Assembly: GCA_019096065.1 (NCBI GenBank)
Contig: JAGUCH010000004.1
Span: 4,588,001-4,652,000 of the forward strand
Direction of reading: 5' to 3'
DNA: 64,000 nucleotides
DNA from: Paracyclopina nana
Lineage: Eukaryota > Arthropoda > Copepoda > Cyclopoida > Cyclopettidae
Shown: positions 1-64,000 of the stretch, piece after piece
Layout of the letters: the number at the start of each line of letters is the position of its first letter
Numbering within the stretch: position 1 is the first letter of the stretch
Notes under the pieces: generated by a model
Databases searched by the model: none
What the model was told of the DNA's origin: nothing
What the model saw: only the letters and a program-made list of their open reading frames with translations
Made by a program: the position numbers and the translations under genes

Positions 1-355
1 AGCTTCGTGAGGGTTAAAAGTCCCAGAAGTACTGTTAAATGCTAAAAAATTATTAATTTACCAATTAAATTGGCCTTAAAAACGATAGCTCGTTTGCAGG
101 TAAAACTTTGCGGTCAATCGCGCGCGCGCATCTCCAGTAAGAGCTCAGCACTTGCAGGGTAACCAGATATTTGGAGGGATTTTTACTATTTAGCCAGAAT
201 TTTTCCTAAAAGCACCCAATTAACGAGTTTGACTCAAAACTGATTGAGAATGTTTCAGATATTTAATGTTCTTCATTAGGATTGATTTGCAAGATTATCT
301 TTGAACGCAATGTAATCTTTTTTAAATATGCCATCATAATTATTAAACTCAATGA

Positions 356-425
356 GTTCTGATAGTACATTGGTAGAGTGCTGACCTTCCACTCAGCCGA
401 CCCAGGTTCGAATCCCAGTAAGACC
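356..425 (+). pseudogene. Degenerate tRNA-like unit (Gly-TCC-like or SINE head)
   Basis: A D-arm/A-box-like stretch (TAG...TTGGTAGAG at 363-379) and a B box GGTTCGAATCC at 405-415 are present. A GCTGA/TCAGC stem flanks a loop with TCC in the anticodon position, and the ends (356-362 with 419-425) can pair at five of seven positions. A T-run at 426-433 would end Pol III transcription. The anticodon loop has one extra base and the T stem is mispaired. A working tRNA is therefore unlikely. A pseudo-tRNA or a tRNA-derived SINE head fits better. Confidence 0.4.
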
Positions 426-510
426 TTTTTTTTAATTGAAGAAGAACTCTCAAGTTGCCAACCGAACAATAATGGATATTATTTCTTCACATGTGATGAA
501 AAAAAGGTCA

Positions 511-614
511 TTATTGTACGGTAGATGCGAGCGCACGCCAAATCTCAGCAAAATACAAGGATTTTCGCTTCACTGCCGTATGTAGTGAACCCACCGCCAA
601 GTTGACAAAAATGG
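511..614. repeat. Dispersed ~100 bp repeat, copy 1
   Basis: This copy is nearly identical to 3531-3635. It shares the run starting CGGTAGATGCGAGCGCACGC and ending GCCAAGTTGACAAAAATG, with a few substitutions. It has no coding potential, and no terminal inverted repeats were seen. The two copies 3 kb apart suggest an unclassified dispersed element. Confidence 0.75.
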
Positions 615-947
615 CTTTTTTGAGACTGATATTATTGTAGCTGAAGAATAAATTTGGTTCACAATTGGCATTTTGAAAACTCGCAAATCAAAGTAGTAAG
701 TGGACAAAATAAATATACTCTTATTTGCAAAAGCCATTTTCACAAGCATGAGAAACTATGCCTAGTTGCCAAATTCTCATATTGCCACCAAAAAAAAAAA
801 AAAAAACCTGCAATACCCGGTTCCATTACTGAAAATTTGAGTATATGCCAAAACTAATGATTTCACCAGCAGTGTAAAGCACTAAGTGAAAGCAATTTAT
901 TTGAATTATGAGTGTATTAGAATAATTGCTGTCACTTCCATTTTTTG

Positions 948-1131
948 CTGTGTGCGGTATTTAGTAGTGTGCGATATTTAGTAGTGTGCGGTATTAAGTA
1001 GTGTGCGTTGCGTTGCGTTTGTGTGCGGTATTAAGTATATACGGTTTATACATACTAAATACCGGCCACAAACGCAACGTAACGCAACGCACTCTGCTAA
1101 ATACCGCACAATGCTAAATACCGCACACAGC
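948..1131. repeat. Imperfect palindrome / fold-back
   Basis: The left arm (948-1047) carries tandem TGTGCGGTATTTAGTAG-like units followed by GTGCGTTGCGTTGCGTTTG. The right arm (about 1050-1131) is its reverse complement with small differences and one unit fewer. The loop is only a few bases. A short related inverted pair lies at 1369-1407. No protein is encoded. It is probably a fold-back or MITE remnant. Confidence 0.7.
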
Positions 1132-1407
1132 TGAAAAATGCAAAGGCAACTGAGAAAATTAAACAAGCAATTATTTTGATGCACACATAATGAAGAAAAA
1201 TTGTTTTCACTCAAGGCTTACCATTTATGCCACTTAATTCTATAGTTTTGGCATATAAACTGATTATCATTACTGGAGCCAGGCTATAGAAATATTTTTT
1301 CATCTTTTTCAAATATCTTCTAAGAATTATTTCACTGTCTTATTTTCAAACAAGTATTCACTTTGCTTGCTGTATTTAGTAATTACATACTAAATACTGC
1401 ACACACT

Positions 1408-3349
1408 TAAAAAAATCACTTGATAAAAACAAAAACAGATTCGGGCACAAACACACTCTTTGAGCTATATGGATTTACACATTTGAAATATTGCTACAAA
1501 ATACTTGAAAGTGAGCAGTTACTTGTATTCAAAAGCATTGGATTTCTGAGTACACTTCTGATGTTTCTTGACTCTTAAAGAATATTTTGTCTTATCTTGC
1601 AGCCAGTTCCATCAGTTCCTCAATATAAGCCTAGTTCCAATTTGCAACAAAATAACCAATATAGTATATTTAATTTCTTCATCTGAGATAGTAGTGAATA
1701 AATGCATAGCTTTTTAACTTTTTTTCAGCAAATAAGAAGGCTTCGTTTGACTTAAAAATTTGATCCATTTCATTTTTCCAAAAGAAAACAAAACAATTAA
1801 TCAGGGTTGAGTGAATATTCCTATAATAAAATTGCGTTTTGCCCTTTGCAATCGGCCCAGTAGCGTGCGTGCAAACCTTCCACTATCTTATAGACAAAAG
1901 TATCATAACAATCATACGCCATCAAGTGACATTACTGAAGAAATACTTGGGATTTCAGGGTTCACGGTTTACACAACCGTGCTACTTTTTTGAGGCTGAA
2001 ATATAAAAACAAGAATCAAAATAATCTGCAGACTTATCAATTGGCGTGCCAAAAAACTTGCTCCATTGATCTTAATGATTTCTAACAGTTTAGAAAACTT
2101 GTAGCCAACATGAAACTAAAAAAATAGCTAATGCACACAAAAATTGCCCTAAGATCGGTCCTTTTTTTATCCTTTTCTTGTTAGACGATGTAAACGATCC
2201 AAAATTCACTGCACGCCCACATCAAGGGATCTTGTAGCACTGAATTTTGAATCGACTACTCCCTAATCCCAAATGTTTCAACTTTCCGTCCGCTAGGCGT
2301 GCTACTTGCGTTTGTTATTGTTATGTTACTGTTGCGAATATAAATTTTAGTAGATTATGCATCTTCACATATAAGAATTTAGCCAGATTTAGGCCCAAAA
2401 TGCCAAATGGGCTTCGAGTTTGACTTTTTCTGAACATATCCGGTAGCTTAACAGAAAAAGCGTGTGAATTTAGTGACATTGGACGAAATAACTAAAATAG
2501 ATTGAGTGATTTCATTTCAAGTTACTTTTTACCGTCTACATTTGCCATGCCGCCCATGCGATATGGGGCTGGTATATAGGGTGATAATAGAAGAGGCATA
2601 TTCAGGCTGGTGGTGAGAGGCATAAATTTTGGTTGGTCGCGCTCTGCTGTGCGTTGGGAGGCAAAAACTAAAAGTGTTCATAATCTCTGTTCTGATTTAA
2701 TGGTGAATTGGTTCCACAGAAGAAACAAACACTACTCACCATTTTAAGCTTTTCATTTATATTGAACACCTATTTTTTATCATTAAGAATCAAAGATTTT
2801 GCCAATTTTTGCAAGAACTATTTGCAAAATTGCTACTTTAAGGCTTGCGTTTTCCCAGTTTATCCATGCCAGTACAACAACTATAGCATGGCAATCATGA
2901 CTACCAGAAAATTTTGTTTCCTCAACTTATTACAAGTAATGGCTAATTTGCTGAAAAATTGGCCATTTTTACTGAATCCACACCAGATGAACTTTTTTGT
3001 TTTGACCTCACACAGAGCAGAGCTACAAAAAGTAAGGCCATTTCTTCTGATTTGATCCATCATGCTCAGGTCTGGATATGATGTGACTCATGATCAAAAA
3101 TTCCTTGACTTTCATGAATCTTACTCAAAATGGTACCAATCTGTTCCTTAAATCAATTGTGCTGTTACAAGCTCAAAATGAGCACTTTCTTTGCCATTTT
3201 GTTCCCAACAATTCTAAAAAACGTTTTGTTTACTTTTAGTCAGAAGCGCTATTTTTTTGCAATTGCTACGCGCGCTTACACGCACGCCAAAGGAACCAAA
3301 AATTTCGCCCCATCTATTGCATTTTGTTTGTCTTTTGTTCCCTATACTG
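1408..3349. other. AT-rich non-coding stretch
   Basis: No supportable gene was found. The short ORFs here begin mostly at non-ATG codons, resemble no family I know, and lack splice context. Confidence 0.6.
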
Positions 3350-3423
3350 GGGTTCTTGATATTCCTCCGCGACTTCGTAGTACTACGTAGTAAAACGAAG
3401 TCCTCAGGAATATCTAGAACCCT
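3350..3423. repeat. Inverted repeat hairpin
   Basis: Left arm 3350-3378 and right arm 3395-3423 are reverse complements with a few mismatches, around a short loop containing TAGTACTACGTAG. A second hairpin with a TTC loop follows directly at 3440-3471 (AGATCAC/GTGATCT ends). These may be parts of one fold-back element. Confidence 0.6.
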
Positions 3424-3530
3424 AGCAGAGTAAAATTCCAGATCACTCGTGGCTTCGCCACTCGGTGATCTTTCATTTGACTACTCATGAGCGATAAACC
3501 CTATATGGACTCGTCATCAGGACAGTATTG

Positions 3531-3635
3531 TTACATTGTGCGGTAGATGCGAGCGCACGCCAAATCTCAGCAAAATACGAGGATTTTCGCTTCGCAACCG
3601 TATGTAGTGAACCTACCGCCAAGTTGACAAAAATG
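3531..3635. repeat. Dispersed ~100 bp repeat, copy 2
   Basis: This is the partner of 511-614 in the same orientation. The shared core starts at CGGTAGATGCGAGCG and ends at TTGACAAAAATG. Confidence 0.75.
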
Positions 3636-3687
3636 TCAATTATGGCAATTTTTTAAAGATTTTCTCACTTTTCTGGCTCCACTTACA

Positions 3688-4080
3688 AATTTAGCACTGA
3701 TTGTAGTGTCGAGTTTTGGTAACTTAGTGTCAAAAAAGCACCACATGGAAAGCCCCTAAAGGAGTGACTGGCAGATTGCCATGTAACAAGCAACCAAATC
3801 AAACTTTACTTCATAACTCATTTCATTTATCCCTTTTTTCTCACAAAAAACACCAATGTATGCTGTGTGACTTTCTGCTTAGTCTAGTAACTCTTGATGA
3901 AAACAAACTTTTATGCTTAAGCTGCGTTTGTCCTTTGCCCTGCTTTTGTCCATCTGACTAGTGTTGTGTTGTGCGCTGTGCTATGATGCGACAAATTTCG
4001 GTAACTTGGAAAATTTAGCACTGATTGCAGTGTCGAGTTTTGGTAACTTAGTGTCAAAAAAAGCACCAAATGGAAAGCCC
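3688..4080. repeat. Direct repeat pair (3688-3755 and 4012-4080)
   Basis: Two ~68 bp copies contain TGTCGAGTTTTGGTAACTTA, then AGTGTC, an A-run and GCACCA-ATGGAAAGCCC. They differ at a few positions and lie 324 bp apart. The sequence between them is non-coding. Confidence 0.75.
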
Positions 4081-4146
4081 AATGATAGGCTCAGGCCAGT
4101 TAATGTAGCAGTTGGTCCACTTCCGTTAGCAGGTATTATAATGTAC

Positions 4147-4543
4147 AGGGATGTACTAAAATACGCGACATACGTGATACACACGATATACGCGACAACC
4201 TAGTAAAATAAGCGACACACATGACACCTAAAATACGCGACAAGCAACAAAACTTTTAAATTAACTTTTGAAATAATTAATTTTTTCCAGGATTTTTGCT
4301 ATCAATCTTTGAAAGTGTGAAGGCAACATTTATAATATTTACACCATTGGAAATCTTTCATTGAGCAGAATGATAATATTTCCAAACTTATTATAAATCA
4401 AAAATTCAACATTTAGATATTACATTATAATGGACCTTTCTTTTGAAAACTCAAAGGAGTTCTCACTATTATAAAGTAGCTATGTAGCGCGTGACTGCTT
4501 GTCGCGTATTTTAGCAAAAAGTCGCGTATTTTAGTACATCCCT
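4147..4543. mobile_element. MITE-like element with 23 bp TIRs
   Basis: Bases 4147-4169 (AGGGATGTACT...CGCGAC) are perfectly inverted at 4521-4543. Further copies of the sub-motif AAATACGCGAC lie inside both ends. The 397 bp element has no ORF. I could not find a clean target-site duplication, so the superfamily stays open. The AGGGATG start would suit a hAT-like element. Confidence 0.7.
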
Positions 4544-4926
4544 AATTTATATCTGTCATGGAACTTAAAGTGCATGCATCTTGTCCTCATCATCGCAGAG
4601 ATCTGGAATTGATTTTTCAATATTATAGATTGTAATCAATGCAATGACAGGCGCTCTTATTATTTCCATCTTGAGAATAATTAAGTAACAGCGTAGTGGC
4701 TTCTGTTTGATGGCAACTTGTAGCGTTTGTTCTTACATAGCTAGCTACGTTGCAGTGAACTAAACTTCTCCATGTTATGGAGAGGTTTACAGTGAACAAG
4801 GCAGTGAATATAATTAATTTACGTACCAAGCTGAGAGGGGGTGCCCTAATCATGGCAAGTCTTATTGTGATATCAGCTTTCCTGCATTTTAGCAGAAACT
4901 AGTGGATCAAAACTAATTATTAGTAG

Positions 4927-4934
4927 TATATATA
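4927..4934 (+). promoter_or_regulatory. Candidate TATA box for the GPCR gene
   Basis: TATATATA lies 162 bp upstream of the first ATG of the GPCR gene. This is compatible with a short 5' UTR. The assignment rests on position and motif only. Confidence 0.35.
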
Positions 4935-5095
4935 GCGACGAAAAGGTGGATATAGTTTAGTTTAGTATTTTGCTTATCAAATGATTCCGCTGCAGCTAAC
5001 TTTGTAAAATGTACCCGCATACAGGAAATTGATATGAAACTTCGCTCTAGTCTTTATTTCGTGTGAAGATTGCTGGCTCATCAGCGTGGTGTAAG

Positions 5096-8000
5096 ATGAT
5101 GAAACTTTTTGCTCACTCTTCACTCTTTGTAGCAGTAGCAGCTTTCCTCGCGGCATCTTCAAGTTCTACGAGTGCTGTGAGGTCTGAAAGTTCAAGTTGC
5201 ATCGTCAACAGCCATCAGGACTGCATCTCGGTAAGCAATCATCGGCTTCTGCAATCACCCGTGCGCTAATCCCTAATCTCCTTTAGGTAAATACTGAGGG
5301 CTCCTCATGCCAATGTCCCTGCTTGCCCAAATGCTGTCGAGCTGGCTATGCTTTGTCTCTCGTGGTCGAAAAGGACCAACATCATCATCATGGGGTTAGT
5401 TGTGTGCCAATCGATGCCGCCTCAGGCACAGCGGAAAAATTGCTGCCACTGCCTCAAGTTCCCCTGAGTGGCAGCCTCAAGAACCAAAGTTTTGTGGATC
5501 ATAGGTTTTACGGGGGAGTCCTGCCGTCCTGCCATGGCATCCAAGCTGGAGCTGACTGGAAGTATGAAGTTCACCACGATTTCCGCCTCAATGCTGACTC
5601 AAGAGAACAGTATTTCTTGGAGGTCTTCTCCAACGACACGTCGCACAAGGTTGAATTCAAGTCCGGAAAGATATCATTTTTTGGAACTTTTTTTGCTATG
5701 ATGTGTAGATCTACTCCAACTTTGACAACCATGCTGAGAGGTTCGTGACTGAGGAGCTGGTGAAAGGCCTCACTATCGTCAAGCCGTTAATGTTTTTCTG
5801 CTTTGATAATTTGGCTGGTGGCAATCAGTCCACTGTGGCCTTAACTTGCCCCAAGGTGGAGTCACTGCCGAGGATCTCAAAATGTTGCCCACTTGATAGG
5901 GAAATTGACCACGATGGGAAATGCTCAGGGACAAAAGAGCATCACTGGTCAGTCCCTTTGAATGGCTATCTATTCAAGCATCATGACCTTCTGAGCAGAG
6001 GACAGTTGGCCTATGACAACTCCACGGTATGAACTATCGAATGCTATCCGTATGTTAAAGCTTACGTCACTTATACAATTTCAAGTCCCTGGAGAACTTT
6101 CCTCGCAGATGCGAGTCAAAGGGGCTAAAGAGTTTCGTCATCCATGACAACTTCCATATTGGAGCAGATGGAAAGCTTTACTTCACTGACGTGCACAACT
6201 TGACACTTGAAGCTCATGCGGATTTTTGCGTGGACAAACTGCAATCTGACATTGATGACAACTCGGAGGAAGCTGTCGAAGACGAGTACAATTATGATTA
6301 CTACAGTGGAGGAGCATCGTTGAACGAATCTACGAGCATTTTCATAAGCGATCATGACAGCTATCCAATTAGCTGCCATTTGTCTCACACGAATTTAGTC
6401 ACGCTTCGAATGGTGTACTGTGCTTCGAGTTTGACGTATGTTGCGAAATGCTGCGGCCAAGGCGAAAACATCAATGTCAGGTATGTCAGAGTTGGCAAGG
6501 CAAAAAACATGCAAAGCTTTCATTTTCTAGCGAAAAGGGGTCGTTCATGTACGGATCATCTGGCTGCCAATCGATCATTTCATGTGAACCCGTCGTTTTT
6601 CGAGGAACCACACACGGTCGCTGATGGAGTGCATTACAACTCCATTTTTAGCATGAACAAAGAGTTCCTCTCCGTGAGCAATGCTGAGTTCCGATTACGT
6701 AACGATGTGCTCATCTACAGAAATAGTAATGAAGCCTTTTTGACACGCAATTGCATAGCATGGAATATAAGATCGTTTTTTTTCCCCAAAATAGGAGAAA
6801 TCAGCAAGGAAAACTTTTGCGTGGATTACTCTGTCGAATATTGCGAGGGCAATCCAGTGCCAGAATTGAGGGCTATTATTAATGACGAGGCATTGCTGGA
6901 GGCAAAAATGACGAGCGTTTTCGGCAACTCTCTCCAAGATGGACCGAAAACGAGGATATTTAAGCAATGTGGATATATCATTAGCATCTTCTTTTTGCTA
7001 ATTACTTTGGCATTGCATTTGGTTGTTGAAGACTTTAGAAAGGTACTTGAAAATAAAAAGCTAATTTTGATATATTTGATAATGTCAGTCCAGCCAGAGA
7101 CTTGTGAACACTTGAGCTGTTGTTCACTGAATCAGACTGTATTTACTATATTTGCAGGAGCTGGGAGGGAAAATGGTAATTGGCATTGGCTTTTCCCTCG
7201 TGTTTGTCTATCTGTGCTTGTTGATCCGAACTTTTGAGCCGGAATCTGTGGGAGGAATGTCAAAATCCAACTCCTATTGCATATTTCTTGGTAAGCTTTC
7301 TTCTTCTCGCGCGCTAGCTCCCTGATCGATAATTCCCGAGTTTTTTCCACATATGTATACACAAGAGAGAGAAAAGTTTGCCAAACTTTTTACGTTATTT
7401 CAAAACATTCATTTTTCCAGCCCTGGCTACTTACTTTTTCACCCTATCAACTTTGGGATGGATGAGTGCCATGAGCCACAACATTATGACCACATTTGGG
7501 TATACTTTTAGAATATTCCACGCATTATACACATATGTGCTGCATTCATGTGTTTTCCTTTTCAGGGGACGAGGTAGCACAAGTATGCGGTTTGCCACGC
7601 GATCTTCCTCAAAGGCTCTGGTGAAGTACTCGAGCTTCAGCTTTGGCGTGCCTGCCCTACTTACCATATTGGTGGGTGTGTTGAACCACATTGACAAATC
7701 AATTGACCCTTTGAATGGAAACCTGAGTGGAACTGCAAGCCCCTCGTGGAGACCTGGATTTGGTGAGGAAACCTGTTGGTTTTCCTCTTGTGCCAACGGA
7801 TCCCTCCTGTATCTCTATGTGTAGGCAAATTATCCTAAATGCTTCTTTTTTGCCGCTATAATATCCCATCTCCCTTGGGAGTCGTTCCCATTTAGGCCAA
7901 TGATCATTGTGCTACTAAGTAACGTGGGCATGTTCACTTATGCCGCATGGATCCTGCATCGATTGCAAAAGACCTCTGCTAATGCCAGCTCAAGTAATCG

Positions 8001-8624
8001 CAGAAATCCTGAGAAGAAAGATGCGGTCAAAGCTGAATCACTACATCGGCAATTCAGCAAGCAGCTCTCTGTGACTGCCATGTCGAAAAGTTTGCAAAAG
8101 CAAAAGGCGAACGTGGAAAGGTACGTACATTCGATGCAAATTCCTGCTGAAGTCACTCTATCTCACTTATTTACAGGTTCAGTATGTTTTTGAAGCTGTT
8201 CTCTGCTATGGGACTCACATGGGTGTTTGAGGTCCTAGCTTGGCTGGTGTCAAAGTATGACGAAGATGGCTCCATTCCCTGGGGCATTCAAATTATTGTT
8301 AATTTGTCCAATGTCCTCCAGGGAATAGTGCTATTCTGTGTATTTGCGCTCAAAGGCTCGACACGAAGCAAAGTGAGGCAAAAATCGCTACGAAGCAGCT
8401 CGACTCGCAAGAAATCATCGAGAGAAAGCTCCTCTGCCGTAGTTCTGGTGTCAGCAGCAAAATCATGCAATGCCGCCAATAGCAGTCATAATAATGCCTC
8501 AATGAAGGCCAAGAAATCAGTGTCATATTCTCGGGTCACGAGCACCTCAGAAGCGATCAGCACTGAATTTACCCATGATATTAGCCTAGCACGTTCCCTG
8601 ACTGCAGATACTACCGATTTCTAA
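5096..8624 (+). CDS. Methuselah-like seven-TM GPCR with long Cys-rich ectodomain
   Basis: Predicted class B-like (Methuselah family) plasma-membrane receptor; the ligand is unknown. Exons: 5096-5230, 5287-5649, 5709-6026, 6086-7042, 7158-7290, 7421-7499, 7566-7820, 7896-8120 and 8177-8624. All phases agree, giving 970 aa. The start is the first ATG (two tandem ATGs), followed by a signal peptide. The ectodomain of about 600 residues has three KCC-centred Cys-rich segments near residues 60, 222 and 392 and many N-glycosylation sites. Seven hydrophobic helices follow. TM6 (MGLTWVFEVLAWLV) and TM7 (NVLQGIVLFCVFALKG) read like Methuselah family members. The tail is Ser/Lys-rich. The ectodomain is about three times the usual Methuselah length. 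The donor at 5649 was chosen by phase and is the least certain junction. Confidence 0.8.
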
Positions 8625-8726
8625 ATATACTTGAACATGTCTTACTCTACCCACTTGCTGCAAGTACAGCTTGCCGAAACGCAAATTTGGCTCGCGTCCA
8701 ATTGAACTCGTGTCTGCAGTTCAGCC

Positions 8727-11577
8727 ATGGATCTTGACGACCACACGACGAGTAGCTGCTTCTTTTGCCAATCTCCTGCCCGAGATGTTTGCCCGAGCTG
8801 CAAAGAGGTCTCTTATTGCTCGGAGGAGCATTATAAAGTGCATAGGCCGGAAAAAATCTGCTTTCCTTTCCTCGTCCGGACCGCTGCCAATGTTGGCCGG
8901 TACCTAGTGGCCACTCGGGAGATTAAGGCATCAGGTAGCATTTGACTCCCCTCCTCATAGCAGAGAGTATACTGACATTATGATTACTACATTGTAGAGC
9001 TTATCTTGTATGACCAAGCGCTAACGATTGGTCCCAAAGTGGCATCATATTGTCTTTGCCTCCAATGCATCAAACCGCTCCCGAAAGATCATGAATATGT
9101 ATGCAGCATCTGCGCATGGCCAGTTTGTGATAGCAAATGCGAGAAAGGGGCCACGCATCAGAGGGAGTGTGGAATTTTGGCCTCTCATCCGGAAAAGGCC
9201 AAAGCAGCATCTCGCAGGCAGAAAACGAGTCCTGAACAATATCGATGCATCACCCCCTTGAGGCTACTTTTGAGCCGAGATCTGCACCCGGACAGATTCA
9301 AGCTGACTCATACGCTCATGGACCACACTGAGGAGCGCAAAAAGTACGCCGAGATGTGGACCAGCCAGAGGGACTCGGTGAATGAATATTTAAAGCAATG
9401 CTCGCTGGTGGACTTTAGTGACGAAGACTACGACCGAGCGGTCGGCCTTTTGTGGACAAACTCTTTTGCCTGCAAAAAGAGTGAAGGCCAGGTCCTTTTC
9501 CCAGTCTTTAGCATCATCTCTCATTCATGCGTTCCAAATGCCAATGCGGTGCTATTGAATAGCCAACAGTTAGCGCTGGAGGCCAAAATGGACATTCAAA
9601 AAGGTGAAGAGGTCACCATTTCATACATTTCGATCCTCCAAGTAAGATTACCCTGCTCTACAAACTCTATGCGCTTGGTTTGATATCCGCGTCGACTCGT
9701 TCTTTGTTGACACTTCCGCTTCGATTTTTCTTTGTTGACATTTCCGGTGCAAGCGCGCGCGCCCGAATAAGTTTCTTCCAAAGCAAAATTGTTGCCATTG
9801 ACATATAGCTTGCGAGTGAGATTGATTGGCCAAATTTGGCTGATTTATCAAAAAGTTTCTTCAAAGGAGGATGTGCAAAAAATATTTTGTGGCCTTTGAC
9901 AGATCTGTCAGGCTCCATGTGAAGGCAATTACCAATCACTTTTTGCTGAGCAAATCTCAGAATTTCCCGCTTTTTTCACAGGGTCGAGTGAAGCGTCGCA
10001 AGAAGTTACGGGAGAAATGGTTTTTCGATTGCAACTGCAAACGATGCAGCGATCCCACTGAGCTTGGCAGTCACGTGTCAACACTAAAATGCTCTAATGG
10101 GGCGTCGTGTTCAGGCCTTGTGATGGCCAAGAGCGGAGAGGCCGAGGATCAAGTATGCTCAAAGTGCGGCCATTCGATGAGTGCTGAGGACATTGACAAG
10201 GCGGAAGACGAGTAAGATTATTGTCAGCTATAAGTCAAAGCTTTGAATTTCTTTTTCAAAGGGCTGCCATGGAAATTCAGAAGCAACTTGACTCCTCGCC
10301 AGATGATATGCAATCCTTGCTCAAGAAATTGGCACTTCGTTTCCATGAGAGGCATTATTTAGTCATTCTCGTGAAGAAGCACCTGATTGGAATGTTTAGC
10401 GATGACTTGTTTTCCCTGTCAAAGGAAGTGCTGAAAGATCGCCTAAAGTTGTGCGAAGAGGTGCGTGAAGACAGTATTATAGTCTTAGGATAAAGTTTCC
10501 TTGCAACAGCTGGGCTCAACAGCTCAATTTGGTGTACATGCAGCAGATACGAAAGCTAGAAAGCTGTCCCGTAGATTTCTGTACACTTTGAAATCAAAAG
10601 TTTGTGTTACAAATTCGGGAAATATTAGACACAATGGATATCGTTGGAAAGCTTGAATCTTTTGCCATCTTTTTTTGGTTCAATGGATAATTAAAAGTAA
10701 AAGTAAAAAAAAATGAGAAAACTTAATTTTCTTGAGGTACCCTTAATTTTTCTCCCAAAAAAGCAAATTTGCCCAAACCGGCTATTATTGACCAAATTTT
10801 CAGCTAAGCTAATCCTGGCTATTTTTTTGACATTTTTTCATGAAAAAAAAATCTTGCAGCACTGTGCTGGCTCATCAGAAAGGTGGATGATTGGAAAGGA
10901 TACTTTTCAGTGAAAAGATAAAAGACAATGAGGCCACTGCCTACTAAAAAAGTTTCAAAATTGGTGTTTTAAACATCACATCTTTGGGATTTTTTGTTTA
11001 TGAAGATCAAATGAATAACCAATTTTATGTGAAATTGAAAAAATAATTTTTTTGTTAAAGTGACTTTTCATCAAAAAAATCAGTGAAAATGGGCGTGAAT
11101 TTGGAGTAACTATCAATTTTGTGGTCTAAATCAAAATTTGAATTAATACTTTTTAAAAATATCAAAACTAAAAAAGATGGCTTAAGTTTCAAGCTTTCCA
11201 ACAGTATCCATTGTGTCGAGTATTTCCAGAAGTTTTAACACAAACTTTTGATTTCAAAGTGTACAGAAATCTACGGGACAGACTGTATATGTTGGCGGAA
11301 ACTAAGCCAATAATTATAACGTGCCTGGTTAATGCATAGTGCCTTTGATCCTTAGGTCTTACTTGTGCTCAACATAATCAACCCGGGAAGAAATATCGAG
11401 CGTGGAGCCGCTCTTCGGCACAAAGCCGAGACGAAAAAGATGCTACTGAAGAAGATGAAGATGAGTGACGAGATTAGTGACGCCGAGTTCACCGACCAGG
11501 TGAAGAAATGCGTCGCCGTTTTATCAGAGTCGCAAGACTGCATGGCCATGCTCGTCCGCAACAAGGATTTGAGCTAA
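8727..11577 (+). CDS. SmydA-like MYND-SET protein lysine methyltransferase
   Basis: Predicted SAM-dependent protein-lysine methyltransferase of the arthropod SmydA type. Exons: 8727-8934, 8998-9641, 9982-10211, 10262-10460 and 11356-11577; phases agree, giving 500 aa. An N-terminal MYND zinc finger (CFFCQ...CPSCKEVSYCSEEH, residues 10-46) precedes a second Cys-rich stretch. The SET core follows near residue 240 (SIISHSCVPNANAVLL, then KGEEVTISYI). The post-SET cysteines CNCKRC precede DPTELG, typical of SmydA proteins. The C-terminal helical region ends at 11577, with AATAAA 40 nt downstream. Substrate cannot be inferred. The last intron (10461-11355) is unusually long because it carries a fold-back element. 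The gene starts only 102 bp after the GPCR stop codon and its 3' end converges on the G-alpha gene. Confidence 0.87.
10559..11285. mobile_element. Fold-back (Tc1/mariner-like MITE) in SmydA intron
   Basis: The left arm 10564 to about 10675 and right arm about 11165 to 11281 are reverse complements over more than 100 bp, with scattered mismatches. The outer part reads CTGTCCCGTAGATTTCTGTA. The right end is CAGACTG followed by TA, and a TA also lies just left of the element, which suits TA target duplication. The AT-rich centre has no credible ORF. Classification is by ends only. Confidence 0.7.
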
Positions 11578-11616
11578 TTGGATTTGTATCCCGTAAAGTA
11601 ATTGTTGATTATTTTG

Positions 11617-11622
11617 AATAAA
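11617..11622 (+). terminator. Poly(A) signal of the SmydA-like gene
   Basis: AATAAA lies 40 nt after the stop codon, in the 99 bp gap before the end of the convergent G-alpha gene. Confidence 0.7.
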
Positions 11623-11676
11623 AGCTGATCCTCAGACACGTCTTACACTCTAAAGTAGAACATATATATGGTATAC

Positions 11677-14600
11677 TTAGTTGAGGCCGGTCGTTTTGAG
11701 GACCTCGTTGAGAATGACATCGGCCACCGAGGCAAAGATCTTCTTGACGAGGTCCGTGTCAGTGGCCGTGGTCAAGTGTGGGTAGATTGGCCTTCGCTTG
11801 ATGTCGACCTTGCTTTGGCTCAGGAAAGTGTCGACTATGAAGTCCGCAGACTCTTGCACGTCGTTCAGCCCTCCTTGGTAGGTGGGGAAGGCTACCCGGA
11901 TGCTTTTGCTGCGGACTTTCTCTTCGAAGATGTCCTTTTTGTTGAAGAACACAATGAAGGGCGTCTCAGCGAAGAACGAGTTGTTCACCATTTCGCGGAA
12001 CAGGTTGAGGCTTTCGTGCATGCGATTGACGCAGCGGTCCTCGAACAGGACCTGGTCATACTCAGACATGGCGACCACAAAGAGAACGTAGTCCACATTG
12101 TCGAAGCAGTGAATCCACTTTTTCCGCTCGGACCTCTGCCCGCCCACGTCGAACATGTGGAACACCAAGTCCTTGTATTCAAACTCGATCTGGAATCAGG
12201 CACAGAGAGATGCTTGAATTATGAGCTAAAATGAGTGCACAGATTTGTTGCGTGTATGAAGCTATTTTTTTATGGCTTTTCACTGCTATTTGCGCTTGAC
12301 TAGAACCTCTTGTCGCGCAGTAAAAGCCTCACCAACAAAAACTTCTTATCCACTGTACAGCACAACCAAATGCTTATTTATTCAAGCATTTCTTCCGCGA
12401 GAAAATAAATCCTAACGATGCAAAGGAAATGCACTTTTCATATGGTCAAAACTGATGTGATTGATATACAATAGTAAAAGGTGCATTTAACTCAAGTAAG
12501 AAAGCAATGCTAATGCTACAACATGAAGTCCATTGAAATGTAAAACGTTACTGTTTTTGGTATAACAATTTGAAAAAACAAGGATTAAGCCATTATTTGC
12601 CACGAACGTGGTGATGGTGGCGAGACTCTTAAAAGCCACCAGTAAGCTTTCTCTTTTTTGTTTCACAGCCATACTTCTACAATAAAAACACATAATAATG
12701 GAGAAGAAAGTACGCGTGGGCTAGAAAGGAAGTTGGAAGTAAATTGGTTTAAAAAAAGAATTTCTACCTTAACAATGCCCGTGGTGGTGACTCTGGTCCT
12801 TAGGATATCTTGGTCGCTGGGCGTGTAGTTGTCAGTCGTGAACGTGGACACGTTGCCCAGAAAATATGCAGCCGAGTCCACCAGTTGAAACTCATTCCGT
12901 CGCTGGAAGGCTTTTTGCACCCCAGACGACTGCCAGAGGCTCTCAATAGCCTCAACAACCTTGGGTGGAGGCTTTTCCGAGGCTGGAGACGAGGCGGGGG
13001 GAGACCGATCTTGAAAGACTATAGAGTCGTCGTTTGGAGGCCGCGGCAACGATTTGGGCTGCTTTTGGACCAATGAGTTTGCATATTCAATCACGAGACC
13101 CTTCGCCTCTTTTAGCTGGTTGTCTTCCAGTGGGATGTCAAGAACTGCAAAGAAACAGGCATTTTCATTTTTCTTTGCTGTTTGAACAGATTTCTTCTTG
13201 TTCTTCGAGGGCAAATAAACAAGAAAATGAAGAGCAATTATCGGTTATTTTATTGCATGTGCAAGCCTTTTTCGCACGCAGCTATATACTACTATAATCG
13301 TTGATATGGTGCCATAAATAAGAAAATCACCCCACTGAGCTATATAATCGTGGTTTTCCTCCTAGGTGAAGGCTGGTTGGTCCCGACCTCGTGGGTGACA
13401 CTTAAGGCACTACTACTCGAGCTACGTCGGTTGGATCCCTGGTCTTGTACCAGGAAACCGTGAGCACTACTACGCCGAGATTTACCAGATCGAGGCGAAC
13501 GTATCCACTTTGATACGAGATGTGTACTGAGTGTAATTCAGTGCAAGCTTAAGCAATACAGAAAGAATGAATGAGTGCACGCGCGCGCTGGGGTAACAAG
13601 GGAGTATCTACTATAGCTATAATACACGTGAGAGTCAATATAGGGAAGTATGCTTCAACATGATACAACACCTCCCCCAAGTGGGTACGGATACCCCTGG
13701 GTAGCTGTAATCACTAACATATTAGCCTATCAGTTGACCTCGAACTACTCTAATTTTGGGGCCTAGGATTTATGATATACCTAGCAAGCGAGAATTTCGA
13801 TGAGAGCATAAAAAACCTAATGAAATAGAAAAATAGGAAAAATGCATAGCGTATCAAAATTCAGTTCCATCATCCGATCCAGTGTCTTCATTTCTCTATG
13901 TTGCTCTTCAAGGCGATGTCGTCAAAGCAACCTCCCCTCCATTGGTGCACCATATGAACATGCCAACACCAATAGCTACCATTGCAGCTACAAAAATGCC
14001 GTACTTCTGGCGATCATCTCTGGCCAACTCGTCACGCTTCAAGTCTAGGATCTTGATGACCTCGGACTTCGTGACGGAAGCTTCATCTTCGGAACCATCA
14101 TCCAATTTGCATGCCTTGTCCAGTTGACCGAATCCAATGAGCTCGGCCTCCAGCATTATGCCTTGACGGGTATATGCCTTACCGGCCCTGGCCGAGAACC
14201 CATCATGCTTGGCAGATTCCGCGTTCTCGTAACACGGTCTGGAGATTCTGCGGACCCCATCGGCGTCAACAACTACCCTCAGGGGTGTCATGGGGACAAT
14301 CCGAGTCCGCTTCCATTTCTTGCCAGGCGAGTTCATGGCCTTGTGGATGTTGTCGAAGATCTTGTCCAGCATTCGCCTGTAGCCATTGTACTGGTGCTTC
14401 AAATCCGCACGCAGCACATCCTTTGTCCAAATGAGGTCCCTGACCTCCTGGTTGGCCTCAGCCAGATTATGCTCCAGTTCGGTGATCCTGTACTGGGCAT
14501 CATAGACTTCCTCCTTGGCCTTCGCCAATTCGGCTTTGAGCTTGGCTACATCGTCCAGCTCATTGAGGGTGGCTACATCGAGTGGCGCTGGTGCGATCAG

Positions 14601-17600
14601 GCGCTCATCTACAGGTGCGTTGGGGTCCCAATCGGGATGATCCCAATCAATGGGGGAACGGTCACCTCGGGCTTCTGACATGCCTGCAACACAGAGAAAA
14701 ACACTTTAGATATTGTTGTAAGAGATGGCAAAGAGACGATTTCGCCGTCTCTGCTCCTCCTCCTGCAAGGGGGGCGAGTCAGGATGCGAAACCGTTGGTG
14801 AACTTCCCAGCGGGGAGGCTCCATAAGCCATGTTTGGCAAGCTCTGTACAACTCCTGGGAAAGGTTGATAAACCATCGGATGAGGGGTCGGGGCGATGGA
14901 CATTGTCGAGGCGAAGGGCGTGACATAGGGTGACGCATAGCCTGGACAGCCATATGGGGCAGGGGCTTGTTGTGGGTAGACCGGTGGCTGCACATTTGCA
15001 GCTTGGGAGTGCATGATCAACAGTGAGTCTCTGGCCCTTTTCCTCGCGCTGGCCTTCTTCCGCCATTTCCTGAACCGCAGTCCAATCCATAGCAAAGCCA
15101 TCAAAGCGCAAAAGGCCACTCCATAGAAGATCCAATGCGTGACATCTCTGCCAGTTGCCTCGGCAGCTGACTTGTCCTCTTCACTGGAGCCTTGCGGGAC
15201 CATAATATCGATATCCGCAAGTCTAATGCCAGTGTGGCTGGTCTCATCAACAACCTGAGTCTTCGCTTTGTCGGCGCTGTTGGTTGTACTTTGACCTGAT
15301 CCCATTATAACCTCCGACCAAGTGCAATTTACAGGGGGACAATTTTTTACAATGCTTTTTGCAATTAGGGCAGCTAACTTCTCTTCGTTTTTCTTAGCCT
15401 CTTCTGCGGTCGGCGTGTTCAAAGTACCGAGCCACTGGGTGTATGTATACATCAAAAAAGACTTACTGAGTGCTGATGGAAATGTTTTCCTGGAGAAGGT
15501 GCTGCTGCAAAAGCTGGGCGTTGAGTGAGGTGCTTTACTTACTAGTCATAACGATGCATTTGCATCGAGGTCAGCCGTCTTATGCTTGCGTAAGAAGCGC
15601 TTGTTCCTCACACTGATCACGCCATCATCATTTTTGATGACGTAGCTTCTACCGGAATGCCGAACTTCGAGGATGACTCCGAACTCCTCCCATAGCTTAG
15701 TAAGTGCATTTTGCATGCGCACTTTTTCCCCCACCTTGAAATCTGGAATGATCTCGTTTGGCAATTGCTTCTTTTCAGCTCTGGGTTCTGGCATCTCAAG
15801 CTTTGTCATCTCATGCAAGATTGGTAATTTCGTCCTTAAATGACGGCCCAAAAACATCTTCGCAGGGGATTTGCCGTCTGCTCGTGCCAGATTTCGAAAT
15901 TCCAGCACAGCGGCATTCATCTCCCTTAGGGTCTTGGTTTTCATAACCAGCCTTTTCATGTTTTTCACACTAGCTTCCGCGGTCCCGTTGGACTCGTGGT
16001 GATAAGGGCTGCTGGTGGTGGCAATTATGCCATGCTCTTTACAAAACTCACGCATTTCATGAGAGGTGAAGCATCCAGCATTGTCGGATCTCATCACGAT
16101 CGGGTACCCAAATGTGGCAAAAATGATCGTCAACTTCTTGATGATTTCCTCACTAGTGTATCTTACCATCTTGAAAATCCAAGGCCAACCACTGAAGGTG
16201 TCCACAACTATTAAATAGTCTGCCCCTTCATGATGGCCCAAATCCATTGCAATACTCTGCATTGGGGCCGTTGGTACCATGTTCTCGCCTTCTTCATCAT
16301 GCGGTAAAGAGGCCATGTACTTTTGGCACATTTCGCACTCTTCTACTGATTGTCTGATATCCTTGGTCATACCACTCCAATAGTAGAATTGTCTGGCCGT
16401 AGCCAGGCTCTTCGTTTGCCCAGGATGCGCAATATGAAGAGTCCTCAAGATGAATGGACGTGCTTCCTTTGGTACGAAGACACGTTTCCCATCAATGACA
16501 ACCATTCCATCTTGGACTGAAAGCTGCCCCCAAAGGTTTTGGGGCACCAGCTTTAATGCATGAATGGCCACACCCTTCTTATTATGATGATGAAGGTCTT
16601 CCTGGATGGCCTCAATTAGATCCTGATACTCCTTGTCAGCTCTTGCTGCATCATGGATTTCTTGGAATGCCGGATCTTCTTGTGCTGAGACAGAGAGGGC
16701 TGAGATTACGCTGATCTTTGAGTTCTTCAAAGTTTCTGTTTCTTCAGCGTCTGGGTGGTCATCTGAGAAGTTAATGGGATGTCTTGACAAGGCATCTGCA
16801 ATGAAGTTTAACTTCCCCTCAAGGTAGACCAAATCGAAGTTGAACGGTAGTAGCCTCTCCCTAAGCCTCAAGAGTCTGGAGTTAGTGATTTCTGCCATGT
16901 CCTTATTCATAATACCAAGTAAAGGCTTGTGGTCAGTCTTCACCAAAAATTTTGGGCAGCCATGCAGAAAATGCGAGCTCTTCTCACATCCATAGACTAT
17001 TCCCAGCAACTCCAGCTCAATAGTTGCATAATTCTTCTCAGCAGCGGAGTTGACCTTGGACCCACAGGTAATCAGGTAGCTCCTGTCCGGGTCTTTTGGG
17101 TCATACTGAGTTAGAATGTAGCCGATGCCATATAACCTGCTGGCATCCGTTGTCAACACTGTGGTCTTGTTGACATCAAAATGCTTCACCAACAAAGGTC
17201 CGGTCAGGATCTTCTTCAGCTGGTTGAAGTCTTCTTCGTGTCTTGGTAACCACTGAAACTGAACTTTGGCCTTGGTTAGCTCCCTCAATGAAGCTGACAT
17301 GTGGGCCAAATCAGGCAAGAAACTTCCTAAAGTTTGAGCCAATCCCAAAAAGCTTCGCACATCCGACTGGTTGGCTGGCCTTGGGTACTCCCTGATTGCT
17401 TTCAAGTTGTCATCGTGTGGTTCTACACCATTCTTGCTGACCATGAATCCAGCAAACTTGACACGTTCACCCATGTGCAGCTTTTTGGGTGATAAGCTGA
17501 CACCATAGGTTTTGCAGTTGCTGAGGAGGACATCCAGATTGTGCAGGGCTTCCTGCTCTGTTTCTCCCCAGATGAGGACATCATCGACCAATTTGACTCC

Positions 17601-20600
17601 CTTTCCGTTCAGGGCAGTCATGATCATGTCGCTCCTGCAGCACCACTCATCACTGGAAGATGTGAGCCCCATGGGAGCTCTCACATAACGGAATCTTCCC
17701 TGTGGTAGCAAAAATGTAGTCAAGTAGGATGACTTTTCTTCCAACTTGATCTGGTGGTATCCCTGCGCACAGTCTCCGACCACAAACCACTGAGCCTTTG
17801 CAGGGATGCTCTTCAACAAATGGAATGCAGACGTAAAGGGGTGGGTTGGTCTCTTCACGTACTTGTTCAGCTGAACAAAGTCCGTAACCAACCGGACAGA
17901 TTTCCCATCAGACTTGATGACAAAGAAACCTCTAGAGGTCCAATCTGTCATCTCCCCTGGCTTCAGCTTCTTGACAATGTCGGCATCCTCCAAATCCTTA
18001 ATGCACTTGTCCGCCGCTGCTTTGAGATGCACCGGTATGGCATTGGTTGAAGAGATCCTCATAGGTTTTATGTCCCCATCCACTAGGTGGATCTTCATGG
18101 GTTCACCCTTCATAAACCTGGTTTTGTCAAGCTTGTCTGCAAAGACCTCTGTATATTTGAGCTTCAAGCTCTCCAGAGTCATATCCATTGTGGTTGCTGC
18201 GATTGCCGTGGAGTTAATGTTTAGGCCAACCACGCCTAATATCTCCAGTGTCTGCCAGTCGACAATCACCTCTTCATCGTCACCAAGTGAAGCGACCACT
18301 GCATTGGTTACTACAACCACTTTCATGCCACGTGATATTGCAATCTCACATGTTCTGCTCGTCTTCACTTCGTTTCCCTCAACGCTCCTGACGGTCTCCG
18401 GATTGGGATGTATTGGCATCCCCATCTCCGCTGCAACTTTCTCATCAACCACAGTAATGGTTGCTCCAGTATCTGGCAGGCAATACGTAGAGAAAGCAGA
18501 CCCTATCTCAGGGCAAAATAATAGCTTGGCCTTGGGAGTTGGCCTTGATGACGTGACCCTGGTAGCATTGGGTAGGCATGAGGGCCGCAGCCCGCTCACT
18601 GCCTTGGAGATCTTCTGCTGCATCTCCTTCTTTTTTCTGCTCTTGGTCTTCGCCATCTTGATAACCCCTGCCCCTCCGTCATCTTCCTCCATCCTCTTGA
18701 TGCGACTCTGAAAAATGAACGGCAGAGAGTATCTATCTTTTGATTTTTTCATAATGCGTATTGCCTCATTGCAAGCAATAGCGTTTTTACACTCCAACGT
18801 GCTAGAAAAATCAAAACTCAAAGGCAACTTAACTGTGAATTTTTTAATGGCTTTCGTCGGGTTCCCGTTCGGCTTCTTCTCGCCACCCTCGCCCTTGCCT
18901 TTCTTCTTGAAGCATTTGTCCGCCCCATGACCCTTCTTCTTGCAAAATTGACAGGTTGGTGCCTTCGGACAATTTGGTCGGAGGTGCTCTTTACTTCCGC
19001 ATTCAAAGCAACCTCCATGCTTCTTCTTCTGGCTTGAACCTGCGGCCTCAGCCCCAGCATTCGAGCCCATGGCCTTTTTCTTGCGATAAGCAGTAGGCCC
19101 AGCCTTCTTCACGGTAGGGTTCTCGTAACCCTCTTCGGTGGCTGTATTAACATCATACATATTGCCAGCCGATTTGAGCTCATCCATCGTTGCTTTGCCG
19201 CCAGCTAAGTTGTCGGCCTTGATAAGCTCTTTCCGTAAGGCTTTATTAGCTAGAGAGCTCATATAGAGGTACTTCATTACCGTCTCTATGTCCATGCTCT
19301 CGAACTCGGCTGCTTTGCATTTCAGCTCAAATGCAGCCCAACTCGTTCCATGCAGCTCGCTTGGGTTTGTACTTTTGTGACGAAAGCACTCCAGTCTTCT
19401 CTTAGACAATGGAAACGCCAGCTGGAACTCGTTTACTACGATCCTCTCCATTGAAAGGATCCAAGGAGTGCCCACATTTTCGTCTTGTATGAAAAGGGGC
19501 GATTCCGCACTCAACTTTGCTGAAATCTTGGCTGATAGATTGGCATCAAATAATACCAGACTGTAAGTGTGCTGGGCATCAATGGACTTCTTCTGGATCT
19601 CCGACTCTTGAACGTAGGTCTTCCAAGTCCTCAAAAAAACCTGCAGCTCAATGGCTGTAGCACCAGTCTTCAGCGTTTTCGGCTTCAAATTTGCATCCGG
19701 CTTGACAATTTTTCTGTCCTCTGATGCCGGTGCATTTGATGCCGATATGGCAGTTGGGTTGGCCTTTTCGTACCGGCCTGTGATTGCCAGTGCTTTCAAT
19801 TCCAGGGCATCCTTTCTCTCGAACATCTCCTTGACCTTGTCAGCTTGAGTGACTCGGGTCTCGTCCGGCAGGTTATTTAAAATCTGCATGATGCTATTCT
19901 CCTGGTCGACCAACTTTTGTTTCAGCTTCTGGAGCTCTTTTGCTTCTGAAACTGAAATGTCCTTCTGCCTTTCCAGGGCCTCGCATAGCTTCTCTCCGGC
20001 ATTCATGTGCCTGGACAACCAACTCTTGTGTCCATTGAGACTATGTATTTGTTTGGTGAGGTCCTCGAGTGCTCTTGCACCTCTGGCTTCGGAAAGCTTT
20101 CCGATTGCCAATTGCAAGTCAGTTGGAATCTCCTTCTCGGTCATCGCTAAATTTGCTCTGACCGCACTTGTGTCAAATGTGTCCTCGTCACTATTTGTGG
20201 CTGCCAAAAGCGTATCTTCGGGGCCCTCCGCTTCTTCTTTGGCTTCTTCTAAGGCTTTCACTTGCCTTTGAAGTGCTGCAAATACGTTCTGATCTGCAGT
20301 ATGCCACTCTTCTTCGCCAGCACTTTTAATTGAGTCCTGGCTCATGGACACTTTTGTTGACACTTTTTTGTTGTGATGCTGCCAAGGGTGGCGGAACTTT
20401 CACAATTCCACTCACGAAACCTTCTCCGGCTGCCTCTCACACTTTGTTGTCGTGATGCTGCCAAGGGTGGCGGAAATCTTCCACTCACTAACCTTCTTCG
20501 GCTGCTTCTCAAACCTTCCCTCTTCTAGGAAAGGGCCTCTTATGCAAAGAGACTGAGAACTGACGCCATGGTTGGTCCCGACCTCGTGGGTGACACTTAA

Positions 20601-21703
20601 GGCACTACTACTCGAGCTACGCCGGTTGGATCCCTGGTCTTGTACCAGGAAACCGTGAGCACTACTACGCCGAGATTTACCAGATCGAGGCGAACGTATC
20701 CACTTTGATACGAGATGTGTACTGAGTGTAATTCAGTGCAAGCTTAAGCAATACAGAAAGAATGAATGAGTGCACGCGCGCGCTGGGGTAACAAGGGAGT
20801 ATCTACTATAGCTATAATACACGTGAGAGTCAATATAGGGAAGTATGCTTCAACATGATACAACAAAGGCTTTGTCGTCATTTTCTGTGCATAACTTTTC
20901 ACACGCAACTCTACAAAGCTACAACAGAAGTAACTCAAAAGTTATCCGTATCGAGTGAACCGCACTAGCTACTATAACTGGCTGACAGACCTTGATTTGA
21001 TTTGTGATATCTCTGATGGTGAGATGGGGCCATAAAAGTCTTGCACCTCGTGGACACATGCTATCACCGCAAAAATTGAACAAGAACTCTTTTGTAAAGT
21101 CGTTTTCAGCCTCGTATTAGATACTGCCATATCTATGACCAACTCACGCAATATAATGCAACATTATCGAGTTAGTGCCATTATTTGCTATACCTTCTAG
21201 TACTTATATTTATGAGCAACCTATCTGTATTCTATACGATACATGACTCATAAACGATGTACTATCTAGAACGTTAATGTATTTGTCATTACTTTCCCAT
21301 GTATCGCATTGTTGCGCCAGTCCTTTTTTCCCCTGTAGTACTACAATGCTGCATCCACAAAACTCGATATTGATGGGTGTGCGAAAAACGCGCAAGTCTT
21401 TTGTTGCTATTTATCTATACCTGTCATGGCCTCCAACAAAGCCACAATGGAGTCCATAATGTTGGCATAGATGGCACATCTCGCCTCCTCTCGTTCTTGC
21501 TGCGAAAACCCAGCGGTATGCCGATTGTTGACCGGATGCAAAAGCTTCATTTGCTTGACAATCGTACTCTTTCCGGATTCGCCAGCTCCGAGCAGAAGGA
21601 GCTTGACGATCTTCGAGTACTTGGCATAGTCCTTTTTGAGCTGCCTCCCAATGCGACGATCCCGAACCACTTCTTCGCTGAAGAGGCTGTGGCTGCAACC
21701 CAT
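11677..21703 (-). CDS. Heterotrimeric G-protein alpha subunit, Gi/o-like, divergent
   Basis: GTPase alpha subunit that couples 7TM receptors to effectors at the plasma membrane. Exons on the minus strand: 21421-21703, 12768-13144 and 11677-12189; phases 1 and 0 agree, giving 390 aa. MGCS at the start supplies Gly2 and Cys3 for myristoylation and palmitoylation. The P loop is GAGESGKSTIVKQM (Gi/o form). Switch I carries RTRVTTTGIVK, switch II DVGGQRSERKKW, the base-specificity motif is NKKD, and TTATDT stands for the usual TCATDT. Odd points: a Pro/Ser-rich insertion at residues about 122-156 in the helical domain, and an extreme C-terminus (TTGLN) lacking the Cys at -4 seen in most Gi/o. Intron 1 (13145-21420) contains a full LTR retrotransposon in the same orientation; without it the intron would be about 0.8 kb. 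Confidence 0.9.
12190..12767 (-). other. G-alpha intron 2
   Basis: 578 bp between the switch I and switch II exons. It is AT-rich, with a good donor and a good acceptor. No repeat or gene was seen inside. Confidence 0.8.
13374..13670 (-). repeat. 3' LTR
   Basis: 297 bp, identical to 20569-20865 except at one position. The target duplication AAGGC lies directly outside (13369-13373). Confidence 0.95.
13671..13680 (-). promoter_or_regulatory. Polypurine tract
   Basis: The minus strand reads TTGGGGGAGG immediately before the 3' LTR, the expected position for the plus-strand priming site. Confidence 0.75.
13908..14681 (-). CDS. Retrotransposon ORF4: coiled coil plus C-terminal TM, unknown
   Basis: 257 aa from an ATG whose two preceding bases follow a strong 3' splice site (pyrimidine tract then GCAG, exon start 14683). 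The N-terminal part is acidic with Asp-Pro repeats. Residues about 40-105 are heptad-like and rich in Glu, Lys, Ala and Leu (coiled coil). A single hydrophobic segment at about 227-246 near the C-terminus would make it a tail-anchored protein. No signal peptide, fusion peptide or furin site was seen. It sits in the env position after pol but matches no envelope type I recognise. Function unknown; a membrane-associated accessory protein is an inference. Confidence 0.65.
   Translation of the reverse strand: MSEARGDRSPIDWDHPDWDPNAPVDERLIAPAPLDVATLNELDDVAKLKAELAKAKEEVYDAQYRITELEHNLAEANQEVRDLIWTKDVLRADLKHQYNGYRRMLDKIFDNIHKAMNSPGKKWKRTRIVPMTPLRVVVDADGVRRISRPCYENAESAKHDGFSARAGKAYTRQGIMLEAELIGFGQLDKACKLDDGSEDEASVTKSEVIKILDLKRDELARDDRQKYGIFVAAMVAIGVGMFIWCTNGGEVALTTSP
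14706..15452 (-). CDS. Retrotransposon ORF3: single-TM protein with Pro/Tyr-rich tail, unknown
   Basis: 248 aa from the ATG at 15452; an upstream TTG is not needed. The N-terminal half has an NCPPVNC cysteine pair. One TM helix (THWIFYGVAFCALMALLWIG) lies at about residues 107-127 and is followed by a strongly basic stretch, suggesting an N-out, C-in topology. The C-terminal half is rich in Pro, Tyr, Gln and Ser. There is no clear signal peptide. It starts 14 nt inside a 5' splice site (GTAAGT, 15461-15466), so it would be expressed from unspliced or partly spliced RNA, whereas splicing 15467 to 14683 would remove it and expose ORF4. No family recognised. Confidence 0.65.
   Translation of the reverse strand: MYTYTQWLGTLNTPTAEEAKKNEEKLAALIAKSIVKNCPPVNCTWSEVIMGSGQSTTNSADKAKTQVVDETSHTGIRLADIDIMVPQGSSEEDKSAAEATGRDVTHWIFYGVAFCALMALLWIGLRFRKWRKKASARKRARDSLLIMHSQAANVQPPVYPQQAPAPYGCPGYASPYVTPFASTMSIAPTPHPMVYQPFPGVVQSLPNMAYGASPLGSSPTVSHPDSPPLQEEEQRRRNRLFAISYNNI
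15461..15543 (-). promoter_or_regulatory. Cluster of splice signals between pol and ORF3
   Basis: On the minus strand, just after the pol stop codon, there is a donor A|GTAAGT (exon end 15543) and an acceptor CTTTTGCAG (exon start 15504). A second donor CA|GTAAGT (exon end 15467) follows. The small exon 15467-15504 plus the acceptor at 14683 would make spliced mRNAs for the downstream ORFs. Use of these sites is inferred. Confidence 0.5.
15546..20345 (-). CDS. Gag-Pol polyprotein (protease, RT, RNase H, integrase)
   Basis: One uninterrupted ORF of 1599 aa from the first ATG (20345), with no frameshift between gag and pol. The N-terminal ~440 residues are gag-like and partly coiled coil. Two CCHC knuckles (CFECGSKEHLRPNC and CQFCKKKGHGADKC) lie at about 440-480. 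The protease has DTGAT near 623. RT shows DCAQGYHQIKL near 858 and LVDDVLIWG near 918, a V-D-D in place of the common Y-x-D-D. RNase H has TTDAS, ELELLG and TDHKPL. The integrase has an HHCC finger (about 1305-1340) and D, D, E with 35 residues between the second D and E. All catalytic residues are present, so it is probably functional. No chromodomain was seen. Confidence 0.95.
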   Translation of the reverse strand: MSQDSIKSAGEEEWHTADQNVFAALQRQVKALEEAKEEAEGPEDTLLAATNSDEDTFDTSAVRANLAMTEKEIPTDLQLAIGKLSEARGARALEDLTKQIHSLNGHKSWLSRHMNAGEKLCEALERQKDISVSEAKELQKLKQKLVDQENSIMQILNNLPDETRVTQADKVKEMFERKDALELKALAITGRYEKANPTAISASNAPASEDRKIVKPDANLKPKTLKTGATAIELQVFLRTWKTYVQESEIQKKSIDAQHTYSLVLFDANLSAKISAKLSAESPLFIQDENVGTPWILSMERIVVNEFQLAFPLSKRRLECFRHKSTNPSELHGTSWAAFELKCKAAEFESMDIETVMKYLYMSSLANKALRKELIKADNLAGGKATMDELKSAGNMYDVNTATEEGYENPTVKKAGPTAYRKKKAMGSNAGAEAAGSSQKKKHGGCFECGSKEHLRPNCPKAPTCQFCKKKGHGADKCFKKKGKGEGGEKKPNGNPTKAIKKFTVKLPLSFDFSSTLECKNAIACNEAIRIMKKSKDRYSLPFIFQSRIKRMEEDDGGAGVIKMAKTKSRKKKEMQQKISKAVSGLRPSCLPNATRVTSSRPTPKAKLLFCPEIGSAFSTYCLPDTGATITVVDEKVAAEMGMPIHPNPETVRSVEGNEVKTSRTCEIAISRGMKVVVVTNAVVASLGDDEEVIVDWQTLEILGVVGLNINSTAIAATTMDMTLESLKLKYTEVFADKLDKTRFMKGEPMKIHLVDGDIKPMRISSTNAIPVHLKAAADKCIKDLEDADIVKKLKPGEMTDWTSRGFFVIKSDGKSVRLVTDFVQLNKYVKRPTHPFTSAFHLLKSIPAKAQWFVVGDCAQGYHQIKLEEKSSYLTTFLLPQGRFRYVRAPMGLTSSSDEWCCRSDMIMTALNGKGVKLVDDVLIWGETEQEALHNLDVLLSNCKTYGVSLSPKKLHMGERVKFAGFMVSKNGVEPHDDNLKAIREYPRPANQSDVRSFLGLAQTLGSFLPDLAHMSASLRELTKAKVQFQWLPRHEEDFNQLKKILTGPLLVKHFDVNKTTVLTTDASRLYGIGYILTQYDPKDPDRSYLITCGSKVNSAAEKNYATIELELLGIVYGCEKSSHFLHGCPKFLVKTDHKPLLGIMNKDMAEITNSRLLRLRERLLPFNFDLVYLEGKLNFIADALSRHPINFSDDHPDAEETETLKNSKISVISALSVSAQEDPAFQEIHDAARADKEYQDLIEAIQEDLHHHNKKGVAIHALKLVPQNLWGQLSVQDGMVVIDGKRVFVPKEARPFILRTLHIAHPGQTKSLATARQFYYWSGMTKDIRQSVEECEMCQKYMASLPHDEEGENMVPTAPMQSIAMDLGHHEGADYLIVVDTFSGWPWIFKMVRYTSEEIIKKLTIIFATFGYPIVMRSDNAGCFTSHEMREFCKEHGIIATTSSPYHHESNGTAEASVKNMKRLVMKTKTLREMNAAVLEFRNLARADGKSPAKMFLGRHLRTKLPILHEMTKLEMPEPRAEKKQLPNEIIPDFKVGEKVRMQNALTKLWEEFGVILEVRHSGRSYVIKNDDGVISVRNKRFLRKHKTADLDANASL
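20368..20516 (-). repeat. Tandem duplication in the retrotransposon leader
   Basis: Two ~75 bp copies each contain GTGATGCTGCCAAGGGTGGC and then a CCACTCAC-AACCTTCT-CGGCTGC stretch, between the PBS and the gag start. They may mark a packaging or translation-control region. Confidence 0.7.
20551..20568 (-). promoter_or_regulatory. tRNA primer binding site
   Basis: Directly next to the 5' LTR the minus strand reads TGGCGTCAGTTCTCAGTC. TGG is the usual start of a PBS complementary to a tRNA CCA end. The tRNA species cannot be assigned by eye. Confidence 0.7.
20569..20865 (-). repeat. 5' LTR
   Basis: 297 bp with TG...CA ends. It is flanked at 20866-20870 by the target duplication AAGGC. Confidence 0.95.
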
Positions 21704-24437
21704 TTTCGCGATGTCTGGCCTCTAGTCCATACCCATCACCACGCACTACATCCTGGTTTCCTTGCTGGATCGGTGACCTTTCATCGTTCGAGAGCACTAA
21801 CTAGTATATCGTACAATTGAAAGTGACGGCGACGGCGACATGACTAAGAGAGCACTACAGCAGAGAAGAAGAGAGAAGTTAAAGCATATAGTAGCGCTTC
21901 ATATCTACAATAGCATACAACATGTATAGCATACCAGCTAAGAGCTCGCGATAGCGAATATAATGCACTTTTGAACTGCTTTGATATGCCTCACTTGCTG
22001 CAGCATACTTATAAGGAAGTACGACGAATATATCACAACACAAGTATCAGTGAATGTACCACATATTGTATATGAGGTAGGGGAGGTTTCAAAAGGAAGC
22101 TTACGATGCTGTCAGTCATAACAGGCTGATAACAGGAAAAATTCTTCCACTGATGGAGAAAAAATGAGGGGAGTTCTTCATAAAAACACTTGAGGTGAGG
22201 ATCCCGGCTGATTATTGCTAGAACACTACAATCTGTCACGGAAAGCAAGAAAATGTGTGTTTATGACATGAAAGCGATATGTCCCATTAAAGGTATATGC
22301 TAGAGAGGCTTGCGGCTCACCCCAGCTTGCAATTATCCATGGAAAGGCCACAAACCAGTATACTACTCTATAACTTTGTATAACAAAAGAAAAGGTGGCA
22401 AGAAACACGCTTATTAGTATGGTTCGTTGTTGCTACAGCCAGAAAATAAAATTATGGCATGATGAACGCAATGCTTTGAGTGTGACATACTACAAGTAAT
22501 GCGCAATTATTCAGCTTTTTCTGTTCACGTGAGCAGCAAGCAACAAATGATGATTTACAGGATCATGCCTTTCAAGCACAGCTTTATGTGATTGGCACTC
22601 GAACACAAAAGAGCTGATTGTCATGCATCATGTATAATTAAAGGTGTTAAAAGTACGCTCGTAATGCAGTTAACACAATAGAAAGCAATCGCGTATTGTA
22701 GTATGAATAGTAATGAGACTTCCCTTAGCCTGAAGTTTGAGAAGGGACTTTCATATTAGCATAGAAAACAAAATTGTTAAAACCTCTTTTGGAGAGTGAA
22801 ATAGTTTGGCTCCTCTCTCTAGGATCAAATTGCATTAGAAGGCTTTCAAGTTGCTAAAAGTTTGCTGATAGAACATGCAAGTCAGGCGCTTTTTTATCTT
22901 AATTAATTCTGAGCTCGATGCAATTGAGTCTGTAACGATAAAAGATGGGATTTTTGAATGTTGATGATGGTAGGTTTCTATTCATAGTCAAGTGACTTCT
23001 GCTTAATAGTGATTCAGCTATCTTATTAGGTTCATTGAAATAAGGCAAAGTCCGCGGCAACTTTGGAAGGAAGCTAGCTAATGATGAAAATAATGTGTAC
23101 GTAATCTGCTTACAATTTTCTGCTATTTTCAATTTTAATTCAAGCATAATTGAAGAAGGCAGCCTAATTTTAGAAGCACCATCAAATTGAAGTTTCATTT
23201 TTTGCTAGAAAAATGCTTCAAACAGTAGGTAGTCATATTTGAGAAAAAAGTCTTCCGAGAAAATTATTTGGCCTAGCATATTCTGAAGCCAAAAAAAGTT
23301 CAGGTAATGAAACTTAACGTAGGTGGAAACATACCAAGTTTTCTTTGTTACAACTTGGGCTCAACCGAACAAAAAAAATGCACAAAGACTAAAAATTGCT
23401 TGCTATGGCATGAAGATGTAGCATTGCTCAGTATACTAATGAAAAAGTTAAGGATGTGAAGTCCTGCTAAGGAAGAAAAACTTGTTGGGATTCAAACCTT
23501 GCACTCAAGCCGGAGCAACGTTGGGCTTGCTTCATAATTGATGAGCACATAACACTTCTTAACGTGTCGTGCGCAGCATATACAATATTGCCGAGAGAAG
23601 ATGTATTTTAAAGATGGCACACAAAAAGGGTCAATATTTACCCTTGTTCAGCATGAATTTGATCCCCCTAAGCCTTCCATTGTATCACATTGCATGAGCA
23701 GGTTTAGCCTCAAAGAACATTCTTTAAAATATGGTAAACTCTTCAAATATGGGCTCACTTATAAGGGCTGGGTCAAACAGTGATGTAAAATACTATGTTA
23801 GGTAAGAGCTTGCACCAACACAATGAGGAAACAAAAGCTGCGCCAGCAGTGCAAGGAATAGCTTAGGTTTTCGACTAAAAAGGGAAGAAACATTAATAGC
23901 AATGCAGCAACAATGCATCATCGTCATCACAACATTTCTGAGCATAATAGGCATGCTCACGAGAAGTCGCTTGTTCTGACGAGGTGGGATTAAAAAGGAA
24001 TTCAGAAAATGCACACGTAACATACCACCAACTAAGACGTACGTAAAGAAGGCTTTCTACAGTCTATACTCAAACACAGCTTTACTTGAGTATTTTTTGT
24101 TAATTATGCGATAAAGTGAAGATAAGTGGAATGCAACGCAGATTTAATTCACTAAGTTGCATCAGTCTTCCATGACCTTGGGCAAAATTATAAATTGCGA
24201 TTTATTCATTTGTTTGCAAAATTTGTCGCCTTAATGTTTGAATCTCCGCCATATTTGAAGAGAGAACCATTAATTGACTTTATATACCTTATAAGAGGAG
24301 GAAATGCAAATATGATAAAGCACAAACAATGCTTATCACTATATATCGTCGTGCTGACAAAGCTCTCTGAAAAAGCCTTATAACATAAAGTAAAACATAT
24401 AACATACGCTGCAGCTTATCAATCAGCCTGGCTAGCT
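21704..24437. other. Intergenic region between G-alpha and chitinase
   Basis: The two genes are divergent here, so both promoters should lie inside. The sequence is AT-rich. No gene, RNA gene or inverted repeat was supportable, and small ORFs lack family features. Confidence 0.6.
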
Positions 24438-24445
24438 TATATAAG
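24438..24445 (+). promoter_or_regulatory. TATA box of the chitinase gene
   Basis: TATATAAG lies 52 bp upstream of the chitinase ATG, implying a very short 5' UTR. Confidence 0.6.
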
Positions 24446-24489
24446 AAGCTTTGCAAAAGGATGTCTCAAAGTCGTGAAATTGCTTCGCT

Positions 24490-25743
24490 ATGAAACTTTT
24501 TCTTGTACCCTGCTTTTTAGCGAGTCTCAGCCTGGCTTTTGAATGCGGTGACCAACTCGGAGTCATCCCTGATCCAGACGACTGTCAGAGCTTTTACCAA
24601 TGTTCGTTTGATATTGCAGAACACTATCAGTGTTCGCCCGGATTCCTTTTCGACGCAACGCTCCTGGTATGCAATTACGAGTACAACGTTGACTGTGGAA
24701 ATCGACCCAGACCTGATGGCAGCACCCAATCATCGACAGCTTCCACAACTCCATTGTCAACTGCTTCAACATCGCCCGGCGAAGTTACCACGACTTCAAT
24801 GACAACCCGAAGGACGACAACAACTCACAATGGGGACAGCCACTTCAGATTCCCTGACAAGATAATGGGTATTTACATTATCCTGGCAGATGAGACAGAA
24901 GATGGATTCCACGACGATTCCGACTGGGAGCCCAAGCTTTATCCTTACCAACAAGAGGGTGCGAACGTCCTGTTTTTCACCTTCGTCAATCCGAACACGA
25001 TGGTGGTTCCGAAGCCATTTGCCAAGCTCGCAGCCACACGAGGGAGCGAAGCTGAGGGAGCTGTGCCAAAAGATACAGTGATTCTGTTTGCGATTGGAGG
25101 CTACTCCTACAGTATCAATTACAACCCTTGGCATTGGTTGACATCGAGGGAGGCTGCTGAGGCAATGGCTGAGGAGGTGGCTACCTGGCCTGACAGGTAT
25201 GGCTGCGACGGAATTGACCTTGACATCGAAGAAGGAGCCGGAGGTCAAGCAGAAGCGGGACCCAATCTGGTCCACTTTGTCAACAAGTTGAGGTCTATCA
25301 AGCCAGACATCCTGATAGGCCAGCCCACCTATGGCTACCCTCAGGTTCAGGCTGCCAATGACATCATCAACGAGTCTTGGGATACCAACGGGAATGCCAA
25401 GAATGTTCTGGATAGCGTTGGCCTCATGGTTTACGAGGGCACGGAGAGCTTGAGGTATGTGGACAATTACGTCCATGGAACGGAGCAGTATGAGGGATTT
25501 CCAATCAAGGTCAATGTGAACGCCAAGGCTGTTGTTTTGGGCTGCAAAGGCTCATCTTCATATGATACCATCATGACATTGGCGAGAGAGTCAGTCAACC
25601 AGGATTTACTGGGCATCATGGTCTGGTACGCATCTGTGCAGAATGGCTTCCAGTATGCGGTCAGTTGGGATGCTTCATCGAACGATGCAAGCAAACAAGG
25701 CTACATTGACGCACTTAAATATTTCAATAGCTTCAATAAGTGA
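24490..25743 (+). CDS. Secreted GH18 chitinase-like protein with N-terminal chitin-binding domain
   Basis: 417 aa in one exon. A signal peptide covers residues 1-17. A six-Cys peritrophin-A/ChtBD2 domain follows at about 18-69 (CGDQLGVIPDPDDCQSFYQC...). A Thr/Ser-rich linker covers about 75-117 and a GH18 barrel extends to the end. The catalytic signature DGIDLDIE lies at residues 240-247, so the acid Glu is present and hydrolysis of chitin or a related glycan is expected. Typical animal chitinases place ChtBD2 after the barrel; here it comes first. The absence of introns is notable beside the intron-rich G-alpha, GPCR and CLCA genes. A TATA box lies at 24438 and ATTAAA overlaps the stop codon. 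The 3' end is 8 bp from the stop codon of the opposing FTSJ1-like gene. Confidence 0.9.
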   Translation: MKLFLVPCFLASLSLAFECGDQLGVIPDPDDCQSFYQCSFDIAEHYQCSPGFLFDATLLVCNYEYNVDCGNRPRPDGSTQSSTASTTPLSTASTSPGEVTTTSMTTRRTTTTHNGDSHFRFPDKIMGIYIILADETEDGFHDDSDWEPKLYPYQQEGANVLFFTFVNPNTMVVPKPFAKLAATRGSEAEGAVPKDTVILFAIGGYSYSINYNPWHWLTSREAAEAMAEEVATWPDRYGCDGIDLDIEEGAGGQAEAGPNLVHFVNKLRSIKPDILIGQPTYGYPQVQAANDIINESWDTNGNAKNVLDSVGLMVYEGTESLRYVDNYVHGTEQYEGFPIKVNVNAKAVVLGCKGSSSYDTIMTLARESVNQDLLGIMVWYASVQNGFQYAVSWDASSNDASKQGYIDALKYFNSFNK

Positions 25744-25751
25744 TTAAAGAG

Positions 25752-26725
25752 TCATTTATTTATATCACATTGCTCAAGCTTTTCAGGCAAGTCTTCTTGA
25801 TGCTCGCCTCTTCGTTTCGCAATGGCAGATTTGTATGGTGGATCAATTGGCTTTTGCACGGGCTCGTGATACTTGTACATGGACGCACCCAAATTGAGGG
25901 GGTAACTTTTATCTGAATCATAGGCAGATAAATCACCGCAAGCCAAGAACGGCACAATGACCCTATTAGGCCCCACAAATTGGTTGAAATCAGTGTACTT
26001 GTGATCAAGCAACGGATTAATCATTGTGGGTTCATAGCCTTCGGGTGGCTTGTAATTTTGACACACTACGAACGCTTCAATGCTCGAGTTTCGAGAGCTC
26101 CTCGGTTTAGCAATGGTGACATCTTCAAAAAAGAGCCTCAGCTGGGCAAAAAGCAGGGTGACATCTTTACCCCTAAATATTTTAGCCACAAAGTTTCCAC
26201 CCTCTTTTAGCACGTGTGTAGTAATGTTAAGAGCAGCAAGGAGAAGTTGGGCCTGAACATATTCGTCCAAGTCGTGTAAACCAGTGACGTCAGGCTATTA
26301 ATGAAATACGGAGCAGTGAGCAAAAAAAGGAAAAGATAAAAATCAACTTTTAAACCACTTACTGCACCGTCGCAAATGACAAGATCCGCCTGTTCGCCTT
26401 CGAAATATCCCACGATTTTCTTGGCAGTTTCCAACTTTGTGATGTCTCCCTGGAGAGTTATAACACCTGGCAAAGGCGCCATTGCTTGCAAATCCACAGC
26501 AACAATTTTAACATCGCTGTCAGCTTTGTTAGCGTCAAGCTTCTTGGCCAAAACTTGACTCCAGCTTCCCGGAGCTGCGCAAAGGTCCACCACCTTTTTC
26601 ACATTTTTGAACAAGTGAAATTCCTCGTCAATTTGCATCAGCTTAAAAGCTGAGCGAGCGCGCCAACCTTCTTCTTTCGCAAGTCTGTAATACACGTCTC
26701 GTTTGTCCTTTGATGACCTTCCCAT
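25752..26725 (-). CDS. FTSJ1: tRNA 2'-O-ribose methyltransferase (Trm7/FTSJ1-like)
   Basis: SAM-dependent RrmJ-fold enzyme; known Trm7/FTSJ1 proteins methylate riboses at positions 32 and 34 of tRNA anticodon loops. Exons on minus: 26363-26725 and 25752-26294, phase 0, 301 aa, the usual family length. The ATG at 26725 gives the conserved start [20 protein letters not shown] and WRARSAFKL. The SAM motif is [20 protein letters not shown] joins [18 protein letters not shown] across the intron; KIFRGKD and [12 protein letters not shown] supply the catalytic Lys and Glu. The stop codon overlaps AATAAA (minus strand AATAAATGA), so the poly(A) signal begins inside the coding sequence. It shares a 546 bp divergent promoter region with the BTB gene. 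Confidence 0.93.
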
Positions 26726-27271
26726 TTTCACGATTTTTTCGTGGATCCGATTTTATGCTAAGATAAATGCGGATTTGTTATTGTTATTAAACGGGAAGTT
26801 GATCACCTATCAAATTTTAGCACCATTCTACTAAAAAGTGCTTATTTTTACATGTAAAATGGAAAAAACCCAGATATGTGAAGATTCAATAATTAAGCTA
26901 AATTTTACAAAAGACTTCAATCGCTAAAAGGTAATTTCCAAAAAAAATTCGACTTGTAAAGTAGAGAGAAGTGGAATTATGAAATGTCTCGTGCCTGAAA
27001 AATTGTTGCGCAATTTCACGACCCTTTTCGTCTCGTTTTTTTCTTCTTAAACAAAAAAGAATGTGTGCGCCTGTGCGGTGTGCCCTTGGATGATGTAGCC
27101 TAGAGGGCTTGTCTGCCCAGGTGGAAGGGTAGGCAGGCCTACACCAAGAATAAAACCAGACAGGTTGACTGACTGTAAGCGTCCTATTTTGTCTCTAAGT
27201 CGTTGTGTTGTGAAACAAAGATCAGAGCCACGTTGTTTGAAAGATAGTCCATAAATCGTAGGAGAATAACC
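26726..27271. other. Divergent promoter region FTSJ1-like / BTB gene
   Basis: 546 bp between two divergent ATGs. It is AT-rich; no TATA box stands out and no gene was seen. Confidence 0.5.
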
Positions 27272-28432
27272 ATGGCTGAATATCTGAGTTTGTTTCGGCA
27301 TTTGGATAGAATGTCGAATGGATTCAAGCTTGAAGAAACCTTTCAAATCGATAATTGCATTGCCCATGGAAAATTGAACGTAAGTCTGGGCAAAATGATG
27401 GCACCAGCCGGATTGTACTTTTCCAAGGTTTTTGGAATTGTGGGAAAAGATGGCTGCTCCACTTACAAGTTCATGCTTGAAGTTGAAGTGAAGAAGATTG
27501 GATTCAAGCTTCCAACCTTAGAAAGGAGCAATTTGAGCCGAGATGTTATCAAGGTTTGCCCTGACGATATTGACGTTGAGACAGGACGACATCTTCCCTT
27601 CGACTTCATTAATTACTCCATCAAGCTGACCAACTTGAACAAATTCGCCGTCAACATCAACTACGACATCATGTTGAATGTGTTTGGCATTCAAAGGAAG
27701 GGAATAGGTGAATTGGAACCTGGATCTTCAATCCATCACCGAGTTGAGAGACAAGTTTTCTTTCCTCGCAATCTAAGCAATACCAAGATCAAGCTGGAAG
27801 TGGGCATAATCAGTGTTCCTGATGAAAATCCTCATGGAGGTGTGGGAATGAAAATCGCATCGCTGTTCAATGATGACACAACAAGTGACTTCAAGATCAT
27901 TTGTGGGGATCGCACATTTTTCGCCCATAAGTTTGTCTTGTCAAGGTGGTGCGACAGCTGGGATCACATGTTCAAAATTGAGGGTATCCAAGAGTCCGAA
28001 AAGGGTGAAATGCTCATCACGGATTTCAGCCCAAGAACTGTGGAAGCCTTTCTACATTTTATGTACACCGACGTTATCGAAATCGCTGATATCGATACTG
28101 ATTTGCTTCTGATTGCCGACAAATACTTTGTCAGCCAATTGTTCAAGATATGCGAGAGCCATTTGCTTAATTTCGGGTTTTCGAGTGATTTTGATGTCAT
28201 CAACACGGCCATTGTCGGCTACCAAGTGAATAGCCAACCTCTTATGGATGTAGCACTGAGAAAGGCCTTTAGGAGCATCAATGGATATCCGGAATTGGCC
28301 AAGGATTGGGCTAAAGTTTGCCATGAATCGCCTGAGTGGAGCCATGCATTAGCTAAAAAATTTGCTGCTCGAAGAAATGGCCCTGTCCAAGTTTTTACGA
28401 TGACTGGTGAATCCATTTCTTTAATTCTATAA
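27272..28432 (+). CDS. BTB/POZ protein, speckle-type POZ (SPOP)-like
   Basis: 386 aa in one exon, starting at ATG in the context ACCATGG. Residues about 15-190 resemble a divergent MATH-like beta domain. A BTB fold follows at about 205-320 (SDFKIICGDRTFFAHKFVLS, then EAFLHFMYTDVIEIADID and LLLIADKYFVSQLFKICESHL), with a BACK-like helical end. Relatives are substrate adaptors of Cullin-3 ubiquitin ligases, with MATH binding the substrate and BTB binding Cul3. The MATH part is weak by eye, so the substrate side is uncertain. The lack of introns agrees with the multicopy, often retro-derived nature of this family in arthropods. Confidence 0.8.
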   Translation: MAEYLSLFRHLDRMSNGFKLEETFQIDNCIAHGKLNVSLGKMMAPAGLYFSKVFGIVGKDGCSTYKFMLEVEVKKIGFKLPTLERSNLSRDVIKVCPDDIDVETGRHLPFDFINYSIKLTNLNKFAVNINYDIMLNVFGIQRKGIGELEPGSSIHHRVERQVFFPRNLSNTKIKLEVGIISVPDENPHGGVGMKIASLFNDDTTSDFKIICGDRTFFAHKFVLSRWCDSWDHMFKIEGIQESEKGEMLITDFSPRTVEAFLHFMYTDVIEIADIDTDLLLIADKYFVSQLFKICESHLLNFGFSSDFDVINTAIVGYQVNSQPLMDVALRKAFRSINGYPELAKDWAKVCHESPEWSHALAKKFAARRNGPVQVFTMTGESISLIL

Positions 28433-31400
28433 GATGAATTTTCTTTTGATAAGTTCTCTAAAGAAATACATCATCCTATTTTTCATTCTATTCTTCTGTA
28501 TAATAATCTCCTTCATGAGACCTTTATAGAGCCTTGGTTTAAACGCAACAAAGTTGAATTACTCTCTGAACCTACTGAAGCACTCGACCATTTTCACATC
28601 AAGGCCTTGTTGAAGATGGCAACCCTCCTTTTTTATGACTAAGCAGAAGCGTGAGTAATTACTAATTCGTTTTAACCGCGCGCGGTAATTGCGATGAGTT
28701 GTAGTATTATACCAAGAAAGAGTGACTGCAATCCATGGTCACATAAATATTCACACAATAACTACAATTCAAGGCCCCCCAAGCTGGGAATTTTTAGATC
28801 ATTTAGCGTTGTAGTGGAGCTGCTTCTTCCGTGTGATGCAATTTACGTCTGGGATATAAAGTGACCTATTAAGTTGGCGAATAACAATGGAATTGAAGAT
28901 GCGCTATACAGCTCGCAAAGTATTCGCTGATGGGGGCCTGGCCGCCATTAACCTCGGGCAGTAGTTATTATAATAGAAGTACTTCTACCCAAGATCAAGT
29001 TCAAGGTGTTGGCGTTACCCTAGGACGATCATCATCCTAATTTGAGCGCGATACTGATCAAGAACGGGGATCAGTATAGAACAAAAAATCAAGCTTCAAA
29101 TGATGATTTGAAGGCTGGGCGCGCACACCATTTCAATAATAATTTTGAGCCTGGAAAATTATAGGCTTCGTCCATGATCTGAACTGCTCGTTCCACATAA
29201 TCTACATGCATATAAGCATATCTTTCGAAACACAAAGCGCGAATAAGGCAACAGCCAGTTGGCTCCAAATGCAATTTATCTGACCAGTATAGTATACAGC
29301 ACGACCTAATTGAAGATTCGTGATTCGCACATATGGAAAAAGGGCCGCATTATCATGATCTAGAGTTCGCGCTGCTTTTAGCTGCGTAGGAAATTATTCT
29401 GTTATAGTGCCAATTAGGTGCCGTATGCATGGGTTAATGATGTTACATGGGAACTGATGCAATTCTCGCAAGGAGGCCCTATTATAGTATCAAGGAAAAA
29501 CTTCCAGCATAAATTGCTCTAAGTAGACATTTAGTGCTTTACAACGACGCTTGTTTCACTATACCTAACCTTCAAAAGGGCAAAAAAGCAACGAGCTAGT
29601 AGATGCGCGGCGTGTAATTAGGAGAGGGCCTGGTCTTTTGGCATATGACGCCCCGCCGAATGACAGCCAGCTTATGACATCTGACGATAAGCATGAGCTG
29701 CTGCTCATCATCATGATCATCATTTCTCACCGATGCCTTGCAGCTAGCAAGTTACCAAAAGTGTCTTTTCTTCGCATCATCATATCCTACAAACCACGTG
29801 ATTTTTCCACAAAAATGGGAAAAAAACAATTTTGCTCGAATCACATTTTTGAGCTCAATATACTGTGGCATTAAATGGAGCCAAAGAAGCTATGCGATAA
29901 TCCACGCTCATGCTATGAAATTCTACACCCTTGACCTTTGGTTTGCTTTGCTTGCAGTCTCTTTATGACTGTATTGTGGCAGCCAGCTTAGAAGAAGCCT
30001 CATATTAGTATGACCCAGAGGGCCAATTACAAACGCGTACATTAATATAGCTACGGGGATGGTGGTAAGAAATAGTCCTATATTGACGCGTGGGTTTTCT
30101 CATTATGAGCAGACCCAAGCAGATTAACAAGACTAATTGCTGGAACATCTGCCATATTGCACGCATTGTTCATAGTAGTAGCTAGTATACCCAAAAAATG
30201 GCTTTTTGAGGGGCACGGCGGCCATGAAAAATGATGCTGCGGTCCTCAGGCAATAATTCTTATTCTTGATGGAATTAATGGAACTTTTGGTGGAAGAAAG
30301 TGACAAAATTGATGCAGTCTAGCTCAGCTTCTGAAAGGAAGCAGTCCTCTCTCATTAATAAGGACCTGGAAAAGAATTTCACCTTAATGTTGCATTTTCC
30401 CACTGGCTGCTCTTACGGACCATATAATGATTGAAATCAGTATATAGTGGCCACTAGCTGTAAGAAATTTGCAACAACAGCCATTGTTCACCGCGTGGTA
30501 ATTGCCGTAAAGTTATCTGGCATATCAATCTGATCAAACGCGAAGAGGACATTTTTTCACCTACCATAGCAATAATGTAGTCACGCTCACGCTTTGGACA
30601 TTTATATTTCATGGGCTGGCATTTCATCAGTTTTGGCAAATAATCCGTCAAGGAGTGAAGAAGAAGGAAAATAAATTCCTTTCCTTGACACGCTACACAG
30701 CGCTGGTTGCTTGCTTGGCTGCGTAGATCGAATCAATCGCATAACGACGCGCGTCGAATTGACCACAATTGGACATGAATTGCGCATATATACCGATCTG
30801 TCCTGGAGAAGAAGAAGAGGATTTCTCAACTCCTCTCCGTTCGCGGGTTGCATCGATATTTTATGTTCTAGGCACGATCTGGCTGGAAAAAGATAGTGCA
30901 TAAATTGATCCATATGGAGCATATCAACTTTGACCTATGTCAAGTCCGCGCGCGTGGTTCTTACCTGCGCATCGTCTTCTTTTGCCAGAAATGTCACGCG
31001 TAGCCTCGGGCCTTTCGAATATTTTCTCATAGATCAATCGTGAGCTACAACTATACCCAATGCGCAGCCGGCGCGGTGGACAGCCGTTTCCCGTGAAAAA
31101 TGGGAGACAAAAGCTCTGCTTTTTTCATACTGCACCACGTACTACGTGCATTGCAAAGATCATTCAATGGCATTTTCTTTTAAGAGCCGTTTTCTGCTCA
31201 GTGAAAGTGGCCAAAATGATAAGAAACAAAGCAGGAAGAAATAGACCATTGAACTCCATTAGGAAGCTCCATCATTAGTGAATGCCAGAAATTCCTGCAG
31301 AAACATGGGCATTCTAGTTATAAATCAATACATAGTTTGTGCTTCATCTCTTGCGTTTGCAACTTTATTGTACGCAAAAGGCCCATTTTCAATTTTTATG

Positions 31401-32486
31401 CTTAGCAGGGCCACGATGAGACGCGATTTGAGCGCGTCTAAATAAAATTGCTACTGATGAGATATGGGATAAAATGCGCAGAAGCTTCGATGACGTGCCA
31501 TAGGTTATGTTTCCCGTTAAACGAGTAGGCATATGGCCTATGATGGCATCATGTGATCGCACTGTCAGTTGCGTCATCTATTTGCTCACATACGAGCAAA
31601 AAGGGGTCAAGAGATCACGATGCAAATCATACCATTAGGGATTCAATTTTGAGGAGGAGAAATCCGGATGAAGAAGGACCGTGGGGCAACTTTTGACATT
31701 TCGCAGGATATGCGAAATTGCTACACCTCGTTTTGGGGTGACACCGTGCGAAGCGGCTCAGCGGCGAAGCGCAAGAAGATGGGGGGAAAAGATGTGTGTG
31801 ATCATGCGGCCAATTTCACATTAAACCTGTAATCACGTTGTAGTACCACCGCATCGCATATCATATACTGTACACACACATCGGGCTAACTCGGTTCTCA
31901 CGTGCTCCACATGCTTCGCCAAGCCCCTAAATTTCTTCCGAGGAGCAAAACGCATCATCGGGATATTCTTTATGTCTTGATCATGGACTGCTACATAGGA
32001 GTGGATATATATGTGAGCGGGAAAGTTGATCGCTTCGTGCAGTATCGTGAGCTGTCACGAGCCCAAAAGGAGGATTTTTATGGCCGCTCCACTGCTCATC
32101 GCGACGATTTCAAGCTCTATATCAAAAGCAAAGCCGATGATGATGCGTGTTTGAAACGTTCTTCGGACATCTTTATAAGCGCGGCCTCATTAGAATTCTG
32201 GCAGCATTCACTCCGGCCAAGAGTTAAAAGCAAAGCTGGGGCATATCATGGGAACATCATGGGAAAATGGGCAGCAGATTTAGAAGCGCAAGTTTTGTGA
32301 AAAATAGTGTCGATCATCGTGTGAAGAGGAGCTTCGGAATTTCGTAGCAGGGACGCGGCAAGCAAGAAGAAATGAGTGTGGGCTGAGCGCTGAGATGAAG
32401 ACCGCGGTGAGAACCATCGCGTCTTCGTGAATCAGTCAACGCTGAGACGTCCGTCGCTCAAGTCACGCACGCCAAATCGTTTCAAG
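28433..32486. other. Gene-poor stretch before prickle exon 1
   Basis: About 4 kb without a supportable gene. It contains a perfect 12-mer palindrome ACCGCGCGCGGT near 28674-28685. A 130-codon ORF with ATG at 31911 ends at 32300, upstream of prickle exon 1; it resembles nothing I know and may be chance or part of a 5' leader. Confidence 0.5.
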
Positions 32487-35400
32487 ATGGATTGGGACAG
32501 AAAGGCCCAAGCCATCGAGGGCTTGGATCCCTCCATGTTCGTTCAGTGCTACAGTGTGCCCACGGGCAGGGTGTCCACCCTCATGCTCTCGCGGCCGCCA
32601 TTTTTGTCCTCCACGGAGTCGCTGGACATCATTGACACCGAAGTGGCCGAAATCAACAACAACATGACCCGCATGCGGTAAGCAATACCCTATTAGTACG
32701 CTATGGTGCATTATGGCACCGTGCATTTGTTATTCCGCGAAACCCTTATAAGTACGTAGCAACTCGGTGACGTTGGCGGAATTTTTTAATCGAAACGCTA
32801 GCTTGAATGGCGTGGAAAATCGCATAGGAAACTAGCGAGGGAAATCTCATTTTTTATTGTGTCGCACACATGCTTGGGTGGATTTCCCCTCCGCAAAAGT
32901 GCCAAATTCCTCATAGTGCGGGCCATCGTAATGTATGCGCTCAATCCACGGTTAGGGTGCGGAAAGAGCCCTCCATGCCGAAAATGTCCGAGTGGGTTTT
33001 GGCCTTTCCTGGCCTCTTGGCCTCGTCGGACTTGTACTTGCTCTGATCTTTGATCCATTGGCTGCTCGCATCTAAACACCCGAGGGTGTAATCTGAAAAG
33101 GAAGAAGTGATTTTTGGCCGCGTCGCCCATAAGACACCCCACTACGCAAATTTTTATTAGGCTGCTCCTTGATCTCGCCTATGACTAACTTGATCTCAAT
33201 GGTGCCAGAATTCATGGAGATCTAGTACAATACGCCTAACTAGATCTCGCAAGAAATCTAGATTTTTGTAGTCAGTTTGTAGTTGACTAACTTGATCTCA
33301 ATTATAGTTATAGTCAAGAAATCATTGAGATTTCTCAAGAGATATAGTACTATCCTAAGACTAGATCTCACACAAGCTTGTTCTCTGTAAAAAGCCTTTA
33401 ACTTTATCTCAAGAGATATAGTGCTTGTCAAAAAAACCGTTTGACCAATCAGAAGCTGATGCCAACAGCCAATCACAGCACACAGTTTACGCGGAATCTA
33501 ACCGTCGGCAAAGGGCATTCCCACCATTCCGTCACTACGAGGCGGCAGGGTGACCAGATGTGGCTATTTATAGCCAAAGTGGCTATTTTTGACCCATGTG
33601 TGGCTACGCAAATTTAGGCCGAATAGCCATAGCCATTTGTGGCTATTTTTGAAAAGCCCAATTATTTGATATTTTTACTTAATAAACGCTTGAAAATCTG
33701 CAAAAAAAGTTAGGGAAAAAAATTAAATTTGCAAAAACGGCAGACTTTTTTATATCTTTTGCCAACCAAAAAAAGGTGAAAATCATTATTTCACTTTTGA
33801 TTTCAGCAACAAAAATCCCAAAAATTGGATCAAATTTTCATAATAATTATTATCATCATGAAAATTCCTAAAAATGTGGCTATTTTTTGGCAATTTGTGG
33901 CTATTTTGAGTCTTTTTTCTGAGATAGCCAAATGTGGCTATTTTAGAGAAAAATCTGGCTACTGCCCGCTCAAATTTTCTGGTCACCCTGCGAGGCGGAC
34001 GAGCTCGGCGCTGCCGAAATCGACTCGGGAGCCGGCCAATTTTGGTTTTTGGACTACGGGAAAGACAATTAAGTTTGGATTCGAATAAGACAAGCTCAGG
34101 GGCCTTGGACTTTGGCAAAAACTCAGGCTTGGAGACTACGAGCTCAGCGCTGCTGAAATCAACTCGGAGCCGCCAATTTTGGACTACGGGAAAGACAAGT
34201 TTGGATTCGAATAAGACTAGCTCAGGGGCCTTGGACTTTGGCAAAAACTCAGGCTTGGAGACTATGAGCTCGGCGCTGCTGAAATCAACTCAGAGCCGGC
34301 GAATTTGGACTACGGGAAAGACAAGTTTGGATTCGAATAAGACAAGCTCAGGGGCCTTGGACTTCGGCAAAAACTCAGGCTTGGAGACTACGAGCTCAGC
34401 GCTGCCAAAATTGACTCGGGAGCCGGCCAATTTTGGACTATGGGAAAGACAAGTTTGGATTCGAATAAGACAAGCTCATCAGGGGCCTTGGACTTCGGCA
34501 AAAACTCAGGCTTGGAGACTACGAGCTCAGCACTACCGAAATCGACTCATGAGCCGGCCAATTTTGGACTACGGGAAAGACAAGTTTGGATTGGAATAAG
34601 ACAAGCTCAGGGACATAGAGCCGGCCATTTTGGATCTCAATCTTGCAAAAACTTGGACTTTGGCAAAGACAAGATATGATCATACACATACTAAACTACC
34701 TATAGTTTACAAACTCAGAATATATACATGATGAAAGAAACAATTACAAGTTAAAGTGGGAGCGGGAGCGGGAGCGGGAGCGGGAGCGGGAGCGGGAGCT
34801 GCAGCAGGTGCAGGGGTGCGGGTGCTGGACCAGCTGCTACATCTCAAAGTTACAATCTCGAGAGATCTAGTTCTTCATATCAATAATTACACCTACACTG
34901 GCTTCCCTAATCAAGAAGCACACTTACTTAATCTCAAGGGTAAGACTTCGTGTAGTAGTACTAGATTTCAGCTATGCTAGGAAGTCAATGTGCAAAATTC
35001 TCGAAGTTTAGGCTGCGTGGCCAAGTAGTGGTTTGGCACCATAGAGCTCGAAAAAAATTAAGAATTCGGCGAAAATTTCTCGCGAGATTTATGACGGTAC
35101 AGCTAAGGTAAGGCGAGAAATTTGCGTAGTGGGGCATTCCATTGTTTGGCCAACAACAATGAAGTATAGCAGCGATCGAGGCATCGTGTCCTCCTCCGGT
35201 CAAGAGAGGTGCCAAAATCGGCTCAATCATCGTCTTTATCATCAGCAGCAGTCTGATGCGAAAACTGACCCTGACATTCGGCTGTTCAATCGCGCGCGAT
35301 TCTATCAATTTCCCATATGTGATGAGATTACTTTTGTACCTATGTGATCTTGCAGGGCTCCATTGGTTCCCCCATATTCCGCTGGCAAAACGTCTTTGCC

Positions 35401-38400
35401 CACTTCGGCTTGCAGTTTCTTATAATTATCCTTCTTCTCGTGAACTTGCAATCTTTTGCGCATTTTCTCCTTCGAAAAACTCTTCATCATGGCAAAAACG
35501 CCTTCCATTAGCGGGGGCATGTTCAAAAAATGCATGGCTTGCGGTCGGCTCGGGTAGGCATCCTAGAAAGCACATTATACATTGTTTTTTGACCGACTGA
35601 CCTTTTGAACAACAGCTGCATTCCCGCTGTGGGCGGATATCCCAAATCTACATATTTTTTGCTATCATCATTTTGGGTGTTGTGCAAGAATTTTTATCAT
35701 GCTTGACCAGAGTCATGCTGCAGAAATTATAGAGGTCTGGTTCATTCCCTAGTCAACGAGCTCAACTTCTCACGAGCAGCTTTAAAAGCATTATTATGAT
35801 GGCCCCTTTGTGAGCGCGAGCGAGTGCTCCTCAATTTTTGCGAAAGTTGGAGCTAATTGCTGCCATCGTTTGTGTCCTTATTTTTTTCCCCCTTGATTGC
35901 GAAGATTCATGGCCTTTTATAGAATATCTTTAAAAACTGTAACTGGAAATATACGGCGTGTAATTGCGTTTAGCATCTGCTGTCGTCGTCGAGAATTTTG
36001 AAGAATGCGGTGCTTTGTCATGAAAAAACAGCCCCAAAACTTCATGGTAGCAATGTAATTGATTTAGCACAGAAAATGGGCTCTTTGAAAGTTCTTTCAA
36101 AACCGAATCGTATGCATGGCTAATTTTGACATTTGTGGGCTATTACGCATAAAATACCACTTCCCTGATGGAAGACCGAGATGCATGTTCCTTTTTTGCA
36201 TCGAAGGTGTGAATTCTCATTAATCTATTTAGCATATCTATGTGTGCTTTATACCTGCCAAATTGTCATTGCTTTTTTGCCCATGGCTGGGGAAAAAAGT
36301 GCGGCATGTTGAAGCGTCATTCCGCTCATATCTTGGATCCCTATGAATCCTGTCACCGAGCTCTGAAACACCATTTCTTTATGTATATTGAATAGGATTT
36401 ACTAGAGTCTTGCTTGCCTGGTCGAGCTCGGTGAAGGCTAACTCCATGATGATGAGACCCAAGCGAAATTGGTCCAACAGCGAGAATTTTTGAGGGTCCA
36501 ACGCGCCTCCTTTCATTAGGTTCACTTTGCGACCTTTTTTGTCAAATCCTCGCAGCACGATGTAGGTCCTTTATAATTATATTGGTTTTTTTACCAGCAA
36601 TATGATTGATGGTTTTAACCTTTTAGAATTCTGTTATTTATGGTACCTACCCAGCTTTGACCATTTCCCTCAGTTTCGCCTCGTTAGTGTCCCAATTGGT
36701 AAAAAATTCTGGGCATGCAGCCCTGACCGAGTAGAACATGTCGAGCTTCTCTTTGGTCTTCTCAAGGCTGAACTTGCATCCGCGTAAAAAGTGGAGAATC
36801 AGCGTCTCATCTATCGAGGAAAATTGGAAATTGACTTCAATTGAGGCTGCGTGGATTGATCGCGTATAGTGTATGCACCTGATCGCACGTTGCCATTGAG
36901 GTGGGGCTGTTTTTTAAGCCACTCTTGGATAGCCTTGACATCTCGATCTCGACGCGATGGATCTTCATTCAAGTCTTTCTTGGCCAACTTTGCCACTTGA
37001 TCCGGAGTCAAAATCCCAGGAATGTCCATGCTCGTTCAATTCTGCTCCAAGCTAAACGACTCGCATTAGCGATAAGATAAGAGCTTTTTTAAGGGCTGAT
37101 GATGATTAAGATGTCATTATATATGTAGTCGTCGTTCCTTGCTAATGACCCAAACTTATCTTCTGTGGCCTTTGAGATTAATTCAATTCCTTGGTGGTGG
37201 ACCTCCAGCAGATTATGTTGTATGGTATAAATTCTGGTTACTGTATCAAAAAACTCATTATGAATCACATATATCGAACCTTGATCTTGATGAAAACAAT
37301 AAAAACGCTCTGTGTGCCTCGTATAGTAAATCTTACGGAGCAAATGACCTCCGCCATTAAAAATGTTAATTTGGCGCAGTTGTTTTTACCCCTCCTCAAG
37401 ACTGCAGCACACTACGTATATAGTGCTGTAAGTGATTTCAGAAAAACAAGGTCAAGCTAGACCCATATCGTATTAGGGCACATATGATATGCTACAAGAA
37501 GATTATAATCTGTGTGTGCATACCAAAGTATGATGATGAGCAAAAAAAAATAGTTCACATATTATGAAGGCAAAAGTTACTCATCTTCTTCTGCTTAACG
37601 TACATAAAACATAACCATCCAGATAGTATATTGTGCTATATAACGTTAAATATGTTGACCCACGCCCCGGGTAACTACTTGCTCATCATCGTCATCATCG
37701 TATTTGTTGAGCACCAAAAACGCCCATCATGAGGAAGAAATCATTAACGATGACTATTCACTATTTATAATGATGGTCTGAATTTAGCGTGCAACAAATT
37801 TTGACCGCAAAATCATATCCATGCCCATGACGACTCCTTCGTCAGATAATCCAAGGCCAACTTTTTCACCAATATTTCACACACACGAAATTGCATTTTC
37901 CTTCACGAGAGGTGTACGTACAACAGCCTATTTTCCGAGAATGCGGATAATATGCACGATTTTAGCCTCAATTTAGCGCCAAATTAAGCTTGGCCTTGAT
38001 ATATGCTCTTCTTCTCATCCAGATCCTCAATATTCCATATGGTAGACCGCACTATAAACTATTTACAATAGGCTACGACACTTGCATTTAGTAGCTCTAT
38101 ATGTTATCCTGGTTCGGAGTCAGGTCAAAGGTTTTCGATGCCACAGTTGCTTCCAAATCAGTAATTGCAGGGCTTCAGAATTCAGCGATGTGTACACCGG
38201 ACGTAATTAAGTTTTTGCCCTTTTCTTTGCTATAAAGATGAGGCCAAGTGAAAAAAAATCAGTAAGGACGTACTATGTGTGGCTTTTAGAAATCACGTTG
38301 GCAGCTCGGCTTGGCTCTCTGCTGTGCCTCAAGATGATTCGTTTTGACAATGAATTGACGAAGAAAACAGCATCGTTAAATATGGCCATTGTTGTTGTTG

Positions 38401-41400
38401 CGCGCGCGTGTGATGAGCGTTGCCACATTTGCCCCATAAATGGCCATTTTCCAAGGTGTGCTGGCTGCTTAGGCAGTCAAGTTTTGGAGATGACACAACA
38501 AAGAGCTCGTGGAGAACGACGGCAACAATGACGATGATGTAGTTAAAATCCTCTTCGCCGATTAAGGAAGGTGTCAAATTGTGCGCATATTTACCACTCC
38601 AGGATAATAATGGGGCCACTTTTCCCAGAACAACATTTGGGAGCAAACTCGATCCGCATCCGCCAAAGAAGACGCAAATTCAAGGCTGATCATCCTTTTC
38701 GTGTCATGTTCTCATAAAAAGTGGAATCTTTTGTGGCGTTTTTTGCACACAAACGCGCCTTCTTGGCTCGGCCGGAAATAGAACGGGTTGACGCCTTCCG
38801 GAGACCCTGAAAAATGCGCAATTTTTTCGGCAAAATCAGCAAAGCAATCCTGATGCTGCTACTAATGCATTTTCGCGGTCGGTTTCCCCCTCTCCTTGTA
38901 CTGTATATATACCCACACCGCTAATAATAAGGAATTAAGCAATAGATTTAAGGAGCGATGGCAAAAAACACGCGAAAGTATGCCATACAATTGAGCTCGT
39001 GTTTGAGCAGTATATTGAGTAATTGGTTTTTATTGCAAGAGGAAGAGAAATCGAGTCCATCATTAGTCGTCGTGTGAGCAGGACCAGAAGGAGCAGCTTC
39101 ACAGCAGCGTTAATTAAGACAAATATTTTGCTAGCATTTACCTGTCATCTCACGAAAAAATATCACCCCTTCATGTGACGACAGTTGAACTTTTGAACCT
39201 CATATTCATTTGACAAGTGGGCTCTCGTTTCCAAAGTGAAATCTTTGTGGCTTCAAATATGATGCACTAATAGGGGCTAGTTTTTAACAGGAGTTGGAAT
39301 CACGCGCCCGCAGTCAATCACAATTATAGTATTTTGCATTTTACTTGCATAATGGGAGCTAGTACATATTTATATATTGTTTTGGAGGAATTCTGGGTGC
39401 CGTCACTAAGGCCTAAAATGTGGTGGGTTTTAAGATCTAAAATACAGGTGGGTTTAAGACCCAAAAATGGGTTTTAAAACCTACACTTTTTAGGATTTGG
39501 GTACTAAGATCTAAGTTGAAAAATTGATTTGTGTTGTACCTGGGTTTCAAGATCTAAAGAACAAGATTTTTAGATATCACAGCTTCAAAACTAGACAGTA
39601 ACAAGAAATTGAAGTTTTCGCAACATATTTTTGTTATTGGAAAGCACATATTATAAGCTTACCAAAATACATGTTTATTAATGGCTCTTCACATTTTGAA
39701 GAGAAAATACATACTTATGAAATGAATTAAAATATCAAGTTCCTGCAAGTTTTCTATTGAAAGTCACTTTTCAGAGCTAAAAGATCTTAAAAACCCTTTT
39801 GACTGGATTTTAACAACTAGGAATAAAACCTTGATGGTTTTTTTCAATGTAGATCTTTTAAAGCCCATATGGTTAGATGTTAACATCCATATATTAGGCT
39901 TTAGCATACAAACCTTTAGATCTTAAGACCCAGGGCCAAGAAAGTGTAGGCTTTAAAACCCACTAAGATTTTAGATCCTAAAACCTGCCCCTATTTTAGG
40001 CCTTAGTGACTTCTCACGGAATTCTGGGCAGGTAGGAAACTGGCTCCCATTTCCAACATCATTCAGAATGATAATATGGTGGAAGAAGATGGCCCCTAGC
40101 TTTTGGGGAAATTTCCCCCTTTTCCGGATAGGTTTCAATCGCTTCCTATTTGACGTTTATGCTCTATAATTTGTAAACTGAAAGGCGAAGACTTTGGGAA
40201 TTTTTAAAGCACTTTAATGCATCAAGGAAGTTTCATAACCCTTACAGACCAAATAATGGTGTTGCACACTTCATGAAGAGGATGATGATGATGGGAATCT
40301 AAAACGAGGCATGATTGACAGAATGAATCGTGTCCCTGATGATCGCATCCATCTTGCACCAAAAGCTCTAAAACGTAATGACGGTTTCTGGTGTGGCTAC
40401 AGTCTGCTTTAGAGCTGTAGTAATTCAAGTGATGGATGCTTTTGGAGCTCGAGAAGGAGGAGAAAATTTCCGAATTCTCGTGCTGCTCGAGGAATGAAAA
40501 CATCTCCATGCATTTTTTGCTCATCCTCACGAGCTATAGGAAGTGTCACACATTATTTTGCTGCTGGACACTTTCGGCTTTTTGAAACGAGGTCAAAATG
40601 CATGGGTGCTGCTTTGCTAATGAAAGAATGCATGGAGTACCTGATTTTAACTTAGGGAGTGTCGTTGACCCAGCTGGAACAACTTTTACCTTTCACAATT
40701 AACATGATGATCGTATGAGCAGCATATCTGTGGAACTTTGATTGCCTGGACAAGAAATTCATTTTTCTTGAAGCCAAGATTTTTCTCCGGTTATAAATAT
40801 TCATTTGATTGATGGTGTCTCTTAATATTCAAAAGACCCAGGATATTAAAGGGACGCGGCTATATTGTACATTTGAGAAAAGTTTCTTTTTGGAAGCTTT
40901 GTGACATATTGATTCCTCTGTCTTGGCTGACACTATAAAGAAGACCTATGATGCGCACTTTAAAGGCCTAAATGTGACGAAATCAGGCAAACATGCGCGA
41001 TGACGCTGCAAACGATAGATTTACTGTATAAACGAGCGAGGATTTCGCCAAATACTGGGTAAATGAGCTTTTCTGATGGATGAATCATTGTTGTGAAACT
41101 GACAACTGCTCGATAAATGAGTCTCCAGTATTTAGGCAAACATCCCAGGAATCCGCGTGGATAAAACGGGGTGAAAGTGATATTGTGTAATCATCGCATG
41201 GCAATTTTGGGGACAAGGGAATCGCGTTACATTTCCTCGTGCCAACAAGGTGATTTTTTTCCACTGCACTCCATGTAGCTAGCTAGGTAGACAGGGTGTT
41301 GATGATACTCTGAAAAGGAAATGAAGTTTTCACTATCTTCTTCTCAGCTCCTTTATTGAAATGCATTAGCTACGCCTCATAAATAGCAGCTTGTAATATA

Positions 41401-44400
41401 AAAGAATCTCTTTTTCAACGTTTACCATCATCATCTCGTCATTCGCAATGCCAATTTACTACATCTTTTGTTGCTAGCTCGCGCAGATGGAAAAATGCAC
41501 TTTTTCCTCCCTTTATGCTTTCTGGGATTCTCAAATCCTCTGACTTGACATTTTTCAGTGAATAGCACTACATATAGCGCAGCGCGTCTCCTTTCAGCAG
41601 ATACAAATGGGCCAGGGATCGTCTTGCAAACTGTCAATACAGATAAAAGTGAAAGACCGCTAAATTGAGCAAACGAGACTATGCCTATTTTCAGCATTGA
41701 CCAAAAACCTTTAATGTATAACTAGCAAGCTAATAATATATGTACTAATTGAAAGTTTTAACTAGAGAGCCTGGCCCTCAATGAACGCATAGCTATTAAC
41801 GAGGTGTAGGCCAAGTCAACGCGACGCTTAAATTCAAAAGAACTATCGACTCTTTGTGTGTGTCTTGTGTAACCTACCCACATATGTACGTAGCTTGCTG
41901 TGTGGCCATAATTATAATTCGGAGAAAAAACAACTCACATTAAGCCTCGTTATTTGTATGGGGCGCACATTAGCAATAATCGACGCTCGCTACCCTATAG
42001 CTCTTATCTGAGCTTTTAGCATCATTAGCTTTAAAGTTAAACTGCTTTCCCTTCATTTCAGGAATCCATCCTCGATGAACAGTTTGTGTAGGATGAGTGA
42101 GGAGGCAACAACGTCAGCCTCTTCAGCGACCTCAACGGCCTCTTCGCATCACCACCAGCCTCACTCCGACAGCTCCGATTCTGGATGCGCCCTGGAGGAA
42201 TACACCTGGGTTCCCACCGGCCTCAGGCCTCAACAGGTATGTTTCAATTGAAAACTCACGCGCGCGCATAAATCTTCTTCGTGAGCCTGTGGGAGAAAAT
42301 ATTCATTCATCAACGCAGCGAGGATAGATGCGCGTTGCCCATAATAGTTTTGAGTGGGCGCGAGACCTCAGGAATTTCTGGCGGGCATTCTTCAATTTGC
42401 TTCTTTTGTGTCCATGGAAATGAGCGGAGGTTAGAAGTCAGAGCTCTTAATGGAGAGCTTTCTGTGGGAGAAAAAGGCCTCATTTGTAGCAATAAATCAT
42501 TAGGAGCAAAGAACATTAGAGGTTTTCAAAAGTCGGGCAGGGTCAACTTGAGGCCTTTTTACTCAGCGCCCTCTATGTTTTCTAATACTTCATGGAATTG
42601 CAAGAAATCATTGAAATTGTAGAGGGCGCTCTTTCAAACTACCTTGGGTGGCCCAGCCCGAAGACATTTGATTTGTTTTAGGTTTTAGCTATATTACGGC
42701 CATAGAAAAGTAGTTAAACTAGTGCATTTTAGTGCAAAGTCTTCTCAGTATTCTTTATAGTATGGCTGCACATTTAAGTGAATGTCACGTTTGAGCAACG
42801 CCCAATTTCGCGTGTTTTTCCAGAGTGAAAAAGCTAGAGGAAATTGCAGAGCCTGAAAATTGGGTCTGAAAAGTGGCTAATTAGCCTTTTTTACAAAGCT
42901 TCTCGGTGATATACGTGAGATCCTCGTCTTGGATGATGATTGCCGCTTGTCACTAATACAAACTTGTCGTAATGCAATGAAAAGCTAGCTGTCATGCTGC
43001 GGAGATTTCTAACTCTTCTTTCGCAGATCCAACTCTACTTTTCACACATCCCCGAAGAAAAGATTCCGTACGTGAATTCCGTGGGTGAGAAGCATCGGAT
43101 CAGGCAATTGCTCTATCAGCTTCCTCCTCACGACAATGAAGTCAGGTAATTAAAGCAAGATCAAGGCCATTGATGCTCTGTGTCAATTAATATGCCTGTC
43201 AATCTATTATCTTCCACAGATACTGCAAGAGTCTGAAAGAGGAGGAAAAAGTCGAGCTGAGGAATTTTGCTGGGAAACGAAAACGAGACTTTCTTGGCAG
43301 AGGCACAGTGCACCCTGTGCAGCCCCAGTCTGACATCAAGTGTGCAAAGGTAAAAATTCCACCTGAGGGTGGTCGACTTAAGCTGACAAATGATCCATAC
43401 GTGATTTGGAACAAAACGCATAGCCAAAGGGAAAACAATAATCTCTTATCTCCTACGTATAGCATACCCATGTGGCAAGCAAGATAATTATTTACCTCCA
43501 AAGCAAATGCCTTACAAAGTGCATGATCTATTTTTGAGTAAAATTATTTGGTCTGGGGCACAAAGCAGTGTTGTTTATGGGTACAGTGTGTGGGTTGTTT
43601 TTGGGCCCATTAAAAAAGTACTGTTCACAATAAGGCAACAACTTGCGCGCGTTCAAATCACGCCAAGTCATGAAAATGACATCTGCTAAAATAGCATCTT
43701 GCCTTCATTTCAGTGCCTTGAGCCGCTGAATGACCTGTCAATAAGTGCGGCTAGAGCGGGCCCCGATAAAGTGTGGCATCCTGGCTGCTTCTCGTGCTCA
43801 TCTTGCGACGAGCTCCTCGTGGACCTCATCTATTTCTATGCAAATGGTCGACTCTATTGCGGACGCCATCACGCCGAAACTTTGAAGCCTCGCTGCTCCG
43901 CCTGTGACGAGGTGAGAAGTGTCACGACGCGTCAAAACACATCGCACCCAAAATTACTTATGCAAATTTCCTCCTATAGCTCATCTTGTCAGACGAGTGC
44001 ACTGAGGCGGAGGGCAAGCATTGGCACCTGGGTCATTTCGCCTGCGCTGATTGCTCGAGGCCGCTCGGAGGCCAAAGATACATCATGCGGGAGGGCAAGC
44101 CGTTTTGCGTGGGCTGCTTTGACCATTTGTTCGCGGAATTTTGCGATTCATGCGGCCTTGTCATCTCCGTTGATGACGGTACGTACATAAACTGTAGCAT
44201 ATTAGGTTTTTTTTGAAGAACGTGGGCTAGGAATCCTTGATTAATTGTGCGAAGCATTTCCTAAATGTCATGCCTTTGGTGCCATCATAGGTCAAGTTGC
44301 TCATGGAGGTCAACACTGGCATGCCACTGACACTTGCTTCATGTGCCATGCTTGCCACAAAAGCCTGCTAAATCGACCATTCTTGCCGAGGAGAGGATTC

Positions 44401-45498
44401 GTCTACTGCTCAGTGCCCTGCTCAAAAAGGAGGAAGGATCACGATCAAGACGAGGACAATGAGTCGACCAACAGTCAAGTTGAGCAGGACGACTCGACTT
44501 TGAAGTCGTCGTGTGACACCACAAATAACAGCGCCAAAGACCAAACTGCAAAGTCATCTGTGTCCAATTCGTCCTCGTTTACGACTCCTCTGAATTCAAT
44601 CAATGAACTCCTCATGTCGTCTTGTTCCAACGATGACGAGGAAGAGGACTCTGAGCCCGAACAAAAACAGCCCTCGTCGTCAAAGACCAAAGTCACCACC
44701 GAGTTGGCGAGGAGAATGCTGCAAAAGAACCTGGAAAGGCTGCTCCTCAACCAGACTGAAAGTTGCAAGGATGTCATTTCTCAGGTGACAGGTGCGATGA
44801 CTGCCAAACAAGTGCAAAAACTGATAGAAAAGACTAATTGCGAGCTGCAGCAAGGCAATAGTTTTGGGGGTGCTAAACCAAAGCAAGGCATTATGAAGAA
44901 GCCACCTGTGTCATGCTCCGAATGTGGGTCTGCTCAGGTTGCAAGGCCAGCTGTGAGTAATTCCCATATGCCCTTCTGGACCCCTCAGACTCACAGGAAG
45001 GGTCAATTGTACCAAAGAGTGGGTTCAAGACGAAGAGCTGATAGCAGACATCATCAGTTGCCAGCTCCACTTAGAAGGGCTGAAATGGCTCAATCTGCGG
45101 TCTACCCACCCCAAAAACAGTACCACTACTACTCCCCCCAATTGCAGAGGAGGAGGAGAAAATCCGCAGATTTGTCTTGGTTGAATCAACCCCTGGAGGA
45201 ATCCAGTGATGATTCCAGCGAAGAAGATGACCTTGATCATCTGACAGCAGCTGTTGCACCAGTTGACCGGCCAGTGTCAGCTGTTCCCTTGAGTTCCGCC
45301 GGAAGTCGGTCAGCTGCTCCCTACTACGGCGGTGTTCACCCGGTGTACCTCCCGAACAGTCGGCAAAAAGCCAAAAAGTTGCAGAAAGCGCCAGTTTTCA
45401 GTGATCATCAGCATGGTAGCTGCCAGGGCTGCTGTCAGCGCGACCACAGACTAACCAAGTGCTCATCCGGTGATGACAAAAGGTGCATCATATCCTGA
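32487..45498 (+). CDS. pk: Prickle (PET and three LIM domains), planar cell polarity
   Basis: Cytoplasmic core planar-cell-polarity protein that acts at the membrane with Van Gogh/Strabismus. Exons: 32487-32677, 42062-42236, 43027-43145, 43220-43349, 43714-43911, 43980-44178 and 44291-45498; phases agree, 739 aa. PET domain at about residues 107-205 ([39 protein letters not shown]). LIM1 about 203-270, LIM2 about 267-335, LIM3 about 332-395, all with paired Cys/His ligands. The long C-terminal region is acidic and low-complexity and ends in CIIS, a CaaX farnesylation box as in known Prickles. Exon 1, 9.4 kb upstream, is supported by a clean donor, an in-frame ATG and matching phase, but its protein is not recognisable. 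An internal ATG in exon 2 could give a shorter isoform. Confidence 0.93.
33546..33990. mobile_element. Non-autonomous hAT element
   Basis: Perfect 13 bp TIRs CAGGGTGACCAGA (33546-33558, inverted at 33978-33990) are flanked by the 8 bp duplication CGAGGCGG (33538-33545 and 33991-33998). TIR start CAGGG and an 8 bp TSD are the hAT hallmark. The 445 bp interior repeats TGTGGCTATTTT-like motifs and has no transposase. It lies in prickle intron 1. Confidence 0.92.
33999..34680. repeat. Minisatellite, ~125-133 bp unit, about 5 copies
   Basis: The phrase GGGAAAGACAAGTTTGGATT recurs at about 34188, 34314, 34441 and 34573, with a variant at 34058. Between copies lie GACAAGCTCAGGGGCCTTGG, CAAAAACTCAGGCTTGGAG and ACGAGCTC-GCGCTGC. 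Units stay open in one frame over several copies, but the period varies and no start codon or splice context supports a protein. Confidence 0.85.
34758..34799. repeat. (GGGAGC)7 hexanucleotide tract
   Basis: Seven perfect GGGAGC units, 77 bp downstream of the minisatellite in prickle intron 1. Confidence 0.95.
35305..37029 (-). CDS. CRAL-TRIO lipid-transfer protein, alpha-tocopherol transfer protein-like
   Basis: Predicted cytosolic SEC14-type carrier of a hydrophobic ligand such as a tocopherol, retinoid or phosphoinositide. Exons on minus: 36879-37029, 36651-36810, 36418-36568, 36255-36362 and 35305-35562; phases agree, 275 aa, close to the 278 aa of mammalian [50 protein letters not shown]. 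Lipid-binding domain: [81 protein letters not shown]. Intron 3 begins with GC (CAG|GCAAGC) instead of GT. Intron 4 holds a small exon-like piece that is not needed. The end after LQDHI may instead be spliced to a further exon. The gene lies entirely within prickle intron 1 on the opposite strand. Confidence 0.88.
37030..39386. other. Prickle intron 1 / upstream of CRAL-TRIO gene
   Basis: No gene recognised. It should contain the promoter of the CRAL-TRIO gene (minus) near 37030. AT-rich, with an isolated CGCGCGCG tract near 38400. Confidence 0.5.
39398..40017. mobile_element. Fold-back MITE with 11 bp flanking direct repeat
   Basis: Inverted ends share GTCACTAAGGCCTAAAAT (39402-39419 versus the inverse near 39993-40010). 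Inner inverted blocks carry GGGTTTTAAGATCTAAAAT-like sequence. GGAATTCTGGG lies directly outside both ends (39387-39397 and 40018-40028), a probable target duplication. There is no ORF. A 9-11 bp TSD would fit a MULE-type MITE better than hAT or mariner; this is tentative. Confidence 0.7.
40029..42061 (+). other. Remainder of prickle intron 1
   Basis: No coding or RNA gene seen. It ends with a strong pyrimidine tract and acceptor CTTCATTTCAG directly before prickle exon 2. Confidence 0.6.
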
Positions 45499-45528
45499 AC
45501 ATGTTGGCATTATTATTCCTCCCGGCTA

Positions 45529-45546
45529 AATAAAATGTTGAATAAA
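45529..45546 (+). terminator. Poly(A) signals of prickle
   Basis: Two AATAAA hexamers at 45529-45534 and 45541-45546, about 30-45 nt after the stop codon. Confidence 0.8.
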
Positions 45547-45860
45547 ATTGCTCTATTCTAGTCGACCCTTTAGTGTATGTTAATCATCAGCGCAGCTATG
45601 ATGGGGATCATTTTCCTTTTGTACTAAACTACACCTGGAAGCAGCATTTGATGCTGATAAGCTCTCGGCAATTTTCATTAGCCTTTATGAGCTAACAATG
45701 TGCCGCGCTCTATAGAGCCTGATATTTGTGTGAATACATGTAGGGTAGTTGCGTAAAGTCTTATCTCACCTGAGCCAGTAATGCTCTATAATTCATGATT
45801 GAGATAACGGAGGAAAATGCTGAATTATTACACAGCAAAACGTGAATAATCATAGGCAGA

Positions 45861-48800
45861 ATGTGGGTGAGTTGTTGCTGCTACTTGATAGCTGTGGTAA
45901 CCAGTGTGGCCTCTATGGTGGTCAAAATCAGTGAAAATGTGCCACTACTAGCTAGCAACTGCCAAAACTCCAAAACAAAGATAGAGGTATGACATCATAG
46001 CAAAAAGTGTTGTATATTACTATAAAGACATATTTTCACACTGAAATAGGACTTTTTCAGCAGTGCCTCAGTTCAAATTCTGGCAGCCACAAACACTGTT
46101 CTTGATGATGTGGTTGTTGAATTGCCAGCTAGCTGGGGTGACTGTGGGAGGGTGACAGAAAAGAAAATGCCTAAAAGAGCTGTGAATGTGCTGATTGATG
46201 GCGGTGTTCAAACTAAAGCAATTCAACATCAAGGCTGTAGCCTCACAGGACATTTGATATTCCTCAATGCCTCTGATCTTCTGACATCTTCAATTAGAAA
46301 TTCACCAGGTTCATCATTTGATATTTCCATCGCGCATTAAGGAAATGACTTGCTTACATGGCTGTTCCTCCTCCTCCTACAGGCCTTGAGTTTTCCGTGG
46401 AGTGGATCAAGTACAAGTTCGGACTTTTTGACGAGCTTGGCATACAAGGGGACAAGATGTACCCCACGTTCTACAAAGATGGCAACAATGTCGTGCCAAC
46501 TGCCTGCGTGAATTTTCCAATAAGAGGGAATTTTACTCAGCAGTGCTTGCTAGAAACGGGAAATTGCCCTTTTGATCTGGAGCAAGCTCAAATTGAGTCA
46601 TCCCTACTATTCAGCAAGGCCAATTTGTTTTTTCCTAAGGTATTCACAATTGCTTCAGCGAGAGTTTAATTTAAGAGAGCAAAAACTTTTCTTCTTTTTC
46701 CACAGATCTCCAAGTTATGCAATCAGACAACTCATAACACGCTTGCACCAACCAAGCAGAATCTCATTTGCGGAGGGAAAAGTGCCATGGAAATTATCGA
46801 GTCGCAAAATTCATATTTTCCTAGCAGAAGGAGACATGATCTTCAGCTCCCCTCGTTTGCATACCATCAGTCCAAGTTACCCCACCACCTCCAGTCAGGA
46901 CTGATCATTATTCTCGACAATGGCCCCCAAATGGAGTCCCATTGGCCCACTGTGAGGGTTGGGATTGAGCAATTAATGCTCGTATTGCCCAAAGATACCC
47001 TCCTGTCAACCGTAATCGGCAGCCAAGTCACAGGCCCAAGGGTGGTGGATAATGGAAACAATGACAGGTTTTGGGAAACTGTCATCTTCCCCCCGAATTT
47101 GCTTATAGAGTCGCCATTGTCGATTAAAGCAGCTTTGGCCAAAGTGCAAGATTACCTGCTGAATAATGTCATGTCGCCTCATATTTTGATTATCAGTGCT
47201 ACAGACTCAGAGAGAGAAGATTTGACTTCTGAAGTCAATTTCGTGGTGGACAATCGCATCCAAGTGGACATTCTCACTTTTGCTGGCCTTAACAATGCTC
47301 ATACCATGAGTTTGACCAAATTTGGAGGAGCTTTTGCAGGTAAATAAGCTACTCATTTCCAGCATATTTACCAAGGAAGTGAATCATTAATTTTTTGTGC
47401 GTGGAAAACTGCTATTGCAATAATTTACAGCTTATATCCATGCATATTGCACCTGTTGACTGCATGTTGAAGCAATATACAGTAATGCTTGGTGGCCTCA
47501 TAAATGCAGGCAAATTAGCATTGACTTTGCTGGACAAATGAACCAAGACGGAAAGCGCATTGAAATTGAATTTAAACAAGTGATATGCTATATACATTGT
47601 CCTTGGGCAATCATAAGCAATTTAGCCTTCAGGAAGATGCCCTAGATTATAGCTATAGAGCCATGGTTTTTTTACCGTCTTTTTTTCATTTCTTTATTTT
47701 TGCTTTTCCCCATGGCTTTAGTGCCCAACATCACTGACAATGTCATCAGGTCAGCCTATGTTGGCTCGGTGCTTAGACAAGTTGGCAGTCAGTCGCATGC
47801 AAGAAACAGCCAAGATGTCATTATGCTTCAAAACCAACTGACTTATGCACGTGGTGTGTCTGGCAATTTTTCCCTACCAAATATTGGTGGTTTGTCACCA
47901 GATGACAAATTCAACATGTCTCTGACATTTGTGGGCCCCTGGACAAGTGTTCCCACCATTACTGCATTTTCTCCCAGTGGCATAAAATATGGCTCCAAGT
48001 ATGGAGATAATGTCATCTCTCAAAAGTGGAGCCAACAGGTTTGAATTCCTCAGGGAAATGAATGTGTGATCATGATGTGGGAAAATAGAGAGGTTTTTAG
48101 GTTATGGAGCTGAAGGGACCATATGAGGCTGGCATGTGGAACTACTCCATTGCAACAACGCGGATGAATGATATTGGCAAAACTGCCTTTATTGTTGGAC
48201 ATTTGAATGTAAAAAATGAGGTGGTAGTTCAAGGATTTCTCGACGAGCTGGCTTCTGTTGGCAGTGTCAAGGGAAATGAGACAAAGGCTGTCAAAGCATA
48301 TGGATTTGTCAATTACCATCAACTTGAGGGTCACGATGTGAGATGTCATGTCTGGTTTCCGGACTCCGAGGAGCATGATGTTGTTCTCCTTGACAACGGG
48401 TTAATCGGTATGTAGGATTACGTAGCATAGTGTATCGTCAAAAAGCCCGGATAATCAATTTTATGCACTCAGCTCCTGACATTGCCAAAGGGGATGGAAT
48501 CTTCTCACAGTACATCGTGCCATTAATAACCAATGGATATCATTCATCACTTTGTGAATTGAGATCAGCGGATGGATCCATCCTGCGACATTTCCCTATG
48601 CCTAGCTTCCATGTGATTGACCATGACAGTCCCTTCAATGACACAATCCCTCCATCTAGAATCACCGATCTTCAAGTGGCCATTGGAGCACCGGAGCTCT
48701 ATGCTGCAGCCCAATTGAATTTCACGTGGACAGCTCCTGGAGATGATTACAATTGGGGCAAGGCTTCGTACTACAAAGTGTATTGCGGTTTCTCTCGTGA

Positions 48801-50388
48801 CTCCCTCAGCTATCATGATTGCAACTCAATCACTCAGACCGTGATGTATGCTCGAGCTCCAGGATCGCTGGAGCTGCTCAGAGAATCCAGCTACAGAGAA
48901 TTCGACCGTGAGCTCTTTGTCTCCGTGAGGGCATCTGATGGGGTCAATGAGGGGGAATTTTCCAACATTGTCTCCATTTTTGTCGAATCACCCACAACCA
49001 CGTCCAGTAAGTTAACGGTGCGCGCAGTCTTTAGGGGTGACTCTTGTAATCGTGACATATTGTAGGCACAACATCATCAACAGTTACAACACCCACATCT
49101 ACAACTACATACTACACTATCGCTACCTCGTCAGTAGCTAGTACAGACCACAGAAGCACCACACCAGACACACACATGACCACACGAAACAAAAATTATA
49201 ATGCTTCGATTCCAGCTGATCCCCCGAATGATGATGAGGAGGAGAAGGATGGACTTGTAATTTCGAAAACTGCTCTTATTGCAATCATATCTTCGTTGTC
49301 TGTCATGCTTTTCCTAATCATTCTACTATTGGCTATATCGATTTGCTTGAAAATGCACCGAAAAAAGGAGGAGTCGAGGTAAAATTATCAAGCAGTTTGA
49401 ACCATTTTCGTATATCATATTATTGTATGATATATGCAGGCTTTTAAGTGAACGCGTCAAGAGGTCATATGAACCTACCCAGGTTTTGCCTCACATTCAA
49501 CTTCCTCAAGGTGGAGAATTCAGAAAGTATCATGGCATGACACCTGATGATCAGGACGAAAATGCATATCGAGTCACACAATTGGTCAAAGCTTTACCTG
49601 ATGAGGACAGGGGCAGAAACTCACGATCTAGGAAACCTGACAAAAAGAAACGCGGAGGATCTCGATCCAGAAGATCCTCAAGAAAGAGTTTCTCAGAGTT
49701 GTCATCAGACAGCGGAACAGAAATTGATTTTCGCTACCAAACAAGATCAACTGGCCACCCAAATCAAGCATTCGTCCATTCGCGAACGCCATCATCTTCG
49801 CTGAGATACAGTGAGCTCAACGCGAGGAAATTAGAACACGAAGGCAACATCGGAATTCCACTCGACCATTTATATGCACGACCGCAGCCTCGCCACAGCA
49901 GCCGGTCAAATAAGCAAGGAGTGGTCGTTGCTGGTCAAGGGTCTTTTGGCCGAAAACCCTTTCAGCGTCATTTACGTCAATCATCCCACGTGAGCTGAGA
50001 TAAAATGGATTAGAATTAATTAATGCTTTATTCCTTTCATTTTTAGCTCTCTACCTCCTCAGCGGGGACATTTCAACCTGTAGATCCCCAAAAGCCATGG
50101 AATGGACGATCTACCACTGTGGTCAATGTCGATACTCATGAAAGGCAAGAGTGGACGACTGATACTGAAGATCATGAGATGGGATCTGTGAGAATCAAGA
50201 AATCAGTACCGGCCCCATTTTTCCAGAATCGAGTTGCCAGTAATCCAGACTTGCATTTGGTGAGACCAAATGTGCCTTTTAACTACATTACATTCAGCGA
50301 GCAGCTCTACGGAGAAAAGACTGATGACCACCATGCATCGACCAGCCAAATTGAGCGACCTAACAAACGAGCAGTCAGTTATGTGTAG
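45861..50388 (+). CDS. CLCA-like (calcium-activated chloride channel regulator) membrane protein
   Basis: Predicted type I surface glycoprotein of the CLCA family, whose vertebrate members are self-cleaving secreted proteins modulating chloride channels. Exons: 45861-45986 (tentative, signal peptide), 46061-46308, 46383-46639, 46706-47339, 47722-48038, 48101-48407, 48473-49006, 49066-49378, 49440-49989 and 50047-50388. From exon 2 onward all phases agree (about 1166 aa). Family landmarks: GLEFSVEWIKYKFGLFDELG, a VWA-like region starting GLIIILDN, and the FN3-like stretch PPSRITDLQVAIG...FTWTAPGDDYNWGKASYYKVY. A Thr-rich stalk, one TM helix (49252-49350) and a long basic cytoplasmic tail follow. 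The HExxH zinc motif is VEWIK here and the VWA MIDAS serines are missing. Exon 1 to exon 2 does not join in phase, so a micro-exon, another first exon or a sequence error is likely. Confidence 0.82.
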
Positions 50389-50541
50389 ACTCTTATTTAG
50401 CGGAACAATCGTTCGCAAAATCACGCAACCTGCGCGAGTATACCAATTATTATTCAAAATCATTCATGTTTGATTTTACCCATTTGAAAAAGTATTCAAA
50501 GACAATATAAGCCTTTTAAAGGCAGGCAATATTAATTAGTT

Positions 50542-52104
50542 TTAATTTTCCAAATTTCCATATGGAATATTTTCTGCACGCTTTTTCTTCATTTCCTTGG
50601 CTCTTCTGCGAATGAGAAAATGAATGATGGGCCGTGTCCTCACGATTAGGGCTACAGCAAAGCAGAACGAAATGAAGGTAAGCAAGTAGCTGAAGATATA
50701 GGCAATTTTCAATCGGCCAGAGCAATATAGCTCGTCTGGGTAGAGGAGAACTGTTGCATTTGTGTAATGTTTGGAGGAGCTGAAAAAAACTGTCTGGTCA
50801 CTCGTAGCATTGAACTCGTTCTGAGTGGTCATGTCTACGACGCCATCACAGTACTTCTTAGACTCGATGCACACTTCTTCAGAGCAGTTTCCTGCTTGGG
50901 GCAATGAAAAGACTTGAATGGGACACAGATTGACGCAAAAAGTTCCATTTCTATGATACTTCTTGTCGTCATAAATGTCAAGCTTCCTCATCTCGACCTC
51001 ACACTAGAATGACAAAAGCAGAAATGGCAATGTGCAATTTAAGCGTATTATATCCTGGCATAATTACCAAGCGTAGTGCCACACTGTGCAGGATTGTGAT
51101 TAATGCGAGCAGAATTGCCGATAGAAATACGGCGGACTCGCGTGTCTCGGTGCGTTTTCTGTGGAACATCCATAAAATAGATGAGACCAAAATGCAGCCC
51201 AAGGGAAGGAGAATTTTATGTTTTTCAAAATATGTCACTGGCGAGGAAATAGCCACACTGTCGGCATATGAAAATGTGATAAGGTTGCAAATTCCGAAAC
51301 TTGACACTGCTGCAGCCAAAGCTGCCATGCCAACGACTGCAATTTCACGGTGCTCTTTCTCTTCGGCACTCCTATCCTCATCTTCCATATCAATTTCCAG
51401 CTTATTTTTACGATCGCGTATTTCCACCTTGAATAGCAACTTTAGCATTATGATCATGAGCGAAAAACTCGCGGAAAATCCCAAAGTCGCAGCAATAGTC
51501 TGGAAGCAAAAAAATAATGTGTTGTCAATGTCAGGATATAATTTTTTAACGAGCTTATTTATTGTACCTTGGTCATCTGGAGGAGGACAACTTTAATGGG
51601 AGGAAAGGATGTCATGGCAATTGTGTAGTTGCTGGTTCCAGTTCTTAACACTTCCTGATAAGATTGGAGCATTTTTCTCGAGACGGAGCTCTCATTCAAA
51701 GCTGCGTGTAGGACATAGGCAAAAATTATGGTTGACACTAACGACGAGGCCAACAAAGCCCTCCAAGAAAAGTCTGAATGAGTTTTGAGCAGATGGCCAA
51801 CGAGAATCAGTGTTGCAACGCAAATCAGTCCGAGGCATGCGTCAATCCATTGCAGAGTTGTGAGCTCTTGATCATCGATGAATCCTAATGGATCAGCAGC
51901 GGCCAATTCGTCTGCAATCGTGAGCAGAATCCAAAAAGAGAGCTGAATGAGAGCGACCGAAATAACCCATCTGGTAGGAACTTGTGGCTTGGGGTTCCAA
52001 CCAAAGTGAATGACAGGAAATCCCCTTGAAAATACATTTTAATATCGCAGCTTTATTTCGTCCTAGTGTGTGAGATCTTACCCACAAAGATTATTTGTGC
52101 ACAT
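50542..52104 (-). CDS. Multi-pass membrane protein of unknown family
   Basis: Not recognised. Exons on minus: 52082-52104, 51568-52024, 51068-51499 and 50542-51003; phases 2, 0, 0 agree, 457 aa. I count eight hydrophobic helices: RWVISVALIQLSFWILLTI, LQWIDACLGLICVATLILV, ALLASSLVSTIIFAYVLHAA, GFSASFSLMIIMLKLLF, a helix around VGMAALAAAVSSFGICNLIT, ILLPLGCILVSSILWMF, SAVFLSAILLALITILHSVA and LKIAYIFSYLLTFISFCFAV. A charged loop DMEDEDRSAEEKEHRE separates helices 4 and 5. A Cys-rich, N-glycosylatable loop lies between helices 7 and 8, and the tail is basic. The start ATG at 52104 follows an in-frame stop codon and leaves a 7-codon first exon, so a longer 5' end is possible. It converges with the CLCA-like gene, 153 bp apart. 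Confidence 0.65.
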
Positions 52105-52253
52105 TTCTGTTCTGGAGAAACGGCAACATATGTCTGATTAAGTTTGCCATAGAAAAGCAACTGTTTTGGTATAGTATTTAAAAGGATGTCCTCTCGTTCG
52201 TATACAGATGTTTCTCTCTCGCAAATAAGTGATGAGTATGATAGATAGCACGC

Positions 52254-53112
52254 TCATCTGCAACATTTTGATGATTCTCGCATGTGCTTCCACTCCTCGA
52301 ATTCTTTCAAGTCCTCCTCTCGAGTTGAAAACTGCTTCGGCCTTCGCCTTTGAAGTGGATAATCCTGCTTTTTCCCATCTATGGACGTCAGAATTAGCTC
52401 CATCAAAGTTGTTATGGATTTTTCAAGGCCTTCGCCAGAGAAAGCTGATGTCTCCACATATGGCATATTGTAGCTTTATAAAGTAAAAAAATATGAAATC
52501 TGTGCTTTAATTGCTATAATCAGTGCTATATAGAATGAATACTCTTTGCAAAGCTTGACTGCAGTTGATGCTGATATTTTCCGCTCGGATGCCAAATCAA
52601 TTTTATTTCCGCATAAAATTATTTTGGGGCTACTTGAGTAGGTGTGCGTTTTGAGCTCCACGATCCAATGAGCCACATCCAAAAAGCTTCAATAATAACT
52701 GAAATTATTTTTTTTATAATAATTTAGTTATCAATTGTCTATACCTCTGTAAGTTGGTCACATCAAAAATGAGAACAAATCCCATGGCATCTCTGTAAAA
52801 CGAAGTGGACAAACTTCTATATCTTTCCTGACCAGCTGTGTCCCAAACCTAACACAACATAGCATAAATGTAGCTTTTTGCTAAATATACATGGGTTGTA
52901 TCAATAAAACTGACCTGCACACTAACGCGCCGGTCGTCTCCAGGAATCTCCATCACTTTTTCCCTAAAATCAATGCCCACTGTGGTGCAATATTTATGGC
53001 TGTAGGTGCCATCGAAAAACTGGTGAATAAAGCTCGTTTTCCCAACTCCAGAATTGCCAAGCACCATGATTTTGATGAGAAAGTCGAAATCAGGCTGAAG
53101 CAAATATGTCAT
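52254..53112 (-). CDS. Rab27: Rab27-like small GTPase
   Basis: Membrane-trafficking GTPase; Rab27 proteins control docking and exocytosis of secretory granules and lysosome-related organelles. Exons on minus: 52915-53112, 52745-52848, 52543-52686 and 52254-52473; phases agree, 221 aa, the family length. P loop GNSGVGKTS, switch [12 protein letters not shown], switch [26 protein letters not shown] (in two parts), guanine-specificity CGNKIDL and ETSA. DFDFLIK, GIDFREK and [16 protein letters not shown] are distinctive for Rab27. The C-terminus ends KCCR, a less common two-cysteine geranylgeranylation end. Its stop codon lies about 150 bp from the start of the neighbouring minus-strand gene. Confidence 0.9.
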
Positions 53113-54301
53113 GCTTTTGGCACCTCAAAAAGTTAGCTGCCAAACTAGAACTTTATATTGTAGAAGAACAGTAGCATATAATGCACCTGTTCGCAAGAAT
53201 ATGAGGGCCTTTAAAGACAACAAGTGTAGCAAATGCGATACATCATGATGGAATTACCCTCACGAAATTCATTTGAATAAAATTGTCGGCTGGCCTTGAT
53301 CTCATATATAATAGTGAGCTGAAACAACAGCATTGACTCTTTCCGTGCAAAGCCACTTCCGACGCTCACCTTATAATGTCAAGCCTGATTTTCTTTATGA
53401 AGTTGCCTTGCAAAAAAAATCGTGACATTGTGGGATACCCCAGAGTTATATAGTTACACGTACAGTGCGCATAGAGTATTTTTTGACAATAAATGATTCT
53501 ACATTGATGCACTTCCTGCTTGAATAAGAAGCCGGGTACATTTTTGAGTATGTCTAATTCAGGAAATGGTGCAATGGGTGTTGCGCCAGCCAATGTGGCT
53601 ACATAGCTTCATGCTCTCAGGTCAGGAATCTTAAAATCTGCTTCCTTAGCACCGCAACGCTCACGTGGTATAGATAAAACCAATTCAGCTACAAAAGCAC
53701 AGTGGGAATAATTGCTCCCAAACCGTTTGGCAATTTTCATAAAATCACTGAATAATTTATAGTTGAACACTTTCAGCGTTTTTCACCGTAATTTTAACGG
53801 TGTTTCAACATTTAATAGTGCACATTGTGGCATAGCTAAGACAAGTGTAACAACACAAATCTTTGCTTTACCTCGCTTCGCACATGATACACACACGCCC
53901 TCTTCGCAGTTCAGCTCTTGGTTGCTAAAAGTCATCCCCTGAGCAGATCTGAAACAGTTTCATTCCTTTTTGATCGCTCCAGGGTGACAGTAGTAAAAGA
54001 TACTCAGGTAAGGCTAATTCGCCAATAAAGTTGCTACTCAAAGCCAACATATTTTTTAAAATAAATTGGTATAAGGTTATTTGACTTAATTTAGAAGCAT
54101 CAACAATTATACGATAATAAATAAATTCAATAAGTGTGATTTTGTCTGCTATCTGAATAATATGGCAAATTGTTGCATTTGCGGACTTCTATTACACTTA
54201 CATAGATGCTAACAAATTGCTATGTATAGAAATCAAGGAAGCTTGTTGATCTTCTTGGCACGTAGCACTTAATTTTATAGTATGTATATGCTAATTTGCT
54301 C
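53113..54301. other. Divergent intergenic region Rab27 / Pro-rich gene
   Basis: About 1.2 kb, AT-rich, lying between two genes transcribed away from each other. No gene or repeat was supported. Confidence 0.55.
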
Positions 54302-54309
54302 TATTTAAG
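54302..54309 (+). promoter_or_regulatory. TATA-like box of the Pro-rich secreted gene
   Basis: TATTTAAG lies 57 bp upstream of the ATG, the only TATA-like motif at a suitable distance. Confidence 0.5.
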
Positions 54310-54358
54310 CACCGTATTTTTCCCATAGCAGTAAAGTGATTGGAATAATTTTAGGACA

Positions 54359-54805
54359 ATGAAGTCATTCATCTGCGTTTTGGCCGTTCTGGCTTCTGTG
54401 TCTGCTGACCATCCTGCACCTCACAGGCCTGGCCCATACCGTCCAGCACCTGCACCTTATCGCCCTGCACCTGCCCCTTACCGCCCGGCTCCTGCTCCCT
54501 ACAAACCCGCTCCAGCTCCTTACGTACCTGCTCCTTACGTGCCAGCACCTGCTCCTTACGAGCCCACACCTGCCCATTACAAACCTGCACCTGCTCCCTA
54601 CAAACCAGCTCCCTATGAGAGCTACGAAGACGAGCCTGTGTACAGGTGCCCCAACTATCCTTACTGTGATGATGCTCCTCATGCTCTTGGCCACCTTCAG
54701 TACGAAATTGAAGCTCTCAGGACCAGAGCTGCCGTTATTGAGGCCCATGGCGAGGCTCTTGCCCGCCAAGAGCCCAACAGACCATTTGTTGGCCATGTCT
54801 ACTGA
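54359..54805 (+). CDS. Secreted Pro/Ala/Tyr-repeat protein, cuticle- or matrix-like
   Basis: 148 aa in one exon. A signal peptide (residues 1-16, ending SVSA) precedes about ten tandem copies of APAPY(R/K/V/E)P, residues 20-85. An acidic linker, a CPNYPYC cysteine pair and an Ala/Glu-rich amphipathic helix follow. The Pro-Ala-Tyr repeats recall structural proteins of cuticle, eggshell or peritrophic matrix, where Tyr can be cross-linked; this role is an inference. No Rebers-Riddiford chitin-binding motif was seen. A TATA-like box lies upstream and AATAAA at 54856. Confidence 0.8.
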   Translation: MKSFICVLAVLASVSADHPAPHRPGPYRPAPAPYRPAPAPYRPAPAPYKPAPAPYVPAPYVPAPAPYEPTPAHYKPAPAPYKPAPYESYEDEPVYRCPNYPYCDDAPHALGHLQYEIEALRTRAAVIEAHGEALARQEPNRPFVGHVY

Positions 54806-54855
54806 AAGGGTGATTTTGCTACAATCCTTATTTATTCATTGTCCTGGCTGTTACA

Positions 54856-54861
54856 AATAAA
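54856..54861 (+). terminator. Poly(A) signal of the Pro-rich gene
   Basis: AATAAA lies 50 nt after the stop codon at 54805. Confidence 0.75.
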
Positions 54862-55515
54862 TCACTCAGTCGTTTATTTTCGATTTAAAACATTGAAAAT
54901 GGCACATTTTTGTCTTGAACCAAGACAACAATATAACAACAGAAAAAGTAGGCTCCTCGTTCAATCTTCTGCCAAGCACTCATATCATTTCGCAATCATG
55001 ACTGAATCAGTTTTGTCCTTGAGCAAAATCACTATGTCTTTTTGAAACGCACTATATTCACTGGTTGTTAGCAAATAATTCCATTGATTAGATTGGAATA
55101 CGTTTAGACTCACGGTGCTGTTGCAGCCTTGCCATCATTGCTTGGTCGTGGTACATTTGGTTATTATTCATTGTAGCTTGACGGCGTTGGCTTTTGCAGG
55201 CACCAGCTTCTACTTGCTGATCCTGTAATATGAATTGGTGAATTAAATGAATTTATGGTAAGATAATTTTGATTTGTAATATCTGCACCATTTTAATTGT
55301 GTATTACTTGTACACCTTTGGTCATGTCCATGTGCTATATAATCTGTGTGTTACTTGAAATAGTATACATGTCCAATTTCCCAAGTTCGAGTCTAACCTT
55401 CCAAGAAAGGAATTTTGAAGCTATCCAACATTGGCAACCGAAGAAGATTGACACAGTTCCACAGTGCTTTCTAGTCTAAGTGATATCACATGCATAGACG
55501 GGAATAGATAGAGGT
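54862..55515. other. Convergent intergenic region
   Basis: About 650 bp between two converging genes. No gene was seen; it probably holds the 3' UTR of the DOMON/SEA gene. Confidence 0.5.
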
Positions 55516-58500
55516 CTAAAAGTTAACTTCGTCGCTATAGTCTACGAAAACCCTAAACGGCTGTCGGCTCTCATACTTTCTCTGAGATGGCATGAAGTAA
55601 TGGTCCGGAGCAAAGTCTGAAGGTAGATGGTGGCCAGACGGCCGGCTCTGATAGCCCCGTCTATCGTAGGAACCATATCCTGGAGGAGGTGGAGCTCCAT
55701 AGCCATTAGTTGGCCTAGGCAGGCTGTAGCCTGAGGGAGGACCGCGAGAGTAGCCTCCAGAGGCTCTTGGCCTTTGAAGAGACCCATTGTGATGAGATGC
55801 CATTTGAGGGTGGACCCTGTTACCCGGAGGGAGTGGAGGCATGCCCCTGGGGTCTTGTTCGAAGGGTTCGTATGCGTAATTTGTGTGATGTTGGCCGTTT
55901 CCGGAGGCTGCGTAGTCTTTCCATGAGGAGGGGGGCATCAGTTTGTCCTGTTTGTGTGTATAATTTAACTATAAGAGTACAAATGTTTTTGTTGGTTGCT
56001 AATATTGCCTTAATTTAAATGCTGGGACTATGATATGTGAAATATATGTGATGGCATATGGTGTGCTCTAAGGATATTGTGGCTCAAAGGATACAGGGAC
56101 ATGCTTATGCAAATGGAGCTCAAAATACTCAAGGCATTGAATTGTGTAATAAAAAATAATTTACAAACCTTGCTGCCCGTGGAAGGCTTTTTGGCCATCT
56201 TGTAAATTGTACAGCTTGCCTGAATGACTGCCACAAGGACCAGTGCAGCAATGCAAGCAATCACTATGTACAATTTTGTGCTGGAGAGGAACCCACCAAG
56301 TTCACCCTCAGTGGTTTCTTCAGTTCGAGGCTCAGTAGCAACTGCAAGTATAACAATTCATGATCTGTAATGTCTTTTTAAAAAAATATTCAATTAGTTA
56401 CTTGGAGCTCGCATGGTCAAGGATTGAGGGTCAATTCTGAGACTTCCGACATTGCCACCTTTAGCAGTTTCCTCTAGAGCTTTTTCAACAGTCATGCCCT
56501 CGGATTCGTTGCCCTCGTACTCAGACTTGTCCACAATGACAATCATCTCAGCCACAAATTCTCCAAAGTCATCGCTATGGTATAAATGTCATTTTTCTAT
56601 GCAAGTAGAAATAAAAAGTAGTAGCTATAGTAACCTTTTGAACTTGGTGATCATGACATCTTGGAAACCAGGTACCGTTTTCAAAGGAGTCAAATCTCTG
56701 AGGCTTTTGGAGATTCTGACTTGCAGATCAGTGTATTCTTTGGTGCCCCTTACAGGCAATTGGTAGCTCTCTCCCAATTCCACAAATTTCAAGCTAGCCT
56801 GGTAGTGCAGTTGAACAGGTCTTGGAGTTGTGGTGAAAGTTGGTTTTCCATCAGCATCCCTGCAGTTCCGAATGAAAACTCTCTGTGATGAAGGGATGGG
56901 TGTCTCTTCATGCTTCCTCAGCTTTTTGTTGACTCCGTTGAACTTTCCTCCTCTGACAGGGAAGATCATGTACATGCCCTTGTCGTCTGTGAAGGCAACA
57001 TCTTGGTTATCATTGGTGTTTCTGGGCCTGGAGAATTTTAAGGTGGTGATGCCATCTTCAATCTTGCCCTCGAGTTTCGATAAATCTTGGCTAGCTTCCA
57101 GGATGGGTTGCAAGTACCCTGTGGTCCACATGTCCATAATGAAAAATCGGCCATTGGATTCCACGAAGCCGATAACAGCATCAGTTAAGCTCTGTAAGTA
57201 ATATTGAGATATCAATCAAAATTCATGAACATGTATTCATGAATTAGTAAACAACCGCAGCGTAACCAGTGATATTAATTTTGACGCATAACTTGTCTGA
57301 GTTGTTCGCCTGGATATCATAGAGAGCGGAAGATTTCCAGCGCACGCTACTGAGCAAATCGCGAAGGTCAAAATCTAAGTTAACGCAAATTTAAAAATAT
57401 ACACGTCACACAACCTCAAGTACATAAGTTTGACCTTTGCAATTTTTCGAGCGTTCGCTATGGTCTCAGCTTACTAAAACTTCCGCTCTCTATTTATATC
57501 CAGTCGACCTAGTTGTCTCTCAGACTAGAGCTCAAGCCCAAAAACAGCCACTAGCTTGGGCTGGAAAATTCCCCAAACAGCTACATTTTAGTTGGTTAGA
57601 AATATTTTCTTCATGATGAAATTAAATACCATGACGATATGAAAAAACTTTCTGGCAGTTAATTTAGTGCATGAAGTAATATTCTGAGCAAGCAAAAATT
57701 CAAGTCAAGTTGGCCTTTTTGTTGCATAAAAGCTGCATCTGGTTGCACTGAACAACAATAACAATTGTTTTGCGCTATTCAATTTTCCCGCCAAATTGAA
57801 TGAGTTAGCTGAGCTCACAGCTGATGCCCTGAGCCGCTGACAGAGTCGCCCATAAAAGGTTCAAAACACAGGGAAAGTGAAAAAAATTGTGGTGTCATCG
57901 GTCACCAACATTAGCCGAAACTCAAAAATATAAGTGATCAGCGTTCATAGAGTATGTTACCATTTGAGGAGTGTCTGAGAATCCAATTCCTGTCCATTTG
58001 TCGGTATGAGTGGACTCGATGTGGAAATCAATCATGTCCGAGTTTTCATCGTATTGCCAGCGAGCGAAGTATTCGCAAGTTTTGTCGCCAGTGTTGCAAG
58101 TCCGTGGATATTTCCACTCTCCGCCGCAGAAACCGAGAGCATTTCCAGCATCTCTGCCAATGCTGAGCTTAACCTCGTCGTAAAAATTCATGGTAACTAC
58201 GCCTCGATTTTTCTTTCCGTGATACTTGAGCTCGTCAGGCTTATAAAAGTTTGGAATGGATGGAGTGCCTTTCTCCAATCCTGAACTGGGTTGATGTGAA
58301 TAATCTCCTGGTTCTTGGCCGACTGCCCAAATGACGTGCATGTTTTCGTTCACGATGTCATGGTCACTGAAGCCGTTGCCTTTCAGCTTTTTTCTGAACA
58401 TGATCACCGTCTCTCCGTCACGCTCCCAACCAGCGGCTGCGGTTAAATCATTCGTGCCACCCCAGAAAGTATCTCTGCGAGGTGTTGACCTGTCACGCGT

Positions 58501-61500
58501 GTAGTAGTCCCAGATTCGTGACGAATCTCCGTTCGCCATTCCTATGACAATGTCAGTGCAGTCCATGGCGTGAAATTCGCCCCTAGGTGTGAAGGTAGCA
58601 TCTTTTCCTTCGATGCCTGGTTCGGCTTGCGCATCCCCTGACAAGTCTGATTCAGCCTCTGATTCAGCCTCTGACTCTGCTTCTGATTCAGCCTCTGATT
58701 CAGCTTCAGCTTCTGACTCTGCTTCTGATTCAGCCTCTGATTCAGCTTCCGCTTCTGACTCTGCTTCTGATTCAGCCACGGATTCAGCTTCTGATTCAGC
58801 CTCTGACTCGGCGTCAACTGTCACCTCAGTTGTAGTTTCGGAATACGATTCGTCTTCAGATTGTTGTGCTGCAAGAAAGATCCATGAAAAAAATTTCATA
58901 TGAAAGAAGAAAACATGTGTCAGACCGCACCTTTATCGCCTGGCTCTTGGGTGGTAAATTCTTCGTCTTCAATTTCGTTGAGAAGACCTATGTGGCAGAA
59001 GAAAGTGAGAGATCAACATTTTTATCGAGAAAATTCGTAATTTGACGAATACCTTCTTCCTCAGCTGCCTGTCTCCTCTTTCGCCTGTGTGCCACGCTGA
59101 CACTATGCGTCCGGTAGCCAATGCTGACATCGATGCTCTTGTTGATGACTCGTCTAGCTTTCCTGGTGATTGCCTTCAAGCTTGGGTCTCCTTCATCTGC
59201 AGCCTCGGCCTCGGCTTCGCCAGGCTCTTCCTCGTCCAGAGTCTTACTTTCAACTTCACCCTCTGCCTCGGCCTCACTTTGGCCACCGACTTCCTCGTCA
59301 TCCGAAACCTCTGGCCTTGCAGATTTTTCCTCCCTCCACAATGACCTGGCCGCCTCACTTTTGTCATACAGTTTAGGGTAAATTTGACACTGCTTGGTGG
59401 CCGATTTGGGTCGCCAGCCGATGGCAGCATAGCCCGTTCCCTTCACCTTCATGGCAACTTCAATCTCTTGCGTATCTCGGATAATCCTCCAGAAGAGCGT
59501 GTATCCCGGATTGATTTCTCTCTTGGTGTAGAGTCCCTCAAATAGCTCGGTTTCTTTGAGCGGAGACTCTGAAAAAATGGTAAAAATGGCAAGTGCATTA
59601 AACTGCTTCATGGTATCAGCAAAGGTTATCTGCGTACCCTGAGCGCATCCAGGGCCAAAGTAGCCAAGGTGGCAAAAACATTGCTTCCTTGGTGCGGTGG
59701 TTGCATCCACATCTATGCATCTCCCCCGTTTCCCGCAGTCATCATCTTTGATGCACTCATCCTGGTATTGGCACCTATCCCCATAATAGAGGCGATCGCA
59801 TCGGCACCTTCCTGCCAGCGCTCTTCCATGGCCGGAGCAATCCTCGGCATATTGTCCTGGTGGGACAATATCAACGTCGGCGCATGACCAAAACAGATAC
59901 TTGGAGCTCCACTCCAGAGCTTGCCTGACCAGCCTGATGGTGCAATCTTGGCATTGCAAGTCGTCAGGTATTTCCACTTGGTACGTTTGTGCTCTGTAAT
60001 TAATAGCATATTTTTTTTTCCTTAAGGAGGTGAGGTCAGCTTGGTCAGTCTCAAGATGCCGTTATCAGCCTTGAATCGAATGCGTTTAGTCATGTATATG
60101 GTATGTGAAAAGTTCATTCCAATTACTCTGGCACTAAAGAAGAGAATTTTTGTGGTTCCCAAGTTCAAGGTGAATTTCTCATCATCATGAAATGAGGCGC
60201 CTTTTAGAGCAATCAAGATTTTCCTCTCGCCATGAAAACAATGCGGGCAAGAAAAAAGGTTTTCCTTTTCGGCATTTCTGCCATTGTTTCAAATGATATC
60301 CTTGATGATGAGTTGTTTGCGCCGAATGTATAAATTCTTACTTTCAGCCAATGCAATATGAGAATGCCAAGCTTGGATATTGAGTTTGAAAGGAGCCCTC
60401 GTGAAAATTGCGTCATGAGGAAAAATATTCGAATGGCTCCAAATTGGCTCACGACTCGCTTTGCATATTGGAGGGGGCGTGAACTTTGATCTATGTATAG
60501 GCTTACGTGGTGTCTCCTGTGACGTATTTCTCATCATCTGTGGAGGGTGTTAGATCGCGTACGTGTTTCTCATTGGCATCAAGCAATTCGAGACGGAACC
60601 CGCCCTGATGGGGGTATCCCAAGTGCCAAGTGACATTGAAAGTCGACCCGGCCTTGATAGTCGTTTTGACATCGCCTGCAACGAAAATGAAGGATTTTTT
60701 TCATAAACGATATTCCGCTACATTTTCACACGCGAGTGTGGTAAACATGGCAATTTTCACACCTTAGCGAAAATTAGTAAATCAAACAAAATTAGTAAAT
60801 TTACCCGCCAATTAAATATAATTAAAAGATTCGAAGTGCTCTATTAAAGATAACAGCAAAATAATTGAGACATGCTAACAGAATGAGTGCGCTTGGCTGC
60901 AACCAAATAAAAACCAATTTCCGGCTTTGCTATCAAAGCGTTTAAATGTCACAATTGACTTCCTGCAAGATAAAGCGCGTACGTACGTCGTAATAATATT
61001 TTAGGTTGCAACTTTCTATTCTAAGCTAAAAGAGTCTCACGCTTTGGCTACTTATTCCAACCTCATGCTCATGAATGCCTGCCCCATGCTGAGTAGGACA
61101 GTATGAAAAATACCCATGATGCGCACATGACAATTTTTACCCCTCAGGCTCTTTTGTCTTTTGAAAAATTATTCCAGGCGCGTTGCAATCAAGGGGATTT
61201 TTTATGCATGCCTTGCTCCTTGCCACCCTACCTTTTATGGGTATATAAAATCGAGAAATCAGGGGCGTTAGATTAGGATCAACCACCAGTAGTTCTCGTA
61301 ACCTTGGGCCCAGCCCATCCATTTTTCAAAATTACTGTTCTTGGCGTTAGCATGGTAGTTGCGCAGAAGTATATTAGACTATAGTGAAAATGGATTTTCC
61401 TCTATATCCTAAATTGAAAAGAAGAAGATCCTCCTCCCATAGCACAGCGGTATCATTAATCAGCAAGCCAGGGATGATTCCATTTTTCATGGCCATTTAT

Positions 61501-63935
61501 CACTGATTTCCATTGGCCAAGTGCTACACATGATTGCTCAATATAAGGCAAACACATCATCAATCCAATGTGTGGATCTGATTGAAATTGCTGCATCTCG
61601 CATCGTTGCTATAAAAGTTTCCAAATACTAGGTATAGTAGTTTTACAGTTGTACGCACACTTTTTGCCATAACCTATCCCATCACGCTCGATGGAGCAAG
61701 TAGACAGCAATTAAATTACCAAATGATACATTGTCTTCAAAGCCACTGCAAGCGAAAATTGACGCGGTTAGATACGCACCTTATAGAAAGTATCGTAAGT
61801 TCATGCAGTGATCGTGCATTGTTTTACTCGATTTTTTCAACATACCCGTGAATAATTCGGTGCATGACCGAGCTATTGTCACCTTCTGGCATCGATATTT
61901 ACCGCTTTGCAATTTCATACTATACAGTTGGTGAAATTTCACTTGGTACATTCTATCATGTAGGCAATGGATTATTATTGATTTTGCAATTTTTCCGCTA
62001 ACACGCGTAGCACATATCCAATGTCCAATTCTACCTTGAACATGCCTTAACTTAGGTGATGCTCAATTTTTCTCTCCTTTGAGAAAACATCACGATGGAA
62101 TTGAGAGAAAGAATCGAACCAAAGATCGTGCTGTCCGCATTTGTAAGAAATACGTACCATTTATTGGGCACCATTCTTTGCTGTGAAGAGATGAAAGTGG
62201 ACTGGCTATTTTTGCCCATCGCCGTTAACTTTGAAGGGTCCAAGGATTATTTTGCAATCCTATCAAACCTCTGCATTTTCTGCATAAGCTAGTGTCTGTG
62301 TGTCAACTTGTGGAGGAATTTTTTTCTCACGTTACTACTTTGAAAGTGGAGAGAAATTCACCTTGGCCAAAAGTGTTTAATAATATCCTACTGTTTGTAT
62401 AATATATAGTTTATCATGGCGAGGAGACCCGCCCCCGTTTCTTTTCCCAACTTTGAACAATGAAGGCAAAATCAGAAGGGATTGCAATCAAGCTTGAGCT
62501 TGACTATGCGGCCGGCCAAAGATTGCTTGATTTTATCCGTTAATGGACTGTTAGTATGCTAATGCTGGCATTTGCCAAATTACGCATATACTATACATGC
62601 TACATGGATTTGATGGGCGCCGCATAAAAAGTTTCAAATGCTTACAACATCATCATTAATGTGCCAAGCTGTTCTGTAGACAAATGCTTCCAATTAAAAA
62701 GTACTAATAGGTCTTAAGGGTCAGCCATTAAAAATCCAATTGCATTCTGCTTTAAGGCCTTGGGAGCTGAGAAGTGTCTACAAGCTAAACAGGCACTCCA
62801 AGGAGTTGAACTTCCTCGATTGTTTGCGTTATATTCAGTTTACTGCCTTGGACGTGGGCTAAAAGGTCAACGAGTAATTTTCAAGACCAGAGAAAGGTTT
62901 TGGCGTGATATCAAGCCTCGCTGCACTTATGAGATTTACACCCACGAATTTTGGAAACTCGAGAGTCCAATCGCGAAGAGGCATTTTTTGCGCTCCAAGC
63001 CTAACTTGGTGAAAGTAGATATGGTATACCACCGCATAGGCAGTGTGTGTGTGAATGAAATTTCTTTCAATGCACCACAGCGCAAGTCTCGTCGTTTTTT
63101 AATAGCATGCGACCACAGGAAGCCAATGAAGAGGAAGATGTGAAAAATTCACTCTTGTCTAAATTATTAGTTCCAGTCTATTTAAGGATGTGCCGCATAT
63201 CGTGCACTTTTGCAAATTTGGATTTATAGTGTGCAAATTAAACTCTCTGTACAAGGGGAAGCCTAGCAAAAGTGGCTGAAAAGAGCAATTTTTTGATTGA
63301 TACCTCCTTTTTTGTGCTGATGAATTATTCACCTCAAGGCAATCGCTACATTCTGAAAATATGCCAGCAATTTCTTGAGACCGTAATCAAATTTTGCATT
63401 TTTTCCTGCAACCCGTTTCTTTTGCATGCCTTTTATCTTTGTGGTGTTTTGGATTGGCACGTTGACGCAGTTAAAGCTGGAGGAGAAATTTGACCAAACA
63501 TGCCGCGATGTTTACCATGTAGAAATCCCTGCCAGTTTTGAGTCAAATATGTCCTTTTCACTGCTTGGCTGCTGCGCAGCAGCTGTGCCACATTACGGTG
63601 TATTCTTCTAATTTGGCCGCACAATTGAATGTCGAAAAAACACGGAGAAACTGATTTTTGGTTGTCAAGCACTTTCTACATAATTATCCCCTGCGACGCA
63701 CATATTTTCTTCAATTAGTCGTCGTGTGATTATTCGTGCCTTAATCAATCATACATGACGAAAGCTTGTACTTACTCTTAGGCATTCCGCACGGTGGCCT
63801 TGTTCTGACATTGTCCAAAAAGTCCAAGTCATAGGAACGAGCTGGTGGGTAAGTTAAGCCGACATGAGCCGAGGAAAGCGGCAAAAAATTGGCTAAACAA
63901 AGAGTCACTGTCACAAATTTCAGCTTGAGCTCCAT
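55516..63935 (-). CDS. Membrane-tethered His-first (LPMO-like) / EGF / DOMON / SEA protein
   Basis: Predicted single-pass surface protein of 1166 aa. Exons on minus: 63776-63935, 60507-60675, 59638-59993, 59053-59568, 58931-58987, 57961-58868, 56635-57191, 56402-56574, 56169-56341 and 55516-55947; every phase agrees. Signal peptide 1-23 leaves His24 as mature N-terminus (HVGLTYPPARSYDLDFLD). With His71/His76 (TWHLGYPHQGG) and the FWSCADV end near 147 this resembles a copper His-brace module of LPMO or BIM1/X325 type. Two EGF-like modules follow (about 163-227). DOMON 1 is split: part one about 249-287, part two from about 515. DOMON 2 about 670-825, SEA-like about 845-960, TM about 989-1012, then a Pro/Gly/Tyr-rich tail. 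RRKRR near 390 is a possible furin site. An acceptor at 63975 suggests a non-coding first exon outside the window. Confidence 0.85.
57192..57960 (-). other. Intron of the DOMON/SEA gene
   Basis: 769 bp, AT-rich; no coding or repeat feature noticed. Confidence 0.7.
58632..58820 (-). repeat. Coding Glu/Ala/Ser hexanucleotide-type repeat
   Basis: Within the DOMON/SEA gene the minus strand repeats GCTGAATCAGAGGC-like units encoding (E/S)(A/E) runs for about 60 residues. The repeat lies inside DOMON 1, together with a second acidic stretch encoded at about 59200-59320. It is length-variable by nature and should be polymorphic. Confidence 0.9.
60676..63775 (-). other. 3.1 kb first coding intron of the DOMON/SEA gene
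   Basis: No nested gene is supportable. A plus-strand open stretch at 62760-63143 has no suitable ATG and no recognisable domain. The intron separates the exon for the His-first segment from the rest of that module. Confidence 0.6.
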
Positions 63936-64000
63936 TTTGCTTGCTTCTCTCCTTAAGACATGTTGAAGGTTACGCCTGCAAGAGGAGAAAATCAAAGATG

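What the first reader, a model, noticed from the sequence alone, without database searches (positions are those of the whole stretch)
55516..63935. Membrane protein whose mature N-terminus would be a histidine-brace module
Signal peptide removal predicts His as residue 1, followed by GLTYPPAR, with two more His in TWHLGYPH and a closing FWSCADV cysteine. N-terminal His plus an internal His is the copper site of LPMOs and of BIM1/X325 copper proteins (established). Joining such a module to EGF, two DOMON (heme or sugar-binding) domains, SEA and a TM helix in one polypeptide is unusual and suggests a tethered redox system at the cell surface or cuticle. The exons join in phase over ten exons, so the architecture is not a mis-splice by eye.
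Basis: partly seen in the sequence, partly recalled or inferred. Interest (0 to 1): 0.8.

Follow-up and report, generated by a model that had tools for sequence, protein, structure and literature searches.

The report
Animal copper-brace protein with cytochrome-like domains
This gene is an arthropod version of the fruit-fly gene nahoda, a cell-surface protein whose outer tip is predicted to fold like copper enzymes that cut tough sugars, and which also carries two domains resembling the cytochromes that feed such enzymes with electrons; what it really does has yet to be tested.

The parts
55516..63935 (-). whole gene, 10 exons, 1166 aa, nahoda orthologue
   Evidence: splice assembly; homologues; exon-by-exon alignment
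63867..63935 (-). signal peptide, residues 1-23 (...LPLSSA)
   Evidence: (-3,-1) rule at His in 63/63 rows
63864..63866 (-). His24 codon = predicted mature residue 1, first brace ligand
   Evidence: 63/63 conserved; coordinates
59858..63866 (-). LPMO-like histidine-brace domain, residues 24-155 (exons 1, 2 and part of 3)
60608..60610 (-). His76 codon, predicted second brace ligand
   Evidence: 60/63 conserved; aligned with the AA15 second His
60623..60625 (-). His71 codon, probably not a ligand
   Evidence: 56/63 only, S/A/V/F elsewhere
59891..59893 (-). Phe144 codon, predicted axial residue in FWSCAD
   Evidence: 61/63; aligned with the AA15 axial aromatic motif (Tyr184 in PMC5823890)
59639..59851 (-). 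EGF-like segment, residues 158-228
   Evidence: Pfam EGF_Teneurin 28.6 bits over cut-off 24.3
59375..59536 (-). DOMON1 first part, residues 240-293
58582..59374 (-). acidic Glu/Ala/Ser-rich insert within DOMON1, residues 294-515, with an RRKR furin-like site
58147..58581 (-). DOMON1 second part, residues 516-660; candidate heme ligands Met521 and His636
   Evidence: M 67/67, H 66/67
56820..58083 (-). DOMON2, residues 682-846 (exons 6-7); candidate heme ligands Met722 and His816
   Evidence: Pfam DOMON 7.7e-34; M 65/65, H 63/65; fold matches of a relative's model
56430..56807 (-). SEA-like domain, residues 851-956
   Evidence: PF01390 19.4 bits, under its cut-off 26.4; weak match to a TMPRSS11D stem, E 0.0059
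56217..56273 (-). transmembrane helix, residues 989-1007
   Evidence: mean hydropathy 2.78; a hydrophobic C-terminal segment in 60 of 69 rows
55516..56216 (-). cytoplasmic tail, residues 1008-1166, and stop

Best explanation
The gene is the nahoda orthologue of a copepod-like arthropod. It makes a type I membrane protein whose signal peptide is cut before His24, so that the free amino group and ring of His24 and the ring of His76 form a copper histidine brace on an LPMO-type beta-sandwich, with Phe144 axial. The EGF segment spaces this head from two DOMON domains, each with a conserved Met/His pair that could hold a b-type heme as in the AA8 cytochromes that feed fungal LPMOs. I propose that electrons pass from an outside donor (or the membrane side) through the DOMON hemes to the copper, which then activates O2 or H2O2 to oxidise an extracellular matrix component close to the membrane (chitin or another glycan, perhaps protein). 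Shown here by computation: gene model, orthology, conserved His after the signal peptide, LPMO fold of relatives' models, conserved ligand positions, DOMON fold with conserved Met/His. Inferred: copper, heme, electron transfer, oxygen chemistry, substrate.
Against: The N/Q/E-x-F/Y/(W) motif that Voshol et al. list as conserved in LPMOs is not met in the window: Y142-x-F144, and L143-x-W145; N/Q/E occurs at 142 in 1 and at 143 in 8 of 63 rows. The brace spacing is short (52 residues from His24 to His76; His1 to His91 in TdAA15A), so the long segment between them in AA15 is largely missing. Histidine-brace proteins without detected polysaccharide activity exist (X325). DOMON domains can bind sugar, or nothing known (DBH); DBH is the best fold match of DOMON2 and it has no heme. 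DOMON1 gave no DOMON match in the structure sequence search and is interrupted by a long insert with a furin-like site. Equivalence of H816 and H636 with the heme His of CDH was not shown residue by residue. 3 of 63 rows lack H76 and 2 lack F144; whether these are annotation errors was not checked.
Confidence: 0.55

Rival explanations
1. Copper acquisition or copper sensing: the head is a histidine-brace copper binder without oxygenase activity, like X325/BIM1, and hands copper to a transporter at the membrane; the DOMONs are adhesive or reduce Cu(II) to Cu(I).
Against: Window domain scores 23.1-24.8 bits, under the PF20238 cut-off of 27. AA15 is a better fold match (13.0 vs 11.1). Phe144 sits where LPMOs have Phe/Tyr; in X325 an Asp fills the fourth copper position (PMC10952591 passage).
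Confidence: 0.22
2. A non-metal adhesion or matrix-organising protein: the LPMO fold and the DOMONs serve as glycan-binding beta-sandwiches; Knickkopf, another DOMON surface protein, organises chitin in the cuticle.
For: Knickkopf is needed for chitin organisation and its DOMON is essential for its activity (PMC11354708 passages). EGF and SEA domains are common in adhesion proteins (general knowledge).
Against: It does not explain why the residue just after the signal peptide is His in 63/63 rows, nor the near-invariant second His, Phe and the Met/His pairs.
Confidence: 0.15
3. Artefact: exon 63776-63935 belongs to another gene and the His is not at the mature start.
For: Intron 1 is 3.1 kb and no RNA data are held.
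Against: Relatives carry both exons contiguously, 34 of 50 (P0001) and 32 of 48 (P0069) aligned residues identical in exon 1, and the same start is found in 63 rows.
Confidence: 0.01

Closest known systems
Drosophila nahoda (CG12781; this symbol is recalled) and its metazoan orthologues
   Same: Same domain order; about 54-61% identity over most of the N-terminal 245 residues in insects, 73% in Tigriopus; this gene is a member.
   Different: No difference of kind; tail and acidic insert vary. Sources name members 'uncharacterized', 'EGF-like', 'DOMON-like ... nahoda', 'Nahoda-like', and three short ones (Tetranychus, Geodia, Necator) 'Chitin-binding type-4 domain-containing', i.e. databases already flag the LPMO_10 domain in some.
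SCE4755 family polysaccharide monooxygenase-like proteins (NCBIfam NF043005)
   Same: Only NCBIfam family matched by the N-domain (44.6 bits, E 1.4e-11); profile E 6.5e-17; same PCG, second His, CxxC and YYSCAD/FWSCAD pattern.
   Different: Under the family cut-off of 75; the five in hand (182-223 aa) show only this domain in Pfam and NCBIfam scans; no paper with the name was found.
AA15 LPMOs (TdAA15A, PDB 5msz)
   Different: 52 vs 90 residues between the two His; lacks the MWR and GGKCGICGD blocks of the AA15-type consensus (A9; A9 matches 5msz at 2.5e-74); fused to EGF, DOMONs and TM. The genome has at least three separate AA15-type genes.
X325/BIM1 (PF20238)
   Same: Histidine-brace fold of similar size, weak profile match.
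   Different: Under the family cut-off; Phe rather than Asp in the axial place by alignment; different architecture.
AA8 cytochromes of cellobiose dehydrogenase and C. cinerea pyranose dehydrogenase
   Different: Fused to an LPMO-like domain, not to a dehydrogenase; PF16010 matched 4 of 7 DOMON2 sequences (best E 6.5e-5) and not the window's.
Knickkopf (DOMON cuticle protein)
   Same: DOMON at the cell surface of arthropods.
   Different: Two DM13 domains, no LPMO-like head reported.

Membership tests
nahoda orthologous family | same domain order with full-length similarity | tested here: met
   61% identity to TCAL_06383, all ten exons aligned
LPMO (histidine-brace oxygenases in general) | His as first residue after signal-peptide removal | tested here: met
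   rule-based prediction only, 63/63 rows
LPMO (histidine-brace oxygenases in general) | second His at the brace position | tested here: met
   H76, 60/63, aligned to the AA15 His
LPMO (histidine-brace oxygenases in general) | LPMO immunoglobulin-like fold | tested here: met
LPMO (histidine-brace oxygenases in general) | N/Q/E-x-F/Y/(W) motif (Voshol et al. passage) | tested here: not met
   Y142-x-F144 and L143-x-W145 in the window; N/Q/E at 142 in 1/63 and at 143 in 8/63 rows
LPMO (histidine-brace oxygenases in general) | Pfam LPMO_10 over cut-off | tested here: inconclusive
   28.7 for the domain alone, 22.1 for the whole protein, cut-off 23
LPMO (histidine-brace oxygenases in general) | oxidative cleavage of a polysaccharide | not testable with these tools
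   needs assay
AA15 | AA15-type conserved blocks and ten conserved cysteines | tested here: not met
   the domain has four Cys (49, 124, 127, 147) and lacks the MWR and CGICGD blocks
SCE4755 family NF043005 | score over cut-off 75 | tested here: not met
   44.6 bits
X325/BIM1 PF20238 | score over cut-off 27 | tested here: not met
   23.1 (153 aa) and 24.8 bits (156 aa) for the window domain, 21.5 whole protein
X325/BIM1 PF20238 | Asp as fourth copper ligand | tested here: inconclusive
   Phe144 is in the axial place by alignment, but no coordinates were available to exclude an Asp nearby
AA8 / heme DOMON | DOMON fold | tested here: met
   PF03351 5.2e-50; fold matches of the P0063 model for DOMON2
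AA8 / heme DOMON | heme-coordinating Met and His | tested here: inconclusive
   Met 65/65 and 67/67, His 63/65 and 66/67; Met aligned with the CcPDH cytochrome at E 0.14, His not aligned residue by residue
AA8 / heme DOMON | Pfam CDH-cyt (PF16010) over cut-off 27 | tested here: not met
   no match listed for the window's DOMON2 or whole protein; relatives P0064 20.2 and P0067 22.4 bits
AA8 / heme DOMON | bound heme b | not testable with these tools
   needs spectroscopy

The most novel reading that the evidence does not exclude
Animals carry an ancient cell-surface machine in which a histidine-brace copper oxygenase is joined in one chain to two b-type cytochrome domains of the kind that fungi supply on separate proteins, anchored in the membrane and possibly gated by furin cutting within DOMON1. 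Relatives in a placozoan, a hemichordate, molluscs, nematodes and arthropods suggest it predates most animal phyla. It would be a natural self-sufficient LPMO-cytochrome acting on the extracellular matrix.
Probability: 0.33. Interest if true: 0.92.

Novelty: new variant of a known kind. Interest (0 to 1): 0.72.

Why it matters
LPMOs need an electron source; in fungi it can be the DOMON-type cytochrome domain of a separate dehydrogenase. A conserved animal protein with both kinds of part in one membrane-anchored chain would show how animals could do copper oxygen chemistry on matrix polymers at the cell surface, outside digestion. Because Drosophila has the gene (nahoda), single-residue changes of the brace or of the heme ligands make the question directly testable in a standard laboratory animal.

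Tried and rejected
Mis-splice or gene fusion: rejected by exon-wise orthology. H71 as second ligand: rejected by conservation (56/63, replaced by S, A, V, F). Filing under AA15, SCE4755 or BIM1: rejected on tested features (membership table). DOMON1 against solved structures by sequence: 2 matches at E 0.47 and 1.1, neither a DOMON. The domain alone found AA15 in the solved structures at E 0.08 only; the 13-sequence profile gave E 5.6e-6, with a ribosomal and a tRNA-synthetase chain as the next, chance-like rows at E 0.44-0.7. SCE4755-type profile against solved structures: ScLPMO10C E 5.3e-4, 5msz E 0.0099; hhalign of SCE4755-type with AA15 E 2.5e-11, so the three groups are related and the order of branching is not settled. 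Foldseek lists also hold many antibody, T-cell-receptor and complement chains at E above about 1e-3, the usual beta-sandwich background.

Literature (10 searches, all used): 'nahoda' in 8 papers; the passage was read in 5: a deficiency gene list, an accessory-gland marker table, an EST count, a positive-selection candidate list and an expression list; the other 3, by title, concern fisheries, seascapes and health data. 'CG12781' in 1 paper, listing only. 'SCE4755' in none. DOMON/SEA/EGF/LPMO: 5 papers, passages read in 2. Histidine brace + DOMON + Drosophila: 2 papers, passages read in both. X325/LPMO-like/BIM1: 5 papers, passages read in 2, the rest listing only. DOMON heme ligands: 1 paper, passages. 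CDH Met65/His163: 6 papers, passages in 1. LPMO + transmembrane + DOMON + animal: 2 papers, listing only. LPMO + AA8 + cytochrome domain + modular + fused: 17 papers, outline with abstract of 2; a search within PMC5960967 for heme ligands found nothing. Iyer et al. 2007 on DOMON is not held. Voshol et al. mention DOMON/EGF and LPMO_10 sequences as an early branch of an LPMO profile tree; that is the only earlier notice in print of this pairing that these searches gave. Distances between His side chains could not be measured: the model coordinates are not in the Python box.

Dropped rows: 6 of 69 sequences lack the N-terminal motif (P0051, P0053, P0055, P0056, P0062, P0067) and were left out of the 63-row counts; by the starts printed there they look truncated. 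The (-3,-1) rule was also met at +5 in 49 rows and at -6 to -1 in 7 to 18 rows. In one search, 10 of 69 rows were left out (no anchors, or insert under 60 aa). In one search, P0050, P0054, P0058, P0066 gave no DOMON2 match (names) and P0059, P0068 no DOMON1b match. A1 used 26 and A2, A7 47 sequences of those in hand; A3 used 13, A5 7, A6 4, A9 20, chosen by me for spread.
Full report
What is there. On the - strand from 63935 to 55516 ten exons, with GT/AG at all nine introns, join in frame to a protein of 1166 residues. It reads: signal peptide 1-23; mature start HVGLTYPPAR; a small beta domain to about residue 155 that ends in FWSCADVDIV; an EGF-like segment; a DOMON domain interrupted by a Glu/Ala/Ser-rich insert; a second DOMON; a weak SEA match; one TM helix at 989-1007; a cytoplasmic tail. 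The finding's spelling of the start lacks one Val; otherwise its description is right.

What it belongs to. A search with residues 1-245 gave 68 proteins: Tigriopus californicus at 73% identity, many insects, crustaceans, a horseshoe crab, a millipede and springtails, and Gordionus, nematodes, Patella, Saccoglossus ('Nahoda-like protein precursor') and Trichoplax. Five rows carry the name nahoda from their sources. A profile search for short proteins gave 109 hits, most of them short fragments, with a sponge (Geodia) and an annelid (Ridgeia) among the named rows; three named rows there are called 'Chitin-binding type-4 domain-containing', so databases already flag the LPMO_10 domain in some members. 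I saw no vertebrate name in the named rows of these two lists, which is no proof of absence. Every exon of the window gene aligns with the Tigriopus protein, and the questioned exon 1/exon 2 junction lies inside a conserved block in two relatives. The genome (92 Mb in 10 contigs) holds two further places of this family, both with His first, a second His and FWTCAD or FMSCAD in their open frames, and at least three separate AA15-type genes (the AA15-type set found with one of them matches 5msz at 2.5e-74). I take the source to be a copepod-like arthropod from the Tigriopus similarity; it is not named.

The histidine brace. Of 69 sequences (window plus 68), 63 have an intact N-terminal motif. 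In all 63 the residue is His and the residues at -1 and -3 fit signal peptidase; the lead before it varies from 16 to 62 residues. Positions -6 to -1 fit in 7-18 rows, +1 to +4 in none, +5 in 49. In the same 63 rows H76 is His in 60, H71 in 56, F144 Phe in 61, C147, D149 and R130 are invariant. Profile alignment puts H76 on the second brace His and FWSCAD on the axial aromatic motif of AA15; Sabbadin et al. give His1, His91 and Tyr184 for TdAA15A (passages). Pfam LPMO_10 passes its cut-off for the domain alone (28.7 against 23) but not for the whole protein (22.1), and BIM1-like stays below in both.

Relatives outside the family. NCBIfam's only match is SCE4755 'polysaccharide monooxygenase-like' (44.6 bits, cut-off 75). 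Five SCE4755-type proteins from unnamed sources, each over that cut-off, share PCG, the second His, CxxC and YYSCAD; profile comparison gives E 6.5e-17 over residues 46-155, not covering His24. AA15 matches at E 5.1e-12 over residues 4-156 with His on His; the negative control, the protein's own DOMON2, gave E 0.11. So the head is a distinct branch of LPMO-like domains. It lacks the N/Q/E-x-F/Y/(W) motif (Y142-x-F144, L143-x-W145) and most of the long segment between the two His of AA15.

The DOMON pair. Cellobiose dehydrogenase is recognised by heme ligands Met65 and His163 (PMC11112829 passage). In DOMON2 M722 is Met in 65 of 65 rows and H816 His in 63 of 65; in DOMON1 M521 is Met in 67 of 67 and H636 His in 66 of 67. 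M722 aligns with a Met in the pyranose dehydrogenase cytochrome, in a weak match (E 0.14), and with Leu in DBH (E 4.8e-8), whose DOMON lacks typical heme ligands (PMC4846438 passage). DOMON1 and DOMON2 align with each other Met on Met (E 6.4e-8). I could not align the His with His163 residue by residue, and the window's DOMON2 does not match Pfam's CDH-cyt.

A possible switch. The insert that splits DOMON1 carries a furin-like basic site in 52 of 59 rows that could be tested; shuffling each insert gives 3.2 expected (the rows are related, so these are not 52 events). Cys289 and Cys523, invariant and near-invariant among the 26 sequences of A1, flank the insert and could hold the halves together. 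This is inference.

How it may work. Electrons would enter at the DOMONs and pass to copper at the head, near the membrane, as the AA8 domain does for fungal LPMOs (PMC5960967 abstract). The substrate is open: chitin in arthropods is natural, but placozoan, hemichordate and mollusc relatives point to a more general matrix target. Copper handling without oxygenase activity is the main rival.

What is known. Voshol et al. 2019 noted sequences with DOMON/EGF and LPMO_10 domains in an early branch of an LPMO profile tree and looked to biochemistry of the neighbouring Egh16-like family for light (passage). In the papers found nahoda itself appears only in lists and tables. My searches gave no paper that describes it as a histidine-brace protein or as an LPMO-cytochrome fusion; most subscription papers are not in that library. 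I therefore rate it a new variant of a known kind.

Noticed in passing
59374..58582 (-), residues 294-515: Furin-like site in the acidic insert that splits DOMON1, found in 52 of 59 testable sequences, with conserved Cys289 and Cys523 on either side: possible proteolytic gating of DOMON1.
   Followed up: partly
L015 (G000:C2:4164500-4169500) and L016 (G000:C3:617500-622500): Two more nahoda-type places in the same genome; open frames keep the N-terminal His, the second His and the C-terminal Phe motif; the one on C3 seems to lack the long acidic insert.
   Followed up: partly
L002, L003, L005 (G000 C4, C3, C6): AA15-type LPMO genes starting HARLMEPPSRASMWR or similar.
   Followed up: partly
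G000:C4:390832-392835: Four DOMON matches in tandem within one open frame of 803 aa.
   Followed up: no
about 55222..55113 (-): An open stretch preceded by AG and followed by GTGAGT downstream of the stop, in phase with exon 9: possible alternative tail exon or next gene.
   Followed up: no
54335..54805 (+): ORF for a Pro-rich repeat protein (APAPYRPAPAPYK...) with a signal-like start, next to the gene on the other strand; no convincing Pfam match.
   Followed up: no
53124..52849 (-) and neighbours: Ras-family GTPase exon, 43.3 bits for PF00071.
   Followed up: no
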